64,000 bases of DNA from NCBI RefSeq assembly GCF_016925635.1, contig NZ_CP070490.1, positions 2,796,001 to 2,860,000 of the forward strand, given 5' to 3'. The stretch comes from Lysinibacillus fusiformis. Lineage in GTDB: Bacteria; Bacillota; Bacilli; Bacillales_A; Planococcaceae. Both the position numbers and the translations under genes were made by a program. A model generated the notes under the pieces. That model saw only the letters and a program-made list of their open reading frames with translations. It ran no database searches and had not been told where the DNA came from. This document shows positions 1 through 64,000 of this stretch, piece after piece. Position 1 is the first letter of the stretch; every line of letters starts with the position of its first letter.

Positions 1-1193
1 ATAGTCGTATGCAAAATTATCATACTCATTTAGAAAATATGAATGCCTCTTTTGTTGAATATATTCGAGGAATGGCTGTTTTTAAAGCCTTTAATATTGC
101 TGGCTCCTCCTTTAAAAAGTTGCGAACAGCGATTGAAGAATACCAATTGATGTGGGCATCTATCAATCGTGAGCAATCTCCTTACTATGCTTTGTTTGTT
201 GTTTTAACAGAATCTGCTTTAGTGTTTATTATTCCTGTTGGAGGCATACGAGTTTTACATGGGACGCTTGAACCTAGTGCCTTTTTGTTAATTGTTGTAA
301 TGAGTATGACTTTTTTATCTTCGCTCAAGCAATTGCTTGATTTTGGAGGCACATTAGCGATGACATTGGAGGGGGTATCTCGTATTCAGGATATTTGGCT
401 TGTACCTTCTCAGCCACAGGGAGCAATCAATATACAGTCGAAAGAAGTACGTTCATTATCCTTTCAAAATGTATCATTTAAGTATGATACAAAGTATGTA
501 CTAAAAGATATTTCACTCCAGCTTAAAAAGGGACAAAAAATTGCCTTTGTTGGTCCATCAGGTGCAGGTAAAACGACTGCAGCTGAACTGGCAGCTAGAT
601 TTTTTGACGCAGAAGAGGGCGAGATTTGTATTAATGGTCAGCCAATACAAACGATTGCTCAACACAACTTAATGAATTTAATATCCTTTGTTTTTCAAGA
701 TACCTTTTTATCTGAGGATACAATTTATGAGAATATCATTATGGGGCAAAACTATTCTATAGAGCAAGTAGAGCACGTATGCCGTAATGCAGAAATTCAT
801 GATTTTATCGTTTCTTTACCAAACGGCTATCAGACGAAGCTTGGTGAGGCAGGTATAAAAGTTAGTGGAGGACAAAAACAGAGAATTGCGATTGCTAGAG
901 CCCTATTGAAGGACGCTCCTATTGTTATTTTAGATGAAGCAACCTCACATTCAGATATAGAGAACGAAAGGAAAATACAAAGAGCCCTTGATCATTTATT
1001 AAAAGATAAAATGACCATTATTATAGCCCATCGTTTACATACGATTAAAGAAGCAGATATTATTTATGTGTTTGATGAGGGAGAGATTATTGAGTATGGT
1101 GCACATGCCCAATTAATGAACAAGCAAGGTAGATATTATCAGATGTGGCAAAGTTATACTAAGTATGAGAAGGGGGTATCACTCAATGTTTAG
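1..1193 (+). CDS. ABC exporter half-transporter (permease + ATPase), 5' truncated by window edge
   Basis: The frame is open to the left edge, so the N-terminal membrane helices lie outside the window; the first Met inside is at base 9. The visible part has hydrophobic helices (about residues 60-110 counted from that Met) followed by an ABC ATPase domain with Walker A GPSGAGKTT (182-190), signature VSGGQKQR, Walker B VILDEAT and H-loop IIIAHR. This is the exporter-type (type IV fold) fused layout. The D-loop after Walker B reads SHSD instead of the usual SALD, so one ATP site of the pair may be degenerate. It overlaps the next ABC gene by 8 bases, which suggests a heterodimer. Substrate cannot be read; siderophore, peptide or drug transport are all possible. 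Confidence 0.9.
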   Translation, partial: SRMQNYHTHLENMNASFVEYIRGMAVFKAFNIAGSSFKKLRTAIEEYQLMWASINREQSPYYALFVVLTESALVFIIPVGGIRVLHGTLEPSAFLLIVVMSMTFLSSLKQLLDFGGTLAMTLEGVSRIQDIWLVPSQPQGAINIQSKEVRSLSFQNVSFKYDTKYVLKDISLQLKKGQKIAFVGPSGAGKTTAAELAARFFDAEEGEICINGQPIQTIAQHNLMNLISFVFQDTFLSEDTIYENIIMGQNYSIEQVEHVCRNAEIHDFIVSLPNGYQTKLGEAGIKVSGGQKQRIAIARALLKDAPIVILDEATSHSDIENERKIQRALDHLLKDKMTIIIAHRLHTIKEADIIYVFDEGEIIEYGAHAQLMNKQGRYYQMWQSYTKYEKGVSLNV

Positions 1194-2913
1194 CAACTTA
1201 CAGCTCATCTTTAAAGGACAATTGAAGCGCATGTATCTTCCTATTGGATTATCTATTTTAGATACATTTGGCACCGCTACTATGTATGGAGCACTGTATT
1301 ATGTCATTGTAAATATTGTTCAAGGAAGTTTTACCTCTGATGTCTTGAAACTTGCATTCATGATGCTGATAGGCAGCTTTGTCATCCGTGTTGTATTCAT
1401 TGGTTTTTCTCAATATTTGTATCAGTTAAGAGGTTCCATACTTATTCGTGATGCACGTATCAACGTATCCAACCATTTAAAATCCTTACCTCTAGGTTAT
1501 TTCTCAAAACAAAGCATTGGCAAACTGATTAATATTTGTACAGGAAATATGAGTGATATCGAACGGGTTATTACGCACTTAATAGGCGATATTTTAAAAA
1601 TTACAATGATCACTACTTATATTTTAAGTGTATCATTTTTCATTAATCCTCAACTTGCTATGGCACAGCTGATTATGGTGCTGTTATCGATTCCGCTGCT
1701 CCTCTTAGCTGGTCACTTAGGGCGTAAAAATGGGGAACATAAAAAAGATATTGTGGCTGAAGTGTTGTCGCGAGTAATGGAATATATTGATGGTATTAAA
1801 GTATTTCGAGCTCATAATCAAACAGGCGAGGCTTTTAAACGTTTGCATGATGCTTTAAAAAAGTATCGTGATGTTAGTATTAAAGTCGAATTGCAGCTTG
1901 TACCCGTTAATTTTTTATTTTTTATAATTATTGACTGTATCGTACCACTTGTTTTCCTAGTAGGCTCCTACAGTCTATTAGGAGGGACAATTGACGCTCA
2001 AGCGATGGTTCTTTTCATCATTATTTCGTTAGGTATATCCGCAATGTTTAAACCGTTTAGTCAGTTTTACACTGAAATAAAAATGTTGTCCGTAGCTGTT
2101 AATTATGTTGCATCTGTATATAAAAAAGAGATGCCTACTTATGAATTGGAAAATCCCACATTTACAGATTTTGATATAGTTTTTGAAAATGTAAAGTTTT
2201 CCTATGAAGAAGGGCAAGCGGTTTTAAAGGATATTAGTTTTACGATACCTGCAAAATCTACTGTCGCTTTAATTGGTACTTCTGGTTCTGGTAAAAGCAC
2301 TATATTAAATGTACTAGCTCGCTTTTGGGATATTGATGCAGGGAAAATTATGATTGGTGGAGAAACGATTTCTCGCATAGCACCTGATTATTTGCTACAA
2401 AATATGAGTATTATGTTCCAACATCCATTTTTATTGAACGATTCCATTTACAATAATGTTTTAATTGGTAATTCACAGGCTACACGTAGGGAAGTGGAAA
2501 TAGCCTGTCAACGAGCTAATTGCCATGATTTCATTATGGCAATGGAACAAGGTTATGAAACAATCGTTGGTGAAGGAGGCTCAACTTTATCTGGAGGCGA
2601 AAAACAACGAATCTCTCTAGCAAGAGCGTTTTTAAAAGATGCACCCATTATTTTGTTGGATGAGGCAACGGCATCGCTTGATCCCGATAATGAAATGGAG
2701 ATAAAGGAGGTCATTGATGAATTAATGCAAGGAAAGACGGTAGTCGTTATTGCACACAAATTAAACACGATTCAAAATGCAGATAAAATTTTATTGTTAA
2801 AGGATGGACAGATTGCTGAGCAAGGAACACATGATGAGTTAATTAAATTAGAAGGAGGCTATGCTCAGCTTTATCATGAGCAGCTAGAGGCGAAAGGATG
2901 GAAAATTTCTTGA
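1186..2913 (+). CDS. ABC exporter half-transporter (permease + ATPase), partner of upstream gene
   Basis: 575 residues. N-terminal six-helix transmembrane domain (about 1-320) and C-terminal ATPase with Walker A GTSGSGKST (364-372), signature LSGGEKQR, Walker B ILLDEATASLD and H-loop VVIAHK, all consensus. I chose ATG 1186 because GAAGGGGG lies 9 bases upstream; an in-frame ATG at 1165 has no such site. Start and preceding stop overlap (ATGTTTAG), implying translational coupling and a heterodimeric exporter. The pairing resembles YbtP/YbtQ or IrtA/IrtB-type siderophore systems, but no siderophore gene is visible, so the substrate is unknown. Confidence 0.92.
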   Translation: MFSNLQLIFKGQLKRMYLPIGLSILDTFGTATMYGALYYVIVNIVQGSFTSDVLKLAFMMLIGSFVIRVVFIGFSQYLYQLRGSILIRDARINVSNHLKSLPLGYFSKQSIGKLINICTGNMSDIERVITHLIGDILKITMITTYILSVSFFINPQLAMAQLIMVLLSIPLLLLAGHLGRKNGEHKKDIVAEVLSRVMEYIDGIKVFRAHNQTGEAFKRLHDALKKYRDVSIKVELQLVPVNFLFFIIIDCIVPLVFLVGSYSLLGGTIDAQAMVLFIIISLGISAMFKPFSQFYTEIKMLSVAVNYVASVYKKEMPTYELENPTFTDFDIVFENVKFSYEEGQAVLKDISFTIPAKSTVALIGTSGSGKSTILNVLARFWDIDAGKIMIGGETISRIAPDYLLQNMSIMFQHPFLLNDSIYNNVLIGNSQATRREVEIACQRANCHDFIMAMEQGYETIVGEGGSTLSGGEKQRISLARAFLKDAPIILLDEATASLDPDNEMEIKEVIDELMQGKTVVVIAHKLNTIQNADKILLLKDGQIAEQGTHDELIKLEGGYAQLYHEQLEAKGWKIS

Positions 2914-3044
2914 TTTATCGTTAAGAATAGTTCATCCTCCAGGTAACACTCATGGTAAGACAGTAGGGGATATCAGCGAAAATAAGTTAACCTGACCTCT
3001 TAACTACAAATTAATACTGTTCCTAGTATATATCCTAATCAAGC

Positions 3045-3084
3045 AAAAAATCATTCCGAGAATACTCATATCTCGGAATGATTT
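3045..3084. terminator. Left copy of duplicated bidirectional terminator hairpin (site 1)
   Basis: Stem AATCATTCCGAG / CTCGGAATGATT with an 11-base loop, preceded by an A-run so that it also reads as a terminator on the minus strand. It lies downstream of the ABC gene pair. An almost identical hairpin (one loop mismatch) recurs at 3610-3649, on the other side of the repeat element. Confidence 0.75.
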
Positions 3085-3609
3085 CATGTTGTTGCAAAAA
3101 GATGATGTCAACGGCAGAAAAAGCTACTTTGCAAGGTGAGGGGTTGATTTCCGTTCCGCCAGCGTCCTTTCCAGGGGGCGTCCGATGAGCCGCTTCACTC
3201 ACTTCCGTTCGCTCCAGGGTCTCCTCTGTGACGCTAAATCCCCAAGGAGTGACGCTGGCTCCACTCCAATCAACCATTCTGCAAAGTGTCTTTACTTTTT
3301 TCATAGTAGCGATCAAATCACCCATTATCTGTATTCTTAGAGGGGATAAGCTCTTATTTTCAGTGTGGAGAAGTGATGCGTGACATCACCTCTTCATAAA
3401 GAGTAGTGAGCACCTTCACTTTATTTGAAAACCTTTGCTAAAAAGTTAGTGGGTTGAAGTGGAAGGCTACTTGACTCCCGTGGGATAGCGAGACACTAAA
3501 CGGAGCGGTAGCAGAGGAAGCGGCTCGGCGCTCGCTCACAGGAAAGCAAGTAGCCAGCAACGGAAATCCATTTCTACCTTTCAATTGACTGTTTTGTTTT
3601 TCAACACTA
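3085..3609. repeat. 525-bp non-coding repeat element, copy 1
   Basis: Aligns end to end with 25225-25753; by eye about 22 substitutions and three indels (1, 6 and 9 nt), roughly 96% identity. Left end begins CATGTTGTTGCAAAAAGATG; the right end read on the other strand begins TAGTGTTGAAAAACAAAACAG trimmed to TGTTGAAAAA as a short imperfect terminal inverted repeat. Inside are two diverged GC-rich modules in inverted orientation (about 3139-3277 and 3450-3582), each containing GATTTCCGTT, separated by an AT-richer middle. There is no transposase gene. The element is MITE-like or a structured-RNA repeat; its flanks are duplicated terminator hairpins. Confidence 0.85.
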
Positions 3610-3649
3610 AAAAATCATTCCGAGAATATTCATATCTCGGAATGATTTT
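3610..3649. terminator. Right copy of duplicated bidirectional terminator hairpin (site 1)
   Basis: Same stem as 3045-3084 with one loop change (ACTC to ATTC), followed by TTTT. On the minus strand it ends in a T-run and serves as terminator of the ylaI transcript. Confidence 0.8.
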
Positions 3650-3667
3650 GTTATTAGCATGATTTAT

Positions 3668-3871
3668 TTAAAATTCTTTATCCATCTGGGGTGAAGTACG
3701 ATAAAAACGGAAATTGCCTGTTTCCATTCGTGCAACCGTATTTTCAGAAATGCGATCATGACAAATATCGCACATATAGGTATGAATTGGTCGATTACGC
3801 AATTTTTTTGCTAAAGGTAAATTATCATCTAAATTATGAATCGTATCGCAAATAACGCATTTAACGCGCAT
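3668..3871 (-). CDS. ylaI: YlaI family small zinc-ribbon-like protein (DUF2197)
   Basis: 67 residues, cytosolic. Two CxxC pairs (VKCVICD near residue 5 and YMCDICHD near residue 34) suggest a metal-binding ribbon. Sequence and position match B. subtilis YlaI, which lies in the same neighbourhood upstream of ylaN and ftsW; its role is not established. It is the second gene of a two-gene minus-strand unit, starting 11 bases after the stop of the gene at 3883, and ends just before the hairpin at 3610-3649. Confidence 0.85.
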   Translation of the reverse strand: MRVKCVICDTIHNLDDNLPLAKKLRNRPIHTYMCDICHDRISENTVARMETGNFRFYRTSPQMDKEF

Positions 3872-3882
3872 TGCATTCCCTC

Positions 3883-4383
3883 CTATTCAGCACGAATGGC
3901 TGATACGTTTTTAATAGGATTGTCAATATTTGAACCGTCTCTTAGTAATACATGGATTGGCCCATCTTCTAAAAGGGGCTTGCCATCTTGGCTATATTTT
4001 AAAATAAGTGTATAAGCTTCTTCAATTGTGAATGGATATTCTTGACCATCTTTGCAAGTTAAGACGATTTTTGTCGCTTCTTGTTTAATTTCAGCATTCT
4101 TCAAGAAATGACTTAATTCGATACCAAAAGTACCTGTTTCCATTCCTTTACGGTCAAATTTCCGCTCAGATTTTAATGTAGGTGGGAATGTTGCCCCTTC
4201 CATAATTTCACGTGACCAGTGAGCTCCTACTTCACGCATATACTTGATGTCGGCATCTTCCTCAATATCTTGAGTAATGAAGTAAGTGTTTAAATCTAAT
4301 TTACGATCATCGAAAATCCACACAGTAGGATCTAATGTTAGTTGGTATGTGACTGCACCTGTGATAGGAATTATTGTTTCCAT
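3883..4383 (-). CDS. Conserved protein of unknown function, cotranscribed with ylaI
   Basis: 166 residues from the start METIIP, which has GAGGAGG upstream; a longer frame to 4416 lacks a ribosome site. No signal peptide or membrane segment is visible. The sequence is acidic and mixed alpha/beta, with a distinctive C-terminal stretch GPIHVLLRDGSNIDNP followed by IKNVSAI. I recall such proteins annotated variously in Planococcaceae, sometimes as a peptidyl-prolyl isomerase, but I see no motif that supports that. It occupies the approximate place of ylaL in B. subtilis, though homology to YlaL is not clear to me. Confidence 0.8.
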   Translation of the reverse strand: METIIPITGAVTYQLTLDPTVWIFDDRKLDLNTYFITQDIEEDADIKYMREVGAHWSREIMEGATFPPTLKSERKFDRKGMETGTFGIELSHFLKNAEIKQEATKIVLTCKDGQEYPFTIEEAYTLILKYSQDGKPLLEDGPIHVLLRDGSNIDNPIKNVSAIRAE

Positions 4384-4490
4384 AATAGAAATCCTCCTCA
4401 AATCTTGTATATCCATGACATAGTATAACGCTAATACCTAGAGATAATAAAGAAATATAATTCCAATTCTCTATTTTCCAACGAAGACAC

Positions 4491-4519
4491 TTGCATTTTT
4501 ATCGACTAAAAGATAAACT
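4491..4519 (+). promoter_or_regulatory. Putative SigA promoter of ylaN
   Basis: TTGCAT (4491-4496), 17-base spacer, TAAACT (4514-4519). It lies 46 bases before the ylaN start in the divergent region with the minus-strand gene ending at 4383. Confidence 0.45.
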
Positions 4520-4565
4520 TTATTAAGATAGAATCGAAGAAATATCAGATAATGGGGGCGTCCTC

Positions 4566-4847
4566 ATGGATACGAAATCACAAACTTCTTTTCAAGAGAA
4601 GGCTTTGGAGCTATTAGTTGCTGATGCAGATAAGATTGCTCGCCTTATTCGAGTACAAATGGATCATTTAACAATGCCACAATGCCCTTTATATGAGGAA
4701 GTATTAGATACACAAATGTTCGGCCTGTCACGTGAAATTGACTTTGCTGTGAAGCTTGGATTGATTGAACGTGATAAGGGCAAAGAAATTCTCGATTCAC
4801 TCGAGAAGGAACTTTCTGTACTACACGACGCGTATACAGACAAATAA
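4566..4847 (+). CDS. ylaN: YlaN, iron-linked Fur-interacting protein
   Basis: 93 residues, the usual family length. The central block from [20 protein letters not shown] through [16 protein letters not shown] is nearly invariant in Firmicutes YlaN (DUF1507). In B. subtilis YlaN is needed under iron limitation and has been reported to bind iron and Fur. All-helical, cytosolic. ATG 4566 follows GGGGGCG upstream. It is a single gene with its own terminator and precedes ftsW, as in B. subtilis. Confidence 0.95.
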
Positions 4848-4851
4848 AAAG

Positions 4852-4888
4852 AAAAACTCAAACGCTTCTTTGCGCTTTGAGTTTTTTT
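4852..4888 (+). terminator. Rho-independent terminator after ylaN
   Basis: AAACTCAAACGC / GCGCTTTGAGTTT stem with a bulged C, then a T-run. The following gene ftsW starts 20 bases later, so it may be read through or have an overlapping promoter. Confidence 0.85.
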
Positions 4889-4907
4889 ACTAGAACGAGG
4901 TTTTCCA

Positions 4908-6089
4908 ATGAGACAATACTTAAAACGTTATGCACAAAATTTTGATTACCCCTTATTTTTTACGGTCCTATTATTAAGTTTATTTGGGTTAATAATGATT
5001 TACAGTTCAAGTATGATGGTTGCTATTGCACAGAAAAAACAAGCACCTGATTTTTTTTATCAAAAGCAAGTGACCAATTTAATGGTGGCTTTTCTCGGTT
5101 TTATAGTGGCGGCCTTTTTTCCATACAAACATTATGCGAATAAGAACATTATGTTATTGCTAACGGTCGTATTGGCGGTGTTATTCACATGGTTAAAATT
5201 GTTTGGTCATGGGGCAGATGAAGTAGGCTCTCAAAGTTGGATTGCTATTCCAGGATTAGGTAATTTTCAGCCTTCAGAGTATGCGAAACTATTTATAATT
5301 TTATATTTTGCAGCTGCTTTTTATCGAAAAGCGCAAAAGTATACATTTGAAAAGCTACAACCTACTGAAATTTTTTACCCAATTTTTCTATGGATTTTAG
5401 TGGTTGCTGGGGTAGCCTTTGAAACAGACTTAGGAGCAGTAATTATTCTATGCGGAATTGCCGTTTCAGTTGTAGCTTCAAGTGGTATTCCGTTTAAAAC
5501 ATTTTGGAAATTTTTTGGTGTGTTAGGTGCATTTGGTACAGCTATTCTTGGTATTCTTTGGTTATTTAAAGGAGAGCTACTAACAGGAAATCGAAAAGGA
5601 CGGATATTGTCTTACTTAAATCCGTTTGAGTATGAGGATGGTAGTGGTCACCAAGTGGTGAATAGTTATTATGCCATTGGCGGTGGCGGCTTAGAAGGAC
5701 GTGGCCTTGGTCAATCCATTCAAAAATTAGGATACTTACCTGAACCACAAACAGATTTTATTATGGCAATCATAATGGAAGAGCTAGGGATTTGGGGCGT
5801 TTTAATTGTCTTATGTGGTCTAGGATTTATTGTATATAAAGGTTTTTCTATTGCATTACGAACAAAAGATCCATTGGCACGCATGATTGCGGCCGGCATT
5901 GCGAGCTGGATAGGCTGGCAATCGTTTATTAATCTTGGGGGTGTAACCGGGTTAATCCCGTTAACCGGTGTAACGTTACCTTTTATAAGCTATGGCGGTA
6001 CATCTATAATCATTCTATCTTTAGCGATGGGGATATTAATCAATGTTTCTATGTTTGAAAAGGTAGAGAGGAAAAAAACACAATCATAA
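4908..6089 (+). CDS. ftsW: FtsW-type SEDS peptidoglycan glycosyltransferase
   Basis: 393 residues, polytopic membrane protein of the SEDS family with about ten helices. Family marks include DFGLIMIYSSSM-like N-terminus (LLSLFGLIMIYSSSM), PSEYAKL, the LPEPQTDFIMAIIMEELG loop and the C-terminal PLTGVTLPFISYGGTS signature. FtsW polymerises lipid II at the septum with a partner class B PBP. A second SEDS protein (SpoVE type) lies at 48600-49679. Position between ylaN and pycA matches B. subtilis ftsW (ylaO). Stop is 12 bases before pycA. Confidence 0.95.
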   Translation: MRQYLKRYAQNFDYPLFFTVLLLSLFGLIMIYSSSMMVAIAQKKQAPDFFYQKQVTNLMVAFLGFIVAAFFPYKHYANKNIMLLLTVVLAVLFTWLKLFGHGADEVGSQSWIAIPGLGNFQPSEYAKLFIILYFAAAFYRKAQKYTFEKLQPTEIFYPIFLWILVVAGVAFETDLGAVIILCGIAVSVVASSGIPFKTFWKFFGVLGAFGTAILGILWLFKGELLTGNRKGRILSYLNPFEYEDGSGHQVVNSYYAIGGGGLEGRGLGQSIQKLGYLPEPQTDFIMAIIMEELGIWGVLIVLCGLGFIVYKGFSIALRTKDPLARMIAAGIASWIGWQSFINLGGVTGLIPLTGVTLPFISYGGTSIIILSLAMGILINVSMFEKVERKKTQS

Positions 6090-6101
6090 AGGGGGATACC
6101 T

Positions 6102-9100
6102 ATGGAATCAATCAACAAAATTCTCGTAGCCAATCGAGGAGAAATTGCAATTCGTATTTTCCGTGCTTGTACGGAGCTGAATATCCAAACTGTTGCCATC
6201 TATTCAAGAGAGGATAGTGGTGCTTTTCATCGCTTTAAAGCAGATGAAGCTTATTTAGTGGGAGCGGGCAAGAAACCAATTGATGCATATTTAGATATTG
6301 AAGGTATTATTGCCATCGCAAAAGATGCAGATGTTGATGCGATTCATCCAGGGTATGGTTTTTTATCTGAAAACGTGGAATTTGCACGTCGCTGTGAGGA
6401 AGAGGGCATTGTCTTTATCGGGCCAACTTCTCAGCATTTAGATATGTTTGGAGATAAAGTCAAAGCACGTTCACAAGCCATTGCGGCTGAGATTCCTGTT
6501 ATACCAGGTACAGACGGCCCTGTAGCCAATCTAGCAGAGGTAGAGACGTTTGCTAGCAATTATGGCTATCCAGTTATGATTAAGGCGGCACTTGGCGGTG
6601 GCGGTCGTGGGATGCGTCTTGTCCATACGCCAGAGGATCTTGCTTCTTCTTATGAAAGAGCAAAATCAGAAGCAAAGGCTGCTTTTGGTTCTGATGAAGT
6701 GTATGTAGAGAAGGCCATCATAAAACCAAAACATATTGAAGTACAGATTATTGGTGATCAACACGGCAATATTGTGCATTTATATGAGCGTGATTGCTCG
6801 ATCCAGCGTCGTCACCAAAAAGTGGTGGAAATTGCGCCATCTCATTCGATTTCGGAGGAGTTAAGAAATCGTATTTGTGATGCTGCTGTGAAATTAATGA
6901 AGAATGTCTCGTACATAAATGCAGGGACAGTGGAATTTTTAGTCGCAGGAGACGATTTTTATTTCATCGAGGTAAATCCTCGCATTCAAGTAGAACATAC
7001 GATTACAGAAATGATTACAGGTGTAGATATCGTCCATGCCCAAATTAAGGTAGCGGCAGGCTATGGACTACACAGTGAAGAAATTCATATGCCAAAGCAA
7101 GAAGATATGCCAATGATTGGCTATGCCATTCAGGCTCGTGTGACAACAGAAGACCCTGCAAATGACTTTATGCCAGATACAGGAAAATTAATGGTTTATC
7201 GTTCTAGTGGCGGTTTTGGAGTACGTTTAGATGCCGGGAATGGATTCCAAGGTGCTGTCGTAACACCTTATTATGATTCTCTATTAGTTAAAATTTCGAC
7301 ATCGGGCATGAACTTTAAAGAAGCTGCTGCGAAAATGGATCGTAATTTGAAAGAATTCCGTATTCGTGGTGTCAAAACGAATATCCCATTTTTAAACAAT
7401 GTCGTTACGCATGAGAAATTTATATCAGGTGCCTTTGATACAAGCTTTATTGATACAACACCAGAGCTTTTCGAGTTCCCTGTTCGTCAAGACCGTGGGA
7501 CAAAGCTATTAAGCTATATCGGAAACGTGACATTAAATGGCTTCCCAGGAGTAGAAAAGAAGTCAAAGCCCATTTTTGTTCAGCCGAACCAACCTAAAAT
7601 CGATCCTTTAATTGTACCACCAGCAGGTACGAAGCAGATTTTAGATACACAAGGGGCAGATGGCTTGGTGCAGTGGATTTTAGCACAGGACGATGTACTA
7701 CTAACAGATACAACATTCCGTGATGCGCATCAATCATTACTCGCTACACGTGTTCGTTCGCAAGATATGTACCAAATTGCCGATGCGACAGCACGTATGA
7801 TGCATCAATTATTCTCGCTGGAAATGTGGGGCGGGGCAACATTTGACGTAGCCTATCGTTTCCTGAAAGAGGATCCGTGGGAGCGCCTAGCGAAACTGCG
7901 TGAACAAGTGCCAAATGTGTTATTCCAGATGTTACTACGTGGAGCTAATGCTGTTGGTTATACAAACTATCCTGACAATCTAATTCGTGAATTTATAGCG
8001 GAATCAGCTTCATCAGGTATTGATGTATTCCGTATTTTCGATAGCTTAAACTGGATTAAAGGTATGGAAGTAGCGATTGATGCGGTGCGTCAATCAGGAA
8101 AAATTGCCGAAGCAGCAATCTGTTATACAGGTGACATTTTGGATGATAGTCGTGCGAAATATTCTGTGCAATATTATAAGGATATGGCGAAGGAGCTAGA
8201 GGTAGCAGGTGCACATATTCTAGCTATTAAAGATATGGCTGGTTTACTGAAGCCAGAAGCGGCCTATCGTTTAATTTCCGAGTTAAAAGAGACGACAAGT
8301 CTGCCAATTCACTTGCATACGCATGACACAAGTGGCAATGGAATTTACTTATATGCCAAAGCGATTGAAGCTGGTGTAGATATTATCGATACAGCACTTG
8401 GGTCTATGGCGGGCTTAACATCTCAGCCAAGTGCAAACTCCTTGTACTATGCGATGAAGGGCAGTAAACGTGAGGTACGTGCGGATATCGATTCTATGGA
8501 GAAATTATCGTACTACTGGGAAGATGTTCGTAAATACTATAAAGATTTCGAAAGTGGCATGATCAGCCCACATTCAGAAATTTATGTGCATGAGATGCCT
8601 GGTGGACAATATAGTAACTTACAGCAGCAAGCAAAAGCAGTAGGTCTTGGTGATCGTTGGGAAGAAGTGAAGCGTATGTATTCCCGTGTAAATTTACTGT
8701 TTGGTGATATTGTCAAAGTGACACCATCTTCCAAGGTGGTAGGTGATATGGCTTTATTCATGGTACAAAATGATCTAGACGAAAATACGGTCTTAACAAG
8801 AGGGCAAACGATTGACTTCCCAGATTCAGTCATTGAATTTTTCCAAGGCTATCTTGGGCAGCCACATGGCGGGTTCCCAGAGGCATTACAACAAGTGGTG
8901 CTAAAAGATCGCGAAGCAATTAGCGTTCGTCCAGGAGAATTATTAGAGCCTATTCAGTTTGATCAATTAGAGGCTGTGCTAGAGACGAAATTAAATCGTC
9001 CTGTAACGAAAAAGGATGTACTGGCTTATGCTCTCTATCCAAAAGTCTTTGAGGAGTATGCAAAAACGGCAGAATCCTTCGGCAATATTTCGGTTCTCGA

Positions 9101-9536
9101 CACACCAACATTCTTATATGGCTTAAAGCTTGGAGAAATTATTGAAGTCGAAATCGAAAAAGGGAAAACATTGATTATTAAACTCGTATCAATCGGGGAA
9201 CCGCAACACAATGGAACACGTGTCCTGTACTTTGAGCTCAATGGACAATCGCGTGAATTGGTGATTCAAGACATGACTGTTGAGGTAGATGGCAATCTAG
9301 CATTAAAAGCCGATCCAAGCAATCCAAATCAAATCGGTGCTACAATGCCAGGTACTGTGTTGAAAGTCGTTGTTTCTAAAGGTAGTCCAGTTAAACGTGG
9401 CGATCACCTATTAATTACAGAAGCGATGAAAATGGAAACAACTGTTCAAGCACCAAAAGACGGCATTGTAAAAGAGGTATATGCAAGTGCAGGAGATGCG
9501 ATTTCAACAGGGGATTTACTGATTGAAATTGAATAA
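6102..9536 (+). CDS. pycA: Pyruvate carboxylase
   Basis: 1144 residues, full length for the alpha4 enzyme. It carboxylates pyruvate to oxaloacetate with ATP and bicarbonate (anaplerosis). Domains in order: biotin carboxylase (about 1-460) with ATP-grasp GGGGRGMR and the HPGYGFLSEN and RDCSIQRRHQK blocks; carboxyltransferase (about 530-810) with TDTTFRDAHQS near 535 and HLHTHDTSGN; PYC/OADA domain; C-terminal biotinyl domain with EAMKMET, biotinyl Lys about residue 1110. RBS AAAGGGGG before ATG 6102. Follows ftsW closely and is followed by a strong terminator. Confidence 0.98.
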   Translation: MESINKILVANRGEIAIRIFRACTELNIQTVAIYSREDSGAFHRFKADEAYLVGAGKKPIDAYLDIEGIIAIAKDADVDAIHPGYGFLSENVEFARRCEEEGIVFIGPTSQHLDMFGDKVKARSQAIAAEIPVIPGTDGPVANLAEVETFASNYGYPVMIKAALGGGGRGMRLVHTPEDLASSYERAKSEAKAAFGSDEVYVEKAIIKPKHIEVQIIGDQHGNIVHLYERDCSIQRRHQKVVEIAPSHSISEELRNRICDAAVKLMKNVSYINAGTVEFLVAGDDFYFIEVNPRIQVEHTITEMITGVDIVHAQIKVAAGYGLHSEEIHMPKQEDMPMIGYAIQARVTTEDPANDFMPDTGKLMVYRSSGGFGVRLDAGNGFQGAVVTPYYDSLLVKISTSGMNFKEAAAKMDRNLKEFRIRGVKTNIPFLNNVVTHEKFISGAFDTSFIDTTPELFEFPVRQDRGTKLLSYIGNVTLNGFPGVEKKSKPIFVQPNQPKIDPLIVPPAGTKQILDTQGADGLVQWILAQDDVLLTDTTFRDAHQSLLATRVRSQDMYQIADATARMMHQLFSLEMWGGATFDVAYRFLKEDPWERLAKLREQVPNVLFQMLLRGANAVGYTNYPDNLIREFIAESASSGIDVFRIFDSLNWIKGMEVAIDAVRQSGKIAEAAICYTGDILDDSRAKYSVQYYKDMAKELEVAGAHILAIKDMAGLLKPEAAYRLISELKETTSLPIHLHTHDTSGNGIYLYAKAIEAGVDIIDTALGSMAGLTSQPSANSLYYAMKGSKREVRADIDSMEKLSYYWEDVRKYYKDFESGMISPHSEIYVHEMPGGQYSNLQQQAKAVGLGDRWEEVKRMYSRVNLLFGDIVKVTPSSKVVGDMALFMVQNDLDENTVLTRGQTIDFPDSVIEFFQGYLGQPHGGFPEALQQVVLKDREAISVRPGELLEPIQFDQLEAVLETKLNRPVTKKDVLAYALYPKVFEEYAKTAESFGNISVLDTPTFLYGLKLGEIIEVEIEKGKTLIIKLVSIGEPQHNGTRVLYFELNGQSRELVIQDMTVEVDGNLALKADPSNPNQIGATMPGTVLKVVVSKGSPVKRGDHLLITEAMKMETTVQAPKDGIVKEVYASAGDAISTGDLLIEIE

Positions 9537-9550
9537 ATAGTCGTGAAAAG

Positions 9551-9593
9551 AGGTTATTAGATACTTTTATTAGTATCTACATAACCTTTTTTT
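9551..9593 (+). terminator. Terminator after pycA
   Basis: Long stem AGGTTATTAGATAC paired with GTATCTACATAACCT, then T-run. Confidence 0.9.
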
Positions 9594-9623
9594 ATTGTGT
9601 TTAAGTGATAAATTATATAAGAT

Positions 9624-9639
9624 TTGATTAGTTAATCAA
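9624..9639. promoter_or_regulatory. Palindromic operator candidate for the TetR regulator
   Basis: TTGATTAGTTAATCAA: perfect 7-base arms around GT, 31 bases upstream of the TetR start. A -10-like TATAAG (9616-9621) abuts it. The position fits autorepression by the downstream TetR protein; the link is inference. Confidence 0.5.
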
Positions 9640-9670
9640 AAAAATGTTCAATCAATCAATTGGAGGTTCT

Positions 9671-10291
9671 ATGGATCGTAATAAAAATACCTTTATTCAG
9701 GAAGCAAGAAAGCAGCAAATTATTGAAGCTACGATAACGACCCTTGATGAAATTGGTTATGTGAAGGCGAGTTTAGCACAAATCGCTAAACGTGCTTCTA
9801 TTAGCACAGCATTAATTTCTTATCATTTTGTAGATCGACAAGATTTAATCAATCAAAGTCTGCAAGCGCTAATTGATCAATCAACAACTTTTATTTTGAC
9901 AAAAACATATACTGCCAATAATCCTGTTACACAATTAGCAAACTTCATAGAGGCAAGTATTGCTTATCAAGCGACACACCCGAAGGAAAATGCAGCATTA
10001 TTAGAAATTGTCTTCAATGCTCGGACGACAGAAGATATCCCTTACTATAAACTGCCAGATGAAGAAGAAGATCCGTTATTGATGGCATTATGTAATATTT
10101 TAGAAGAGGGTAAAAAACAGGGGACATTTAGTGTCAGCTCTATCAATGTAATGGCAAAAGTTATTCAAGGAGCTATTGGTGAATACATGCTAATAGGGGG
10201 ACCGCTTGCTATTGCAGCAGAGGATTATAGTTACGAAGTAACAAATATTATATGGACAGCAATGAAAGTAGAGGGGGCAAAAAATGCTTAA
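9671..10291 (+). CDS. TetR family transcriptional regulator
   Basis: 206 residues from ATG 9671 (GGAGG six bases upstream); an in-frame ATG at 9644 lacks a ribosome site. N-terminal HTH (about 10-55) with RKQQIIEATITTLDEIGY, QIAKRASIS and the recognition segment ALISYHFVDRQDLI. The C-terminal helical domain would bind an unknown ligand. The stop overlaps the start of a 62-residue membrane protein by 8 bases. The palindrome at 9624-9639 is a likely operator. Confidence 0.9.
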   Translation: MDRNKNTFIQEARKQQIIEATITTLDEIGYVKASLAQIAKRASISTALISYHFVDRQDLINQSLQALIDQSTTFILTKTYTANNPVTQLANFIEASIAYQATHPKENAALLEIVFNARTTEDIPYYKLPDEEEDPLLMALCNILEEGKKQGTFSVSSINVMAKVIQGAIGEYMLIGGPLAIAAEDYSYEVTNIIWTAMKVEGAKNA

Positions 10292-10472
10292 AGCACTATT
10301 TAACTGGATGTTTGTCATTGGTTTAATTCTATTAGGAGGCCGTCTTGTAACGATAATTTGTCGATATTTCGACATTCCCTTTACAACATTTTTTAAAGAT
10401 TATGCACTAGTATCCATGATTATTTTAATTGTAGGAATTATAGGGACAGAGGCTATGAAGAAACAAAAATAA
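10284..10472 (+). CDS. Small two-helix membrane protein coupled to TetR regulator
   Basis: 62 residues with two hydrophobic segments (about 5-25 and 39-56) and a basic tail KKQK. It starts inside the end of the TetR gene (ATGCTTAA overlap), so translation is coupled. I do not recognise the family. It may be the regulated target or a membrane partner of the regulator; nothing in the sequence decides this. Confidence 0.75.
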   Translation: MLKALFNWMFVIGLILLGGRLVTIICRYFDIPFTTFFKDYALVSMIILIVGIIGTEAMKKQK

Positions 10473-10478
10473 TCATAG

Positions 10479-10516
10479 AAAAAAGATTCGACACATCATT
10501 GGTGGCGAATCTTTTT
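10479..10516. terminator. Bidirectional terminator between small membrane protein and ctaA
   Basis: AAAAAAGATTCG / CGAATCTTTTTT stem, A-run on one side and T-run on the other; serves the convergent genes on both sides. Confidence 0.9.
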
Positions 10517-10523
10517 TAATGGG

Positions 10524-11447
10524 CTATTTCTTTTTTTCATTATAATTACTTCGAGCAACTAGCATGATCATGTAACATAATAAACCGAATAAAAGGGAAA
10601 TAAATAATGAATGCAGTAAAGCGACCGTTAAATTCAGTTTAGTTAGGACTACTAACATACCAGCAATCACTTGTAAAACTACTATAGTAAAGGCAATTAC
10701 CCATCCATAGTAAATAACACGTTGGTTTTTATACTCTTTCACAGCGTGCCAAGTTATGTATGCAATCCAAATGAAAATAATAAGAACAGCTAATCGATGT
10801 CCCATTTGCACCCATTCGTACATGTTATTCGGCGGTGCGAAAGGTGTTTCATTATAGCAAAATGGCCAATCAGGACAAATTAAGCTCGAATCTGTATGAC
10901 GAACTAACGCCCCTGTATAAACGACTAAATAAGAATAAATTGTGACAGCAATTGTATGCCAACGTAACTTTTTACCAATAAATACGTTATCAGCATCAAA
11001 TTTCCGATCGACTTCAAATACAATCATAGAAAGAAGAAGAACCGCAGCAAAGGAAATAAGAGATATCCCAAAATGAAGTGCTAGGATGAAATCACCTTGC
11101 CCCCATAATACTTGAGCTGCTCCAATAAGAGCTTGCGCGATTAAGAAAAACATTGCTAAGAAACCTAATAGCTTTACTTCACGAATATGTCCGAGTTTAC
11201 GCCATGTCCAAATGGTTAACACAAGAATTGAAATAGATACGACTCCAGTTACAAGACGATGTGAGAATTCAATAAGGACTTCTGGTGTAATCTCCTTTGG
11301 AATAAGAGATCCATTACAATCAGGCCAGTTTCGACCACAGCCTAGGCCACTATCTGTTTTTGTAACGAGAGCCCCACCTAATAATATAAGGAGCATCCCT
11401 ACTGTAGCGGCAACAGCAAACCATTTCAAATACCTGTTGTGTTGCAT
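10524..11447 (-). CDS. ctaA: Heme A synthase CtaA
   Basis: 307 residues, about the length of B. subtilis CtaA (306). Eight-helix integral membrane protein that oxidises the C8 methyl of heme O to give heme A for cytochrome oxidase. The two extracytoplasmic Cys pairs are present: LGCGRNWPDCNG (C37/C44) and LICPDWPFCYN. The heme-ligand His regions EFSHRL and GHRLAV are visible. I chose ATG 11447 with AGGTGA eight bases upstream over the in-frame GTG at 11459, which has none. Divergent from ctaB, as in B. subtilis. Confidence 0.95.
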   Translation of the reverse strand: MQHNRYLKWFAVAATVGMLLILLGGALVTKTDSGLGCGRNWPDCNGSLIPKEITPEVLIEFSHRLVTGVVSISILVLTIWTWRKLGHIREVKLLGFLAMFFLIAQALIGAAQVLWGQGDFILALHFGISLISFAAVLLLSMIVFEVDRKFDADNVFIGKKLRWHTIAVTIYSYLVVYTGALVRHTDSSLICPDWPFCYNETPFAPPNNMYEWVQMGHRLAVLIIFIWIAYITWHAVKEYKNQRVIYYGWVIAFTIVVLQVIAGMLVVLTKLNLTVALLHSLFISLLFGLLCYMIMLVARSNYNEKKK

Positions 11448-11783
11448 AAAATGAGTCACCTACTTTATCTATCAACATTACAAGAACGTAATGTTTCTGC
11501 TACTAGATAATATCGAAAATACGTATAAAAAACAACTTGTAAAGAGAAGGGACTACTAGATGTCGATTCCATTTCACAAATTGTTCATAATTTCGTGCTT
11601 TAACCTTCACAATTCATTTTAGAAAATGTTTTACTATAGATATGTTGTTTTTAATTATATTTCTAGACAAAACTAATTTTTACAACTTCATCTAAATTTC
11701 ACTTAATGTCTAGAAATCAATCGCAAATTTCGCTATAGTTATTGTTAGCGGAATATGCTTACAAAAATGAAAGGAGAGGTATT
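11448..11783. promoter_or_regulatory. Divergent ctaA-ctaB control region with inverted repeat
   Basis: 336 bases without a gene. It holds an exact 11-base inverted repeat ATTTCTAGACA (11659-11669) and TGTCTAGAAAT (11707-11717), arms 37 bases apart, about 70-125 bases upstream of ctaB. In B. subtilis this intergenic region is controlled by the ResD/ResE system; I see no clear ResD site, and the repeat is unassigned. Confidence 0.45.
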
Positions 11784-12701
11784 ATGTCAAACGGTCGTAC
11801 ACTGGCGGCTACTAGAAATACTGGTCCAGAAACAACATCTGTTGTAAAAGATTTCTTAGCACTAATAAAAATTGGAATCGTTAACTCGAATCTTGTCACA
11901 ACGTTTACAGGGATGTGGCTGGCTTTTCAGTTTACTGGTAGACATTTCTTGCAAGAGCTTGATGTCATATTTTACACCATGCTGGGTGCGGCATTAATCA
12001 TTGGTGGCTCAGGTGCAATGAATAACTTCATTGATCAGGATATAGATCCTATCATGAAAAGAACAAAAGCAAGACCGACAGTGACAGGCAGATTTAAGCC
12101 AAACTTTGTGTTGACCATTGCCCTCTCATTTTTAATTGTAGGTGAAATTTTGTTATTTGCGGCATCGTTTGCAGCCGGCATGTGGGGACTAGTAGGAATA
12201 TTTGCTTATGTCGTTCTGTATTCAATGTGGTCAAAGAGGAAGCATGTTAGTAACACGGTTGTAGGTAGTATTTCGGGGGCTATTCCTCCTGTTATTGGAT
12301 TCGCAGCGGTTGAGCCTGCGTTAGGTCCAGGAGCACTAGCTTTATTCCTTATTATGTTTGCATGGCAACCACCACATTTTTATGCGCTTGCTATGAAACG
12401 GACTGAGGAATATCGTGCGGCTAAAATACCAATGCTACCTGTTATAAAGGGATTTAAACGTACAAAGTACTCAATGTTATTCTGGATTCTTTTATTATTA
12501 CCGTTACCTTTCCTTTTAACAGAGCTTGGAATTGGCTTTTTAACTCTTGCTACTGCATTGAACTTGGGTTGGTTAATACTAGCTCTGAAAGGCTTTACAA
12601 CAAAAGATGATATGAAATGGGCAAATAAAATGTTTATTTATTCGTTGAATCATATGACCATACTATTTGTATCCATCATAATATTTGCGGTGTTTAGCTA
12701 A
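11784..12701 (+). CDS. ctaB: Protoheme IX farnesyltransferase (heme O synthase) CtaB
   Basis: 305 residues. UbiA-type membrane prenyltransferase that adds a farnesyl group to heme b, giving heme O, the substrate of CtaA. The aspartate-rich prenyl-diphosphate motif is visible as NFIDQDIDPIMKRTKARP, and the second conserved block as WAF-type AWQPPHFYALA. Start ATG 11784 has AAAGGAGAGG upstream; the frame could extend to 11742 without a ribosome site. First gene of the oxidase assembly/structure block ctaB-ctaCDEF. Confidence 0.96.
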   Translation: MSNGRTLAATRNTGPETTSVVKDFLALIKIGIVNSNLVTTFTGMWLAFQFTGRHFLQELDVIFYTMLGAALIIGGSGAMNNFIDQDIDPIMKRTKARPTVTGRFKPNFVLTIALSFLIVGEILLFAASFAAGMWGLVGIFAYVVLYSMWSKRKHVSNTVVGSISGAIPPVIGFAAVEPALGPGALALFLIMFAWQPPHFYALAMKRTEEYRAAKIPMLPVIKGFKRTKYSMLFWILLLLPLPFLLTELGIGFLTLATALNLGWLILALKGFTTKDDMKWANKMFIYSLNHMTILFVSIIIFAVFS

Positions 12702-12800
12702 AGTTAGGGATTCTTTCTTTTTATAAGAATTCATATAGACAGAACTGATGTCCTAGGTACACATGAAAATACAACAAAGAAAGAGGGGTTTAATTAAGCT

Positions 12801-13889
12801 ATGATGAAAGGGCTTAAAAAATGGCGTCTTTTTTCACTTCTAGCAGTGATGATGGTTTTCCTTTCAGGTTGTGGTGAAGATTATCTTTCTACACTAAAAC
12901 CATCTGGAGAAGTAGGTAAACAACAATTGAATTTATTACTGTTAACTACTGTAATTATGACGCTAGTAGTAGTAATAGTATCCGTTATTTATTTACTTGC
13001 ATTCTTAAAATACCGTCGCTCACGCGTTGGTGAAAATGTTATCCCTAAGCAAGTAGAGGGTAGTCATACTTTAGAAGTGATTTGGACAGTTATTCCGATT
13101 ATTTTATTATTAATTATCGCTGTACCAGTTGTTACAACTACTTATAAATTTGCAGATGTAGCTGCAATGGATGAAGTAGATGAAGAAGGGAACAAAACAG
13201 CCCTAACGATCAATGTAACGGCAAAATTATACTGGTGGGAATTCGAATATCCTAACCAAGGTATCGTAACGGCTCAAGAGCTAGTGGTACCAACAGGTGA
13301 AAAAGTTTACTTTAATTTAAAAGCTGCCGATGTTAAGCACTCATTCTGGATTCCTGCTGTAGGCGGTAAAATGGATACAAACGTAGAAAACTTAAACAAA
13401 TTCTACTTAGTATTCGATAAAGAATCAAAAGATCTTAAAGATGGCGTATTTTATGGAAAATGTGCTGAATTATGTGGTCCTTCACATGCATTAATGGACT
13501 TTAAAGTAAAAACATTAAGCCCAGATGCATTTGACGCATGGGTTGATGCAATGAAAGCGACAGAAGGACAAACAGCTGACAAAGCTTCAACTGATCTTGG
13601 TGAAGCAACTTTTGCTAACAGCTGCTTAGGCTGCCATGCTATCTCTGGTTCTGGAGCAGGTGGTACACCAGGTCCAAACTTAACTACGTTTGGTGACCGT
13701 AACCGTGTTGCTGGTTTCTTAGAGCATAATGAAGAAAGCTTAAAAGCTTGGATTAAAAACCCTGAGGAATTTAAACCAGGTAACTTAATGATGAATGCTG
13801 AAGGCACTGCGCCTATCTACGGTGATTTATCTGATGAAGAAATTGAAGCTCTTGCAACTTACATCATGGGCTTATCAGTAGAAAAATAA
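12801..13889 (+). CDS. ctaC: Cytochrome caa3 oxidase subunit II with fused cytochrome c domain
   Basis: 362 residues. Lipoprotein signal with lipobox LSGC (Cys about residue 24), two membrane helices, then the extracytoplasmic CuA cupredoxin domain: His in VKHSFWIPA and ligand cluster CAELCGPSHALM. A C-terminal cytochrome c domain carries CLGCH (275-279) with axial Met in NLMMNAEG. This makes it the caa3-type enzyme that accepts electrons directly through its own cytochrome c. RBS AGAGGGG before ATG 12801. Confidence 0.97.
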   Translation: MMKGLKKWRLFSLLAVMMVFLSGCGEDYLSTLKPSGEVGKQQLNLLLLTTVIMTLVVVIVSVIYLLAFLKYRRSRVGENVIPKQVEGSHTLEVIWTVIPIILLLIIAVPVVTTTYKFADVAAMDEVDEEGNKTALTINVTAKLYWWEFEYPNQGIVTAQELVVPTGEKVYFNLKAADVKHSFWIPAVGGKMDTNVENLNKFYLVFDKESKDLKDGVFYGKCAELCGPSHALMDFKVKTLSPDAFDAWVDAMKATEGQTADKASTDLGEATFANSCLGCHAISGSGAGGTPGPNLTTFGDRNRVAGFLEHNEESLKAWIKNPEEFKPGNLMMNAEGTAPIYGDLSDEEIEALATYIMGLSVEK

Positions 13890-13929
13890 TTTTCGTTCTA
13901 TGTAACAAATTTTGAGGGAGGTAAAAGTT

Positions 13930-15813
13930 GTGAGCTCATACACACAGAAAAAGGGCTTTGGAGCAGCTGTCTGGGATTACATCACTACTGTTGACCATAA
14001 AAAGTTAGCAGTGATGTATTTATTAGCCGGTACATTGTTCTTCGCTATCGCTGGTTTTGAAGCATTATTAATGCGTATTCAATTAATGAAACCAAATAAT
14101 GATTTCATATCAGCTGGTTTTTTCAATGAATTATTAACGATGCACGGAACAACAATGTTATTCCTAGCTGCTACGCCACTACTATTCGCATTTATGAACA
14201 TGCTTGTACCATTACAAATTGGTGCGCGTGACGTTGCATTCCCGTTCCTTAACTCATTAGGGTTCTGGTTATTCTTCCTAGGTGCAGTATTCCTTCACCT
14301 GTCATTCTTTATGGGTGGCGCTCCTGATGCGGGCTGGACTTCTTATGCATCATTATCTTTATACTCTCCAGGACATGGTATTGATTTCTATGTTCTTGGT
14401 TTACAAATTTCAGGGGCAGGTACTTTAATTTCAGGTCTTAACTTTATCGTTACGATTATTACAATGCGTGCTCCAGGTATGACATTTATGCGTATGCCAT
14501 TATTCACTTGGACTGCTCTTGTATCAAGTGCATTAATTTTATTCGCATTCCCTCCATTAACAATTGGTTTATTAATGATGTTATTTGACCGTATGTTCGG
14601 TGGTAACTTCTTTGACCATACAATGGGTGGTAACACAGTAATTTGGGAGCACTTATTCTGGATCTTCGGACACCCAGAGGTTTATATCTTAGTATTACCG
14701 GCATTCGGTTTATTCTCTGAGATTATTCCAGCGTTCTCTCGTAAGCGTCTATTTGGATACTCTTCAATGGTATTCGCTACAATTTTAATTGGTTTCTTAG
14801 GGTTCATGGTTTGGGCTCACCATATGTTTACAGTTGGTCTTGGGCCAACAGCAAACGCAATCTTCGCTGTTGCAACAATGGCAATTGCGGTTCCAACAGG
14901 TATGAAAGTATTCAACTGGATCCTAACTATTTGGGGCGGATCAATTAAAGTTACGACACCAATGCTTTATGCACTTGGTTTCATCCCGTCATTCGTTGCG
15001 GGTGGTGTTACAGGGGTAATGCAAGCATCTGCACCTCTTGACTACCAATTACATGATTCTTACTTTATCGTTGCTCACTTCCACTACGTAATCGTTGGTG
15101 GTATCGTTACAGCATTATTCGGTTCAGCGCACTTCTACTGGCCAATTTTCTTCAACCGTATGTTAAACGAAACGCTTGGTAAGATTACTTTCTGGGTATT
15201 CTTTATCGGATTCCATTTAACATTCTTCCTTCAACATTTCTTAGGTTTGATGGGTATGCCACGTCGTGTATTCACTTACATGGATGGTCAAGGTTGGGAT
15301 CAATTCAACTATATCTCTACAATCGGTGCATTAATGATGGGTGTAGGGGTTATCTTAATGGTAATCAACTGCTTAATGTCTATTAAGGGCAAACCAGCAG
15401 GTCGCGACCCATGGGGTGATGGACGTACTTTAGAATGGTCAATTCCACAACCAATTCCATTCTACAATTTCCGTCAAACACCACTTGTTCGTGGTTTAGA
15501 TCCATGGTGGATTGAAAAACAAGAAGGTAATAAAGAAGTTACATTTGCTGAGCCACTAGGTGATATCCATATGCCAAATAACTCAGCGATTCCATTCGTT
15601 ATTTCATTAGGTATGTTTATTGCAGCATTCGGTGCACTTTACAATCCAGATGCAGATAAACCATGGTCAATCTATGTATTAATCATTGGTTTAGCGATTA
15701 CATTTGGTGCGATGATTGCTCGTTCTGTTAAAGACGATCATGGCTTCCATTTACACAAAGAAGAAATTATTGAAATTGAAGAACATCTTTACGGCAAAGG
15801 AGGAAATAAATAA
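13930..15813 (+). CDS. ctaD: Cytochrome caa3 oxidase subunit I
   Basis: 627 residues from GTG 13930, with GGGAGG nine bases upstream. Twelve-helix catalytic subunit that reduces O2 at the heme a3-CuB centre and pumps protons. Visible marks: low-spin heme His in LTMHGTTMLF, WEHLFWIFGHPEVYIL (CuB His with cross-linked Tyr), MVWAHHMFTVG (two CuB His), and the heme a3/a ligand block HDSYFIVAHFHYV. A C-terminal extension (about 560-627) adds extra helices, as in other Bacillus caa3 enzymes. Confidence 0.98.
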   Translation: MSSYTQKKGFGAAVWDYITTVDHKKLAVMYLLAGTLFFAIAGFEALLMRIQLMKPNNDFISAGFFNELLTMHGTTMLFLAATPLLFAFMNMLVPLQIGARDVAFPFLNSLGFWLFFLGAVFLHLSFFMGGAPDAGWTSYASLSLYSPGHGIDFYVLGLQISGAGTLISGLNFIVTIITMRAPGMTFMRMPLFTWTALVSSALILFAFPPLTIGLLMMLFDRMFGGNFFDHTMGGNTVIWEHLFWIFGHPEVYILVLPAFGLFSEIIPAFSRKRLFGYSSMVFATILIGFLGFMVWAHHMFTVGLGPTANAIFAVATMAIAVPTGMKVFNWILTIWGGSIKVTTPMLYALGFIPSFVAGGVTGVMQASAPLDYQLHDSYFIVAHFHYVIVGGIVTALFGSAHFYWPIFFNRMLNETLGKITFWVFFIGFHLTFFLQHFLGLMGMPRRVFTYMDGQGWDQFNYISTIGALMMGVGVILMVINCLMSIKGKPAGRDPWGDGRTLEWSIPQPIPFYNFRQTPLVRGLDPWWIEKQEGNKEVTFAEPLGDIHMPNNSAIPFVISLGMFIAAFGALYNPDADKPWSIYVLIIGLAITFGAMIARSVKDDHGFHLHKEEIIEIEEHLYGKGGNK

Positions 15814-16439
15814 TGGATTTCAATACTAAATTTACTCCTCATACTTGGCCAGATCATCCTGAACAAGCTACGATGGAAGGTAAAAATAAAGTCGTTGGTT
15901 TCTGGATTTTCCTTGCCTGTGAAGTTGTACTTTTCGCAAGTTTATTCGCTACTTATTTAGCGCTTAAGAACAAAGGGCCAGCTGGCATGGAGTTCACAAC
16001 TCAAGGTTTATTTGAATTACCATTAGCATTTGCTATGACGATGTTATTATTAACATCATCACTAACATCTGTTTATGCAATTTACCATATGCGTAACTTT
16101 AACTTTAAAGGCATGCAAACTTGGTTAGCGATTACATTAGCTTTAGGTCTTGGATTCTTAGCACTTGAAATCTATGAGTTCAACCACTATGTGCACCTTG
16201 GTTTTACATTTAACCAATCTGCATTCGCAACAGCGTTCTATTCTTTAGTTGGTACACACGGTTTCCACGTAACTTTAGGACTTGTATGGATTGGAACTTT
16301 AATGATCCGTAATGCTAAACGTGGATTAAACCTGTACAATGCACCTAAATTCTTCGTAGCTGCTTTATATTGGCACTTTATTGACGTAGTTTGGGTATTT
16401 ATCTTTACAGTAGTTTACTTGATGGGAGTGATCGGATAA
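15813..16439 (+). CDS. ctaE: Cytochrome caa3 oxidase subunit III
   Basis: 208 residues, five membrane helices, COX3 family. Conserved Glu in the helix FLACEVVLFASLF and GTHGFHVTLGL near the end are family signatures. Start overlaps the ctaD stop (TAATG) with AAAGGAGG upstream, so translation is coupled. Confidence 0.96.
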   Translation: MDFNTKFTPHTWPDHPEQATMEGKNKVVGFWIFLACEVVLFASLFATYLALKNKGPAGMEFTTQGLFELPLAFAMTMLLLTSSLTSVYAIYHMRNFNFKGMQTWLAITLALGLGFLALEIYEFNHYVHLGFTFNQSAFATAFYSLVGTHGFHVTLGLVWIGTLMIRNAKRGLNLYNAPKFFVAALYWHFIDVVWVFIFTVVYLMGVIG

Positions 16440-16783
16440 TGTCTTCACACGATACACCTATAGTTGCTAAGACACAAGCACAGTATGAGTATGATCGTCA
16501 TCATAATGCCGTTCATATGCGTAAACAAGTAATCAACTTTGCGATTATGATTTTCTTTACTTTTATCGCATTCGCAGTAGTTGCAGCTGATTTTTCTAAA
16601 TACTTAATTATGCCATTCGTATTATTGTTGGCTGGCGTTCAAGTTGTACTTCAACTTTATTCTTTCATGCACTTAGAAGACAAAAAAACTCACTTTGGTG
16701 GCGTTATTGGTTTCTTCATGTGGATGGGAATTTTAATCGCATTTACATTCTTCTTAGCATTTTTAACAATCATTTGGTGGTAA
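16439..16783 (+). CDS. ctaF: Cytochrome caa3 oxidase subunit IVB
   Basis: 114 residues with three hydrophobic helices after a His-rich, charged N-terminus. Small accessory subunit of the quinol/caa3 oxidase family (COX4_pro). Start ATG 16439 overlaps the ctaE stop by one base. A longer in-frame start at 16391 lies inside ctaE and is unlikely. Last gene before the operon terminator. Confidence 0.93.
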   Translation: MSSHDTPIVAKTQAQYEYDRHHNAVHMRKQVINFAIMIFFTFIAFAVVAADFSKYLIMPFVLLLAGVQVVLQLYSFMHLEDKKTHFGGVIGFFMWMGILIAFTFFLAFLTIIWW

Positions 16784-16790
16784 TCACCGA

Positions 16791-16826
16791 AAAAGCACGT
16801 TCGTTATTTTGTACGAACGTGCTTTT
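16791..16826 (+). terminator. Terminator of the ctaCDEF operon
   Basis: Perfect 14-base stem AAAAGCACGTTCGT / ACGAACGTGCTTTT. Confidence 0.92.
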
Positions 16827-16867
16827 CTTATGTTTTAAAGGTATTTAGGTATCAAATGAAGCAAACA

Positions 16868-16883
16868 ATGTTAAACTTAACAT
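16868..16883. promoter_or_regulatory. 16-bp palindrome upstream of the ctaG promoter
   Basis: ATGTTAAACTTAACAT, perfect 7-base arms around AC, with partial extension outward. Centred about 29 bases upstream of the -35 box of ctaG, a typical activator position. The binding protein is unknown. Confidence 0.45.
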
Positions 16884-16901
16884 TTGTTCACCTTTCGTTC
16901 A

Positions 16902-16930
16902 TTGCAGTATAGCTGTAAGCGTTTTATAAT
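16902..16930 (+). promoter_or_regulatory. SigA promoter of ctaG
   Basis: TTGCAG (16902-16907), 17-base spacer, consensus TATAAT (16925-16930); 34 bases before the start codon. Confidence 0.75.
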
Positions 16931-16963
16931 AGGAGTACTGAAGTTTAAAGGAGTGCGTTCTAT

Positions 16964-17887
16964 ATGCCACTTAGTATATTTGGTTTTCAAGCATTGTGGA
17001 GCCCATATTTAATAGGGGTTCTTGTTTTTATAACAATCATCTATTTTTTAGTCACAACAAAGTGGCGTAAAGATTTTAAAGTAAGTGAACCTTTGAAAAA
17101 AAGTGAAGCTATTTATTTTGTGTTAGCTATGATTACCATTTATATTATCAAAGGATCCCCTATTGATTTAATGGCTCATATTATGTTTACCATGCACATG
17201 GTGCAAATGGCTATTTTGTTATTGCTAGTACCTATTTTCTTAATTAAAGGAATCCCTTGGTGGGTTTGGAAGGTGGCTATTGAGGCACCGGTTGTTAGAA
17301 CATTGTTTAAAGTGTTAACATTACCAGTCGTTGCAGTCTTTGTATTTATCGGTCTATTTTCTTTCTATCATTTACCTTCCATATTGGATTACATTAAATT
17401 AAATGAAACATTACATGGTACCTATACATTTGTATTATTTCTTTCTGCAGTGTTTATGTACTGGCCTTTAATTCAAAATATGCCAGATAGTGCTCAAATG
17501 AAGCCTTTGCATAAATTAGCCTATATTATTGCCAATGCCGTTTTAATTACACCTGCTTGTGGATTAATCATCTTTGCCCCAAATGCAATGTATGAGACAT
17601 ATACAAACGGTGATGCATGGTTAAAGGCAATGGAGCTTTGTGTACCAGCCTCTACGTTGTCAGGCCTATCTTTATCTGGACCAGAGCTATTTACAGACAT
17701 GAAACCTGTTGCAGATCAGCAATTAGGAGGCGTGTTAATGAAAATCTTACAAGAACTTATTTTTGGTGTACTAATTGGTATAATTTTCACAAGATGGTAT
17801 CGTTCTGAGCAAAAAGATCCAGATAAAATCACTGCTGATGCTTTAGCTGCCCATCAAAAAAAGTGGGAAAGTCAACAGCAACATTAA
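16964..17887 (+). CDS. ctaG: CtaG, caa3 oxidase assembly factor
   Basis: 307 residues, seven or more membrane helices, caa3_CtaG family. It is needed for formation of active caa3 oxidase in B. subtilis, probably through copper delivery to CuB. Family marks: HMVQMAILLLLVPIFLIKGIP and DMKPVADQQLGG followed by LMKILQELIFG near the C-terminus. RBS AAAGGAGTG. It has its own promoter (16902-16930) and terminator-separated position after ctaF. Confidence 0.95.
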   Translation: MPLSIFGFQALWSPYLIGVLVFITIIYFLVTTKWRKDFKVSEPLKKSEAIYFVLAMITIYIIKGSPIDLMAHIMFTMHMVQMAILLLLVPIFLIKGIPWWVWKVAIEAPVVRTLFKVLTLPVVAVFVFIGLFSFYHLPSILDYIKLNETLHGTYTFVLFLSAVFMYWPLIQNMPDSAQMKPLHKLAYIIANAVLITPACGLIIFAPNAMYETYTNGDAWLKAMELCVPASTLSGLSLSGPELFTDMKPVADQQLGGVLMKILQELIFGVLIGIIFTRWYRSEQKDPDKITADALAAHQKKWESQQQH

Positions 17888-17927
17888 TTGAAGAATAGAA
17901 ATTAACTTTGTATAAGGGGTTTTGACA

Positions 17928-18389
17928 ATGGAATTGCAAATTTTGCCTACTATTAGTACATCGTTTATCGTTATTAGTGCTGTACTAGTAGCGATAGGAT
18001 GGGGCTTAATTATAAAAAGAAATGTAGAGGGGCATAAGAAAGTAATGCTTGCTGCAGGGGTTGCGGCACTTATTTTCTTTATTATCTATGCATCCCGTAC
18101 CATCTTTATTGGAAATACGGCTTTTGGCGGTGGAGAAGATTTAAAACCATATTATACGTTCTTCTTGATTTTCCATATTATTTTGGCGACATCTGGAGCC
18201 GTGTTTGGTATCGTTAGTATTATTTCAGGTTTAAAAACAAACCTAAAATTACACAGACGAATTGGGCCAATTACAAGTATTATTTGGTTCTTCGTTGCCA
18301 TAACAGGCGTACTCGTTTATTTATTATTGTATATTTTATTTGAACCAGGTGAAACAACATCTGTTATTAAAGCCATTTTAGGGTTTTAA
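17928..18389 (+). CDS. DUF420 family membrane protein (YozB-like)
   Basis: 153 residues with four to five helices; conserved His residues GHKKVM, FLIFHIILA and LKLHRRIGPI mark the DUF420 family, often encoded near cytochrome oxidase genes and resembling CtaM/YozB, a caa3-related assembly factor in other Bacillales. I chose ATG 17928 (AAGGGG upstream). Probably cotranscribed with ctaG, 40 bases upstream. Role in oxidase assembly is inferred from family and context. Confidence 0.88.
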   Translation: MELQILPTISTSFIVISAVLVAIGWGLIIKRNVEGHKKVMLAAGVAALIFFIIYASRTIFIGNTAFGGGEDLKPYYTFFLIFHIILATSGAVFGIVSIISGLKTNLKLHRRIGPITSIIWFFVAITGVLVYLLLYILFEPGETTSVIKAILGF

Positions 18390-18431
18390 AAAAATCTCCC
18401 TCCTTATTTTTGTACAGGAGGGAGATTTTTT
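18388..18431. terminator. Bidirectional terminator between DUF420 gene and YtvI-like gene
   Basis: AAAAATCTCCCTCCT / AGGAGGGAGATTTTT stem; the loop holds the start of the minus-strand gene's stop codon (18404). Confidence 0.92.
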
Positions 18432-19465
18432 ATAGTTGGTTGGAATAGTGAGAGCACTACGACAACAAGTAATGGACCAATTAATATTCCAAGAAATCCA
18501 AAGATTTTAAAACCAATAAACATGGCAATAAAGGTATTCAAGGAAGAAAGACCAATTTTATCGCCAATAATTTTTGGTTCAATCATTCGTCGGACTAGAA
18601 ATTGCCCAATGGTTAATAAGATTAAGACAACTGCATATAAATAATCGCCTGCAAAGACTTGATAGATCGCCCATGGGACTAATAATATAAATGAATCAAG
18701 AAAAGGGATAAAGTCTAAAACAACCAGTAGTATTGCTAGCAGTATAGGAAAAGGTGTTTTTAAAAAATAAAATGCAGCGAATGATAAAGCAAAGATACCT
18801 ATCCCTACAAGGAATTGAGCTTTTAGAAATCCAAATAAGGCTAGCTTAACACGTTGACCAATAAAGATAATTTTTTGATGGTAATGAAAAGGAACGGGCG
18901 TTAATAATTTACGATTAATTGTTGGTAATTCTAAAAGTAACATGTACAACACAATCCAATAAACAAAAATATCAAATAGACGTGTGGGAATATATGTTAG
19001 TAATGTTGACCAAACATTGACGTTTGTTAAGGATAGGGAAAATTTTTCGATGGAAGCTAAAGCTTTTGCAATCATGGATTGAATTTGTGAAACGAGCTCT
19101 ACGGGTAAATGATAGGTGTAATTGCTGAGCTTCGATTGCATTTGAATCCATAGAGCAGATAATTGATTAAGATAATCAGGTATATCAATGATAAAGGAAG
19201 AAAATTGTTTCCAGCTTATATAAAGGAGAAGTGAACATAATAATAAAGATATACTTAGAAAAAATAGAAAAAAGAAAAAGACAACGATTTTCCGTTTTTT
19301 TCGAAACCGTTTGCTCATTCGAACAATAATCGGTTCTAAAAGTAAGGCGGTTAAGTAGGCAAGTAAAATTGGTAACGATATGGAGATGGACCAAAGAATA
19401 AGTATACCCATTGCGATAACAATAATGGGATGACGAAAAAAAGGACGATTAAAAAATGACAACAT
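18404..19465 (-). CDS. AI-2E family / YtvI-like sporulation membrane permease
   Basis: 353 residues, AI-2E transporter (UPF0118) family: N-terminal helix pair, amphipathic middle (about 60-150), then a cluster of helices with PFPILLAILLVVLDFIPFLDS and the C-terminal GLSSLNTFIAMFIGFKIFGFLG block. B. subtilis YtvI of this family is annotated as a sporulation integral membrane protein. I chose ATG 19465 with AGGTGA upstream over the GTG at 19474. A SigG-type promoter match lies at 19498-19527, which would make it a forespore gene. Substrate unknown. Confidence 0.85.
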   Translation of the reverse strand: MLSFFNRPFFRHPIIVIAMGILILWSISISLPILLAYLTALLLEPIIVRMSKRFRKKRKIVVFFFFLFFLSISLLLCSLLLYISWKQFSSFIIDIPDYLNQLSALWIQMQSKLSNYTYHLPVELVSQIQSMIAKALASIEKFSLSLTNVNVWSTLLTYIPTRLFDIFVYWIVLYMLLLELPTINRKLLTPVPFHYHQKIIFIGQRVKLALFGFLKAQFLVGIGIFALSFAAFYFLKTPFPILLAILLVVLDFIPFLDSFILLVPWAIYQVFAGDYLYAVVLILLTIGQFLVRRMIEPKIIGDKIGLSSLNTFIAMFIGFKIFGFLGILIGPLLVVVVLSLFQPTIKNLPPVQK

Positions 19466-19497
19466 TTTTCTCACCTACATCATGTAATAGATATAGG

Positions 19498-19527
19498 TAG
19501 TATGAGAAGAAAAAATTTTTTTACTCA
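19498..19527 (-). promoter_or_regulatory. SigG-like promoter upstream of the YtvI-like gene
   Basis: On the minus strand: TGAGTA (-35), 17-base spacer, CATACTA (-10, exact match to the forespore SigG consensus), 32 bases before the ATG. Match by eye against remembered consensus. Confidence 0.5.
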
Positions 19528-19611
19528 AAATAAAAAAGACTGGACCACCAGTCTTTTCACAACAATGAAGCTATTTACGCTATACTTGCAGTCACTTTAA
19601 TGTACGAAAGA

Positions 19612-20013
19612 TTAGCGTGCGTTAACAGGTTCAAAGTTATTTTTATTTGTAGGTTCGATAGAGAATTGATCTAATTCTAATTTAACCTTTTTTAAGATTT
19701 CTTCACATTTTTTTACAAGGTGTGCTGGATAAACTTCGTCATCGCCATATTCAACACCGTGTGGATAATAGTATTTACCAAGGACTGGTTTCATTAATGT
19801 AAGGATGGCATCGTGTGCACCAACATCACCAGAAATAGCATATGCGAATACGCGTAGGTAATAACGACCTTCACGAGTATCGAATCGTTTATCGAATGTC
19901 ATACGCTCGTAATCCCAGCCGCCATCACATTCTAAACCATGTTTTTTCATAATGCTGACAATTAGCTCTTGATCAGCTGTTAAATTTTCAAGGTTAGTAT
20001 TTTCAAAATACAT
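19612..20013 (-). CDS. YugN-like family protein (ylbA position)
   Basis: 133 residues, soluble. Start ATG 20013 has AAAGGAGG upstream; the open frame continues to 20097 without a site. Conserved features GLECDGGWDYERMTFDKRFD and YYLRVFAY fit the YugN-like family. It lies where B. subtilis has ylbA, next to ctaG. Function unknown. About 30 C-terminal residues are Asn-rich and not conserved. Confidence 0.8.
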   Translation of the reverse strand: MYFENTNLENLTADQELIVSIMKKHGLECDGGWDYERMTFDKRFDTREGRYYLRVFAYAISGDVGAHDAILTLMKPVLGKYYYPHGVEYGDDEVYPAHLVKKCEEILKKVKLELDQFSIEPTNKNNFEPVNAR

Positions 20014-20160
20014 GTATAGTCCTCCTTTAGGTTCTCGTACAAAGTATACGCTCATTTTTATAATAGAGCATATTCGACATTGTTGCAATGACAACATTGT
20101 GTCAACCCAATTACAATTGATATAATAACTTACAATAATGGTGATGAAAAGGAGTGCTGT

Positions 20161-21345
20161 ATGAAAGCTTTATTCCGCATTTTAATGGTTGGTGGTGCAA
20201 TCGCGTTAATTGGCTTTATGTTTTTTAATACCCCGAAGGAAAACGAGCCATTAGAAGGGCCAAATACCAATTCTAATATTATTCCTCAAACTCAGCTAAA
20301 GCAGCAACCTGCAATAGGAGCAATGACACGTCCACAAACGGGTATATCTACATTGATAGGAAAAGGCACACAAACTGTTTTAGAAAAATATGGGGAGCCG
20401 GCAAGAAAAGAGCCATCCTCATTTGGTTATCAATGGTGGGTCTACAATGAAGATGTTTCAACTTTTTTTATGATTGGTATTAATAATAATATTGTGACAC
20501 AAATTTACATAGCAGGACAAGAAATTGATGCATTTCCTTTTAAAGTGGGGCAAAAACGTGATGAAATATATAGAATGACAATCATTGACTATGAGGTGGC
20601 TGCCACAGTAGGCGAAAATATTTTCATTTTCTCGATGAGTGAAGAAGATATGCAAACAAGGCTGCTTGTCCAATTTGATGGTCTTTACGCACAGCTTTAT
20701 ATAGATAGGGAGACAAGTGAGTTACAGGGGATACGCTATACAGACAGTGAAACACTTGTCCTTCATCAGCCATATGAAATGAGTTATCAAGGAGAGCTTG
20801 TTAGACGTACCCCACCTTCCTCATTTTTACAGCAAGAAATTGATGTGGCCAACGCTAAACAGCTAGATGATTTGTTAAATGTTACAAGAGTCCATCATGA
20901 TTTACTTCCTTTAGAAATGGATGAATCATTGGAGGAAGCGGCAAGAATGCATAGTGAAGATATGAAGGTACAAAATTTTTTAGCACATGAATCGCCGACC
21001 TATGGCGATCTAAAAAAACGATTACAAGCACAAAATATCGATTATAGTGAAGCGAATGAAAACCTGGCCACTGCCTATTTTGATGCGATTGAAGCTATGC
21101 ATGGCTGGACAAATTCTCCTGAACACAGAAAAGTACTTTTGAATGATAAATACACCCGCGTTGGTTCTGGTGCATTTGTAGATTATTATACGCAAATTTA
21201 TCTTGAGCCCACTCCACAAGAATTGGATAGTAAAGAGCAAGATAACGAAGAACGGAAAAATGAAGAACAAGATAACGAAGAACGGAAAAATGAAAAACAA
21301 GATAGTGAAGATTCTACAGAGAAATCAGATCAAACCTCACCATAA
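20161..21345 (+). CDS. ylbC: CAP-domain exported protein (YlbC-like) with acidic repeat tail
   Basis: 394 residues. N-terminal membrane anchor or signal (residues 1-21), a Pro/Gln linker, a CAP-associated domain (about 60-210; LGKGTQTVLEKYGEPARKEPS), then a CAP/SCP domain (about 230-355) with NLATAYFDAIEAMHGWTNSPEH. Many CAP proteins are secreted; the activity of this branch is unknown. The last 40 residues are highly charged and include a duplicated 10-residue unit DNEERKNE(E/K)Q encoded by a 30-bp tandem repeat. Position matches B. subtilis ylbC. Confidence 0.88.
   Translation: MKALFRILMVGGAIALIGFMFFNTPKENEPLEGPNTNSNIIPQTQLKQQPAIGAMTRPQTGISTLIGKGTQTVLEKYGEPARKEPSSFGYQWWVYNEDVSTFFMIGINNNIVTQIYIAGQEIDAFPFKVGQKRDEIYRMTIIDYEVAATVGENIFIFSMSEEDMQTRLLVQFDGLYAQLYIDRETSELQGIRYTDSETLVLHQPYEMSYQGELVRRTPPSSFLQQEIDVANAKQLDDLLNVTRVHHDLLPLEMDESLEEAARMHSEDMKVQNFLAHESPTYGDLKKRLQAQNIDYSEANENLATAYFDAIEAMHGWTNSPEHRKVLLNDKYTRVGSGAFVDYYTQIYLEPTPQELDSKEQDNEERKNEEQDNEERKNEKQDSEDSTEKSDQTSP
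21241..21300 (+). repeat. Two tandem 30-bp units in the ylbC C-terminus
   Basis: Units 21241-21270 and 21271-21300 differ at one base (GAAGAACAA to GAAAAACAA). They encode DNEERKNEEQ and DNEERKNEKQ. A third, degenerate unit starts at 21301 (GATAGTGAAGA). Likely length-variable between strains. Confidence 0.9.
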
Positions 21346-21360
21346 CAGAAGAATATTCAT

Positions 21361-21404
21361 ATGAAGACAAGCTTTCAACAATCGGGCTTGTTTTCATTTT
21401 TTTT
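21361..21404 (+). terminator. Terminator after ylbC
   Basis: ATGAAGACAAGC / GCTTGTTTTCAT stem (one G-U pair) and long T-run. It isolates the downstream murE, which must use its own promoter. Confidence 0.88.
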
Positions 21405-21444
21405 GTGCAGTTTCTCCAGCTCTTAGGCTTCTACATTTTTCGTC

Positions 21445-21472
21445 ACACCGTTACAAACGCCGTCATATGATA
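21445..21472 (+). promoter_or_regulatory. SigK-type (late mother-cell) promoter candidate of the detached murE
   Basis: ACA (21445-21447), 16-base spacer, CATATGATA (21464-21472). This matches the remembered SigK pattern AC-N16-CATANNNTA fully. The -10 also fits 6 of 8 positions of the SigE -10, but there is no SigE-like -35. It lies 24 bases before the start codon. Confidence 0.5.
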
Positions 21473-21496
21473 GAGAACTGAGAGGGGGAATGAGGT

Positions 21497-22969
21497 TTGC
21501 AATTAGCAGAGCTATTAAAAGACTGGCCATGTAGCGTGACGGGGGGATCTATACGGACAGAAATTACTGGTGTAGAGGACTATGCACAGGCAGTACAACC
21601 TGGTGATATCTTTATTGTACGAAAAGGTAAAAAAACATCGGGAAGTCGGTTTGTCAAAGAAGCATTGGCAAGAGGAGCTGCTGCTATCGTTTCAGAAGAA
21701 AGCATCTCTTTGCCAATTATCGATAAAGAAATTCCTTTTGTATGGGTTCCTAATACAGCATTATTTTTATCGTATGCAAGTGCAAAGCTTGCTGCTTTTC
21801 CAGCAGAAGCTTTAACTGTTATTGCCATTACAGGTACAAATGGAAAGACTACAGTGAGCCATTTTGTCAGTCAGCTTCTAAATGCTCTACATAAACAAGC
21901 AGCAGTTATCGGAACGGTTGGCTTTTTTATCAATGGCGAAAAACAACAAACGGCTTATGAGCAATTAACAACATTGCAAGCTAAAGAATTACACCCCATT
22001 CTAAAGCAGTGTGTGCGAAAAGGTGTTACACATGTTGTGCTAGAAGCTTCTTCAATGGGGTTGCAGCAGCATAGACTCGATCATTGTGACATTGATTGTG
22101 GTGTATTTTTAAATTTATCAGAAGATCATTTAGAAGATCATGGTGGGTTAGAAGCTTATAAACGTGCTAAGAAACGATTAGCGGATTTATCAAAAAAGCT
22201 AGTATTAAATGGAGATGATAACTTTTGCCGTTCTGTAGGCATCTATGATAAGAAAAAATCTTGCTCATTTGGTTTTGATAATCACAATGATTTACATATC
22301 CAAATCGTCAGTGAATCAGTTGGAAAAACCGTCCTTTGTCTACAGACTACAGCGAGTGAGCATATTGTGGAAATTCCTTTTGTCGGAAAATATCATGTAC
22401 AAAATGCTGTGGCTGCCTTAATGGCCGTATGGCGCTCAGGTGTCCCTATGGAAGATATAGTTGGACATCTGTGGACATTAAGGCTACCAGAGGGCAGGCT
22501 AGAGAAGATTGAAAATCCATTAGGGATTGATGTATATGTAGATTATGCCCATACAGCAGAAGCTTTACAAGCGGTATTACAAACCTTTGATCGTTCCAAA
22601 ACAATTTACCTTGTCTTCAGTTGTGGTGGAAATCGTGATAAGGCGAAACGTTTTGCTATGGGAGCAGTAGCAAGTAAATACGCTGATGTTATTTATTTAA
22701 CAACAGACAATCCACGTGATGAAGATCCAATTGTAATTAATGAAAGTATTATTGCTGGTTTTACAGAGCAACAATATTATGAAATATACTTAGATCGGAA
22801 GCTTGCTATCCATCAAGCGTTAGCAAAGGCAGAAAAGGGCGACATTGTTCTTGTTGCCGGAAAAGGGCATGAACAAACTCAGCAAATAAAAAACCAAAAA
22901 TTCCCTTTTTCCGATCAACAATGCATTAAAGACTATTTTGCAAGTCTAATTATGGACGACGCTGAATAA
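21497..22969 (+). CDS. murE: MurE-type UDP-MurNAc-tripeptide ligase with meso-DAP signature
   Basis: 490 residues, normal MurE length, all three Mur domains. N-terminal UDP-binding region (DIFIVRKGKKTSG), central ATPase with ITGTNGKTT (about 111-118), YVDYAHTAEAL, and C-terminal DNPR (404-407) followed by DEDP. DNPR contacts the amino acid in meso-diaminopimelate-adding enzymes; lysine-adding MurE of staphylococci and streptococci have DNPA-like sequences there. Start is TTG 21497 with GAGAGGGGG eight bases upstream. It stands alone between terminators, far from the dcw cluster, which lacks murE. A mother-cell promoter match suggests a cortex-specific role. Confidence 0.92.
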   Translation: MQLAELLKDWPCSVTGGSIRTEITGVEDYAQAVQPGDIFIVRKGKKTSGSRFVKEALARGAAAIVSEESISLPIIDKEIPFVWVPNTALFLSYASAKLAAFPAEALTVIAITGTNGKTTVSHFVSQLLNALHKQAAVIGTVGFFINGEKQQTAYEQLTTLQAKELHPILKQCVRKGVTHVVLEASSMGLQQHRLDHCDIDCGVFLNLSEDHLEDHGGLEAYKRAKKRLADLSKKLVLNGDDNFCRSVGIYDKKKSCSFGFDNHNDLHIQIVSESVGKTVLCLQTTASEHIVEIPFVGKYHVQNAVAALMAVWRSGVPMEDIVGHLWTLRLPEGRLEKIENPLGIDVYVDYAHTAEALQAVLQTFDRSKTIYLVFSCGGNRDKAKRFAMGAVASKYADVIYLTTDNPRDEDPIVINESIIAGFTEQQYYEIYLDRKLAIHQALAKAEKGDIVLVAGKGHEQTQQIKNQKFPFSDQQCIKDYFASLIMDDAE

Positions 22970-23450
22970 CAAAGAAAGATCCTGTAGCAATGGCAAGCTT
23001 GCGACCAGTCTCATCTTCGATATCACATTCCATGACAAGTGTTTGGCGGCCCTTATGAACAAAACGACCACGTGCAATCAATTCTTTATTCGTTGTGGTA
23101 GCGATATACGATATATTCATATTCGTAGTAACTACATTATATCCCTCAGGCACAGAGCGTGAAGCAAGCCCTCCCATAGCGGCATCAGCAATCGTTGCAA
23201 TAATACCCCCATGTGGCACCTTTATCGTATTGTGAATAACAGGTGTAATAGGGATACGTACCTCGCTGACCTCAGGCTCAAACTTTCCTACCATATGTAA
23301 AGTAGCATTAATATAACGACGGTGAATGCCTTGCTGTTTCTCCCGTAGTCCATTTAAAAGATGTAATAAAACATCTTCATCTTCCTCGGTACTGTCTTGT
23401 AAAATCTCGGCAACTAACTGTTCAATCTGACCTTTAGATGTTGTCATCAT
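22950..23450 (-). CDS. PaaI/hotdog-fold acyl-CoA thioesterase
   Basis: 166 residues. The hotdog active-site block PHGGIIATIADAAMGGLA and the following YNVVTTNMNISYIA strand fit the PaaI-type thioesterase family (hydrolysis of acyl-CoA esters). I chose ATG 23450 (AAAGAGG upstream). The N-terminal 45 residues are an extra helical segment. Its 3' end overlaps the murE 3' end by 20 bases in convergent orientation, so no terminator separates the two genes. Confidence 0.87.
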   Translation of the reverse strand: MMTTSKGQIEQLVAEILQDSTEEDEDVLLHLLNGLREKQQGIHRRYINATLHMVGKFEPEVSEVRIPITPVIHNTIKVPHGGIIATIADAAMGGLASRSVPEGYNVVTTNMNISYIATTTNKELIARGRFVHKGRQTLVMECDIEDETGRKLAIATGSFFVIQRRP

Positions 23451-23537
23451 TTGGAAAACCTCTTTCATTAAAATTATCAATAATGTAAAATTACCATAAA
23501 ATCTGTTATGATGGGAAAGAGATTGGGGGAATTAATA

Positions 23538-23984
23538 ATGATGATGACCTCTGACTGGGTAATCATTTTGGATGAGGCGGAAGCGCTTTGTGAGATGATT
23601 CTTTCCTCAGAACCTGCGATGGCGCTACAACAAGCGTATGAAGCAGTATATAGTGATGCACAAATTGTTGAAGCTATATATGCATTTAATCGCATGAAAG
23701 AGCAGTACGAAGATGTACAACGTTTCGGAAAATATCATCCGGACTACCATACAATTATGAAGTCGATTCGCCAACAGAAAAGGGCCCTCGACTTAAATGA
23801 AAAAGTTTCAGCCTTGAAAACTGCTGAAAACGATTTTCAGGATTTACTTGATGAGATTAGCCTATTAATAGGAAAAACAGTCTCTGAAGCGGTAAAAGTT
23901 CCTTTAAGTAATCCATTCTTTGCATCTGGTTCATCTTGCGGAGGTGGATGCGGCTCGGGCGGTTCATGCTCTTGCTCAGCATAA
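23538..23984 (+). CDS. ylbF: YlbF / RicF, Y-complex subunit
   Basis: 148 residues from ATG 23538 (GATTGGGGGAA upstream). Helical YlbF/YmcA-type fold: YSDAQIVEAIYAFNRMKEQYEDVQRFGKYHPDY is the family core. The C-terminal tail has five Cys within 16 residues (CGGGCGSGGSCSCS). In B. subtilis RicF with RicA and RicT forms the Y-complex, which binds [4Fe-4S] clusters and promotes mRNA processing by RNase Y and competence/sporulation. Position matches ylbF. Confidence 0.93.
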   Translation: MMMTSDWVIILDEAEALCEMILSSEPAMALQQAYEAVYSDAQIVEAIYAFNRMKEQYEDVQRFGKYHPDYHTIMKSIRQQKRALDLNEKVSALKTAENDFQDLLDEISLLIGKTVSEAVKVPLSNPFFASGSSCGGGCGSGGSCSCSA

Positions 23985-24013
23985 ATAGGATGTGTATATA
24001 ACATATCTCTTCT

Positions 24014-24064
24014 AGACTGTAGACAACTCGAAGGCAACAACTGAGTTAGTTTACAGTCTTTTTT
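24014..24064 (+). terminator. Terminator after ylbF
   Basis: AGACTGTAGACAACTC paired with GAGTTAGTTTACAGTCT (internal mismatch), then T-run. Confidence 0.85.
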
Positions 24065-24091
24065 ATAATTGAATTGAAGGAGGAAGCATAA

Positions 24092-25144
24092 ATGAAAACA
24101 TATCGAATTGCTGTGATTCCAGGGGATGGAATAGGAAAAGAGGTTGTACCAGCTGCAATAAAAGTTCTTGATCAAGCAGCGTTATTAGATGGTCGCTTTC
24201 AATTTGAATGGACAACTTTTCCCTGGGGCTGTGACTACTATTTAGAGACAGGTAAAATGATGCCTGATAATGGCATTGAGCTGTTAAAACAGTTTGATCA
24301 AATTTTTTTAGGGGCAGTGGGAATGTCTGATTTGGTTCCAGATCATGTATCATTATGGGGCCTTCTCATTAAAATTCGACGCGAGCTACAGCAAGCTATT
24401 AATGTACGACCTGCGAAGCTATTACAAGGGTTACCATCACCTTTACGACAACCAAATGGCTTTGACTTTATTGTTGTAAGGGAAAATTCTGAAGGGGAGT
24501 ATGCTGAAAGCGGAGGAAGAATACATAGTGGTCAAGATGAGGTGGCAATCCAAAATGCCGTTTTTACAAGAAAGGGTACAGAACGGGCGATGCGCTATGC
24601 ATTTGAACTAGCCAAAACACGTCGTGGACATGTAACAAGTGCTACAAAATCAAATGGGATTACATATAGCATGCCTTTTTGGGATGAAGTGTTTGCTCAA
24701 GTAGGAAAAGAATATGAAGAGGTAGGTCAAGCATCTAATCATATTGATGCACTAGCGGCATTTTTAGTGATGAAGCCAGAAAACTTTGATGTTATCGTAG
24801 CATCCAATTTATTTGGGGATATTTTAACAGAACTAGGCGGTGCCATTATGGGAAGCATCGGTATTGCACCTGCAGCAAATTTAAACATTGAAGGGCATTA
24901 TCCATCGATGTTTGAGCCAGTCCATGGTTCTGCACCAGATATAGCTGGTCAAGGAATTGCCAATCCCATAGGGCAAATTTGGACAGGGAAGATGATGCTT
25001 GATTTCCTTGGTTATCAAGATGTGGGAACAAGTATATTAGATGCTATTGAGCAAACATTAGCGCAGGGTATAAAAACGCCTGATTTGGGTGGAACTGCCA
25101 CACTACAAGAAGTAACTGATGCAATCATAGATTATTTAACATAA
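24092..25144 (+). CDS. Tartrate/D-malate dehydrogenase family enzyme (YcsA-like)
   Basis: 350 residues. Beta-decarboxylating dehydrogenase of the isocitrate/isopropylmalate family: IPGDGIGKEVVPAAIKVL at the N-terminus, VVRENSEGEYAESGGR, TSATKSNG (catalytic Lys region), and VIVASNLFGDILTELGG with metal-binding Asp. Length and the ENSEGEYA loop fit tartrate dehydrogenase or D-malate dehydrogenase (TtuC, DmlA, YcsA), which give oxaloglycolate/glycerate or pyruvate. Substrate cannot be fixed from sequence. It interrupts the usual ylbF-ylbG adjacency. RBS GAAGGAGG. Confidence 0.88.
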   Translation: MKTYRIAVIPGDGIGKEVVPAAIKVLDQAALLDGRFQFEWTTFPWGCDYYLETGKMMPDNGIELLKQFDQIFLGAVGMSDLVPDHVSLWGLLIKIRRELQQAINVRPAKLLQGLPSPLRQPNGFDFIVVRENSEGEYAESGGRIHSGQDEVAIQNAVFTRKGTERAMRYAFELAKTRRGHVTSATKSNGITYSMPFWDEVFAQVGKEYEEVGQASNHIDALAAFLVMKPENFDVIVASNLFGDILTELGGAIMGSIGIAPAANLNIEGHYPSMFEPVHGSAPDIAGQGIANPIGQIWTGKMMLDFLGYQDVGTSILDAIEQTLAQGIKTPDLGGTATLQEVTDAIIDYLT

Positions 25145-25188
25145 TGTTTATTGAAATGGGAAGTAATAATGGATCTAACATTTACATG

Positions 25189-25224
25189 AAAGGGAAGGCA
25201 CACTTCACGAGTGTCCTTCCCTTT
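25189..25224. terminator. Left copy of duplicated bidirectional terminator hairpin (site 2)
   Basis: AAAGGGAAGG(C)ACAC / GTGTCCTTCCCTTT stem. Unrelated in sequence to the hairpins at site 1. Recurs with two mismatches at 25756-25794 on the far side of the repeat element. Confidence 0.8.
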
Positions 25225-25753
25225 CATGCTGTTGAAAAAAGATGATGTCAACGGCAGAAAAAGCAACTTTGCAAGGTGAGGGGGTTGATTTCCGTTCCTC
25301 CAGCGTCCTTTCCAGGGGGCGTCCGAGGAGCCGCTTCACTCACTTCCGTTCGCTCCAGGATCTCCTCTGTGACGCTAAATCCCCTAGGAGTGACGCTGGC
25401 TCCACTCCAATCAACCATTCTGCAAAATGTCTTTACTTTTTTCATAATCAAATCGCCTATTATCTGTATTCTTAGAGGGGATAAGCTCTTATTTTCAATG
25501 TGGAGAAGTGATGCGTAACAACACCTCTTCATAAAGAGTAGTGAGCACCTTCACTTTATTTGAAAACCTGTGCTAAAAAGTTAGTGGGTTGAAGTGGGAG
25601 GCTACTTGACTCCCGTGGGATAGCGAGACAGGCAAAATTCTAAACGGAGCGGTAGCGGAGGAAGCGATTCGGCGCTCGCCCACAGGAAAGCAAGTAGCCT
25701 GCAACGGAAATCCATTTCTACCTTTCAATTGCCTGTTTTGTTTTTCAACACTA
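25225..25753. repeat. 529-bp non-coding repeat element, copy 2
   Basis: Same element and orientation as 3085-3609, about 96% identical by eye. Differences include a 9-base insertion GGCAAAATT near 25633 and a 6-base deletion after CATA near 25446. Short terminal inverted repeat TGTTGAAAAA at the left end and its complement TTTTTCAACA at the right. Located between convergent genes, like copy 1. No protein-coding capacity expected; the frame at 25248-25532 is an accidental reading of the module. Confidence 0.87.
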
Positions 25754-25755
25754 AG

Positions 25756-25794
25756 AAAGGGAAGGCGCACTTAACGAGTGTCCTTCCCTTTTTT
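25756..25794. terminator. Right copy of duplicated bidirectional terminator hairpin (site 2)
   Basis: Same stem as 25189-25224, followed by a TTTTTT run; terminates the GlpQ-like gene on the minus strand. Confidence 0.85.
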
Positions 25795-25803
25795 GTCCGC
25801 ATC

Positions 25804-26715
25804 TTATTTAGACTCTTGAGCTTGTAATAACTCAACAGCAATATCAGGACGGTCTGTAATAACGCCCTTTGCCCCATTATTGAGTAACTTTTTCATCGTA
25901 TCTATATCATTGATTGTCCAATAGTGGACAGGAATATTGAGGTTATTTAAAAACTGAATAAATTTTGGAGAATCTAATGCAATAACCCCTGACTTCGGAG
26001 GGATTTGGAAAACATCCACTTTAGGATGATATAAATGTCCAAACTGACTTGAGAAGGAAGCAAATGCTTTTCTTACATCTGATTCACCTGCACCAAGTGC
26101 TACTTGATTTTGAGCATATAAATTAAAGCGATCTATTTGCTCACCATAAAAGCTTGTCACAACGACACGATGTTCAGCTTGAAGTTCTTCAATTAAGCGC
26201 CAAAGTTTAGAAGGCATTAGACTTCCTTCATAAGTGTCTGGAGCATCTTTGATATCAATGTTGATTAACATGTTTGGATAGGTTTCAAGCAACTCTCGTA
26301 ATGTCACGACATTTAATTTGTCCTCACGATATGGGAAGTTTCCATCCAAATCTTCAAATTGGTAGCCATGATTTAAGGCATTGATTTCTGCCAATGTCAT
26401 ATCTGCAATGAGTCCATAGCCATCCGTTGTACGTTCAACTGTGTCGTCATGGAAAACAATAATTTCCTCATCTTTCGTTAGGCGAATGTCGATTTCAAAG
26501 CCGTCAACACCTAGCTGTGCTGCTTTTTCAAATGCAACCATTGTATGTTCAGGTGCTAAAAGAGCTCCGCCACGATGTGCAAGAATTACGGGGCGTTCGA
26601 ATTGTAATGCTTGCTTACCTTCGCGTTGCTGTGGTTTTGAAATAGCTTTACTACCTGCCCAAGCTGCTGCACTTGCTGCTGCAATTGCAAGCGCAATTTT
26701 TGTTTTCTTACCCAT
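25804..26715 (-). CDS. Glycerophosphodiester phosphodiesterase (GlpQ-like), membrane-anchored
   Basis: 303 residues from ATG 26715 (AAGGAGG upstream). An N-terminal hydrophobic Ala-rich segment (about 5-22) is a signal or anchor. GDPD catalytic marks follow: ILAHRGG (catalytic His), APEHTMVAFEKA, GFEIDIRLTKDEEIIVFHDDTVERTT (Glu/Asp metal ligands and second His). C-terminal VHYWTINDIDTMKKLL-type strand is typical. Would hydrolyse glycerophosphodiesters or teichoic/lipid headgroups outside the cell. Ends next to element copy 2. Confidence 0.93.
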   Translation of the reverse strand: MGKKTKIALAIAAASAAAWAGSKAISKPQQREGKQALQFERPVILAHRGGALLAPEHTMVAFEKAAQLGVDGFEIDIRLTKDEEIIVFHDDTVERTTDGYGLIADMTLAEINALNHGYQFEDLDGNFPYREDKLNVVTLRELLETYPNMLINIDIKDAPDTYEGSLMPSKLWRLIEELQAEHRVVVTSFYGEQIDRFNLYAQNQVALGAGESDVRKAFASFSSQFGHLYHPKVDVFQIPPKSGVIALDSPKFIQFLNNLNIPVHYWTINDIDTMKKLLNNGAKGVITDRPDIAVELLQAQESK

Positions 26716-27119
26716 ATTCGTCCTCCTTAACAATTATCCTCATATAAAAAAGTAATAGTGAATTCATTGTTTAATCAATAGTAGTAAGTACAGGGCCTAC
26801 TATTAAAATTAGTTGCTAGTATAAGTGAATGATGATTTTTTTTATGCCGATTCTTGCCATCCTATTGAAAAACAATCATTATGGAGGTTCAAATGTGTTG
26901 TAAGGGTTCTTTTGAGGCATGATCATCTTTCAGCATTCATCTGTTCCTGTAATGATGCTACAATTGAATTTATCTAAAACAACTGATTCAACTTCACGAT
27001 GTTCAACGTCGTATGCTTTTCCATTATAACGGAAAATTGAGCGTTCTGTCAGCTAAACTCTGTTGCTATCATTTTCTGGTCTATGGTATTCTTTTATGTA
27101 AGAAATGAGGGAATCCAAT
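26716..27119. other. 404-base gene-poor stretch between glpQ-like gene and ylbG
   Basis: Contains a probable decayed coding fragment on the minus strand (26930-27103, listed separately). It also has a tiny plus-strand frame of nine codons (26893-26922) preceded by GGAGG, which I regard as unproven. No terminator or tRNA is visible. Confidence 0.5.
26930..27103 (-). pseudogene. Decayed coding fragment, minus strand
   Basis: A protein-like reading of about 57 codons, interrupted by one in-frame TAG (27053-27055): YIKEYHRPENDSNRV, stop, then LTERSIFRYNGKAYDVEHRE and VESVVLDKFNCSIITGTDEC before TGA. Codon choice looks like that of neighbouring genes. No start codon or ribosome site is visible, and the 5' end runs into the ylbG leader. 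I do not recognise the family. Confidence 0.4.
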
Positions 27120-27392
27120 ATGAACGAACGACAAGGGCTAATCGTTTACGTCCATCAATTAAAACATGCGAAGTCACTTCGGAAATATGGTCATGTTCTT
27201 TATATTTCTAGAAGGCAAAAATACGTAGTGCTTTACTGCGATCGTGAGGACATTGACATGATGACAACAAAACTACAACGCCTTCCATTTGTAAAAGACG
27301 TTGTGGCGTCTTATCGTCCATTTGTAAAAACTGAATATGAAAATGCAAAACCAGATAAAGCAAAGGAATATGACTATAAGGTAGGTCTATAA
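27120..27392 (+). CDS. ylbG: YlbG (DUF2129) protein
   Basis: 90 residues from ATG 27120 (GAGGG upstream). Sequence [38 protein letters not shown] is the DUF2129/UPF0298 family. Small cytosolic protein of unknown function that follows ylbF in B. subtilis. Here the two are separated by about 3.1 kb. Stop is two bases from the stop of the convergent gene at 27395, with no terminator between. Confidence 0.92.
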
Positions 27393-27394
27393 AC

Positions 27395-27784
27395 TCATGT
27401 TAATGCAGGTATATAGTTATTTAGTCTTAATATACCGATTAAGTATTGATAAAATAGTTTTGATTCCGAAAATATAGATGAGTGCTTTATTTCTACAACT
27501 ACTGCTTTTCGACCGAGTTGTTCTATTTGTGCTTCAAACATTTTTTGTCGCTGTGTTGGCTGTTCTTCATTGTATGGGATGCCTTCTCGACAAATATAAA
27601 TAGGCATGAACTTACTTTCGCCGACTGGTTTAAGGGCGACAGCTAAAGAAATCACCTTCTTGTCTTCTTTTGTAGATGTTAGTAAAAAGGCTTGATGAAA
27701 ACGTTCCTGGTTGGTTTTAATAATTTCGAGTAGCTCGTAAACATCACCATAGCCTTCTCCTAATTCTATAAATTGTTGTGGCAT
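27395..27784 (-). CDS. Conserved Bacillales protein of unknown function
   Basis: 129 residues, soluble, alpha/beta. N-terminus MPQQFIELGEGYGDVYELLE is well conserved in my recollection of similar Bacillus proteins; these are sometimes labelled methylthioribose kinase, but no kinase motif is present and the protein is far too short. ATG 27784 has AAAGGA upstream. Divergent from the exported-protein gene at 27841. Confidence 0.75.
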   Translation of the reverse strand: MPQQFIELGEGYGDVYELLEIIKTNQERFHQAFLLTSTKEDKKVISLAVALKPVGESKFMPIYICREGIPYNEEQPTQRQKMFEAQIEQLGRKAVVVEIKHSSIFSESKLFYQYLIGILRLNNYIPALT

Positions 27785-27840
27785 AATAATTGCACATCCT
27801 TTCCAATACTCATAGTATCATGCTGCGGGAGGTCAAGCAC

Positions 27841-29262
27841 ATGAAATTTGCATTAAGCTTTTTTACTATTTTAGCACTAATCATTACAGGAACGATATTT
27901 TTCCAATATCATGCTTATTCATCTGATTTAGAAACGGGCATAGGGGATTTTCATTATTCTCAGGAAATAGAAATTGTCTATCGAGAAAATAGCTTAGATA
28001 TTCGTCAACATTTTAAAAACCTACCAAATCAAAAGGTGAAAATTAAATGGCCTGAAAAAGCAACAAACGCTAGTTGCTTTATTGAAAATGAAAAAAGCTG
28101 TGATCGTTTATCAGATGAAGTCTCTTATTTTGCAAAAGGGGAGACAAAATCACAATCTGTGTCATACATAATTCCAATTGAGGGCGGCTTGAAAAATAAG
28201 ATGCTCCTTCAAAATGTTTTTGCTACACTAATAAATGGTGAAGCGTCTTATTCAATTGTTTCGATTTCTACAGACAGCAAAGTGAAAGGACAATGGGTTA
28301 CAGGTTTGCCTTTAGTAGGTCAACAACAACTTGTACTTGTCAATTACACAATGTTTAGAGGAAACGGTACAGTTCAAGATTTATATTGGCAAGCTGGAGA
28401 ACTTAAAGCGCAAGAGCAGACACCTGTGTTATCTATTTATGCGCAGCAGGAAGTCCCTAATGATTTTCTAAAGTCATTAGAAAATTTACAGCTTCTAAGT
28501 GATGAGCATGTTGCAATTATTCAAGAAAAAAGTCCAGTAGCAGTTCATGATGAAAGATTGTTATTTTTACCAACACTTACTACACAAGCTGTAGAGCAGG
28601 AAGTAATTTTATCACAAATTAAATCACAATATAATTTTGTAGATTCTCCAGAATGGTTGCCTGAGGTTGTGGCATCCTATTTAGTAAACGATCCAATTGG
28701 TGGAGAAAAAACAAAGAAAATCATCAAAACATTAAATGATTATATGACGGATAGTCAACAACAAGCTTGGCAGGAAACATTGAAAAAGCTTGGAGATGAA
28801 TCGATTTCTCCGGATACACTGGATAAGTATTTATCACAGGTATTAGATGCCAAGACATCTTATTTTGCATTAAATGCTGCTCAGCAAAATGGAACCTATC
28901 CGCTTTTATTTGAGGATCCACGTGATGTATATGTGGATGATATGTTGAAGGAAGATGTTCATGTTATTCTATATGAGGGACAGGTGTTGTATACGGCAGA
29001 TACATTATTGCCTTATCTTGGCTACTCAGCTGAGGAAGGGAAGAATGGCTATTATGTAAATAGCGAGCATCGTACATTCCGTTTCCCTAAAGAGCCTGGA
29101 TTCTATGTATTCAACCAACGTAGGTATCCAACTATCTCTGAACCAATCATTAAGATTGCAGATCATTATTATGTAGAAGAAGCTTGGTTACAGCGATTAT
29201 TCCTCGTTGAACTACAAAAAAAGGATGAGCGTATTCAAGTATTAACACAAGAACAACAATAA
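27841..29262 (+). CDS. Exported protein of unknown function
   Basis: 473 residues from ATG 27841 (GGGAGG upstream; a frame to 27790 has none). Signal peptide or single membrane anchor (about 4-25). An N-terminal beta-rich part (about 40-215) is followed by a helical region (about 270-360) and a C-terminal segment (about 385-455; VILYEGQVLYTADTLLPYLGY and YYVEEAWLQRLF) that resembles a copper-amine-oxidase N-terminal/stalk-like repeat. The two Cys at residues about 60-67 (ASCFIENEKSCD) may form a disulfide. Upstream of rsmD; function unknown. Confidence 0.8.
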   Translation: MKFALSFFTILALIITGTIFFQYHAYSSDLETGIGDFHYSQEIEIVYRENSLDIRQHFKNLPNQKVKIKWPEKATNASCFIENEKSCDRLSDEVSYFAKGETKSQSVSYIIPIEGGLKNKMLLQNVFATLINGEASYSIVSISTDSKVKGQWVTGLPLVGQQQLVLVNYTMFRGNGTVQDLYWQAGELKAQEQTPVLSIYAQQEVPNDFLKSLENLQLLSDEHVAIIQEKSPVAVHDERLLFLPTLTTQAVEQEVILSQIKSQYNFVDSPEWLPEVVASYLVNDPIGGEKTKKIIKTLNDYMTDSQQQAWQETLKKLGDESISPDTLDKYLSQVLDAKTSYFALNAAQQNGTYPLLFEDPRDVYVDDMLKEDVHVILYEGQVLYTADTLLPYLGYSAEEGKNGYYVNSEHRTFRFPKEPGFYVFNQRRYPTISEPIIKIADHYYVEEAWLQRLFLVELQKKDERIQVLTQEQQ

Positions 29263-29333
29263 CTTTTGCAGCGGAGGGCCACCCTTTCGCTGCAAAATAC
29301 TTTATATAGACGAAAGTACGGTGAGATGCTGAT

Positions 29334-30393
<1,060 letters not shown>

Positions 30394-30400
30394 TTATGCA

Positions 30401-30434
30401 GAGGATGTCAAATGAACAATGACATCCTCTTTTT
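30401..30434 (+). terminator. Terminator after coaD
   Basis: Perfect 10-base stem GAGGATGTCA / TGACATCCTC followed by TTTTT. Confidence 0.9.
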
Positions 30435-30451
30435 GATCTTTAGTGCTATTG

Positions 30452-31351
30452 TTATTTCAGAAAAAATAGAGCATAAATAGTCGGTACAATGATTATGCTA
30501 AGAAGGCGGAATTTTATATAAGGTCTTACAGAAAGTTTTGCAGATTTGGCGATAACAAAAATTTGTAAGTGAATACTTATACTTTGCATCGTTAACAAAA
30601 TCACAACGAGTAAATGGATATAAGGAAGATCTGGAAATGCTGTAACCGTCATTTTAAGACCGTTCGTTACCTCTAGAACAGCTGCTATCGAAAGCTCAAT
30701 CGTATAGGGAAGCTTGGGTATCAGCTGATCTAAGCCTTGTTGTACAATGGTCTGAATCGTTGTGAAAAAGATGATGGTTGTACCAACTAGCAGAATTGTT
30801 GGAGCCGTTTCTTTAATGCTTTCTGAAAATGGAGCACTATAGAGTGGTGTGTTGTGTACGGAGATATTAGGTGGCTCAGTTTTACGAAATAAAAAGTAGC
30901 CAGTTACTAGGCAACAAATATTAAACGTATGTAGTAAACATAAAAACAACCATCCAAACGTATTACTGTGTAGTAAATCAAGGCTTACAAAACCTAATAC
31001 AAAAAGTGGACTTGGTGCATGACAAACAGCTAGCAAAAAATTTGCCTCTTTCGGGTGTAATTGACCACTATTTTTCAAATAAACAATGGTGGTTGCGCCA
31101 GTTGGATAGCCTCCAAGGGCACTAATAATGTAGGCTTGTACGTATAAAGAAGCCCTTTTTGTTTTGGTACGCATAGGGGCTGTTAAACGCAGAAGCCATT
31201 GTGTTAACACAAGATAAGGCAATAAATACGGAAACAGTGCTTCCATGAAAAGATTTAAGCCTAAATCAGTACCACTATGAGCGGTTTGTGGGAATAACAA
31301 GAGTAAGAGAATTAGAATTACGCAGAGCACTATTTGAATTGTAGCAAACAT
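30452..31351 (-). CDS. ylbJ: YlbJ-type sporulation membrane protein
   Basis: About 299 residues if started at Met 31351 (MFATIQIV), shorter than B. subtilis YlbJ (about 408). Eight or so hydrophobic helices; the block GGYPTGATTIVYLKNSG with CHAPSPLFVLGFV matches the nucleoside-transporter-gate-like YlbJ family. YlbJ is needed for heat-resistant spores in B. subtilis. The start is uncertain: the frame reaches 31447 and no strong ribosome site precedes either candidate. Divergent from ylbL. In B. subtilis ylbK separates the two; it is missing here. Confidence 0.82.
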   Translation of the reverse strand: MFATIQIVLCVILILLLLLFPQTAHSGTDLGLNLFMEALFPYLLPYLVLTQWLLRLTAPMRTKTKRASLYVQAYIISALGGYPTGATTIVYLKNSGQLHPKEANFLLAVCHAPSPLFVLGFVSLDLLHSNTFGWLFLCLLHTFNICCLVTGYFLFRKTEPPNISVHNTPLYSAPFSESIKETAPTILLVGTTIIFFTTIQTIVQQGLDQLIPKLPYTIELSIAAVLEVTNGLKMTVTAFPDLPYIHLLVVILLTMQSISIHLQIFVIAKSAKLSVRPYIKFRLLSIIIVPTIYALFFLK

Positions 31352-31469
31352 GTTATCAACTCGTTTCAACTTTTTGTCATTCACATAGGCAAATGCTAAA
31401 ATCAATATATGTGAGAAAGGCAAAAACATGAACGTATGGTTTTGCAAGCGTCCTAGGAGGTGTTTTCAA

Positions 31470-32516
31470 GTGAAGAAAAAAATTAGTATTTATGCAGTGT
31501 TAATAGTCGTGATTTGTTTTATGATGTTATACCGACTAGACGCGTATATTATGAAACCTGGAAGTGCATATGATGTCAGCAAATTTGTTACTGTTGATAG
31601 CAAAGAGGCAGATAGCGTGGGGTCTTTAAGTTTAATGACAGTCGCTATGCAACAAGCCACACCGTTTTCGTATTTGTGGGCGAAAGTTCAAAAATATCAA
31701 AAGCTAATGGATATTGAACAAGTACGAAATCCTTTAGAGGATGATGAGGAATATAATATTCGACAGTTAAAGTTAATGTCTGATTCACAATTTAATGCGA
31801 AATATGTAGCCTTCCAAAGAGCGGGGCTAGAGACAAAGGTTCTTTTTAATGGTGTATTCATATTAAATGTATTAGACGGAGGAGCTTCAGATGGTATCTT
31901 GAAAGCTGGTGATGAAATTGTCGAGGTTGATGGTCAAAAAATAACTAGCCAACAAATGCTTGTGGATCTATTAAAACCTAAGCAGCTTGGAGATAAGGTA
32001 ACCATTCAATTTATACGCAATGAAGAACAACATCAGGAGACTATTACATTACAGGAAATTCCTAATGCGCAAGAACATAGAGCGGGTTTAGGTATTTCCT
32101 ATACTGAAAGCAAATCGATTGAAACTAATCCGAAAGTGACGATGAAAACAGAGGATATTGGAGGACCTTCTGCTGGTCTGATGTTTACACTTGAGATATT
32201 AGACCAACTTCTTGATGAAGATTTAACAAAAGGCTATGCAATTGCTGGTACAGGTGAAATGCTAATAGATGGATCAGTTGGCAGAATTGGTGGGATAGAT
32301 TATAAGGTTATAGCCGCCGATCGTGACGGTATGGAGATCTTTTTTGCACCAGACGATGAAATCTCTCAAGAAATGAAAGCGAAGTATCCAGAGCTAGAAT
32401 CGAATTATGCGACGGCTGTTAAAACGGCAAAAGAGATTAAAACAAAAATGAAAATCGTTCCAGTAAAAACGGTTGACGACGCTATCAATTATTTAGAGCG
32501 ACTACAACCAAAATAA
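31470..32516 (+). CDS. ylbL: YlbL, PDZ-Lon (S16) membrane serine protease
   Basis: 348 residues from GTG 31470 with AGGAGG upstream. One N-terminal membrane segment (about 5-22), a PDZ domain (about 125-205; VLDGGASDGILKAGDEIVEVDG) and a Lon-type proteolytic domain with catalytic Ser234 in GGPSAGLMFTLEIL and Lys279 in GGIDYKVIAA. The protease is membrane bound with its domains outside. In B. subtilis YlbL takes part in degrading a DNA-damage cell-division inhibitor, together with CtpA. Confidence 0.93.
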   Translation: MKKKISIYAVLIVVICFMMLYRLDAYIMKPGSAYDVSKFVTVDSKEADSVGSLSLMTVAMQQATPFSYLWAKVQKYQKLMDIEQVRNPLEDDEEYNIRQLKLMSDSQFNAKYVAFQRAGLETKVLFNGVFILNVLDGGASDGILKAGDEIVEVDGQKITSQQMLVDLLKPKQLGDKVTIQFIRNEEQHQETITLQEIPNAQEHRAGLGISYTESKSIETNPKVTMKTEDIGGPSAGLMFTLEILDQLLDEDLTKGYAIAGTGEMLIDGSVGRIGGIDYKVIAADRDGMEIFFAPDDEISQEMKAKYPELESNYATAVKTAKEIKTKMKIVPVKTVDDAINYLERLQPK

Positions 32517-32518
32517 AA

Positions 32519-32556
32519 TAAAGGGATGCTAGAGCGTTTTTAGCATCCCTTTTGTT
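32519..32556. terminator. Bidirectional terminator between ylbL and tmcAL
   Basis: AAGGGATGCTA / TAGCATCCCTT stem with flanking A- and T-runs. Confidence 0.9.
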
Positions 32557-32560
32557 GTCT

Positions 32561-33772
32561 TTAGCAACGAATAGGTGGTGTTTGATAATCCTTCGGCAGC
32601 GTCAGATTCTTTGTTCCTTGCTCGATACTTAAATTATAAAGCTCTGCTGCATGGATATCGATGGCTAACATCGCATCACTAGTAGACGCAACTCGACTGA
32701 TTAAGGGTAATTCTATATTCTTTTTTTGCTGACCTAAGTAAGCTTGTCCCGTCGAGCTCATACCCAACAATCGAATAAAGGAGGGCGCTTTAAAACTTTG
32801 AAGCTGCTCTTTTGTAAACCCAGTATAGATATGTGTTACCATACGCTGAAGGCGGGTCCATGTATAACGTTTAGATTTTATTTTTTCCATAAAGCTATTA
32901 AAGGTTGAGCTTGTTTTTGCTGCTTTCACAATTGCATTTTCGATCCCCTCTGTTACTTCTGCATAACGAGTAAGTTCTGAGGGGGTGTGTCTTATAATAG
33001 TGAACTGTAATAAAGGCCAAAAAGTTTCCCAGTTAGCAAATTGGTTATACTTTGTATGCCAGTCTGTTAAAAAATCAAAAGTAGCTTTAGGAACAACATT
33101 TTCTATACTTTGTAAAGAACTTGTAGAAGCAAGGGCTTTACGTATGCCAGTGGCACTTGCAATCGATGCATCTTCCTTTAATGCATCATGGTATCCTGCT
33201 GCAACGCGAGGAATTGTTAGCGGTTTGATGCTACTGTTAAGGGCCCTCGCAGCTTCAAGATAATGAAAGCCCAATATATTATTTGGTTGTGCAAGATCGA
33301 TGTATGGAGCAGGGAACTTCTGAGAAAGCTGTTCATAGGCATAATGTAGGCTTTTTGGATAGCTTGCACCTGTTTTAAGACTGTCTTTAATGAACAAGTC
33401 ATATTCTGCACGGTGGCTGTCAATCAGCTCAAACGTGTTCAGAAAGGGCTGAATAGAGCCGTCTTCACTTCCAAAGGCAAAAGCGTCACAGCCTACTGCA
33501 CTTAATAAAGAAATGGCTCCTTTTGCGAAATCTGTGGCAGGTGCTGTACTATAGACATAAGGTAGCTCAATAACAATATCTACACCACCAGCAAGCGCCA
33601 TTTTAGTGCGTGTCCATTTATCTACCATGGCAGGTTCTCCACGTTGTAAAAATGTGCCGCTCATAACAGCGATAACAAGATCTGCCTGCGCTACTTTTTT
33701 AGCCTGCTCTAAATGATAAGCATGTCCGTTGTGAAAAGGATTATATTCAACAACAATTCCAACTGCTTGCAT
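32561..33772 (-). CDS. tmcAL: tRNA(Met) cytidine acetate ligase TmcAL (YlbM)
   Basis: 403 residues from ATG 33772 (AAGGGGG upstream). HIGH-type nucleotidyltransferase start GIVVEYNPFHNGHAYHLEQA, then VIAVMSGTFLQRGEPAMVDKW and the AFGSEDGS segment. TmcAL uses acetate and ATP to make N4-acetylcytidine at the wobble base of elongator tRNA-Met. Corresponds to B. subtilis ylbM. Convergent with ylbL, divergent from ylbN. Confidence 0.94.
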   Translation of the reverse strand: MQAVGIVVEYNPFHNGHAYHLEQAKKVAQADLVIAVMSGTFLQRGEPAMVDKWTRTKMALAGGVDIVIELPYVYSTAPATDFAKGAISLLSAVGCDAFAFGSEDGSIQPFLNTFELIDSHRAEYDLFIKDSLKTGASYPKSLHYAYEQLSQKFPAPYIDLAQPNNILGFHYLEAARALNSSIKPLTIPRVAAGYHDALKEDASIASATGIRKALASTSSLQSIENVVPKATFDFLTDWHTKYNQFANWETFWPLLQFTIIRHTPSELTRYAEVTEGIENAIVKAAKTSSTFNSFMEKIKSKRYTWTRLQRMVTHIYTGFTKEQLQSFKAPSFIRLLGMSSTGQAYLGQQKKNIELPLISRVASTSDAMLAIDIHAAELYNLSIEQGTKNLTLPKDYQTPPIRC

Positions 33773-33879
33773 GCTTTTCCCCCTTATAATTAATGTTTTA
33801 TTTGAATCTGTTAGGAGTAAATACACTTCTCATAGTATATAATTATAGGTGGGTTTTAAAGTGGTGACAAGAAATTATC

Positions 33880-33908
33880 TTGACATCTATTTTTACACAT
33901 TATATAAT
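33880..33908 (+). promoter_or_regulatory. Consensus SigA promoter of ylbN-rpmF
   Basis: TTGACA (33880-33885), 17-base spacer, TATAAT (33903-33908): a perfect SigA promoter 31 bases before the ylbN start, consistent with high ribosomal-protein expression. Confidence 0.9.
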
Positions 33909-33938
33909 CAACAGTGTTGTCTCGAGGTGATTAAACGA

Positions 33939-34472
33939 ATGAAATGGTCAATTCATCAATTATCTAAATACCGCCAAAACGGGATGCCAATCGATGCCTT
34001 TGTCCAGCTGGACGAAGTGATGGAGCGAAACCAGGATATTCGAGCAATTTCGCCCGTTCATGTAAAAGGGCTATGTACTTTTGGTGCATCGCAAATGACA
34101 TGTCAGTTAACTGTGACAGCAACGTTAACACTACCATGTGCACGCACATGGGAGGATGTTGAGTTTCCAATTGAAGTTGAGACAGTTGAAATTTTTAGCT
34201 GGATTGACGAAGATAAAAGAGGAGACGATGACGGAGACATTCACTATATTGACGGTGAAGTCATCGACATGAAACCAGTTCTTGAGGAATTAGTTTTACT
34301 TGAGGTACCAATGCAAGTGTTCAAAGAGGATTCTGAAGGACAAGTGCATGGTGGTAAAAACTGGTCTTATGCAACAGATGAAGACGTAGAGCTACACAAA
34401 AAAGCTGACGAACAAAAAGTGGATCCAAGACTAGCTTCTTTAGCTAAGTATTTTGATCAAACAGACGAATAG
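33939..34472 (+). CDS. ylbN: YlbN / YceD family (DUF177) protein
   Basis: 177 residues from ATG 33939 (GAGGTGA upstream). The long frame to 33849 covers the promoter and is not coding. DUF177 marks: LTVTATLTLPCARTWEDVEFPIEVETVEIF and the acidic IDGEVIDMKPVLEELVLLEVP segment. Members are coded next to rpmF in most bacteria and have been linked to 23S rRNA/large-subunit biogenesis in E. coli and plants. Lies 24 bases before rpmF in one transcript. Confidence 0.93.
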   Translation: MKWSIHQLSKYRQNGMPIDAFVQLDEVMERNQDIRAISPVHVKGLCTFGASQMTCQLTVTATLTLPCARTWEDVEFPIEVETVEIFSWIDEDKRGDDDGDIHYIDGEVIDMKPVLEELVLLEVPMQVFKEDSEGQVHGGKNWSYATDEDVELHKKADEQKVDPRLASLAKYFDQTDE

Positions 34473-34496
34473 ACGATCTGTAAGGAGGTGCCATCA

Positions 34497-34670
34497 ATGG
34501 CTGTACCATTTAGAAGAACTTCTAAAACTGCAAAAAGAAAGCGTCGTACGCATTTCAAATTATCTGTACCTGGTATGGTAACTTGCCCTAACTGTGGTGA
34601 GGCTAAACTATCACACCGTGTTTGCAAAGCTTGCGGACAATACAAAGGTAAAGAAGTAGTAAGCAAATAA
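34497..34670 (+). CDS. rpmF: 50S ribosomal protein L32
   Basis: 57 residues, normal L32 length. [19 protein letters not shown]-terminus and the zinc-binding CPNCG...CKACG pairs. Start ATG 34497 has AAGGAGGTG upstream; three more codons upstream are an artefact. Confidence 0.97.
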
Positions 34671-34688
34671 TACAGTGTTTGCTCACTT

Positions 34689-34730
34689 AAAAGGCTAGTA
34701 GAGAGACCATGGCTCTTTACTAGCCTTTTT
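34689..34730 (+). terminator. Terminator after rpmF
   Basis: AAAAGGCTAGTAGAGAG / CTCTTTACTAGCCTTTT stem and T-run. Confidence 0.9.
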
Positions 34731-34833
34731 GTTAGCTAAAAAAGACGGAATATTTCGTCGATTATGAAGTTCTTTACAATAGTGAAATAATTGTGTGATA
34801 CAATTTATTCATTGCGACAAAGGGGGTAGAAGT

Positions 34834-35601
34834 ATGTCTTATACGATTGATAATCATGATGGCATTATGACATTTACCATTAACCGTGAAGAGAAGCGGA
34901 ATGCTGTCAATGACGAAGTGATGAATGGTCTTCAAGAAGTCATTACATATATTCGTGAGCATGAAGATGTGCGTTTTTTAGTAGTGACAGGTGCTGGCGA
35001 TAAATCGTTTTGCTCGGGAGGGGATTTATCTGAGTTTCATTCATTGGAAACAGAGGATGAGGCATTTGGTATGTTAAGTAAGATGGGGAAAATATTATAT
35101 GATCTTGCCACGCTTCCTGTACCAACTATAGCACTTATAAATGGTACTGCTGTTGGAGGAGGTTGTGAGATTGCAACGGCTTGTGATTTTCGTTTAGTCG
35201 CTAGCCATGCAAAATGTGGTTTTATTCAAGGAACACTAGCCATTACAAGTGGTTGGGGTGGCGGTACATACTTATTTGAACGAGGTTTACGTCATGATCG
35301 TGCAATGAAGATGCTAGTGGATGCAAAGCCGTACCCTGCACACTTATTATACGAGATAGGATGGGCTATGCGTGTTTTTGAAGGCTCAAAAGAAGAAGCC
35401 TTGAATGATTTTATTGAACATATGCGAGAAATCCATCCTTCTGTTCATAAAGCATATAAGGATATTGAGCTTCGAAAGTGGCGTGAGCGCAATATGTATG
35501 GGCGTGTGATGGAGGAAGTTCGTACCTGTGCAAAGTTGTGGGAAAGTGAAGCACACCATCAAGCGGTTAATAATTTCTTGACAAAGAAGAACAATAAGTA
35601 A
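34834..35601 (+). CDS. Enoyl-CoA hydratase/isomerase family protein
   Basis: 255 residues from ATG 34834 (AAAGGGGG upstream). Crotonase fold: TFTINREEKRNAVNDEVM at the N-terminus, the CoA/oxyanion-hole segment KSFCSGGDLSEF, and ALINGTAVGGGCEIATACDFR. The expected catalytic Glu region reads IQGTLAITSGWGGGTYLFER rather than the classical PELGL motif, so it may be an isomerase, decarboxylase or other crotonase. Single gene with its own terminator; not part of the B. subtilis ylb set. Confidence 0.88.
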   Translation: MSYTIDNHDGIMTFTINREEKRNAVNDEVMNGLQEVITYIREHEDVRFLVVTGAGDKSFCSGGDLSEFHSLETEDEAFGMLSKMGKILYDLATLPVPTIALINGTAVGGGCEIATACDFRLVASHAKCGFIQGTLAITSGWGGGTYLFERGLRHDRAMKMLVDAKPYPAHLLYEIGWAMRVFEGSKEEALNDFIEHMREIHPSVHKAYKDIELRKWRERNMYGRVMEEVRTCAKLWESEAHHQAVNNFLTKKNNK

Positions 35602-35607
35602 TGTATA

Positions 35608-35647
35608 AAGACAGTGATGAGAGGAAAACGTCATCACTGTCTTTTTT
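35608..35647 (+). terminator. Terminator after the enoyl-CoA hydratase gene
   Basis: Perfect 13-base stem AAGACAGTGATGA / TCATCACTGTCTT and T-run. Confidence 0.92.
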
Positions 35648-35657
35648 CATGCGATGA

Positions 35658-35685
35658 TTCTATTTTGCTCGCTTTTGCATATAGT
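35658..35685 (+). promoter_or_regulatory. SigE-like promoter of the RsfA-family gene
   Basis: TTCTATT (35658-35664; 5 of 7 to remembered -35), 13-base spacer, CATATAGT (35678-35685; 7 of 8 to the SigE -10). It lies 27 bases before the start codon. Confidence 0.5.
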
Positions 35686-35711
35686 AGTAAAAAATGCGAG
35701 GGTGATAGATT

Positions 35712-36089
35712 ATGGAATTGAAAAAAAGAAAAGATCAATGGACGAAGGAAGATGATGAAAGACTAGCAGAAATCGTATTGCATAATGTGCAGAATGGCAA
35801 AACACAGCTAGAGGCATTTGAAATGGCGGCCATAGAACTAGGTCGTACAAAACAAGCTTGTGGTTTCCGCTGGAATAAAACTTTGCGTGGGCAATATAGT
35901 CAGTCACTATTAGCTGTGCGAAATCAGCCTCAACAATCTATGCGAAGTCACTTGAAATTAGCGTTGACAAGTTTTGACGAATTAACCGAGGCTTATCAAA
36001 CACTTGAAATGAAGCACCGTGAATTGCAAAATGAACATGATAAGTTAGTGAAATGGCTTCAACAAGGTTATTCATTAATGAAAGATTAA
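35712..36089 (+). CDS. RsfA/YlbO family sporulation transcription factor
   Basis: 125 residues. N-terminal Myb/SANT-like domain (about 6-62): QWTKEDDERLAEIVLHNVQNG and ACGFRWNKTLRGQYSQSL, as in RsfA, YlbO and related prespore/mother-cell regulators. The C-terminal 30 residues are a short coiled-coil-like helix (LEMKHRELQNEHDKLVKWLQ). It is shorter than B. subtilis YlbO but lies in the same place between rpmF and panE. A SigE-like promoter precedes it. Confidence 0.88.
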   Translation: MELKKRKDQWTKEDDERLAEIVLHNVQNGKTQLEAFEMAAIELGRTKQACGFRWNKTLRGQYSQSLLAVRNQPQQSMRSHLKLALTSFDELTEAYQTLEMKHRELQNEHDKLVKWLQQGYSLMKD

Positions 36090-36488
36090 CGTTATAAGTA
36101 TGTGGCTTTTGGAACATGAATGACATTGCTTTTCTTTCCTGGAGATAAAACCCTTTCTGTATATCGTCAATAATCGGTCTATCCTGTATAATAAAAGAAC
36201 CTGCGTAGAAGGTGCCTTAGATGTATTCTGAGGCACCTTATTCTTGTAGTTTTATCTTGATTCAGCGAATGTCTATTATTCAGAGTTGAAGCGTCAGATG
36301 GGGTTTTAAAGTCTGTTGAATAGGAAACACCCCAACAAATGCGCCACGTTCTGTGATGGTGTGAACAATATCGTGTTGCGCCAAAGTATTCGGTGAATGT
36401 CACAGCTTGTTTCGAGCGTGCTTGAAGCAAGCTAGATGTAATGACGTCGAAGTAATAATGAGCAGTAAAGATGGAAAGGGTGTAGACA
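36090..36488. other. 399-base gene-poor stretch between RsfA-family gene and panE
   Basis: Holds a hairpin AAGGTGCC / GGCACCTT (36209-36239) without a T-run and a protein-like remnant on the minus strand (36280-36399). In B. subtilis ylbP (an acetyltransferase) occupies this slot; I see no resemblance of the remnant to YlbP. Confidence 0.5.
36280..36399 (-). pseudogene. Possible decayed coding fragment, minus strand
   Basis: 39-codon protein-like reading with no start: HSPNTLAQHDIVHTITERGA followed by FVGVFPIQQTLK and then a stop (36280-36282). Upstream it runs into a stop at once. The ITERGAFVGVFPI pattern is faintly CBS-domain-like; this is a weak impression. Confidence 0.3.
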
Positions 36489-37385
36489 ATGAAAGTAGCG
36501 ATAATTGGTGCAGGAGCAGTTGGTCAATTAACAGCAAGTTTTTTAGCAGAGTTTGGTGTGTCGGTGACGTTGGTTGCGAGAAGGCAGGAACAAGTAAATG
36601 AACTAAATGCCAAGAAGTTAACACGTATCAACGTTGATGGAACTAAAACTGTGCAAAGGGTTATTGCTACTACAGATTTGGCTAATTTACCAACGCACGA
36701 TTTACTAGTGATTGCTGTTAAATACGGACATTTGCAAAAACTATACAAACCATTAGCTTCATTTCCAAATGATACGCCATTACTTTTTATGCAAAATGGC
36801 TTAGCGCATTTTGAGGAGGCACTAACCTTACCGCAAAAAAATATTGCCTTTGGTTCGGTGACCTTTGGTGCTCAATTGTTGGACCAATTAACGGTTCAGC
36901 ATAGAGGAATAGGTCAATGTAAAATAGCGATAGAACGAGGAGAGCAGCAGGTCTTTCAAAAGCTACTACAATTACAGAATTCCCTATTTCCTATTGAATT
37001 GGCTAGTAATGCAGAGCAGATGCTTTTTGAAAAAGCGGTGCTTAATAGCTTAATAAATCCATTAACGGCTGTATTGCAAGTGAAGAACGGGGAGTTAGTG
37101 ACTAATCAACAAGCGTTTTTACTTATGGAAAATATTTATCGAGAGCTTACAGAAGCTTTTGGAGATATTGAACACACCATATCTTTTAGTGATGTGATAG
37201 ACTTATGTAGGAAAACGGCCAACAACACTTCATCTATGCTAGCGGATCGTCTACAGGGTCGAAAAAGTGAAATCGAAACAATTGTTGGTGTCATTCTGAA
37301 TAAAGCTTTAGCAAACGGTCATAATTTACCTACTTTGCGTACTTTATATCACCAAGTACTTGCAATAGAGGAGAGCGGTGAATAA
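36489..37385 (+). CDS. panE: 2-dehydropantoate 2-reductase
   Basis: 298 residues. NADPH-binding KVAIIGAGAVGQLTASFLAEFG at the N-terminus, the VIAVKYGHL segment and the catalytic Lys in EKAVLNSLINPLTA, all typical of the PanE/ApbA ketopantoate reductase family (pantothenate and CoA synthesis). Corresponds to B. subtilis ylbQ. RBS AAAGGGTG. The DUF3397 gene starts two bases after its stop. Confidence 0.92.
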   Translation: MKVAIIGAGAVGQLTASFLAEFGVSVTLVARRQEQVNELNAKKLTRINVDGTKTVQRVIATTDLANLPTHDLLVIAVKYGHLQKLYKPLASFPNDTPLLFMQNGLAHFEEALTLPQKNIAFGSVTFGAQLLDQLTVQHRGIGQCKIAIERGEQQVFQKLLQLQNSLFPIELASNAEQMLFEKAVLNSLINPLTAVLQVKNGELVTNQQAFLLMENIYRELTEAFGDIEHTISFSDVIDLCRKTANNTSSMLADRLQGRKSEIETIVGVILNKALANGHNLPTLRTLYHQVLAIEESGE

Positions 37386-37387
37386 CG

Positions 37388-37783
37388 TTGAAAGACCTTT
37401 TACATATAGTTATTAGTATCATTATTTTTTGTCCAATTGTTCTTTTTGTCATTGTTTATCTGGTTAGCAGAAAAGTTAAAATTCGTGGCACACATGCTTT
37501 TGGAGCAGCTTCTGATGTCACGACATTGTGCTTGTTTTTTTCTGTTCCGTTAGCTATTGGTGTGCTTTGGCGTGTAAATGTAGGGGCGCTTTTGGTGATA
37601 CTTGCAATAATGATGGCCATGATTTTTACATATATTGATTGGCGGACTAAAAAGGAATTAGAAGTGAAGCCATTATTAAAGAAAATTTGGCGCTTTTTAT
37701 TTTTAATACTTAGTACAGCGTATCTAGTAATTTGTATTGTGGGTGTCATTCAATCCATTGTGGAATATTTACAGGTTGTCTAA
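37388..37783 (+). CDS. DUF3397 family membrane protein
   Basis: 131 residues, four hydrophobic helices (about 4-26, 44-62, 64-82, 102-125). The GTHAFGAASDVTTLCLFFSVP block fits DUF3397, a Bacillales family usually next to bshC. Start is TTG 37388, only two bases after panE, with GAGGAGAG upstream, so it is probably coupled. Function unknown. Confidence 0.82.
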   Translation: MKDLLHIVISIIIFCPIVLFVIVYLVSRKVKIRGTHAFGAASDVTTLCLFFSVPLAIGVLWRVNVGALLVILAIMMAMIFTYIDWRTKKELEVKPLLKKIWRFLFLILSTAYLVICIVGVIQSIVEYLQVV

Positions 37784-38227
37784 GCATTTTCTTTTCATGT
37801 TGAAGCTTTAAGCGTTAAAATAATAGCATTAAAATAGTTATAAAAATCATTCTATAGGAATGAGAATATTGATTGAATTCATAAACCTTAGTACTAGAAG
37901 CATAGTTCAGTGACATGGACGAAGTGCAAAGGCGGTCTCGAATTATTTATCTTGACCCAACACAGGTTTTTGTACCGAAAGCGAAAGCGGGTACAGAAAA
38001 ATCCTTCTTGAGGGAGAGGGATGGCTTATTTCAACAAGTATTCAAATGCTTGCTGAAACATCGTCAAAAAGTGTTTGATGCCCCGAAGCCGCTAATGATG
38101 TCGCGGATTTTTCGAGCTATCTGAAAGTCGAGGCGACATTAAAAGCAACGTGTGCATAGTATGAATGAAATTCAATGTCTCGTTATGAGTAAGGAAATGA
38201 TTTAGTGAGTAGAGGAGTTTATGTTAA
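37784..38227. other. 444-base stretch with decayed coding fragments before bshC
   Basis: No intact gene. An open frame 37915-38124 has no ribosome site. Overlapping it in other frames are protein-like pieces: STSIQMLAETSSKSV (about 38029-38073) and NDVADFSSYLKVEATLKA (about 38091-38147). Together they suggest a gene broken by frameshifts; the AETSSKSV motif is reminiscent of a chemoreceptor signalling domain, but only weakly. Confidence 0.4.
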
Positions 38228-39844
38228 ATGAAACTGGAGTCAATCCAAGTACCTATAAAAAATCATGTGCTAGCAGATTACTGGTCGCCAAATACTGCCA
38301 TTCATCAATTTTTTGAGTATGATTACAATGATCAAGCTTTTGAGAAAAGAGCGGAGCATTTAGCGCGATATACCCGTGACCAAAAAGAGTTAACAGCAAT
38401 CATCCGTCAATTTATGGAGCCACTCGGGTTATCCCAAAAAACGAATGAGCATTTAGAACAATTAGAGCAAGGAGCTATGGTAATAGTCGGTGGACAACAA
38501 GCAGGTATCTTAACTGGCCCTCTTTACTCCGTTCATAAAGCTATTTCAGTTATTGCATTAGCGAAAGAGCAAAGCGCAAAGCTTCAACAGCCTGTTATCC
38601 CTGTTTTTTGGATAGCTGGAGAAGACCATGACTTAGAAGAAATTAATCATACCTATACAGTGCATGGGGAATTGCTAAAAAAGCGAACTTATGGTGAACG
38701 CTCTAGACGTAAAACGATGGCTTCTGCAACAGCCTTAAACAAAGAGTCAATGACGCAATTAATTAATACGATTATTCGAGATATTGGGGAAACAGAGTAT
38801 ACAGAAGCGCTGATTAAGCAATTAGTTGACGCGTTGAACGGTAGTGAAACATTTACGGATTTCTTTGCCTGTCTAATGCATCAATTATTCAAAGAGGAAG
38901 GCTTATTATTGATCGATGCCGCCAACTTTCAATTCCGTCAATTTGAAAGCAAATATTTTGCACAAATCATTCAATCCAATGAAGAAATTGCTAGAGTCGT
39001 AACGGAAAAGGAAGAGGAGCTTGAGCGTGCTGGCTATGGTAAGCCTATTTTGGCAACATATGAAGCCGCTAATTTATTTTATGTAGAGGATGGGGAGAGA
39101 CATCTTTTAGAAAGAAAAAATGATCTGTTTGTTAATTTAGCGGCTAACCTCAAATTTACACAAGAAGAGCTGTTAGAAATAGCGCTTAATCATCCTGAAC
39201 GTTTAAGTAATAATGTAGTAACTCGTCCATTGATGCAGGAGATGACATTGCCAGTATTAGCGTTTGTTGGCGGACCAGGAGAGTTAGCTTATTGGGCAAC
39301 ACTGAAAAATGCATTTTCAGCTTTAGACTTACAAATGCCCATTTTTGCTCCACGCCTTCATATCACCATTGTCACTCGTCATGTAGAGCAATTATTACGT
39401 GAGCATCAACTAACTGTTACTGACGTATGGGAAGGAAAAGCGTTGCAAATGAAAGAACGCTTTATTGCAGATGTACAGGACATTGAAGCCAAACGTCAAA
39501 TTCAAGCTATGCAGCAGTTGTTAACAGAAAAATATGAGGAGTTAGCCTCCTATTTAGAGAAACAGCATTTGCATTTAGATAAAATTCTTGAGAAAAATCA
39601 AGAAAATCATGCAAAGCAATTTGATTACCTGCAGCAAAAAATTGAACAAACTGTATTGAGTAAGCATGAAACGACTATTCGTAAATTTATGACACTGCAA
39701 AATGAATTGTATCCGAATGATGGTTTCCAAGAGAGAACCTTTAATCCATACCAATATTTCAATGAGTTTGGACCTATGTTAATTGCTGAAATGCTGAAGC
39801 AAAATTATAGCATCGGTAAACACCACTATTTACTTTATTTATAA
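38228..39844 (+). CDS. bshC: Bacillithiol synthase BshC (putative cysteine-adding enzyme)
   Basis: 538 residues, normal for BshC. A Rossmann-like core with VGGQQAGILTGPLYSVHKA and PVFWIAGEDHDLEEINHTY, and a C-terminal coiled-coil (about 405-480) rich in Gln/Lys/Glu. BshC adds Cys to GlcN-malate, the last step of bacillithiol synthesis. Corresponds to B. subtilis yllA and lies directly upstream of mraZ, as in Bacillus. RBS GAGGAG before ATG 38228. Confidence 0.95.
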   Translation: MKLESIQVPIKNHVLADYWSPNTAIHQFFEYDYNDQAFEKRAEHLARYTRDQKELTAIIRQFMEPLGLSQKTNEHLEQLEQGAMVIVGGQQAGILTGPLYSVHKAISVIALAKEQSAKLQQPVIPVFWIAGEDHDLEEINHTYTVHGELLKKRTYGERSRRKTMASATALNKESMTQLINTIIRDIGETEYTEALIKQLVDALNGSETFTDFFACLMHQLFKEEGLLLIDAANFQFRQFESKYFAQIIQSNEEIARVVTEKEEELERAGYGKPILATYEAANLFYVEDGERHLLERKNDLFVNLAANLKFTQEELLEIALNHPERLSNNVVTRPLMQEMTLPVLAFVGGPGELAYWATLKNAFSALDLQMPIFAPRLHITIVTRHVEQLLREHQLTVTDVWEGKALQMKERFIADVQDIEAKRQIQAMQQLLTEKYEELASYLEKQHLHLDKILEKNQENHAKQFDYLQQKIEQTVLSKHETTIRKFMTLQNELYPNDGFQERTFNPYQYFNEFGPMLIAEMLKQNYSIGKHHYLLYL

Positions 39845-39927
39845 AATCAATAAATAGATACTTTATACCTAAGTGGTAATTTGATATCATGTGAATTTGA
39901 TGAATTATGTCGAGATAAATAGTATTT

Positions 39928-39961
39928 AAAGAGCTATCCTACTAAGGGTGGCTCTTTTTTT
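39928..39961 (+). terminator. Terminator after bshC
   Basis: AAAGAGCTATCC / GGGTGGCTCTTT imperfect stem followed by a T-run; separates bshC from the dcw cluster. Confidence 0.75.
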
Positions 39962-40044
39962 GTATCATTTAGCTTATATCAAAAAAATCCCTAAAGGTCT
40001 AATTGCACATTAAGAGATAAAATGTCAAGTTTTTTTTAAAAAAA

Positions 40045-40088
40045 GTGGAGGAAAGTGGGGGGATGTGGTACATTATTTAATAAAGTGG
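40045..40088 (+). promoter_or_regulatory. MraZ-box array upstream of mraZ
   Basis: GTGG occurs at 40045, 40055, 40065 and 40085, all in phase on a 10-base period (the 40075 position is skipped). MraZ is known to bind TGGGN-like repeats spaced 10 bases apart before its own gene. The third and fourth repeats flank an AT-rich -10-like segment (TACATTATTTAAT). Confidence 0.7.
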
Positions 40089-40098
40089 GGTGAGTAGT

Positions 40099-40530
40099 AT
40101 GTTCATGGGAGAATATCAACACTCCGTTGATGCGAAAGGGCGATTAATCGTACCGGCAAAATTTCGTGAAGCTTTAGGCGAAACGTTTGTTGTCACAAGA
40201 GGTCTCGATAACTGTCTATTTGGCTATCCTATGAATGAATGGCGAAAACTCGAAGAGAAATTAAAAGGTTTACCGATGACCAAAAAGGATACACGAGCAT
40301 TTGCAAGGTTTTTCTTTTCTGGAGCAACAGAGGTAGAAATAGACAAGCAGGGGCGTATCAATATCCCAGCTACTCTTATGCAACATGCACATCTAGTGAA
40401 AGAATGTGTGGTGTTAGGAGTTTCAAATCGAATTGAGATTTGGGCTAAGGATGCTTGGGAAGCTTACTTTAGTGAGTCTGAACAATCTTTTAATGAAATT
40501 GCAGAAAATATGATTGGCTTTGATTTTTAA
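40099..40530 (+). CDS. mraZ: Transcriptional regulator MraZ
   Basis: 143 residues with two SpoVT/AbrB-like half-domains, each with the DxxGR motif: [22 protein letters not shown] and [17 protein letters not shown]. MraZ forms a ring and represses the dcw cluster in other bacteria. Start ATG 40099 (MFMGEYQ) has GGGGTGAG upstream. First gene of dcw. Confidence 0.96.
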
Positions 40531-40591
40531 CTTTTATAGGCATTACAACGTGATAGTTGAATGAGGTTAAGGCCTGAGAGGAGCGAGTGGT

Positions 40592-41542
40592 ATGTTCGAT
40601 CATACAACCGTGTTATTAAAAGAAACTGTTGATGGGTTGAACATAGATCCTGATGGTGTATATGTGGACTGTACATTAGGCGGTGCAGGACATAGTGAAT
40701 ATCTAGTACAACAATTATCAGATAAAGGCCGTTTAATTTGTTTTGATCAAGATATGACGGCTATTGAAAATGCGAAAATTCGATTAGCACCTTATATTGA
40801 GCGTGTTACATTTATCCATTCGAATTTCCGTTACTTAAAGGAAGAGCTATTAGCTCATGGTATTGAGCAGGTTGATGGCATTTTATATGACTTAGGCGTA
40901 TCTTCTCCACAATTAGATACACCTGAAAGAGGCTTTAGCTATCACCATGATGCACCACTTGATATGCGTATGGATCAAACCGCAACACTGACAGCATCAG
41001 AGGTAGTTAATCAATGGGCATACGAAGATCTAGTTCGTATATTTTTCCGTTATGGCGAAGAAAAGTTTTCCAAACAAGTAGCGCGTAAAATTGAAGAGGC
41101 TCGTAAAATAGCACCGATTGAAACAACAGGTCAACTTGTAGAATTAATTAAAGAGGGTATTCCAGCAGCGGCACGCCGAAAAGGTGGACATCCGGCAAAG
41201 CGCATTTTCCAAGCAATAAGAATTGCTGTCAACGATGAGCTAGGCGCAGCAGAGGATTCATTAGTCGATGCGATTGATATGATTAACGTAGGGGGGCGCA
41301 TTAGTGTCATTACGTTCCATTCATTGGAGGACCGCCTATGCAAGACAATCTTTAAGGAAGCGTCATCATTACCGGAATTACCACCAAATTTACCTGTAAT
41401 TCCTGATGACATGAAGCCAACTTTAAAGCTTATTACACGAAAGCCCATTATTCCTTCTGAGGAAGAATTGGCAGTTAATAATCGTGCGCGTTCAGCGAAG
41501 CTTAGAGTGGTGGAAAAAATTAACGACAAAGGGCGTGAGTAA
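40592..41542 (+). CDS. rsmH: 16S rRNA (cytosine1402-N4)-methyltransferase RsmH
   Basis: 316 residues. [16 protein letters not shown]-binding [14 protein letters not shown], the [18 protein letters not shown] block and [12 protein letters not shown] are diagnostic of RsmH (MraW). Methylates C1402 in 16S rRNA. RBS GAGAGGAG. ftsL starts immediately after the stop. Confidence 0.97.
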
Positions 41543-41914
41543 ATGGCAGCAGTTCGTGTAAGGCAACAGCACCAACATCAACAAGTGCAACAACCGATAA
41601 CACCACCAAGTCCACAACCCACTATCATACGTCGTAAAAAAACGAACCAAAAGTTTGAAAAGACAATGCTAATTGTTTTAGTTGGTATTATTGCTGTATT
41701 AGGAATACTCGTGTTAAATAAACAAGCAGCGATTCAAACAACAAGTATAGACATTCAAAAAATCGAATCAGAAGCAGAAGAGATTGCGAAACAGAATGTT
41801 GACTTAACGGTTCGTGTAAGTGAACTTTCTACATACGAAAACATATGGAAAAAAGCCAAAGAACTCGGTTTAACTCAAAATGAGAAAAATGTAAAGGTAG
41901 TGCCGGGAGAATGA
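41543..41914 (+). CDS. ftsL: Cell division protein FtsL
   Basis: 123 residues: a Gln/Pro-rich cytoplasmic N-terminus (1-45), one membrane helix (about 46-64), and an extracytoplasmic coiled coil with a final EKNVKVVPGE. Divisome subunit that pairs with DivIC and DivIB and regulates septal synthesis. Its start abuts the rsmH stop and its stop overlaps the pbpB start (ATGA). Confidence 0.92.
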   Translation: MAAVRVRQQHQHQQVQQPITPPSPQPTIIRRKKTNQKFEKTMLIVLVGIIAVLGILVLNKQAAIQTTSIDIQKIESEAEEIAKQNVDLTVRVSELSTYENIWKKAKELGLTQNEKNVKVVPGE

Positions 41915-44139
41915 AAAAAAAGAGATTTCGATTCCAATGGGGAGCCTTTCTATTATTAATTTTTTATGGAGGGCTCTTTTTTCTATTATTTACAAGAATG
42001 GTGACATTACAGGCTACAGGTGAAGTAGAAGGACAAGAGCTTGCAGCGAGAGCAGCAGCTAAGTATGGAAAAGAAAGTGTGATTACAGCCAATCGTGGGA
42101 AGATTTATGATCAAAATGGACAAGTGATTGCGGAGGATACATTAAGTTATCGCATGATTGCCATTGTAAGTGAAAAGGCTACAACAGATCCTAAGAATCC
42201 ACGACATGTAGTGGATTCCGAGAAAACGGCAAAAGTTCTAGCAAAATATATTCCAGCGATAAAGGAAAAGGAAGACGAGATTGTTAAAAAACTGAACAAT
42301 CGATATAGAAGTGATGGTGAACCTTTATATCAAGTTGAGTTTGGTAGCGCAGGTCGTGGCATTAGTCACGAGGTCATGAGTAAAATAAAGGAAGAAAAAT
42401 TACCAGGAATTCTATTTGTGAGTGACTTAAAACGTTATTATCCAAATGGTGTATTTGCCTCTCATTTAATTGGCTATGCTCTGAAAAAAGATAATAAAGA
42501 TGGCACAGTCACTACAAAGGGAGAAATGGGCCTAGAATATACGTATGATAAAGAACTTACAGGCGTTAATGGCAAAGTGGAATATGAGACAGATGCTTTC
42601 CGCTATTTACTTCCGAACAGTGAGAAAATGATTACACCTGCTAAAAATGGGGATGACATTTATTTAACGCTCGATAAAACAATCCAAAGCTTTTTAGAGG
42701 AAGCAATGACAAAGGTAGAACAGGAATATAATCCTGAGTCTATGACCGCAGTTGTAGCAGATCCAAAAACCGGGAAAATTTTAGCGATGTCACAGCGTCC
42801 TACATTTAACCCAGAAACACGTGATAGTCAAAATATGAAGTGGCTGAATGAGGTAATTGAGGAAACAATTGAGCCTGGTTCAACGATGAAGACATTCACG
42901 CTTGCCTCTGCTATTGATACAAATACATGGGCTCCAAATGAAAAATACCAATCGGGTTCTTATACAGTACATGACCGAACAATTCGAGACCATAACCAGG
43001 TTGGATGGGGACTAATCCCTTATTTACAGGGGTTCCAGCGTTCATCGAATACAGCCATGGCCCACCTATTAAAATTGATTGGCGATGATGTCTTTGTTGA
43101 ATATTTAGACCGCTTTGGCTTTGGCCACAAAACAGGAATTGATTTACCGAACGAAGCAGCAGGTACTATTTTATCGAAGTATCCTATTCAACGAGTGACA
43201 ACAACATATGGACAAGGGTCAACCGTAACACCTATCCAAATGATCCAAGCCATGACTGCCATTGCGAATGATGGTAAGATGATGCAGCCATATGTTATCG
43301 ACCGTATCGTTGATTCCTCAACAGGAAAAGTTATTCAAAATCATGAGCCGGTAGAAAAAGGACAGCCAATAAAAGCTGATACAGCGAAACAAGTGCGAGA
43401 AATCCTTGCTTCTACATTAACCTCTGAATATGGTACTGCGAAGGATTTTGTACTAGAGGATTACGAGGTTGCAGGAAAGACGGGGACAGCCCAAATACCA
43501 AGAGCAGATGGTACTTATTCTTGGGGTGCTAACCAATTCCTATATTCATTTTTAGGAATGGCGCCTGTTGATGATCCACAGTTAATCATGTATGTCTCAG
43601 TAAAAAAACCTAAGCTAAACAATGAGCTTGGATCTGTACCAGTATCAAAAGTCTTTAATCCAGTTATGTTAAATAGTTTAAAGCACCTTAATATCAATCC
43701 AGATGACGTGCAGCATGTTAATAAAGTCAGCATTCAAGATTATACAGGTCAAAGTGCTGAAGCGGTTGAAGTAGAATTAGGAAATGATGGATTACAACCA
43801 ATCGTTGTTGGCAGTGGTGGTAAAATTATTGAACAATATCCGACGAACAGTCAAAAGCTCGTAAAAGGTAGTTTGGTATTTTTAAAGACTGATGGCGAAA
43901 TAACATTGCCAGACTTTACGAATTGGTCGTTACGTAATTTACTAGTCTTCAAATCCATGACTGGACTAGAGATGGAAATATTCGGTGAAGGCTTTGTAGC
44001 CAGTCAAAGTGTTTCAGCTGGAACCGTCATTACTGATAGTTCACCGATTGTTGTCAAGCTCAAAACACCTGCTGAAAGCTTTGTACAAGATGTTGAAGCT
44101 GCCTCTGAGGGTGAAGTTGAAGAAGTAGAGGATGAATAA
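41911..44139 (+). CDS. pbpB: Penicillin-binding protein 2B (septal transpeptidase)
   Basis: 742 residues. N-terminal membrane anchor (about 10-28), class B dimerisation domain (NRGKIYDQNGQVIAEDTLSY), transpeptidase with Ser324 in EPGSTMKTFTL, SSN in QRSSNTAMAH and KTGTAQ, then two C-terminal PASTA segments (about 610-725) and an acidic tail. Septal cross-linking partner of FtsW. Start overlaps ftsL by four bases. Confidence 0.96.
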   Translation: MKKKRFRFQWGAFLLLIFYGGLFFLLFTRMVTLQATGEVEGQELAARAAAKYGKESVITANRGKIYDQNGQVIAEDTLSYRMIAIVSEKATTDPKNPRHVVDSEKTAKVLAKYIPAIKEKEDEIVKKLNNRYRSDGEPLYQVEFGSAGRGISHEVMSKIKEEKLPGILFVSDLKRYYPNGVFASHLIGYALKKDNKDGTVTTKGEMGLEYTYDKELTGVNGKVEYETDAFRYLLPNSEKMITPAKNGDDIYLTLDKTIQSFLEEAMTKVEQEYNPESMTAVVADPKTGKILAMSQRPTFNPETRDSQNMKWLNEVIEETIEPGSTMKTFTLASAIDTNTWAPNEKYQSGSYTVHDRTIRDHNQVGWGLIPYLQGFQRSSNTAMAHLLKLIGDDVFVEYLDRFGFGHKTGIDLPNEAAGTILSKYPIQRVTTTYGQGSTVTPIQMIQAMTAIANDGKMMQPYVIDRIVDSSTGKVIQNHEPVEKGQPIKADTAKQVREILASTLTSEYGTAKDFVLEDYEVAGKTGTAQIPRADGTYSWGANQFLYSFLGMAPVDDPQLIMYVSVKKPKLNNELGSVPVSKVFNPVMLNSLKHLNINPDDVQHVNKVSIQDYTGQSAEAVEVELGNDGLQPIVVGSGGKIIEQYPTNSQKLVKGSLVFLKTDGEITLPDFTNWSLRNLLVFKSMTGLEMEIFGEGFVASQSVSAGTVITDSSPIVVKLKTPAESFVQDVEAASEGEVEEVEDE

Positions 44140-44196
44140 CACTGAATAGAAGTCCACTTTATTTCATACGTTGTAAAAAACAAGGTGTGATGTCGA

Positions 44197-46113
44197 ATGA
44201 AGTGGATTTCTATCCATTCTAAAAAGCGTTTACGTATTTTATATGTGTTGTTTATGTGTGTAGCAGTGGCGATCGTTGTTAGGTTGTTCTTTTTGCAAGT
44301 ATTAGATCAAAAAGATTTGACTACCAAGGCAGAGGAGAATTGGGACAGAGAAATTCCATTTGCGAATGAACGAGGGCATATAACAGATCGAGATGGAGAG
44401 AGTATTGTAACCAATAAGCTAGCACCCACTTTATATTTTATGCCCTCACAAAGTAATGATATTGAAGGGGCTGCTGAAAAAATTGCGCAAGTTCTAGAAG
44501 TGGATAAAGAGAAGCTATTAGAAAAAATGCAAAAAAAAGCTTACTTAGTGAAGCTAGCGCCTGAAGGCAAAAATATTTCTTATGAAAAAGCGGTAGAATT
44601 ACAGGGTATGCAAATTGAAGGGCTATATAGTGGTGTTGATTATTCTAGGGATTATCCTTACGGCACGCTATTATCTCGATTTTTAGGTTTTACGGGCTAT
44701 GATGCCCAAGGATTAGCTGGAATTGAATATGAATATGATAAATTCCTGCAGGCTAATTCTTCTGCTATCCGTCTCTTTACAGATGCAAAAGGTAATAACT
44801 TACCTAATGTTTCAAGTGCTTGGAAAGCAGGAGAGGATGGTGCAACGATCGAGCTAACAATTGACGTCGATGTACAACAAGTCGTGGAGCGTGAAATATC
44901 GCAAGCTATGAAGCGCTATGAAGCTGACCAAGCATTGGCTATCGCTATGGATCCAAACACTGGCGAAATCTTGGCATTAGCCTCTTATCCGACTTTCCAT
45001 CCAGCTGAATATCAATTAGTAGAGCCAGCCATCTACAATCGAAATTTACCCGTATGGATGACGTATGAGCCAGGTTCTACCTTTAAAATTATTACCCTGA
45101 GTGCCGCGTTGGAAGAAAACTTAGTGGATTTGGAGCATGAAACTTTTTATGACCCAGGTTATACAATGGTGGCGGGAGCAAAGCTTCGTTGTTGGAAACG
45201 TGAAGGACATGGTCATGAAACATTTTTAGAGGTAGTTGAAAACTCTTGTAACCCAGGATTTATAGAATTAGGTCAGCGTCTAGGCAATGAGCGACTACTA
45301 CAATATATTAAAGATTTTGGTTTTGGAAAAAAGACAGGTTCTAATATAGCTGGTGAAGCATCTGGGATTTTATTTTCTAGGGAAGCCTTTGGTCCTGTTG
45401 AGCAAGCCACCACTTCATTTGGGCAAGGGGTAGCCGTGACACCTATTCAGCAAGTTCAAGCTGTTGCTGCTGCCATTAATGGAGGCAAGCTTTATACGCC
45501 ATATGTTGTGAAAAAGGTATTTAATCCAAATACAGGGGAAGTTATACATGAAACGGAACCAGTTGTGAAAAATCAGGTGATTCGTGAGGAGACCTCTGCT
45601 AAGGTTCGCGGTGCATTGGAATCGGTAGTGGCGAATGGTTCAGGGCGACAAGCCTTTCGCGACGGACTGCGAATTGGTGGTAAGACTGGAACAGCACAGA
45701 AAGTTGAAAATGGCCGTTATAAAAGTGGTGAATACATCGTATCTTTTATAGGGTTTGCACCAGCAGACAATCCACAAATTGTTGTCTATGTAGCTGTTGA
45801 CAATCCGAAAAAGACAACACAGTTTGGTGGCGTTGTAGCAGCACCTATAGTGGGGCAAATTATTGAAGATGTTGCACCTTTTGTAGGTATTGAAAAATCG
45901 AAGGAACAACTTGAAAAGGATTATCGTTATGGTGATCCAATTACTGTGAAGGTACCGAATTTTATTGGTCAAACGAAGGATGATATTGCCAAGCAATTTT
46001 ACCCATTCCGCATTGAATGGCATGGAGAAGGGACTAAAATTGGTAATCAGTTACCTGAAGTGGATAGTGTTATCAAACAAGATGGTACCATTCATTTATA
46101 TTTGGAGAACTAA
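44197..46113 (+). CDS. spoVD: SpoVD-type sporulation penicillin-binding protein
   Basis: 638 residues, close to B. subtilis SpoVD (646). Membrane anchor (about 10-30), NERGHITDRDGESIV dimerisation start, active Ser294 in EPGSTFKIITL, ENSCNPGF (SxN variant SCN) and KTGTAQ, plus one C-terminal PASTA domain (about 575-638). SpoVD cross-links cortex peptidoglycan with SpoVE. The SCN motif and single PASTA fit SpoVD rather than PBP2B. murE, which follows spoVD in B. subtilis, is missing here. Confidence 0.92.
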   Translation: MKWISIHSKKRLRILYVLFMCVAVAIVVRLFFLQVLDQKDLTTKAEENWDREIPFANERGHITDRDGESIVTNKLAPTLYFMPSQSNDIEGAAEKIAQVLEVDKEKLLEKMQKKAYLVKLAPEGKNISYEKAVELQGMQIEGLYSGVDYSRDYPYGTLLSRFLGFTGYDAQGLAGIEYEYDKFLQANSSAIRLFTDAKGNNLPNVSSAWKAGEDGATIELTIDVDVQQVVEREISQAMKRYEADQALAIAMDPNTGEILALASYPTFHPAEYQLVEPAIYNRNLPVWMTYEPGSTFKIITLSAALEENLVDLEHETFYDPGYTMVAGAKLRCWKREGHGHETFLEVVENSCNPGFIELGQRLGNERLLQYIKDFGFGKKTGSNIAGEASGILFSREAFGPVEQATTSFGQGVAVTPIQQVQAVAAAINGGKLYTPYVVKKVFNPNTGEVIHETEPVVKNQVIREETSAKVRGALESVVANGSGRQAFRDGLRIGGKTGTAQKVENGRYKSGEYIVSFIGFAPADNPQIVVYVAVDNPKKTTQFGGVVAAPIVGQIIEDVAPFVGIEKSKEQLEKDYRYGDPITVKVPNFIGQTKDDIAKQFYPFRIEWHGEGTKIGNQLPEVDSVIKQDGTIHLYLEN

Positions 46114-46238
46114 AATAACTTTACCTTTAAAAAATGGGAAAGAACCACTATTATTATGAAGGGTAGTAATAAATAAATGAAAGTTAATGCTTTTTTCTTA
46201 AAGAAGAAAGTGAAACAAGATTTAAAGGAGATTTTTCA

Positions 46239-47210
46239 ATGAAACTCGCAACAACACTTACCATTTTAGCTCTTGCTTTTATAGTAACAGTTATCCTGGC
46301 ACCAATTAGTATTCCACTTCTTCGTCGTCTAAAATTTGGGCAAAGTATTCGAGAAGAGGGGCCAAAATCACATATGAAAAAAGCTGGTACACCAACAATG
46401 GGAGGCATTATTTTCTTAATATCCATCCTCCTAACAACTGTTGGTGTAGGTAGCTTTTTAGATTTATTAACGACACAGACCGTAGTACTTTTATTAGTAT
46501 TAGCAGGATTCGGCTTAATAGGTTTATTGGATGATGGTTTAAAGGTTGTCTTTAAAAGAAATTTAGGTTTAACCTCTCTTCAAAAATTGATTGGTCAAAT
46601 TGTTATTGCAATTCTTGCGTATTTCCTTCTAGAAGTAGGGTCATTTGATAAAACACTAGCCATTCCATTTACGGAGTGGACAATTGATCTTGGCGTATTC
46701 TATGTAGCCTTTTTAATTTTCTGGTTAGTAGGCTTCTCCAATGCAGTAAATTTGACGGATGGACTAGACGGGCTAGTGGCGGGTACTGCTTCCATTGCCT
46801 TTGCAGCATTTGGTGTTATTGCGCTATTCCAAAGTCAGGCAGATATTGCACTATTTTCGTTTGCTGTAACAGGTGCTTTATTAGGCTTTTTATTATTTAA
46901 TGCCAATCCTGCAAAGGTATTCATGGGGGATACGGGGTCATTAGCATTAGGTGGAGCATTAGCTATGGTATCTGTCTTAGTAAAAGAAGAGTTCTTGCTT
47001 TTACTAGTCGGCTTAGTGTTTGTTATCGAAACACTTTCCGTTATTTTGCAGGTAGGTAGCTTTAAGCTTCGAAAAAAGCGTATTTTTAAAATGAGCCCTA
47101 TTCATCATCATTTTGAATTATCAGGTTGGTCAGAGTGGAAAGTAGTGCTTGTCTTCTGGTCAACTGCCTTAGCAGTAGCATTAATTGCAGTCTTATCGGA
47201 GGCGTTCTAA
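46239..47210 (+). CDS. mraY: Phospho-MurNAc-pentapeptide transferase MraY
   Basis: 323 residues, ten helices. Family marks: [11 protein letters not shown], the catalytic Asp pair in [29 protein letters not shown], and the HIHHHF-type [13 protein letters not shown] loop. Makes lipid I from UDP-MurNAc-pentapeptide and undecaprenyl phosphate. RBS AAAGGAG before ATG 46239. Stop overlaps the murD start by one base. Confidence 0.97.
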
Positions 47211-48559
47211 TGAAAAACTATACAGATTTACAACATAAAAAAGTGCTTGTGTTAGGTCTAGCCAAAAGTGGTGTGGCCGCTGCTGAAATTTTACACGAGC
47301 TTGGCGCATTTGTAACAGTTAATGATTCGAAACCATTTGATGAAAGTCCTGATGCACAAGGATTATTACAGAAGGGGATTACAGTAATTTGTGGTCGCCA
47401 TCCTGAAGATTTACTTGATGAAGGCTTTGAATTAGTGGTTAAAAATCCAGGAATACCTTATAGCAATCGAATTGTGGCAGATGCTCTTAGTCGAGAGATT
47501 CCAGTCTGGACAGAGATTGAGCTAGCTTATTTAATTAGCGATGCACCATTTATTGGTATAACAGGTTCGAATGGTAAAACAACGACGACAACTTTAATAT
47601 TCGACATGTTAAATAACGGCAGTAAAAATCCATTAATTGCTGGAAATATAGGGACAGTAGCTTGTGGTGTTGCAAAAGAAGCTAATAAAGATGACATCAT
47701 TGTAACAGAATTGTCTTCATTCCAATTGATGGGGATTAAAACGTTTAAGCCTAAAATTGCTATTTTGACAAACCTTTATGATGCACATCTAGATTATCAC
47801 GGAACATTTAATAATTATGCTGAAGCGAAGTTTGGTGTTACTCGAAATCAAGATGACAGTGACTATTTTATTTATAATGCTGACCAACCGATAGTGGTTG
47901 GATACGCAGCACAATCTAATGCACAAAAAATTCCATTCAGTTCAAAGGGACGTACTACAAACGGCATTAGTGCAGATGATACAACAATTTATTGGCAAGG
48001 CGAACCATATATGGATCGTGCCAACATTGCCCTACCTGGTAAGCATAATTTAGAAAACATCTTAGCAGCCGTAGCAGCTTGTATTTTATTTGGCTGTGAC
48101 AAAGAGAAGATGGAAGAGGTTTTAGCGACATTTGGTGGAGTGAGACACCGTACACAATTTGTACGTGAGTGGGATGGTCGAAAGATTTACAATGACTCCA
48201 AGGCAACCAATTGTTTAGCAACAAAGAGTGCTTTAGATGCTTTCCAAGCACCTGTCATTTTACTCGCAGGTGGCTTAGATCGTGGACATTCTTTTGAAGA
48301 ACTTCGCCCTTGTATGAATCATGTAAAGGGTGTTGTTGCATTTGGAGAAACTGGCTTACGCTTTGTCGAATTTGCAAAATCGTGTGGTGTTCAACAAACC
48401 GTCATTGCACAAAATGTAGAAGACGCTGTTCACTATGCAGCACCGATGTCTGCAGAAGGAGATGTTATTTTACTATCTCCAGCATGCGCAAGCTGGGACC
48501 AATATGACAGCTTTGAAATACGTGGAGATGTTTTTATTGATGCTGTAATGAAGCTGTAA
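47210..48559 (+). CDS. murD: UDP-MurNAc-L-alanine:D-glutamate ligase MurD
   Basis: 449 residues. KKVLVLGLAKSGVAAA at the N-terminus, ATPase loop ITGSNGKTTTTTL, and the C-terminal LLAGGLDRGHSFEEL and LLSPACASWDQYDSFEIRGDVF, as in MurD. Adds D-Glu to UDP-MurNAc-L-Ala. I start it at ATG 47210, overlapping the mraY stop (TAATG), with GGAGG upstream; a longer frame from 47126 lies in mraY. Confidence 0.97.
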   Translation: MKNYTDLQHKKVLVLGLAKSGVAAAEILHELGAFVTVNDSKPFDESPDAQGLLQKGITVICGRHPEDLLDEGFELVVKNPGIPYSNRIVADALSREIPVWTEIELAYLISDAPFIGITGSNGKTTTTTLIFDMLNNGSKNPLIAGNIGTVACGVAKEANKDDIIVTELSSFQLMGIKTFKPKIAILTNLYDAHLDYHGTFNNYAEAKFGVTRNQDDSDYFIYNADQPIVVGYAAQSNAQKIPFSSKGRTTNGISADDTTIYWQGEPYMDRANIALPGKHNLENILAAVAACILFGCDKEKMEEVLATFGGVRHRTQFVREWDGRKIYNDSKATNCLATKSALDAFQAPVILLAGGLDRGHSFEELRPCMNHVKGVVAFGETGLRFVEFAKSCGVQQTVIAQNVEDAVHYAAPMSAEGDVILLSPACASWDQYDSFEIRGDVFIDAVMKL

Positions 48560-48599
48560 TGAGCCTGTAACTATTTTAGAATATACTTGACTTGGAAGG

Positions 48600-49679
48600 A
48601 TGGCATTACTGAGAGGTAAAGAAAGCTACTTATTGCTCGTCACAACTTTGATGCTATCAATAATCGGCATTATTTTCGTCTATTCTGCAGGTACCTATTG
48701 GAGTGCCGTTCATTATAGTGGAAAAATGCCGTTTTATATGAAGCAAAGCATATACTTTGTTGTAGCCATTGTCGTATTTTTAATCACGATTCGATTAAAT
48801 ATTTTGAGAGAGCAGTCCTTTTGGAAAATGGCCTATATATTTTCGTTAATTTTACTCGTTCTTGTACTGATTCCTGGTATAGGACTTGTGCGAAATGGTT
48901 CCCAAAGCTGGATTGGTGTAGGTCCATTAACAATTCAGCCAGCAGAACTAACGAAAATTACCGTCATTGTGTACTTGAGCCACATATTAGCACAACATAA
49001 AACAGGCAAGCCAGTTGTTAACTGGCGACATGGGTTCATCCTGTTATTACCTGTAGTTCTCATCATGTTGCAGCCGGATTTTGGCTCAGTATTTATTCTT
49101 GTTGTATCTGTGTTTTTATTATTTTTTGTCGCTGGTTATCCTCTAAAACTATACGCCATGATTATGCTAGCAGGGGTTGCTGGGTTGGTAGGTCTCATTG
49201 CGACAGCACCATATCGTCTAAAGCGTATAGAAGCATTTCTTGATCCATGGGCTGATCCCTTGGTTAGTGGGTTCCAAGCGGTGCAATCTTTAATGGCAAT
49301 CGGTCCAGCAGGGATTTTTGGACATGGCTTTGGACAAAGCCGACAAAAGTTTTTGTATTTACCAGAGCCTCAAAATGATTTTATTTACGCCATTATTTTA
49401 GAAGAAGTCGGATTGATTGGTGGCCTCTTTATTTTAGCGCTTTTTGTACTAACGATCTATGCAGGCTATAGATTTGCTGTACAGGCTAAAAACCGAACGT
49501 CCTATTATGCGATTATCGGGCTTGTCACAATGCTCATGGTGCAAGCTTTTCTAAATATAGCCGTAGTAATAGGTTTAGTGCCAGTAACGGGTGTCACATT
49601 ACCATTTATTAGCTACGGTGGAACATCTTTAGTAACAATGTGGTTAATAATAGGTATTATTTATCAATTAGCGAAATAA
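48600..49679 (+). CDS. spoVE: SEDS glycosyltransferase, SpoVE type
   Basis: 359 residues, ten-helix SEDS protein. Marks: SIIGIIFVYSAGTYW, NGSQSWIGVGPLTIQPAELTK, LQPDFGSVFIL, LPEPQNDFIYAIILEEVGL and PVTGVTLPFISYGGTSL. By position between murD and divIB it is SpoVE, the cortex partner of SpoVD; a vegetative role is possible but FtsW is present at 4908. The ribosome site GGAAGG abuts the ATG, so initiation may be weak. murG and murB, which follow in B. subtilis, are missing. Confidence 0.9.
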   Translation: MALLRGKESYLLLVTTLMLSIIGIIFVYSAGTYWSAVHYSGKMPFYMKQSIYFVVAIVVFLITIRLNILREQSFWKMAYIFSLILLVLVLIPGIGLVRNGSQSWIGVGPLTIQPAELTKITVIVYLSHILAQHKTGKPVVNWRHGFILLLPVVLIMLQPDFGSVFILVVSVFLLFFVAGYPLKLYAMIMLAGVAGLVGLIATAPYRLKRIEAFLDPWADPLVSGFQAVQSLMAIGPAGIFGHGFGQSRQKFLYLPEPQNDFIYAIILEEVGLIGGLFILALFVLTIYAGYRFAVQAKNRTSYYAIIGLVTMLMVQAFLNIAVVIGLVPVTGVTLPFISYGGTSLVTMWLIIGIIYQLAK

Positions 49680-49700
49680 ATATAAAGGAGGAGTACTTTT

Positions 49701-50534
49701 TTGGAGAAAGTAATTGATATAGAAGATCGTATACCTACGCTAAAAAAGCGACGAAAAAAGCGTACAAACCGGAAATTTATAGTGCTAATATTACTTTTCT
49801 TTATTGTGTTAGCAGTACTCCTTTATTTTCAATCTCCATACAGTAACATCAATAAGATCACAGTCAATGGCGCAAAGCTAGCGAATGACCAGTATTATGT
49901 GGAGGCAAGTACTCTTGCACCAGGTAAATCAATGTGGAGTTTCAAAGTGGAAGATATTGAGCAGATTTTATTAAAGGATAAATGGGTTAAAGAAGCACAT
50001 GTTAAACGTAACTGGTTACAAGGCGTAACGATTGATGTTAAAGAATGGAAAAAAGTTGCATACTTAGCTGGGGACGGCACTTATTATCCTTTGCTAGAAA
50101 ACGGCAAACGCTTTGAACAAACAGGAAATGATACGCCCATTGATGCACCTGTTTTTATCGGGATAACCGGTGAAAAGACCATTAATAAGCTTGTTGAACA
50201 GCTAGCACAACTAAAGCCAGAAGTATTAGCTTTAATTTCCCAGGTTAACACGAATAGTAATGAGGCGAATCCCAATGCAGTCAAGCTTTATATGAATGAT
50301 GGCTATGAAGTTCGTGCTGTTATTCAGACACTAGCGCAAAAGTTAAATTACTACCCCTCTATTGTCGCTCAAATTGCCAACTTAGAAAAAGGTGTGATTG
50401 ATTTAGAGGTCGGTTCATACTATCGTCCTTTTAACGAGGAATACAACAAGATTAGTATTGACATGGAAGCGAATGCAGATGGGGAATTGGTTAACCAGGA
50501 AGTGACGGACAATGAACAACAAGAAGAAGAATAG
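49701..50534 (+). CDS. divIB: Cell division protein DivIB (FtsQ)
   Basis: 277 residues from TTG 49701 with AAAGGAGGAG upstream. Basic cytoplasmic N-terminus (KKRRKKRTNRK), one membrane helix (about 27-44), a POTRA domain (about 48-118; INKITVNGAK), a beta domain, and an acidic C-terminal tail (TDNEQQEEE). Bridges FtsL/DivIC in the divisome. It overlaps the next gene by 23 bases. Confidence 0.93.
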   Translation: MEKVIDIEDRIPTLKKRRKKRTNRKFIVLILLFFIVLAVLLYFQSPYSNINKITVNGAKLANDQYYVEASTLAPGKSMWSFKVEDIEQILLKDKWVKEAHVKRNWLQGVTIDVKEWKKVAYLAGDGTYYPLLENGKRFEQTGNDTPIDAPVFIGITGEKTINKLVEQLAQLKPEVLALISQVNTNSNEANPNAVKLYMNDGYEVRAVIQTLAQKLNYYPSIVAQIANLEKGVIDLEVGSYYRPFNEEYNKISIDMEANADGELVNQEVTDNEQQEEE

Positions 50535-51240
50535 CAAAGGGAGTTTTTTTACTAGAAAACAATTTGAATTACTAATTGTTTGTGTAACAACAGGATTTAT
50601 CATCGGCTATTCATACAACCAGGCGAAAGACAATCGAGAAGCAGGTACTATTGATTCTGAGCTTTTTGAGCAAGAAGATTCTTATCGTGAGGAGCTAATC
50701 ACACAACAAGAGCGCAATAAAGAACTCACTGAAGAACTAAATAATTTACAAGAACAGATTCGAAAGTATGAAAAATCCTTTGCTTCAAACGAGAAAGACT
50801 ATAAGAAGCTTGTTGAGCAAGCAGAAGATTTACGGCTATTGCTTGGTGAACTAAAGAGTGAGGGGAAAGGAATACGTATCACCCTCCAGGATGGGGACTA
50901 TGATCCAAAATCCTTGAATCCAAATGACTATATTGTCCATGAAAGTCATGTTTTTAAATTGTTAAATGAACTGAAAATTTCAGGTGCACAAGCTATCGCC
51001 ATAAATGGACAACGTGTGATGGCTAGTTCTTATATCCGCTGTAATGGACCTGTGATAACCATTGATGGCACACAACATCCAGCTCCGTTTGTGATAGAAG
51101 CAGTTGGCGATTCAGAAACATTAATGGCTTCTTTAAATTTAAACGGAGGTGTAGTGGATCAGTTATTAAATGACAATATTGTGGTGTCATTAGAAGAAAA
51201 TCAAAAGCTTTCAATGCCAAAAGTAAAAGTAGAAAGTTAA
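50512..51240 (+). CDS. ylxW: DUF881 membrane-anchored protein (YlxW position)
   Basis: 242 residues. Single N-terminal helix (about 17-33), a coiled coil (about 50-105; ELTEELNNLQEQIRKYEKSF), then the DUF881 domain with GIRITLQDGD, NDYIVHESHVFKLLNEL and AIAINGQRVMASSYIRC. DUF881 proteins lie between divIB and ftsA in many Firmicutes and are thought to act at the septum or membrane; function is not settled. Start lies inside divIB. Confidence 0.9.
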   Translation: MNNKKKNSKGSFFTRKQFELLIVCVTTGFIIGYSYNQAKDNREAGTIDSELFEQEDSYREELITQQERNKELTEELNNLQEQIRKYEKSFASNEKDYKKLVEQAEDLRLLLGELKSEGKGIRITLQDGDYDPKSLNPNDYIVHESHVFKLLNELKISGAQAIAINGQRVMASSYIRCNGPVITIDGTQHPAPFVIEAVGDSETLMASLNLNGGVVDQLLNDNIVVSLEENQKLSMPKVKVES

Positions 51241-51365
51241 GGACAAGCTCTATAATTCAAGTTTAAAGTCTAATTTAGCCTCCAGTTACATAGTCGATTG
51301 TAGATATATATTACAATTTAAAATCGTATTCTGAGGGGCATACGATACGTCTAGGAGGGGCTATT

Positions 51366-52085
51366 TTGAAAAGAAATATGTACACCCGAATAACGATCGT
51401 GCTATTTATTATCGGTTTGATGATAGCGGTACAATACAATACCATACAAAAACCAGCTGAGCGAGATACACGAGATATTTGGGCAATAAGAGAGGAATTA
51501 GCACAAGAAAAGCAAAGACATTCCGCATTACTGGCAGAAATTCGCTCACTTCATGAAGTAGTGGATCGCTATGAGCAATCTGAAAAAGTAAATCAGCAAG
51601 CAGCCTTAAATGAAACATTAAATCGTTTAAAGTTGCAAGCAGGATTAACAGAAGTTATTGGACCAGGTGTCGTACTTCGTGTTGAACCTGCACCTGAACT
51701 GATTGAAATGGGCTATGAAATTAAAGAAATTTCACCCGATTTGTTAACTCAATTATTAAATACCCTTTTTAAGAACGATGCTACTAGTGTCGCAATCGAT
51801 GGTAATCGTGTAGTACAAACGACTGCCATACGGGATATAAATGGTAAGACAACAGTAAACAGTATACCACTGTCTTCACCTTCTTTTGAGCTATTTGTTG
51901 GGACAAGCAATTATAAAGCAGCACAAAAAATGTATAATTCATTGCAGGCCTCAACATTTATAGACTCATTTTATTTAGACAATTTTAATTTAGTAATTGA
52001 AGAACCAAATGAACAGTTACTAATTCCAGCATTTGATCAGCCGTTGACAAATGATTATTTAGCAGAGGTAAAAAAAGGAGATTAA
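51366..52085 (+). CDS. ylxX: Second DUF881 membrane-anchored protein (YlxX position)
   Basis: 239 residues from TTG 51366 (AGGAGGGG upstream). Same architecture as its neighbour: N-terminal helix (about 8-22), coiled coil (about 40-75), DUF881 domain with EVIGPGVVLRVEPAP, DLLTQLLNTLFKNDATSVAIDGNRVVQTTAIRDI. Tandem paralogue of ylxW, as in B. subtilis. It is set off by 125 bases that contain small hairpins (for example CGTAT / ATACG at 51326-51346). Only three bases before sbp. Confidence 0.9.
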   Translation: MKRNMYTRITIVLFIIGLMIAVQYNTIQKPAERDTRDIWAIREELAQEKQRHSALLAEIRSLHEVVDRYEQSEKVNQQAALNETLNRLKLQAGLTEVIGPGVVLRVEPAPELIEMGYEIKEISPDLLTQLLNTLFKNDATSVAIDGNRVVQTTAIRDINGKTTVNSIPLSSPSFELFVGTSNYKAAQKMYNSLQASTFIDSFYLDNFNLVIEEPNEQLLIPAFDQPLTNDYLAEVKKGD

Positions 52086-52088
52086 TAT

Positions 52089-52460
52089 ATGTGGCTACCA
52101 TTTTTAGGTTTGATATTTGGACTTGCCCTTGGCTTGTTAACAAATATACAAATCCCCTCTATGTATGAAAATTATCTGTCAATAGCTGTTTTAGCAGCTT
52201 TAGATACATTATTTGGAGGTATTCGTGCTCAATTACAGCAAGTTTACGATGATAAAGTTTTTGTATCAGGATTCTTTTTTAATATAGTTCTAGCAGCAGG
52301 ATTAGCTTTTATAGGAGTGAATTTGGGGATAGATTTGTATTTAGCAGCCATTTTCGCTTTTGGAGTACGTTTATTCCAAAATATAGCAATAATTAGGCGG
52401 ATATTACTAACTCGGTTAGATGAGAAACGTCACAAGCGAAAAAAAACTTCCATAGAATGA
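52089..52460 (+). CDS. sbp: Small basic protein Sbp (DUF1290)
   Basis: 123 residues, three or four helices and a strongly basic C-terminus (RLDEKRHKRKKTS). GLALGLLTNIQIPSMYENYLSIAVLAALDTLFGGIRAQL matches the small basic protein family found before ftsA in B. subtilis. Function unknown. RBS AAAAGGAG overlaps the end of ylxX. Confidence 0.92.
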   Translation: MWLPFLGLIFGLALGLLTNIQIPSMYENYLSIAVLAALDTLFGGIRAQLQQVYDDKVFVSGFFFNIVLAAGLAFIGVNLGIDLYLAAIFAFGVRLFQNIAIIRRILLTRLDEKRHKRKKTSIE

Positions 52461-52486
52461 GAGAAAAATTGACCAAAATACTCGAT

Positions 52487-52515
52487 TTGCTTAGACATTA
52501 TGCCAAATTTACAAT
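52487..52515 (+). promoter_or_regulatory. Putative SigA promoter of ftsA-ftsZ
   Basis: TTGCTT (52487-52492), 17-base spacer, TACAAT (52510-52515), 41 bases before the ftsA start. A second possible -35 TTGACC starts at 52470. Confidence 0.5.
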
Positions 52516-52555
52516 AGAATGAAAACAAGAGCATTTTTCAAGGAGGTGCAGCGAA

Positions 52556-53839
52556 TTGAATCATCAAGATTTATACATTTCCCTTGATATTGGGTCCTCC
52601 TCTGTCAAGGTATTAATAGGTGAAATGAGTGACGGGCAATTACATGTAATTGGCGTCGGAAATGTAAAGTCGAATGGCGTTCGAAAAGGTGCAATTGTTG
52701 ATATTGATGCAACAGTACAATCTATTCGAAAAGCAATAGAACAGGCTGAACGTATGACAGGTTATCAAATCCATGAAGTCGTTTTAGGCGTTCCAGCTAA
52801 CCAGACGATGTTACAGCTAGTTAAAGGTGTTGTCGCTGTAAATAGTGAAAATAGAGAAATTACAGATGATGATTTAGACAGAGTGGTAGAATCTGCACAA
52901 GTCATGTCAATACCTCCTGAACGTGAATTAGTTAACATCATTCCAAGACAGTTTATTGTAGACAACCTTGATGAAATAAAAGATCCTCGTGGTATGATTG
53001 GCATCCGTCTAGAAATGGATGCAACAATGATAACAACATCCAAAACGCTTTTACACAATGTTCTTCGCTGTGTCGAGCGAGCGGGTTTAAGTATACGAGA
53101 AATATATTTGCAACCATTAGCATCAGGCTACTTTGCATTAACAGAAGATGAAAAAAACCAAGGAACTGCCTTTATTGACTTAGGTGGCGGATCTACAACA
53201 ATCACAGTATTTGAAGAGGGATTATTAACGCATACGGGTGTCATACCAGTTGGTGGTGATCATATAACGAAAGATATTTCAATCGTTTTAAAAACACCAA
53301 CAGAACAAGCAGAACAAATTAAACACCAGTTTGGACATGCCTTCTATGATGACGCTTCTGATGACGAGCTCTTTGAAGTGCCTGTCGTAGGTACAGATTC
53401 TACTGATCAGTACAGCCAACGCTATATATCGGAGATTATCGGTGCTAGATTAGAAGAATTACTAGAGTTAGTTATTGATGAATTAGCACGTTTAGGTGTT
53501 AGAGATTTACCAGGTGGAGTTGTTTTAACTGGTGGTGTTGCAAAGCTTGAGGGGATTGCCCAATTAGCACGTCAAATTCTACAAACGCGTGTTAGAATCT
53601 ATACACCCGATTATATCGGTGTTAGAGAGCCTTCATTTGCGACGGCAGTTGGACTTATTCGTTACGCCTATTTAGAAGATGATTTTTACGGTAAAAGTAC
53701 GAATACGCAGCCTGTTGAATATGCAGTTGTAGGGGCTCAACCAGCTATAAGCAAAAAGCAAGAGTATTCTGCACCTTCAGAACCAAAAGAAAGCGTAATT
53801 GGGAGAGCAAAAAAGTTATTTGATAAGTTTTTTGATTAA
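52556..53839 (+). CDS. ftsA: Cell division protein FtsA
   Basis: 427 residues from TTG 52556, with AAGGAGGTG upstream (near-perfect site). Actin-fold ATPase: phosphate-1 SLDIGSSSVKVLIGEM, 1C subdomain PRQFIVDNLDEIKDPRGMIG, phosphate-2 AFIDLGGGSTTITVF, adenosine motif GVVLTGGVAKLEGI, and the C-terminal amphipathic membrane helix IGRAKKLFDKFFD. Anchors FtsZ to the membrane. Confidence 0.96.
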   Translation: MNHQDLYISLDIGSSSVKVLIGEMSDGQLHVIGVGNVKSNGVRKGAIVDIDATVQSIRKAIEQAERMTGYQIHEVVLGVPANQTMLQLVKGVVAVNSENREITDDDLDRVVESAQVMSIPPERELVNIIPRQFIVDNLDEIKDPRGMIGIRLEMDATMITTSKTLLHNVLRCVERAGLSIREIYLQPLASGYFALTEDEKNQGTAFIDLGGGSTTITVFEEGLLTHTGVIPVGGDHITKDISIVLKTPTEQAEQIKHQFGHAFYDDASDDELFEVPVVGTDSTDQYSQRYISEIIGARLEELLELVIDELARLGVRDLPGGVVLTGGVAKLEGIAQLARQILQTRVRIYTPDYIGVREPSFATAVGLIRYAYLEDDFYGKSTNTQPVEYAVVGAQPAISKKQEYSAPSEPKESVIGRAKKLFDKFFD

Positions 53840-53892
53840 CTAGAATGCGTAATGAATGATACAGAGTCGAGTTACCGTGGGAGGAAAAAGAT

Positions 53893-55050
53893 ATGTTAGA
53901 ATTTGATACAAGTGTTGATGAACTTGCAGTAATAAAGGTCATAGGTGTTGGTGGCGGCGGTAACAACGCTGTCAATCGAATGATAGAACATGGTGTACAA
54001 GGTGTTGACTTTATCGCGGTTAACACGGATGCACAGGCATTAAATTTATCCAAAGCGGAAGTGAGGCTACAAATTGGGGCTAAATTAACGCGTGGATTAG
54101 GTGCAGGTGCAAATCCTGAAGTAGGAAAAAAAGCTGCAGAAGAGAGCAGAGAGCAGCTAGAAGAGGTTTTACGAGGTGCAGATATGGTATTCGTGACTGC
54201 TGGTATGGGCGGTGGAACGGGTACTGGTGCAGCGCCAGTGATTGCACAAATTGCTCGTGAATTGGGAGCTCTTACAGTAGGTGTTGTAACACGTCCATTC
54301 ACTTTTGAAGGTCGTAAGCGTCAAACACAAGCAATCGGTGGAATTGGCGGTATGAAAGAATCAGTGGACACATTGATTGTGATACCAAACGACAAGCTAT
54401 TACAAATAGTTGATAAATCAACGCCAATGTTAGAAGCCTTTAGAGAAGCCGATAATGTTTTACGTCAAGGTGTACAAGGTATTTCAGATTTAATTGCTAC
54501 ACCTGGTCTTATTAACTTAGACTTTGCAGACGTGAAAACGATTATGTCTAACAAAGGTTCAGCCTTAATGGGAATTGGTATCGCAACAGGCGAAAACCGA
54601 GCTTCTGAAGCGGCGAAGAAAGCTATCTCAAGTCCATTGCTTGAATCATCCATTGATGGCGCTAAAGGTGTTCTTATGAACATCACAGGTGGTTCAAATC
54701 TTAGCTTATTTGAAGTACAAGAAGCGGCAGATATCGTAGCTTCAGCGTCAGATGAAGAGGTAAATATGATTTTCGGTTCTGTCATTAATGAAAATCTTAA
54801 AGATGAAATCATTGTTACGGTCATTGCGACAGGCTTCACAGAGGAAGCTTTACAGCAACAACGCCCTACAGCAAAACCGACACTTAACATGAACAGACAA
54901 TCTGCTCCACAGCAACAAGCACCAATTCGTGAACAACGACAAGAAATGCATGTTCAACATGAGCAGCCACGTCAAAATCAGCAAAATTATGCACAGGATG
55001 ACATGCTTGAGGTTCCTGCATTTTTACGTAACCGCAAAAATCGTGGTTAA
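53893..55050 (+). CDS. ftsZ: Cell division protein FtsZ
   Basis: 385 residues. Tubulin-like GTPase: [16 protein letters not shown], tubulin signature GGGTGTG (106-112), T7 loop with [11 protein letters not shown], a Gln-rich linker (about 325-370), and the C-terminal peptide [16 protein letters not shown] that binds FtsA, SepF and other partners. RBS GGGAGGAAAAAG. 53 bases after ftsA, with a perfect terminator behind it. Confidence 0.98.
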
Positions 55051-55060
55051 CTAACTTCTA

Positions 55061-55099
55061 AAAAGCTCGTATTTTACATATGTAAAATACGAGCTTTTT
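55061..55099 (+). terminator. Terminator after ftsZ
   Basis: Perfect 19-base inverted repeat AAAAGCTCGTATTTTACAT and its complement, with essentially no loop, then T-run; ends the dcw transcript. Confidence 0.93.
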
Positions 55100-55143
55100 A
55101 TATTGGCTGTCATGATGTTCAAATGTGTAAGGAAACCATGTTT

Positions 55144-55206
55144 TTTGTCAAAACATTTTTAGGAAATGATGCGATTGTTTGACAATATTTGTGGGAGTAA
55201 CGTGCT
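55144..55206 (+). promoter_or_regulatory. spoIIG promoter with Spo0A boxes and wide spacer
   Basis: TTTGTCAAA (55144-55152) and inverted TTTGACAA (55178-55185) both resemble the Spo0A box. A consensus -35 TTGACA (55179-55184) overlaps the second box. A plausible -10 TAACTT (55206-55211) follows after a 21-base gap, close to the unusual 22-base spacing known for the SigA/Spo0A-activated spoIIG promoter of B. subtilis. Confidence 0.65.
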
Positions 55207-55232
55207 AACTTTGTAAGTAGGAGGCGGCTGTT

Positions 55233-56066
55233 ATGTATGGAGAATGGCTGGTGCTCATTAATACGCTTTTTAATCTAGCGATACTCACGTTTACGGCAAG
55301 AGTAACAGGAGTCCTTGTAAAAAATTTAAGATTATTAATGAGTTCTATTTGTAGTAGTTTTGTAGCTGTCATTGGCGGTCAAATGCTGTGGACGACAATT
55401 CTTAGTTTTATATTGTTAATTGGTATAGCGTTTCACTTCAAGATTCGAAGTTTTCAGAAGCAAGGACCGATTGTGTTAACAGCAACGATCGTTATTGGCG
55501 GATTGTTAACAGCTCTACAACCTTTTTTAAAAAATCTTTCTGCCACCCATTTCATTATGATTTGCTTTTTGCTTGCCGTTTTAAATCTTGTTGCATTTTA
55601 TAAGCAATGGGGTTTTGTAAAGTTAGAACGCTTAAGTGGTCAATTTGTATTTGATACAACTTTAACAATCTTTGGGGCAAAGATACCACTTTCTGCCTTT
55701 GTAGACACAGGAAATCAAGCCATTGAGCCATTATCAGGAAAACCGGTTCATTTCGTTTCCTATACTGCTTTGAGGCCACATTTACCTTCAGCGTTCCGGG
55801 AATCATTAATGGAATGGCAAGAAACAGATCCGTACAATGTATCTATGTTTTCAGAAGATTATCAGCGTTATATACGATTTATTCATGTCAATACCGTACA
55901 ACAGCAAACCGTTGTCCTTGGTTTTCGCTTTGATGAGTGGCATATAAAGGGGGAGCCATCGCAAGTGAAAATGAATGAATATATCGTTTTAACCAAAAAA
56001 GCTAAAAATTTTCCACATAGCACAGCAGCAATTTTACATTTTTCAGCGCTTTCAAATAACTCATAG
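55233..56066 (+). CDS. spoIIGA: SpoIIGA, pro-SigE processing aspartyl protease
   Basis: 277 residues. Five N-terminal membrane helices (about 1-130) and a C-terminal protease domain with catalytic Asp158 in [18 protein letters not shown]. In the mother cell membrane it cleaves the pro-sequence of SigE after a forespore signal (SpoIIR). GTAGGAGG before ATG 55233. sigE follows after 13 bases. Confidence 0.95.
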
Positions 56067-56079
56067 AGGGGGAGAACTA

Positions 56080-56787
56080 TTGCTTCTTAGGCTACTTGCT
56101 AGCTTGAAAAAATTATGGAGTAAGTTTCGGAGTCGTGAAACGTACTATATAGGGGGAAATGATTCATTGCCAGTGCCATTAAGTCGAGAAGAAGAAGTTA
56201 CAGTCATTGCATCCTTTATGAACGGTGATTTACGAGCTAGAGACACACTAATTGAACGTAATTTACGTCTTGTTGTTTATATTGCTAGACGTTTTGATAA
56301 TACGGGAACGCCAATCGAAGATTTAATTAGCATTGGCTCCATTGGCTTAATAAAGGCGATTGAGACGTTCAATACGGATAAAAATATTAAGCTAGCAACA
56401 TACGCATCACGCTGCATTGAAAATGAAATTTTAATGCATTTACGAAAAACAAGTCGTATGAAGGGTGAAGTTTCCTTAGATGAGCCACTAAACTCTGATG
56501 CAGATGGAAATGAATTATTACTGTCAGATATTTTAGGAACAGAAGAGCATATTATTCTAGACAATGTGGAGAAGAAAATTGAACGTCAGCACATGTTCCA
56601 TGCTATTAATTTACTAGGTGCGCGTGAACGATATATTATGGAATGTCGCTTTGGTCTCAATGGAAAAGTTGAAATGACACAAAAAGAAGTGGCAGATCAT
56701 TTAGGCATATCGCAATCATATATTTCCCGTTTAGAAAAGAAAATTATTCAAGATTTACGTGAAAATTTAAATCAGCCAATTTCGTAG
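56080..56787 (+). CDS. sigE: Sporulation sigma factor SigE (pro-form)
   Basis: 235 residues from TTG 56080 (AGAGGGGGAG upstream). The first about 27 residues ([17 protein letters not shown], basic amphipathic) are the pro-sequence that tethers it to the membrane; cleavage is expected near YYIGG. Then region 2 ([32 protein letters not shown]) and region 4 HTH ([24 protein letters not shown]). Early mother-cell sigma factor. Confidence 0.97.
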
Positions 56788-56829
56788 AAAGGGAAAATTA
56801 ACCTACCTAAAATTGGTCGCAGCTTTTTT

Positions 56830-56857
56830 GCATATTCTTGTTTCTCTCGGACAAACT
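56830..56857 (+). promoter_or_regulatory. SigF/SigG-like promoter of sigG
   Basis: GCATA (56830-56834), 14-base spacer, GGACAAACT (56849-56857); resembles the forespore SigF pattern GYATA ... GGNNANNNT. Lies 45 bases before the start codon. Confidence 0.5.
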
Positions 56858-56901
56858 GATGTCACGGTTTAGTCAGAGAATAACATCCGGAGGAATCGAA
56901 T

Positions 56902-57675
56902 ATGCGAACAAAAGTAGATCTTTGCGGCTTAGATACATCGACTTTGCCAATTCTAAAGCACGAGGAAATGAAGGAACTCTTCATCCGGTTACAAGCTGGA
57001 GAAACTGAGATTAGAGAAGAGCTTGTCATGTGCAATTTAAGGTTAGTGCTTAGTATTGTCGGTAGATTTGCCTATAGAGGTGAACAGGCAGATGATTTAT
57101 TTCAAGTGGGCTGTATTGGCCTCATGAAAGCCATTGATCATTTTGATTTAAAGCATAATGTACGATTTTCGACATATGCTGTACCAATGATTATTGGTGA
57201 AATTCGTCGCCATCTGCGTGATCATCATGCATTGCGTGTATCTCGTTCTCTAAGAGATATAGCTTATAAGGCAATGCAGGCAAAAGAGCAATGGATAACC
57301 GATAATTTGCGTGAACCAACGATTGAAGAAATTGCTGAGATGATTGACATGAAAAAGGAAGATGTTTTATTTGCTTTAGATGCCATTCAAGATCCAGTTT
57401 CATTACAAGAGCCCATTTATTCAGATGGCGGAGATGCTGTTTATATGATGGACCAATTACGAGATGATGATGTATCTGAGGATCAATGGGTTGCCTATGT
57501 GTCGGTAAAGGAAAGCTTGCAAAAGCTAGATGAACGTCAGCAAATGATCGTTGCCAAACGATTTTATTATGGAGAGACCCAAACTGAAATTGCCAAAGAA
57601 CTTGGGATTTCTCAAGCACAAATTTCACGTCTTGAAAAAAATGCAATTGAAACAATGCAAAAAGATTACAAATAA
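56902..57675 (+). CDS. sigG: Late forespore sigma factor SigG
   Basis: 257 residues (B. subtilis 260). N-terminal RTKVDLCGLDTSTLPIL, region 2 (CNLRLVLSIVGRFAYRGEQADDLFQVGCIGLMKAIDHFD), region 3 (VSRSLRDIAYKA) and region 4 HTH (QTEIAKELGISQAQISRLEKNAIE). Directs late forespore genes. Follows sigE as spoIIIG does in B. subtilis; RBS CCGGAGGA. Confidence 0.97.
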   Translation: MRTKVDLCGLDTSTLPILKHEEMKELFIRLQAGETEIREELVMCNLRLVLSIVGRFAYRGEQADDLFQVGCIGLMKAIDHFDLKHNVRFSTYAVPMIIGEIRRHLRDHHALRVSRSLRDIAYKAMQAKEQWITDNLREPTIEEIAEMIDMKKEDVLFALDAIQDPVSLQEPIYSDGGDAVYMMDQLRDDDVSEDQWVAYVSVKESLQKLDERQQMIVAKRFYYGETQTEIAKELGISQAQISRLEKNAIETMQKDYK

Positions 57676-57711
57676 AAAAATGCGCATCGTATTATTCGGT
57701 GCGCATTTTAT
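57676..57711 (+). terminator. Terminator after sigG
   Basis: AAATGCGCATCG / CGGTGCGCATTT stem with A- and T-runs. Confidence 0.88.
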
Positions 57712-57809
57712 CTTCATTCAATCAACAAGTGATACATAAATATAAAGTAACAGCAAAGTTTGATGGTAGAAATGAATGTACGAAAGTAAACAATAGAGGA
57801 GGTATGTCA

Positions 57810-58046
57810 TTGCGTTTTTCGATGTTACAACAAAAAGAAGTCATTGAAGCAGGAAATGGACGATTTATAGGCTTTGTGATAGATGCCGAAGTATCAAAAG
57901 AAACGGGCTATGTGACAGCATTTTTGATTGCAGAGCCTCGCAAATATCTTGGTTTTTTTAAAGGCGAAGAGTCTGTGAGAAAAGTCTATATGAAGGATGT
58001 GCTTGTCGTTGGCAAGGATGTCATTTTAGTCAAAGCACTTTCCTAA
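57810..58046 (+). CDS. ylmC: YlmC/YmxH family PRC-barrel protein
   Basis: 78 residues. PRC-barrel-like beta protein (MLQQKEVIEAGNGRFIGFVIDAEVSKETGYVTAFLIAEP). GAGGAGG ends one base before ATG 57804 but seven bases before TTG 57810, so TTG is the better start. Small sporulation-associated family of unknown role, placed after sigG in B. subtilis. The ylmA gene (between sigG and ylmC) and ylmD (after it) are absent here. Confidence 0.85.
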   Translation: MRFSMLQQKEVIEAGNGRFIGFVIDAEVSKETGYVTAFLIAEPRKYLGFFKGEESVRKVYMKDVLVVGKDVILVKALS

Positions 58047-58165
58047 AACATATGGTCAATAAAATTGTGAGGATTGTATGCTGACATAGGTCAGGCTATT
58101 CATTGATAAATCAAGCATTGCTTGTTACAATAAAAGAAACTATTGTTGTAAAGTTGGGAAAAACA

Positions 58166-58870
58166 GTGACAAAAATCTTAACAAATTTAAACAAACTAAA
58201 TGATTTAATAACAGCAGCAGAAAAAAAAGGGAATCGTGAGGGCGATAAAGTCCAAATAATTGCGGTGACGAAGGAAGTTTCTGTTGAAAGAACGCAAGAA
58301 GCAATTGAAGCAGGACTCACTCATTTAGGTGAAAATAGACCAGAAGGTTTACATCGTAAAATTACTGAGATTCATGCTGATGTACACTGGCATTATATTG
58401 GGTCGCTTCAAACACGTAAAGTAAAACAAGTGATTAACAGCATTGATTATTTACACTCCTTAGATCGTTTGAGTTTGGCAGAAGAAATTGAAAAAAGAGC
58501 AGATCAACCTGTTAAATGTTTTGTACAAGTAAATGTTTCTGGCGAAGATTCAAAACATGGTTTAACTATCGAAGAAGTTTTGCCTTTTGTAGAAGCCTTA
58601 AAAGGTTTTACAAAGATTCAAGTTGTAGGTTTAATGACAATGGCACCAAACACCGAAAACGAAGCAATCATTCGCTCTGTTTTCAAGCAATTAAAACAAT
58701 GTCAACAGCAAATAGCCGAGCAAGGATTCGCACACGCACCTTGTACCGAGTTATCAATGGGCATGTCTAATGACTTTGAAATTGCGGTAGAGGAAGGGGC
58801 TACTTTTGTTCGAGTCGGAACGGCTCTTGTTGGAAATGAAAGAGGGGAACAGGATGAGCATGAAAAATAA
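58166..58870 (+). CDS. ylmE: YggS family pyridoxal-phosphate homeostasis protein (YlmE)
   Basis: 234 residues from GTG 58166, which aligns with the B. subtilis YlmE start; the upstream frame to 58103 has no ribosome site, and the GTG has only a weak one (TTGGGA). PLP-binding Lys in [61 protein letters not shown]: the full YggS/PROSC signature. Alanine-racemase-like barrel without known enzymatic activity. It overlaps sepF by 17 bases. Confidence 0.92.
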
Positions 58871-59351
58871 GATTAAAAACTTCTTTTACCTTGAAGAAGA
58901 ATTAGAAGAAGAAATCACGCAAGCTCCTATTCAGCAACAACAACCCATACAACAACAGCAACCGATTCATTCAGTAAAGCCTAAAAAAATGATGAAAGAA
59001 CGTAAAGCACCTATTCATGAAATTGTGCCACAAAGTTCAGCAACTCCTAATAACATTGTCAGTTTGCAGGCAGCTATGAGTTCTAAGGGAGCAAAAGTTG
59101 TTTTAATAGAACCCAGAGTTTATGCAGAAGCACAGGATATCGCAGAGCATTTAAAAAATAAGCGTGCAACAATCGTTAATTTACAACGTATTGAACGAGA
59201 GCAAGGTAAACGCATTATTGATTTTTTAAGTGGCACAGTCTATGCTCTTGCTGGGGATATTCAACGTATCGGTAAGGATATTTTCCTGTGTACGCCAGAT
59301 AATGTAGAAGTGACTGGTGAAATTACAAACTTTATTTTAGACGATAATTAA
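58854..59351 (+). CDS. sepF: Cell division protein SepF
   Basis: 165 residues from ATG 58854 (AAGAGGGGAA upstream). N-terminal membrane-targeting amphipathic helix ([18 protein letters not shown]), a Gln-rich linker ([15 protein letters not shown]), and the SepF core (about 85-160; [29 protein letters not shown]). Forms rings that bundle FtsZ and act as an alternative membrane anchor. Confidence 0.95.
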
Positions 59352-59371
59352 TAGCGAGGATTGTAGTTTAT

Positions 59372-59653
59372 ATGACTTTTCTTTTAATACTTAGTTATGT
59401 ATCATTAGCATTTAAGATTTATTCATTTATGCTAATTGCATATATCTTAATGTCTTGGGTGCCTGCCGCTCAAAATTCAGCCATTGGTCGAATGCTTGAA
59501 AAAGTATGTGAGCCATATTTAGGGATTTTTAGGAAGTTTATTCCGCCGCTTGGTATGATTGATATTTCTCCAATTGTGGCCATCTTTATGCTGAATTTTA
59601 TAGAAAGAGGGCTTTATATAGTCATTCAGAAAATATATTTTATGTTCGCTTAG
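59372..59653 (+). CDS. ylmG: YggT family membrane protein YlmG
   Basis: 93 residues with two helix pairs; SWVPAAQNSAIGRMLEKVCEPYLGIFRKFIPPLGMIDISPIVA is the YggT signature. Linked to division/nucleoid or membrane organisation in several bacteria and plastids; mechanism unknown. Follows sepF as in B. subtilis. Confidence 0.93.
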   Translation: MTFLLILSYVSLAFKIYSFMLIAYILMSWVPAAQNSAIGRMLEKVCEPYLGIFRKFIPPLGMIDISPIVAIFMLNFIERGLYIVIQKIYFMFA

Positions 59654-59657
59654 AAGT

Positions 59658-59687
59658 AAATCCTCACGTTTTAGTGGGGATTTTTTA
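59658..59687 (+). terminator. Terminator after ylmG
   Basis: AAATCCTCAC / GTGGGGATTT stem (one G-U) and T-run. Confidence 0.82.
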
Positions 59688-59852
59688 TTTATTTTGATGC
59701 AACACGAAGTATCAAGTAAAAAAGAATTACTCCGCTACTAAAGCGACTAATAAAAAATTTTTAAAACAATGATGTCCAAACGTCATTAATTGGGAATACT
59801 AAGTTTCCAACTAACAAAGCAAAACGGAACTAGTGAAAGAGGAGACAACAAG

Positions 59853-60641
59853 ATGGAACACTTAATCCAGCATTTTCGAAAAGAAGAACAACCCTTTATT
59901 GAACAGGTAATAAGTTGGCAACGTGAGGTGGAAGATCGTTATGCGCCTAAGCTGACAGATTTTCTTGATCCAAGACAACGTTTTATTGTGACCTCTATTA
60001 TCGGGCAGGATGATACGCTGAAAACGGCATGCACAGGTTTATTTGATGGAGCAGAAAGGCAGCGTATGCTCATTTTTCCTACTTACTATGAAGCGACAGA
60101 AGAAGACTTTCAGTTGGTGGCATTTACGATTCAATATCCTGTGAAATTTGTTCAATTACGACATCCTGATGTTTTAGGTGCATTGCTATCATTAGGTTTA
60201 AACCGTGGTAAATTTGGCGATATTCGAGTTAATGATTACCAGGTGCAATTCATTGTAGCTCAGGAGGTAGCAGAATATGTTCGTTTACATTTAACGGGTA
60301 TTGGTAAAGTAAAGGTGCATATTGAGTCTTTAAAAGAACCGGATTCCCTTATTGTAAATGAGGAAGAATGGTTGGAGGAATCTCATACGGTATCTTCGAT
60401 GCGTTTAGATGTAATTATTGCGACTGTCTTAAATGTATCACGCCAAAAAGCTCAAGCTTTCATTACTGGGAAAAAAGTACGTGTTAATTGGACAGAACGA
60501 GACACAGTTGCTTTTGAATTACAAGAGGGAGATATTTTATCGATACGAGGAAGTGGTCGTGTGAAAATTATTATGACTGAAGGCCGAACAAAAAAAGATA
60601 AAATCCGTCTACAAGTCGGTCGATTGGCCCAAAAAAGCTGA
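59853..60641 (+). CDS. ylmH: YlmH, S4-domain RNA-binding protein
   Basis: 262 residues from ATG 59853 (GAAAGAGGAG upstream). An N-terminal domain with FLDPRQRFIVTSIIGQ and HPDVLGALLSLGLNRGKFGDI, and a C-terminal S4 domain (about 180-245; MRLDVIIATVLNVSRQKAQAFITGKKVRVNW). YlmH has been reported to associate with stalled 50S-peptidyl-tRNA complexes and aid ribosome quality control in B. subtilis. Position upstream of divIVA is conserved. Confidence 0.93.
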   Translation: MEHLIQHFRKEEQPFIEQVISWQREVEDRYAPKLTDFLDPRQRFIVTSIIGQDDTLKTACTGLFDGAERQRMLIFPTYYEATEEDFQLVAFTIQYPVKFVQLRHPDVLGALLSLGLNRGKFGDIRVNDYQVQFIVAQEVAEYVRLHLTGIGKVKVHIESLKEPDSLIVNEEEWLEESHTVSSMRLDVIIATVLNVSRQKAQAFITGKKVRVNWTERDTVAFELQEGDILSIRGSGRVKIIMTEGRTKKDKIRLQVGRLAQKS

Positions 60642-60736
60642 AAGTGAAGTAAATTTCATTAATTTTTACTGCTAAGTTGTCGGAACAATTGTATAATAGG
60701 AATTACGAATGTACATGTAAAGGAGAGAAGGATTGT

Positions 60737-61261
60737 ATGCCATTATCACCTATTGATATACATAATAAGGAGTTTACAAAAGCCTTCAGAGGCTATGCTG
60801 AAGATGAAGTAAATGAATTTTTAGATCAGATTATTAAAGACTATGAAATTCTGCTTCGTGAAAAAAAAGAAGTTGATAAACAATTAGAGATGGCCTTAGA
60901 ACAAGCGAGACATTTTAACTCCTTAGAAGAAACTTTGCAGAAGTCTATTGTCGTTGCACAAGAAGCGGCTGATGAAGTGCGAAGAAACTCTCAAAAAGAG
61001 GCGAAGCTCATTGTAAAAGAAGCTGAAAAAAATGCTGATCGAATTGTCAATGAAGCTTTGACGAAGGCTCGTAAGGTGACGATTGAAATTGATGAGCTTA
61101 AAAAGCAATCTAAGGTATTCCGTAATCGTTTCAAGATGCTTGTAGAAGCACAGCTTGATTTACTTAATGCAGATGACTGGGATCATTTGCTGCAATATGA
61201 TATTGATTTAACAGAAATTCAAGCATCTGTTGAGGAAGCACAGGATTCTGAAGATATTTAA
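60737..61261 (+). CDS. divIVA: Cell division/polarity protein DivIVA
   Basis: 174 residues from ATG 60737 (AAAGGAGAGAAGG upstream). N-terminal lipid-binding domain MPLSPIDIHNKEFTKAFRGY with the conserved Phe-Arg pair, then a long coiled coil (about 25-150). Senses negative membrane curvature at poles and septa; in sporulators it anchors MinJ/MinCD and the chromosome through RacA. A TATAAT -10 at 60692-60697 precedes it; the -35 is unclear. Confidence 0.95.
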   Translation: MPLSPIDIHNKEFTKAFRGYAEDEVNEFLDQIIKDYEILLREKKEVDKQLEMALEQARHFNSLEETLQKSIVVAQEAADEVRRNSQKEAKLIVKEAEKNADRIVNEALTKARKVTIEIDELKKQSKVFRNRFKMLVEAQLDLLNADDWDHLLQYDIDLTEIQASVEEAQDSEDI

Positions 61262-61351
61262 CTTTTCTTTTTAATTGTTGCAATTGACAAATGAAACTTG
61301 ACGCGATTGTTTGAATTTCATATACTTTGTAATAGTAATTATTTTGAACAG

Positions 61352-61602
61352 ATATGCATAAAAGCAGAGACGAAGACAGTATTTGTTAGGCGTTGTTAAG
61401 CGATTTGGGGACAGTGAGAGCCCAAACATACAACTAGCATTGAACATCACTTCTGAGCTAAATAACTGAAAAAAGTAGGTTATTTCGTGATGCACGACGT
61501 TAAATGTGCTTTTAAGAGGTAGTGCAATTTTTTTGTGCTACAAGTAGGGTGGTACCGCGAGTAGAAGCTTCTCGTCCCTTAGTGGGATTGAGGGCTTTTT
61601 TT
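61352..61602 (+). promoter_or_regulatory. T-box riboswitch, isoleucine-specific, leader of ileS
   Basis: The T-box core AGGGTGGTACCGCG is at 61546-61559. Upstream Stem I holds an AGAGA/GA-rich segment and a candidate specifier ATC followed by A (61446-61449), matching tRNA-Ile. The downstream terminator CTCGTCCC ... GGGATTGAGGG with T-run competes with the antiterminator formed around the T-box. Uncharged tRNA-Ile should switch ileS on. Confidence 0.93.
61571..61602 (+). terminator. T-box-controlled terminator before ileS
   Basis: CTCGTCCCTTAGTGGGATTGAGGG region and seven T residues; the usual T-box terminator form. Confidence 0.88.
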
Positions 61603-61694
61603 GTTTGTTCCCGAATCGTTTTAGATAAGTTTGCCAATAACTGTCGTATGAGAAGAATGTCTACCTGTTTATGTAAAATAAAGGAGGAATTTTA

Positions 61695-64000
61695 ATGGTT
61701 GAATACAAAGATACTTTATTAATGCCAAAAACAGATTTCCCAATGCGTGGAAACTTACCGGCAAATGAGCCAAAAATGCAAGAAAAATGGAATGCTATGG
61801 ATATTAACAAATTACAAATGGAGCGTACGGAAGATCGCCCAGAATTTGTTCTACATGATGGCCCACCATATGCCAATGGTGATATCCACATCGGCCATGC
61901 TTTAAATAAAGTATTGAAGGATATGATTACACGTCATCGTTCTATGACTGGCTACCATGTAAATTATATTCCAGGTTGGGATACACATGGTTTACCAATT
62001 GAGCAAGCATTGACGAACAAAGGTGTAAAGCGTAAAGAAATGTCAGTTGCAGCATTCCGCCAACTTTGTGAAGAGTATGCTTATGAGCAAATTGACAATC
62101 AACGTACACAATTCCGTCGATTAGGCATTCGTGGGGATTGGGAAAATCCTTATATTACGTTGAAGCCTGAGTTTGAAGCACGTCAAATTGAGGTATTTGG
62201 TAAAATGGCCGAAAAAGGTTATATCTATAAAGGATTAAAACCAGTTTATTGGTCACCATCTTCTGAATCTGCTCTAGCGGAAGCTGAAATTGAATATAAG
62301 GACATCAAATCACCATCCATTTATGTAAGCTTTGCTATTAAGGATGCAAAAGGTGTTGTACCAGCAGACGCAAAATTTATTATTTGGACAACAACACCTT
62401 GGACATTACCAGCAAACTTAGGGATTTCTTTGAATCCTGAATTTGTCTATGTCGTAGTTGCGGTGGCTAATAAAAAATTCATCATTGCCAAAGAATTATT
62501 AGAGCCAGTGGCAAATACGCTTGGATGGGAAGACTATGAGGTTGTACAGGAAGTTAAAGGTGAGGCACTAGATCGTATTGTAGCACAGCATCCATTCTAT
62601 GATCGTGAATCTCTTATTATGGTAGGTGAACACGTAACAGCTGAAGCGGGTACTGGTTGTGTTCATACAGCACCAGGACACGGGGAAGACGATTATCATA
62701 TTGGTAAACAGTATGGTTTAGGTATTCTTAGCCCTCTTGATAATAGTGGCTGTTATACAGATGAAGCACCAGGCTTTGAAGGCGTGTTTTATAATGATGC
62801 GAATAAACTAGTAACAGAAAAACTAAAAGAAGTAGAAGCGTTAGAAAAGCTTGATTTCTTTACGCACTCATACCCACATGACTGGCGTACGAAAAAGCCT
62901 GTTATTTATCGTGCGACACCTCAATGGTTTGCATCCGTTGAAGCATTCCGTGGAGAGTTATTAGAGGCTGTAAAAGCAACAGCATTTACACCAGCTTGGG
63001 GAGAAACGCGTCTTTATAATATGATTCGTGATCGTGGAGACTGGGTAATTTCACGTCAACGTGCTTGGGGTGTGCCGATTCCGATTTTCTATGCTGAAAA
63101 TGGTGAACCAATTATTACACCTGAAACAATTAGTCATGTCTCAGCATTATTCCGTGAGCATGGATCAAATATTTGGTTCCAAAAAACAGCAAAAGAATTA
63201 TTGCCAGAAGGCTTTACACATCCAGGAAGCCCGAACGGTGAATTCACAAAAGAAAATGATATTATGGACGTATGGTTCGACTCAGGTTCATCACACCAAG
63301 GTGTACTCGTAGAACGTGGCATGAAATATCCAGCTGATCTCTATTTAGAGGGCTCTGACCAACACCGTGGTTGGTTTAATTCATCTCTTATTACATCTGT
63401 AGCGATTAACGGCTATGCACCATATAAAGGACTTTTAACACATGGTTTCGTTCTTGATGGTGAAGGACGTAAAATGAGTAAATCATTAGGGAATGTAATT
63501 ATCCCACAAAAAGTAATGGATCAGTATGGCGCAGACATTCTTCGTTTATGGGTTGCTTCTGTTGACTATACAGCAGATGTGCGCATTTCTATGGATATGT
63601 TAAAGCAAGTATCTGAAGTGTATCGTAAAATTCGTAATACATTCCGTTTCTTACACGGTAATATTGCTGATTTCGATCCTAAGAAAGATCGTGTAGCTTA
63701 TGCAGAGCTTCGTGAAATGGATCAATATGTGTATATGCGCTTACAAGATGTCTTAAAAACTGTACGTGCTGCATATGATCGCTATGATTTTGCTGCTGTC
63801 TATCATGTAGTCAATAATTTTGTTGCTGTAGAGTTATCTTCATTCTATCTGGATATTGCAAAAGACGTTGTCTATATTGAGGGTCATGACAATAAAGATC
63901 GTCGTGCGATGCAAACAGTTATTTATGATACATTAATGACATTGGTTAAAATCATGACACCAGTTATCCCACATACAACAGATGAAATGTGGTCTTACCT
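61695..64000 (+). CDS. ileS: Isoleucyl-tRNA synthetase, 3' truncated by window edge
   Basis: ATG 61695 with AAAGGAGG upstream; the frame stays open to the end of the window, giving the first 768 residues of about 920. Class I motifs HIGH (65-68, in [12 protein letters not shown]) and KMSKS (593-597, in [12 protein letters not shown]). The editing domain (about 180-400) contains [10 protein letters not shown] and [16 protein letters not shown]. Controlled by the T-box leader. Position after divIVA matches B. subtilis ileS. The zinc-binding C-terminus lies beyond the window. Confidence 0.97.

Follow-up and report, generated by a model that had tools for sequence, protein, structure and literature searches.

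The murE2 gene and its paralogue

The gene murE2 is located at positions 21497..22969 on the forward strand of the window, the whole stretch of 64,000 nucleotides of Lysinibacillus fusiformis DNA that was analysed. It encodes a predicted UDP-MurNAc-L-Ala-D-Glu--meso-diaminopimelate ligase of 490 aa. The sequence-only reading had described a murE gene that stands alone and begins with TTG, and this is what is found: a single complete reading frame with an in-frame stop, followed by a gene on the opposite strand. A Shine-Dalgarno-like AGGGGG can be read directly 8 nt 5′ of the TTG codon (21483..21488, forward strand). Upstream of murE2 lies a CAP-domain gene on the same strand (20161..21345), identified by its domain and a locus scan, which we take to be ylbC-like; downstream lies a convergent thioesterase gene. 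murE2 looks monocistronic. The CAP-domain gene and, beyond the thioesterase gene, a presumably ylbF-like gene (23508..23984, forward strand, from the same scan) form the left and right edges of a conserved murE2 locus. Read by eye, the CAP-domain protein ends in an EQDNEERKNE-like tail encoded by short repeats at 21235-21311.

All three Mur ligase domains of Pfam score above their cut-offs in the product of murE2, namely the N-terminal (PF01225), middle (PF08245) and C-terminal (PF02875) domains. The protein reaches 433.1 bits against the murE model TIGR01085 (cut-off 257.3) and 441.8 bits against NF001126 (cut-off 373). By these domain and model scores it is a MurE. Its nucleotide-binding loop TGTNGKTT (codons 112-119, 21830..21853, forward strand) is the same in all 22 rows of alignment A1. 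The DNPR motif was expected at residues 404-407 and is found exactly there as D404-N405-P406-R407 (22706..22717, forward strand); D404, N405 and R407 are likewise unvarying in the 22 rows. The motif GKGHE (codons 455-459, 22859..22873, forward strand), placed by the alignment, contains the substrate-pocket glutamate, a role given in the accessible part of PMC3829189. Compared with its counterparts in five congeners, murE2 has a dN/dS of 0.020-0.050, which indicates strong purifying selection, although four of the five comparisons are close to saturation at synonymous sites. Among solved structures the protein shows no preference between lysine-adding and DAP-adding enzymes, the scores being about equal: 230 bits to Staphylococcus aureus MurE (4c12), 244 bits to Mycobacterium tuberculosis MurE (2wtz) and 220 bits to Escherichia coli MurE. 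Its fold is, from such full-length solved homologues, already settled.

A second MurE, not of the DNPR type, had been predicted elsewhere in the genome. A search of the complete genome (5.01 Mb, one contig) with the Mur_ligase_M domain returned ten places with a Mur ligase middle domain. Two of them, rather than murE2 alone, pass the murE model TIGR01085. The second one, at genome position 2675878-2677356, encodes a protein of 493 aa that is 34% identical to the product of murE2 and carries DDPR. Its closest match in the PDB is the S. aureus L-lysine ligase 4c12 (492 bits, E 1.4e-146), and E. coli DAP-adding MurE 1e8c follows with 281 bits. With a lysine ligase as its nearest characterised relative and no DNPR, the paralogue is predicted to be a MurE of the L-Lys type. 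Both proteins pass the cut-off of NF001126, and annotators should be warned that this one "2,6-diaminopimelate ligase" model accepts both paralogues.

MurE clades, promoter and distribution in the family

The MurE tree contains 83 sequences. The orthologues of murE2 form one clade (window-type, 27 rows, support 99/97) and those of the paralogue another (Lys-type, 23 rows, support 100/100); the order of the MurE clades is left open by the tree. D-N-x-R is found in all 27 window-type rows, which span 13 genera, as 21 DNPR, three DNAR, two DNSR and one DNCR, and DDPR in all 23 Lys-type rows. Scanning the contigs of named genomes with the orthologue alignment gave at least 80 loci, of which 15 entered the tree and the other 65, at 31-37% identity, were left out; the locus of Sporosarcina highlanderae (L110) is the only window-type one among those 15.

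Upstream of murE2, a -35-like GTCACA (21442..21447, forward strand), conserved in orthologues, and a -10-like CATATGATA (21464..21472, forward strand; pattern CATANNNTA) form the site GTCACA-N16-CATATGATA, which spans 21442-21472. We assume from the consensus that the CATANNNTA box is of the sigma-K/E type and the whole site sigma-K-like. The region compared with 200 dinucleotide shuffles began 200 bp upstream of the aligned start and ended 30 bp downstream of it. The CATANNNTA box recurs in 26 of the 27 window-type upstream regions (1.95 expected) versus one of the 23 Lys-type regions (2.55 expected). The strict pattern GT[GC][AT]CA-N16-CATANNNTA is present in 13 of the 27 (0.00 expected) and in none of the 23, the 27 regions not being independent, with several per genus. 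In several other genera a GTGTC- or GTGGC-like -35 with 15-base spacing is seen by eye. In the 5.01 Mb genome, the exact pattern GTSACA-N16-CATANNNTA occurs three times on both strands, once at murE2; with at most one mismatch it occurs at 60 places versus 35 for the reversed control pattern. The upstream region of spoIVA in the same genome carries the more classical sigma-E-like TCATATT-N14-CATATAGT, where murE2 has GTCACACC-N14-CATATGAT. The murE2 site is therefore assignable to sigma-E or sigma-K alike. The same inspection revealed no clear site upstream of ylbJ. Of the promoter that the sequence-only reading had ascribed to murE2, a strongly conserved putative mother-cell site of the sigma-E/K type stands; a sigma-70 promoter does not, the upstream match being at chance level (6 sites in 21300-23100 versus 5.6 expected).

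The distribution of murE2 was assessed in one draw of 200 genomes of the family, including that of the window, from 19 genera and at least 95% complete, with SpoIVA as the single proxy marker of sporulation (plus ylbJ in the syntenic stretch). SpoIVA is present in 154 genomes and absent from 46; the latter are members of six genera and were assigned through the genus list, 20 of the 46 being listed singly. Outside genus g2, whose four genomes were set aside, the window-type gene is present in 150 of the 150 SpoIVA-positive genomes, and it is found in none of the 46 that lack SpoIVA. For 146 of the 150 it was recognized at E 3.9e-87 or better, with the best Lys-type match in the same list at 4.5e-81; for G083, G107, G119 and G164 it was established by further alignment and murE-model searches. 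One of the 150, G097, shows SpoIVA at E 9.7e-36 only. Genomes without SpoIVA match the window-type alignment with 362-411 bits at best versus 630 and 647 bits for two unsplit window-type matches in the same search. Among the matches listed, window-type genes score at least 595 bits, and no SpoIVA-less genome exceeds 411 bits. An order-level search of at least 247 genomes recovered the same 19 genera and is therefore silent on lineages beyond the family. The 47 genomes that it contributed, from g3 and g8, are outside the above counts. It also placed all 19 genomes of g5 at E 1.7e-171 or better, confirming the weakest window-type calls. The Lys-type MurE is present in 177 of the 200 genomes at E 1e-110 and absent from two genera, g2 and g5 (23 genomes).

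Of 30 genomes requested, 29 entered a PycA tree, G027 having given no match; the tree yields five independent pairs with contrasting SpoIVA states. In 200 random pairings murE2 differs in the same direction in 4.9 pairs on average, in the opposite direction never and shows no difference in 0.1 (median p 0.0625). Scoring the broken SpoIVA of the g2 genomes G001 and G038 as absent makes seven of seven pairs concordant (p 0.0156). SpoIVA changed five times on the PycA tree, and murE2 along with it.

The order CAP-domain gene, murE2, thioesterase gene where present, and ylbF-like gene is kept in 17 of the 17 window-type loci scanned. Nine genomes of non-sporulators were fetched. The locus was recovered in seven of them and pyc alone in the other two; in all seven loci the CAP-domain gene abuts the next gene, 28-143 bp apart as judged from BLAST ends. 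No match to ylbJ was found between coaD and ylbL in the five non-sporulators in which both of these genes are in view. According to the accessible part of PMC3533761, sigma-E directs the transcription of Bacillus subtilis ylbJ in the mother cell, where the gene serves cortex formation. Its absence provides a built-in comparison for the loss of cortex genes. By the SpoIVA marker, together with ylbJ, murE2 is present and lost with core sporulation genes.

Genus g2 provides intermediate material. G020, alone among the four, has a full-length SpoIVA (a frame of 489 aa) and, at the syntenic place, a diverged DNPR MurE of 436 aa. This copy has a tree branch of 3.57 and misses the His of GKGHE, and because of this very long branch and the His-less motif it may be decaying. 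In G038, G052 and G001, SpoIVA is found only as fragments or with stops, and no intact window-type copy was found in these three genomes. Remnants of murE2 were read at the syntenic place of two loci, in G001 (63 bits) and G038 (44 bits). The murE-model matches of G052 are of other kinds: L221 was so judged from its position in the tree, the second from its score and extent. Judging from these remains, the decay of murE2 is under way in g2.

The dcw cluster of the window lies about 23 kb from murE2 in the order pbpB, spoVD, mraY. Only the gap 46114..46238 (forward strand), as read from the open reading frames, separates spoVD from mraY. The cluster is therefore without murE, as had been claimed, and murE2 does not occupy the position between spoVD/pbpB and mraY. 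Seven outgroup loci were examined. In six of them (Heyndrickxia, Halalkalibacter, Fictibacillus, Neobacillus, Peribacillus and Listeria) the murE gene fills this slot and its product carries DNPR; at the Pseudogracilibacillus murE locus no dcw neighbour was seen. Taken together, the empty slot and the DNPR enzymes of the outgroups could mean that murE2 is the ancestral dcw murE, relocated and still an ordinary housekeeping copy without special timing. This is exceedingly improbable, since the six outgroup dcw enzymes score nearer to the Lys-type (340-389 bits) than to the window-type (219-252 bits), and murE2 has a mother-cell-type promoter and is lost together with SpoIVA. The tree leaves the order of clades undecided, and the Lys-type genes, too, lie outside dcw in six of the six loci examined.

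Predicted role of MurE2 in sporulation

The DNPR of MurE2 contains both the asparagine and the arginine of the meso-DAP-type motif. According to the accessible part of PMC3829189, it is these two residues that bind DAP, at its second carboxylate, in MurE of E. coli and M. tuberculosis; S. aureus MurE has DNPA, with Ala in place of Arg, and its A409R variant (DNPA to DNPR) yielded no DAP activity. DNPR is for this reason supporting evidence for DAP use rather than proof. The vegetative wall of Lysinibacillus contains lysine and aspartate, Lys-Asp, as stated in the accessible part of PMC6971209. Therefore the DDPR copy, which is also retained by non-sporulators, should be the lysine enzyme, and the sporulation-linked D-N-x-R enzyme would be left to supply DAP. 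The motif and the lysine-containing vegetative wall thus point to meso-DAP as the substrate of MurE2.

DDPR alone is a weak lysine signature because it retains the Arg and because the DDPR enzyme of Thermotoga maritima, as far as the available part of PMC9434261 goes, adds L- and D-lysine in vivo and accepts DAP efficiently in vitro. Such breadth would fit reversed or shared roles, in which murE2 would encode a backup ligase, lysine-adding or broad, and both precursors would come from the DDPR copy according to the amino acid pools; the lysine use of S. aureus MurE is said to depend on lysine pools in the part of PMC3829189 at hand. We consider this very improbable. The single MurE match of the non-sporulating genera g7, g9, g10 and g16 is of the DDPR type, and the window-type, which is under strong purifying selection, keeps the Asn and Arg in all 27 rows across 13 genera.

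We propose that the product of murE2 is very probably a MurE isoenzyme dedicated to sporulation, a meso-DAP ligase for the spore cortex, and that its paralogue supplies the vegetative wall with the lysine precursor. In the mother cell, a promoter of the sigma-E/K type would turn on murE2; this timing is suggested by the promoter class and the phyletic pattern. MurE2 would then join meso-diaminopimelate to UDP-MurNAc-L-Ala-D-Glu. Through MurF and the common lipid II pathway, the product would become a DAP-containing precursor for the cortex. The paralogue at 2675878-2677356 would supply the L-lysine precursor for the vegetative wall. In the 1970s, Linnett and Tipper reportedly described DAP in the cortex of Bacillus sphaericus and a DAP-adding activity that appears in its sporulating mother cell, and this biochemistry suggests the cortex as the destination. 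MurE2 would account for that activity, which is known as an activity. The view of murE2 as a sporulation-specific DAP ligase is thus supported at the sequence level, with both of its predictions that could be followed up here holding.

Only a link to sporulation follows from the promoter class and the joint loss with SpoIVA. A sporulation gene that serves a different spore polymer or stage (germ cell wall, coat or a precursor peptide) and still adds DAP or a related amino acid would suit them equally. This is quite unlikely: MurE works at a precursor stage in the cytoplasm, the cortex gene ylbJ is missing nearby in the five non-sporulators with its place in view, and the cortex of B. sphaericus reportedly contains DAP.

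A cortex DAP ligase encoded by murE2 would resemble the DAP-type MurE of E. coli, M. tuberculosis and B. subtilis in its three domains, in TGTNGKTT, DNPR and GKGHE, and in passing NF001126 and TIGR01085. Unlike them, it is the second MurE of an organism with a lysine wall, is encoded away from dcw and belongs to a clade of its own, and its distribution and promoter are linked to sporulation. The S. aureus L-lysine ligase 4c12 catalyzes the same class of reaction and is the nearest solved relative of the paralogue, but it has DNPA instead of DNPR (PMC3829189, accessible part), and MurE2 is about as close to the DAP enzymes. T. maritima MurE (4bub) scores 244 bits to MurE2 and shares the DDPR motif with the paralogue. 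Unlike MurE2, it is not a sporulation enzyme, and it uses L- and D-lysine in vivo (PMC9434261, part available).

In several genera the locus contains a further gene. Outside the Lysinibacillus subgroup, 10 of the 11 loci inspected (g2, g3, g4, g5, g6, g12, g17 and Sporosarcina highlanderae) have, divergent from murE2, a gene for a protein of 223-275 aa; the exception is the decayed locus of G001. This gene lies back to back with murE2, for example at L058:7692-8519 and L110:2154-2885 and in eight further loci. AA_kinase is the only Pfam domain in the four short proteins tested. In the two tested with NCBIfam, the best model is the aspartate kinase NF006068, matched over positions 3-248 of 405 with 269 and 234 bits, below the cut-off of 474 set for full-length members. 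By these matches the short protein is the catalytic domain of an aspartokinase without its second, regulatory half. In the seven loci of the Lysinibacillus subgroup that were scanned (g1, g11, g14, g15, g18 and g19), the CAP-domain gene and murE2 are too close to leave room for the gene. A short aspartokinase elsewhere in the genome of the window was considered and rejected: the only match among its six amino-acid kinases is a 456-aa kinase that is 36% identical along 119 residues. Because aspartokinase catalyses the first step towards DAP and dipicolinate, its adjacency to murE2 supports, on metabolic grounds, the use of DAP in this programme. With the regulatory half missing, the short enzyme may feed the synthesis of DAP and dipicolinate free of lysine feedback.

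On balance we lean slightly towards a wider reading, in which the family replaced the amino acid of its vegetative wall and kept a cortex-only DAP module, inherited vertically at one locus. The module would comprise MurE2 under its mother-cell promoter and, in several genera, the back-to-back aspartokinase. Its family-wide retention would mean that a cortex cannot be built on lysine, and the requirement for DAP would end only with the loss of sporulation.

In the open literature, outside of which most subscription papers lie, we found no gene assigned to the DAP-adding activity of B. sphaericus and no paper naming murE2 as a cortex enzyme, including as a sporulation DAP ligase of Lysinibacillus. 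Relative to this literature, a dedicated, vertically inherited sporulation MurE across a family, with repeated co-loss, would be new. If true, the proposal provides a gene for an activity reportedly known since the 1970s, and the old question of why the cortex is DAP-based when the cell wall is not becomes testable. An organism with two MurE enzymes allows the cortex enzyme to be removed alone, with growth untouched. Its replacement by the lysine enzyme would show if a cortex made with lysine can be assembled, cross-linked, lactam-modified and, during germination, hydrolysed.

Other MurE-like ligases

A third clade of MurE-like proteins, with DHPG replacing DNPR, contains L222-L226 from the non-sporulating genera g8 and g13 and from g12. 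Matches of about 300 bits in g8 and g13 had been considered as window-type candidates and were rejected, as L222-L225 fall into this separate clade; the other such matches were judged by score only. A fourth clade carries DDLN or DDRN at this position (L216, L218-L221, L227 and L228 from g2, g6 and g11); L229 of g19 groups with it and has another motif. In g2 and g5, the genera without a Lys-type MurE, the six genomes read (L210-L215) contain a different MurE-like ligase of 514-542 aa without the DxPx and GKGHE motifs. This ligase is a candidate for a vegetative ornithine-adding enzyme, an ornithine wall type being known for Psychrobacillus-like genera, among which g2 and g5 may belong. In the genome of the window, three neighbouring genes with the Mur ligase middle domain are located at 3734-3741 kb (L004-L006, L017). 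Two of them encode proteins of about 470-490 aa and one encodes a protein of about 730 aa with, by eye, an ATP-grasp-like start.
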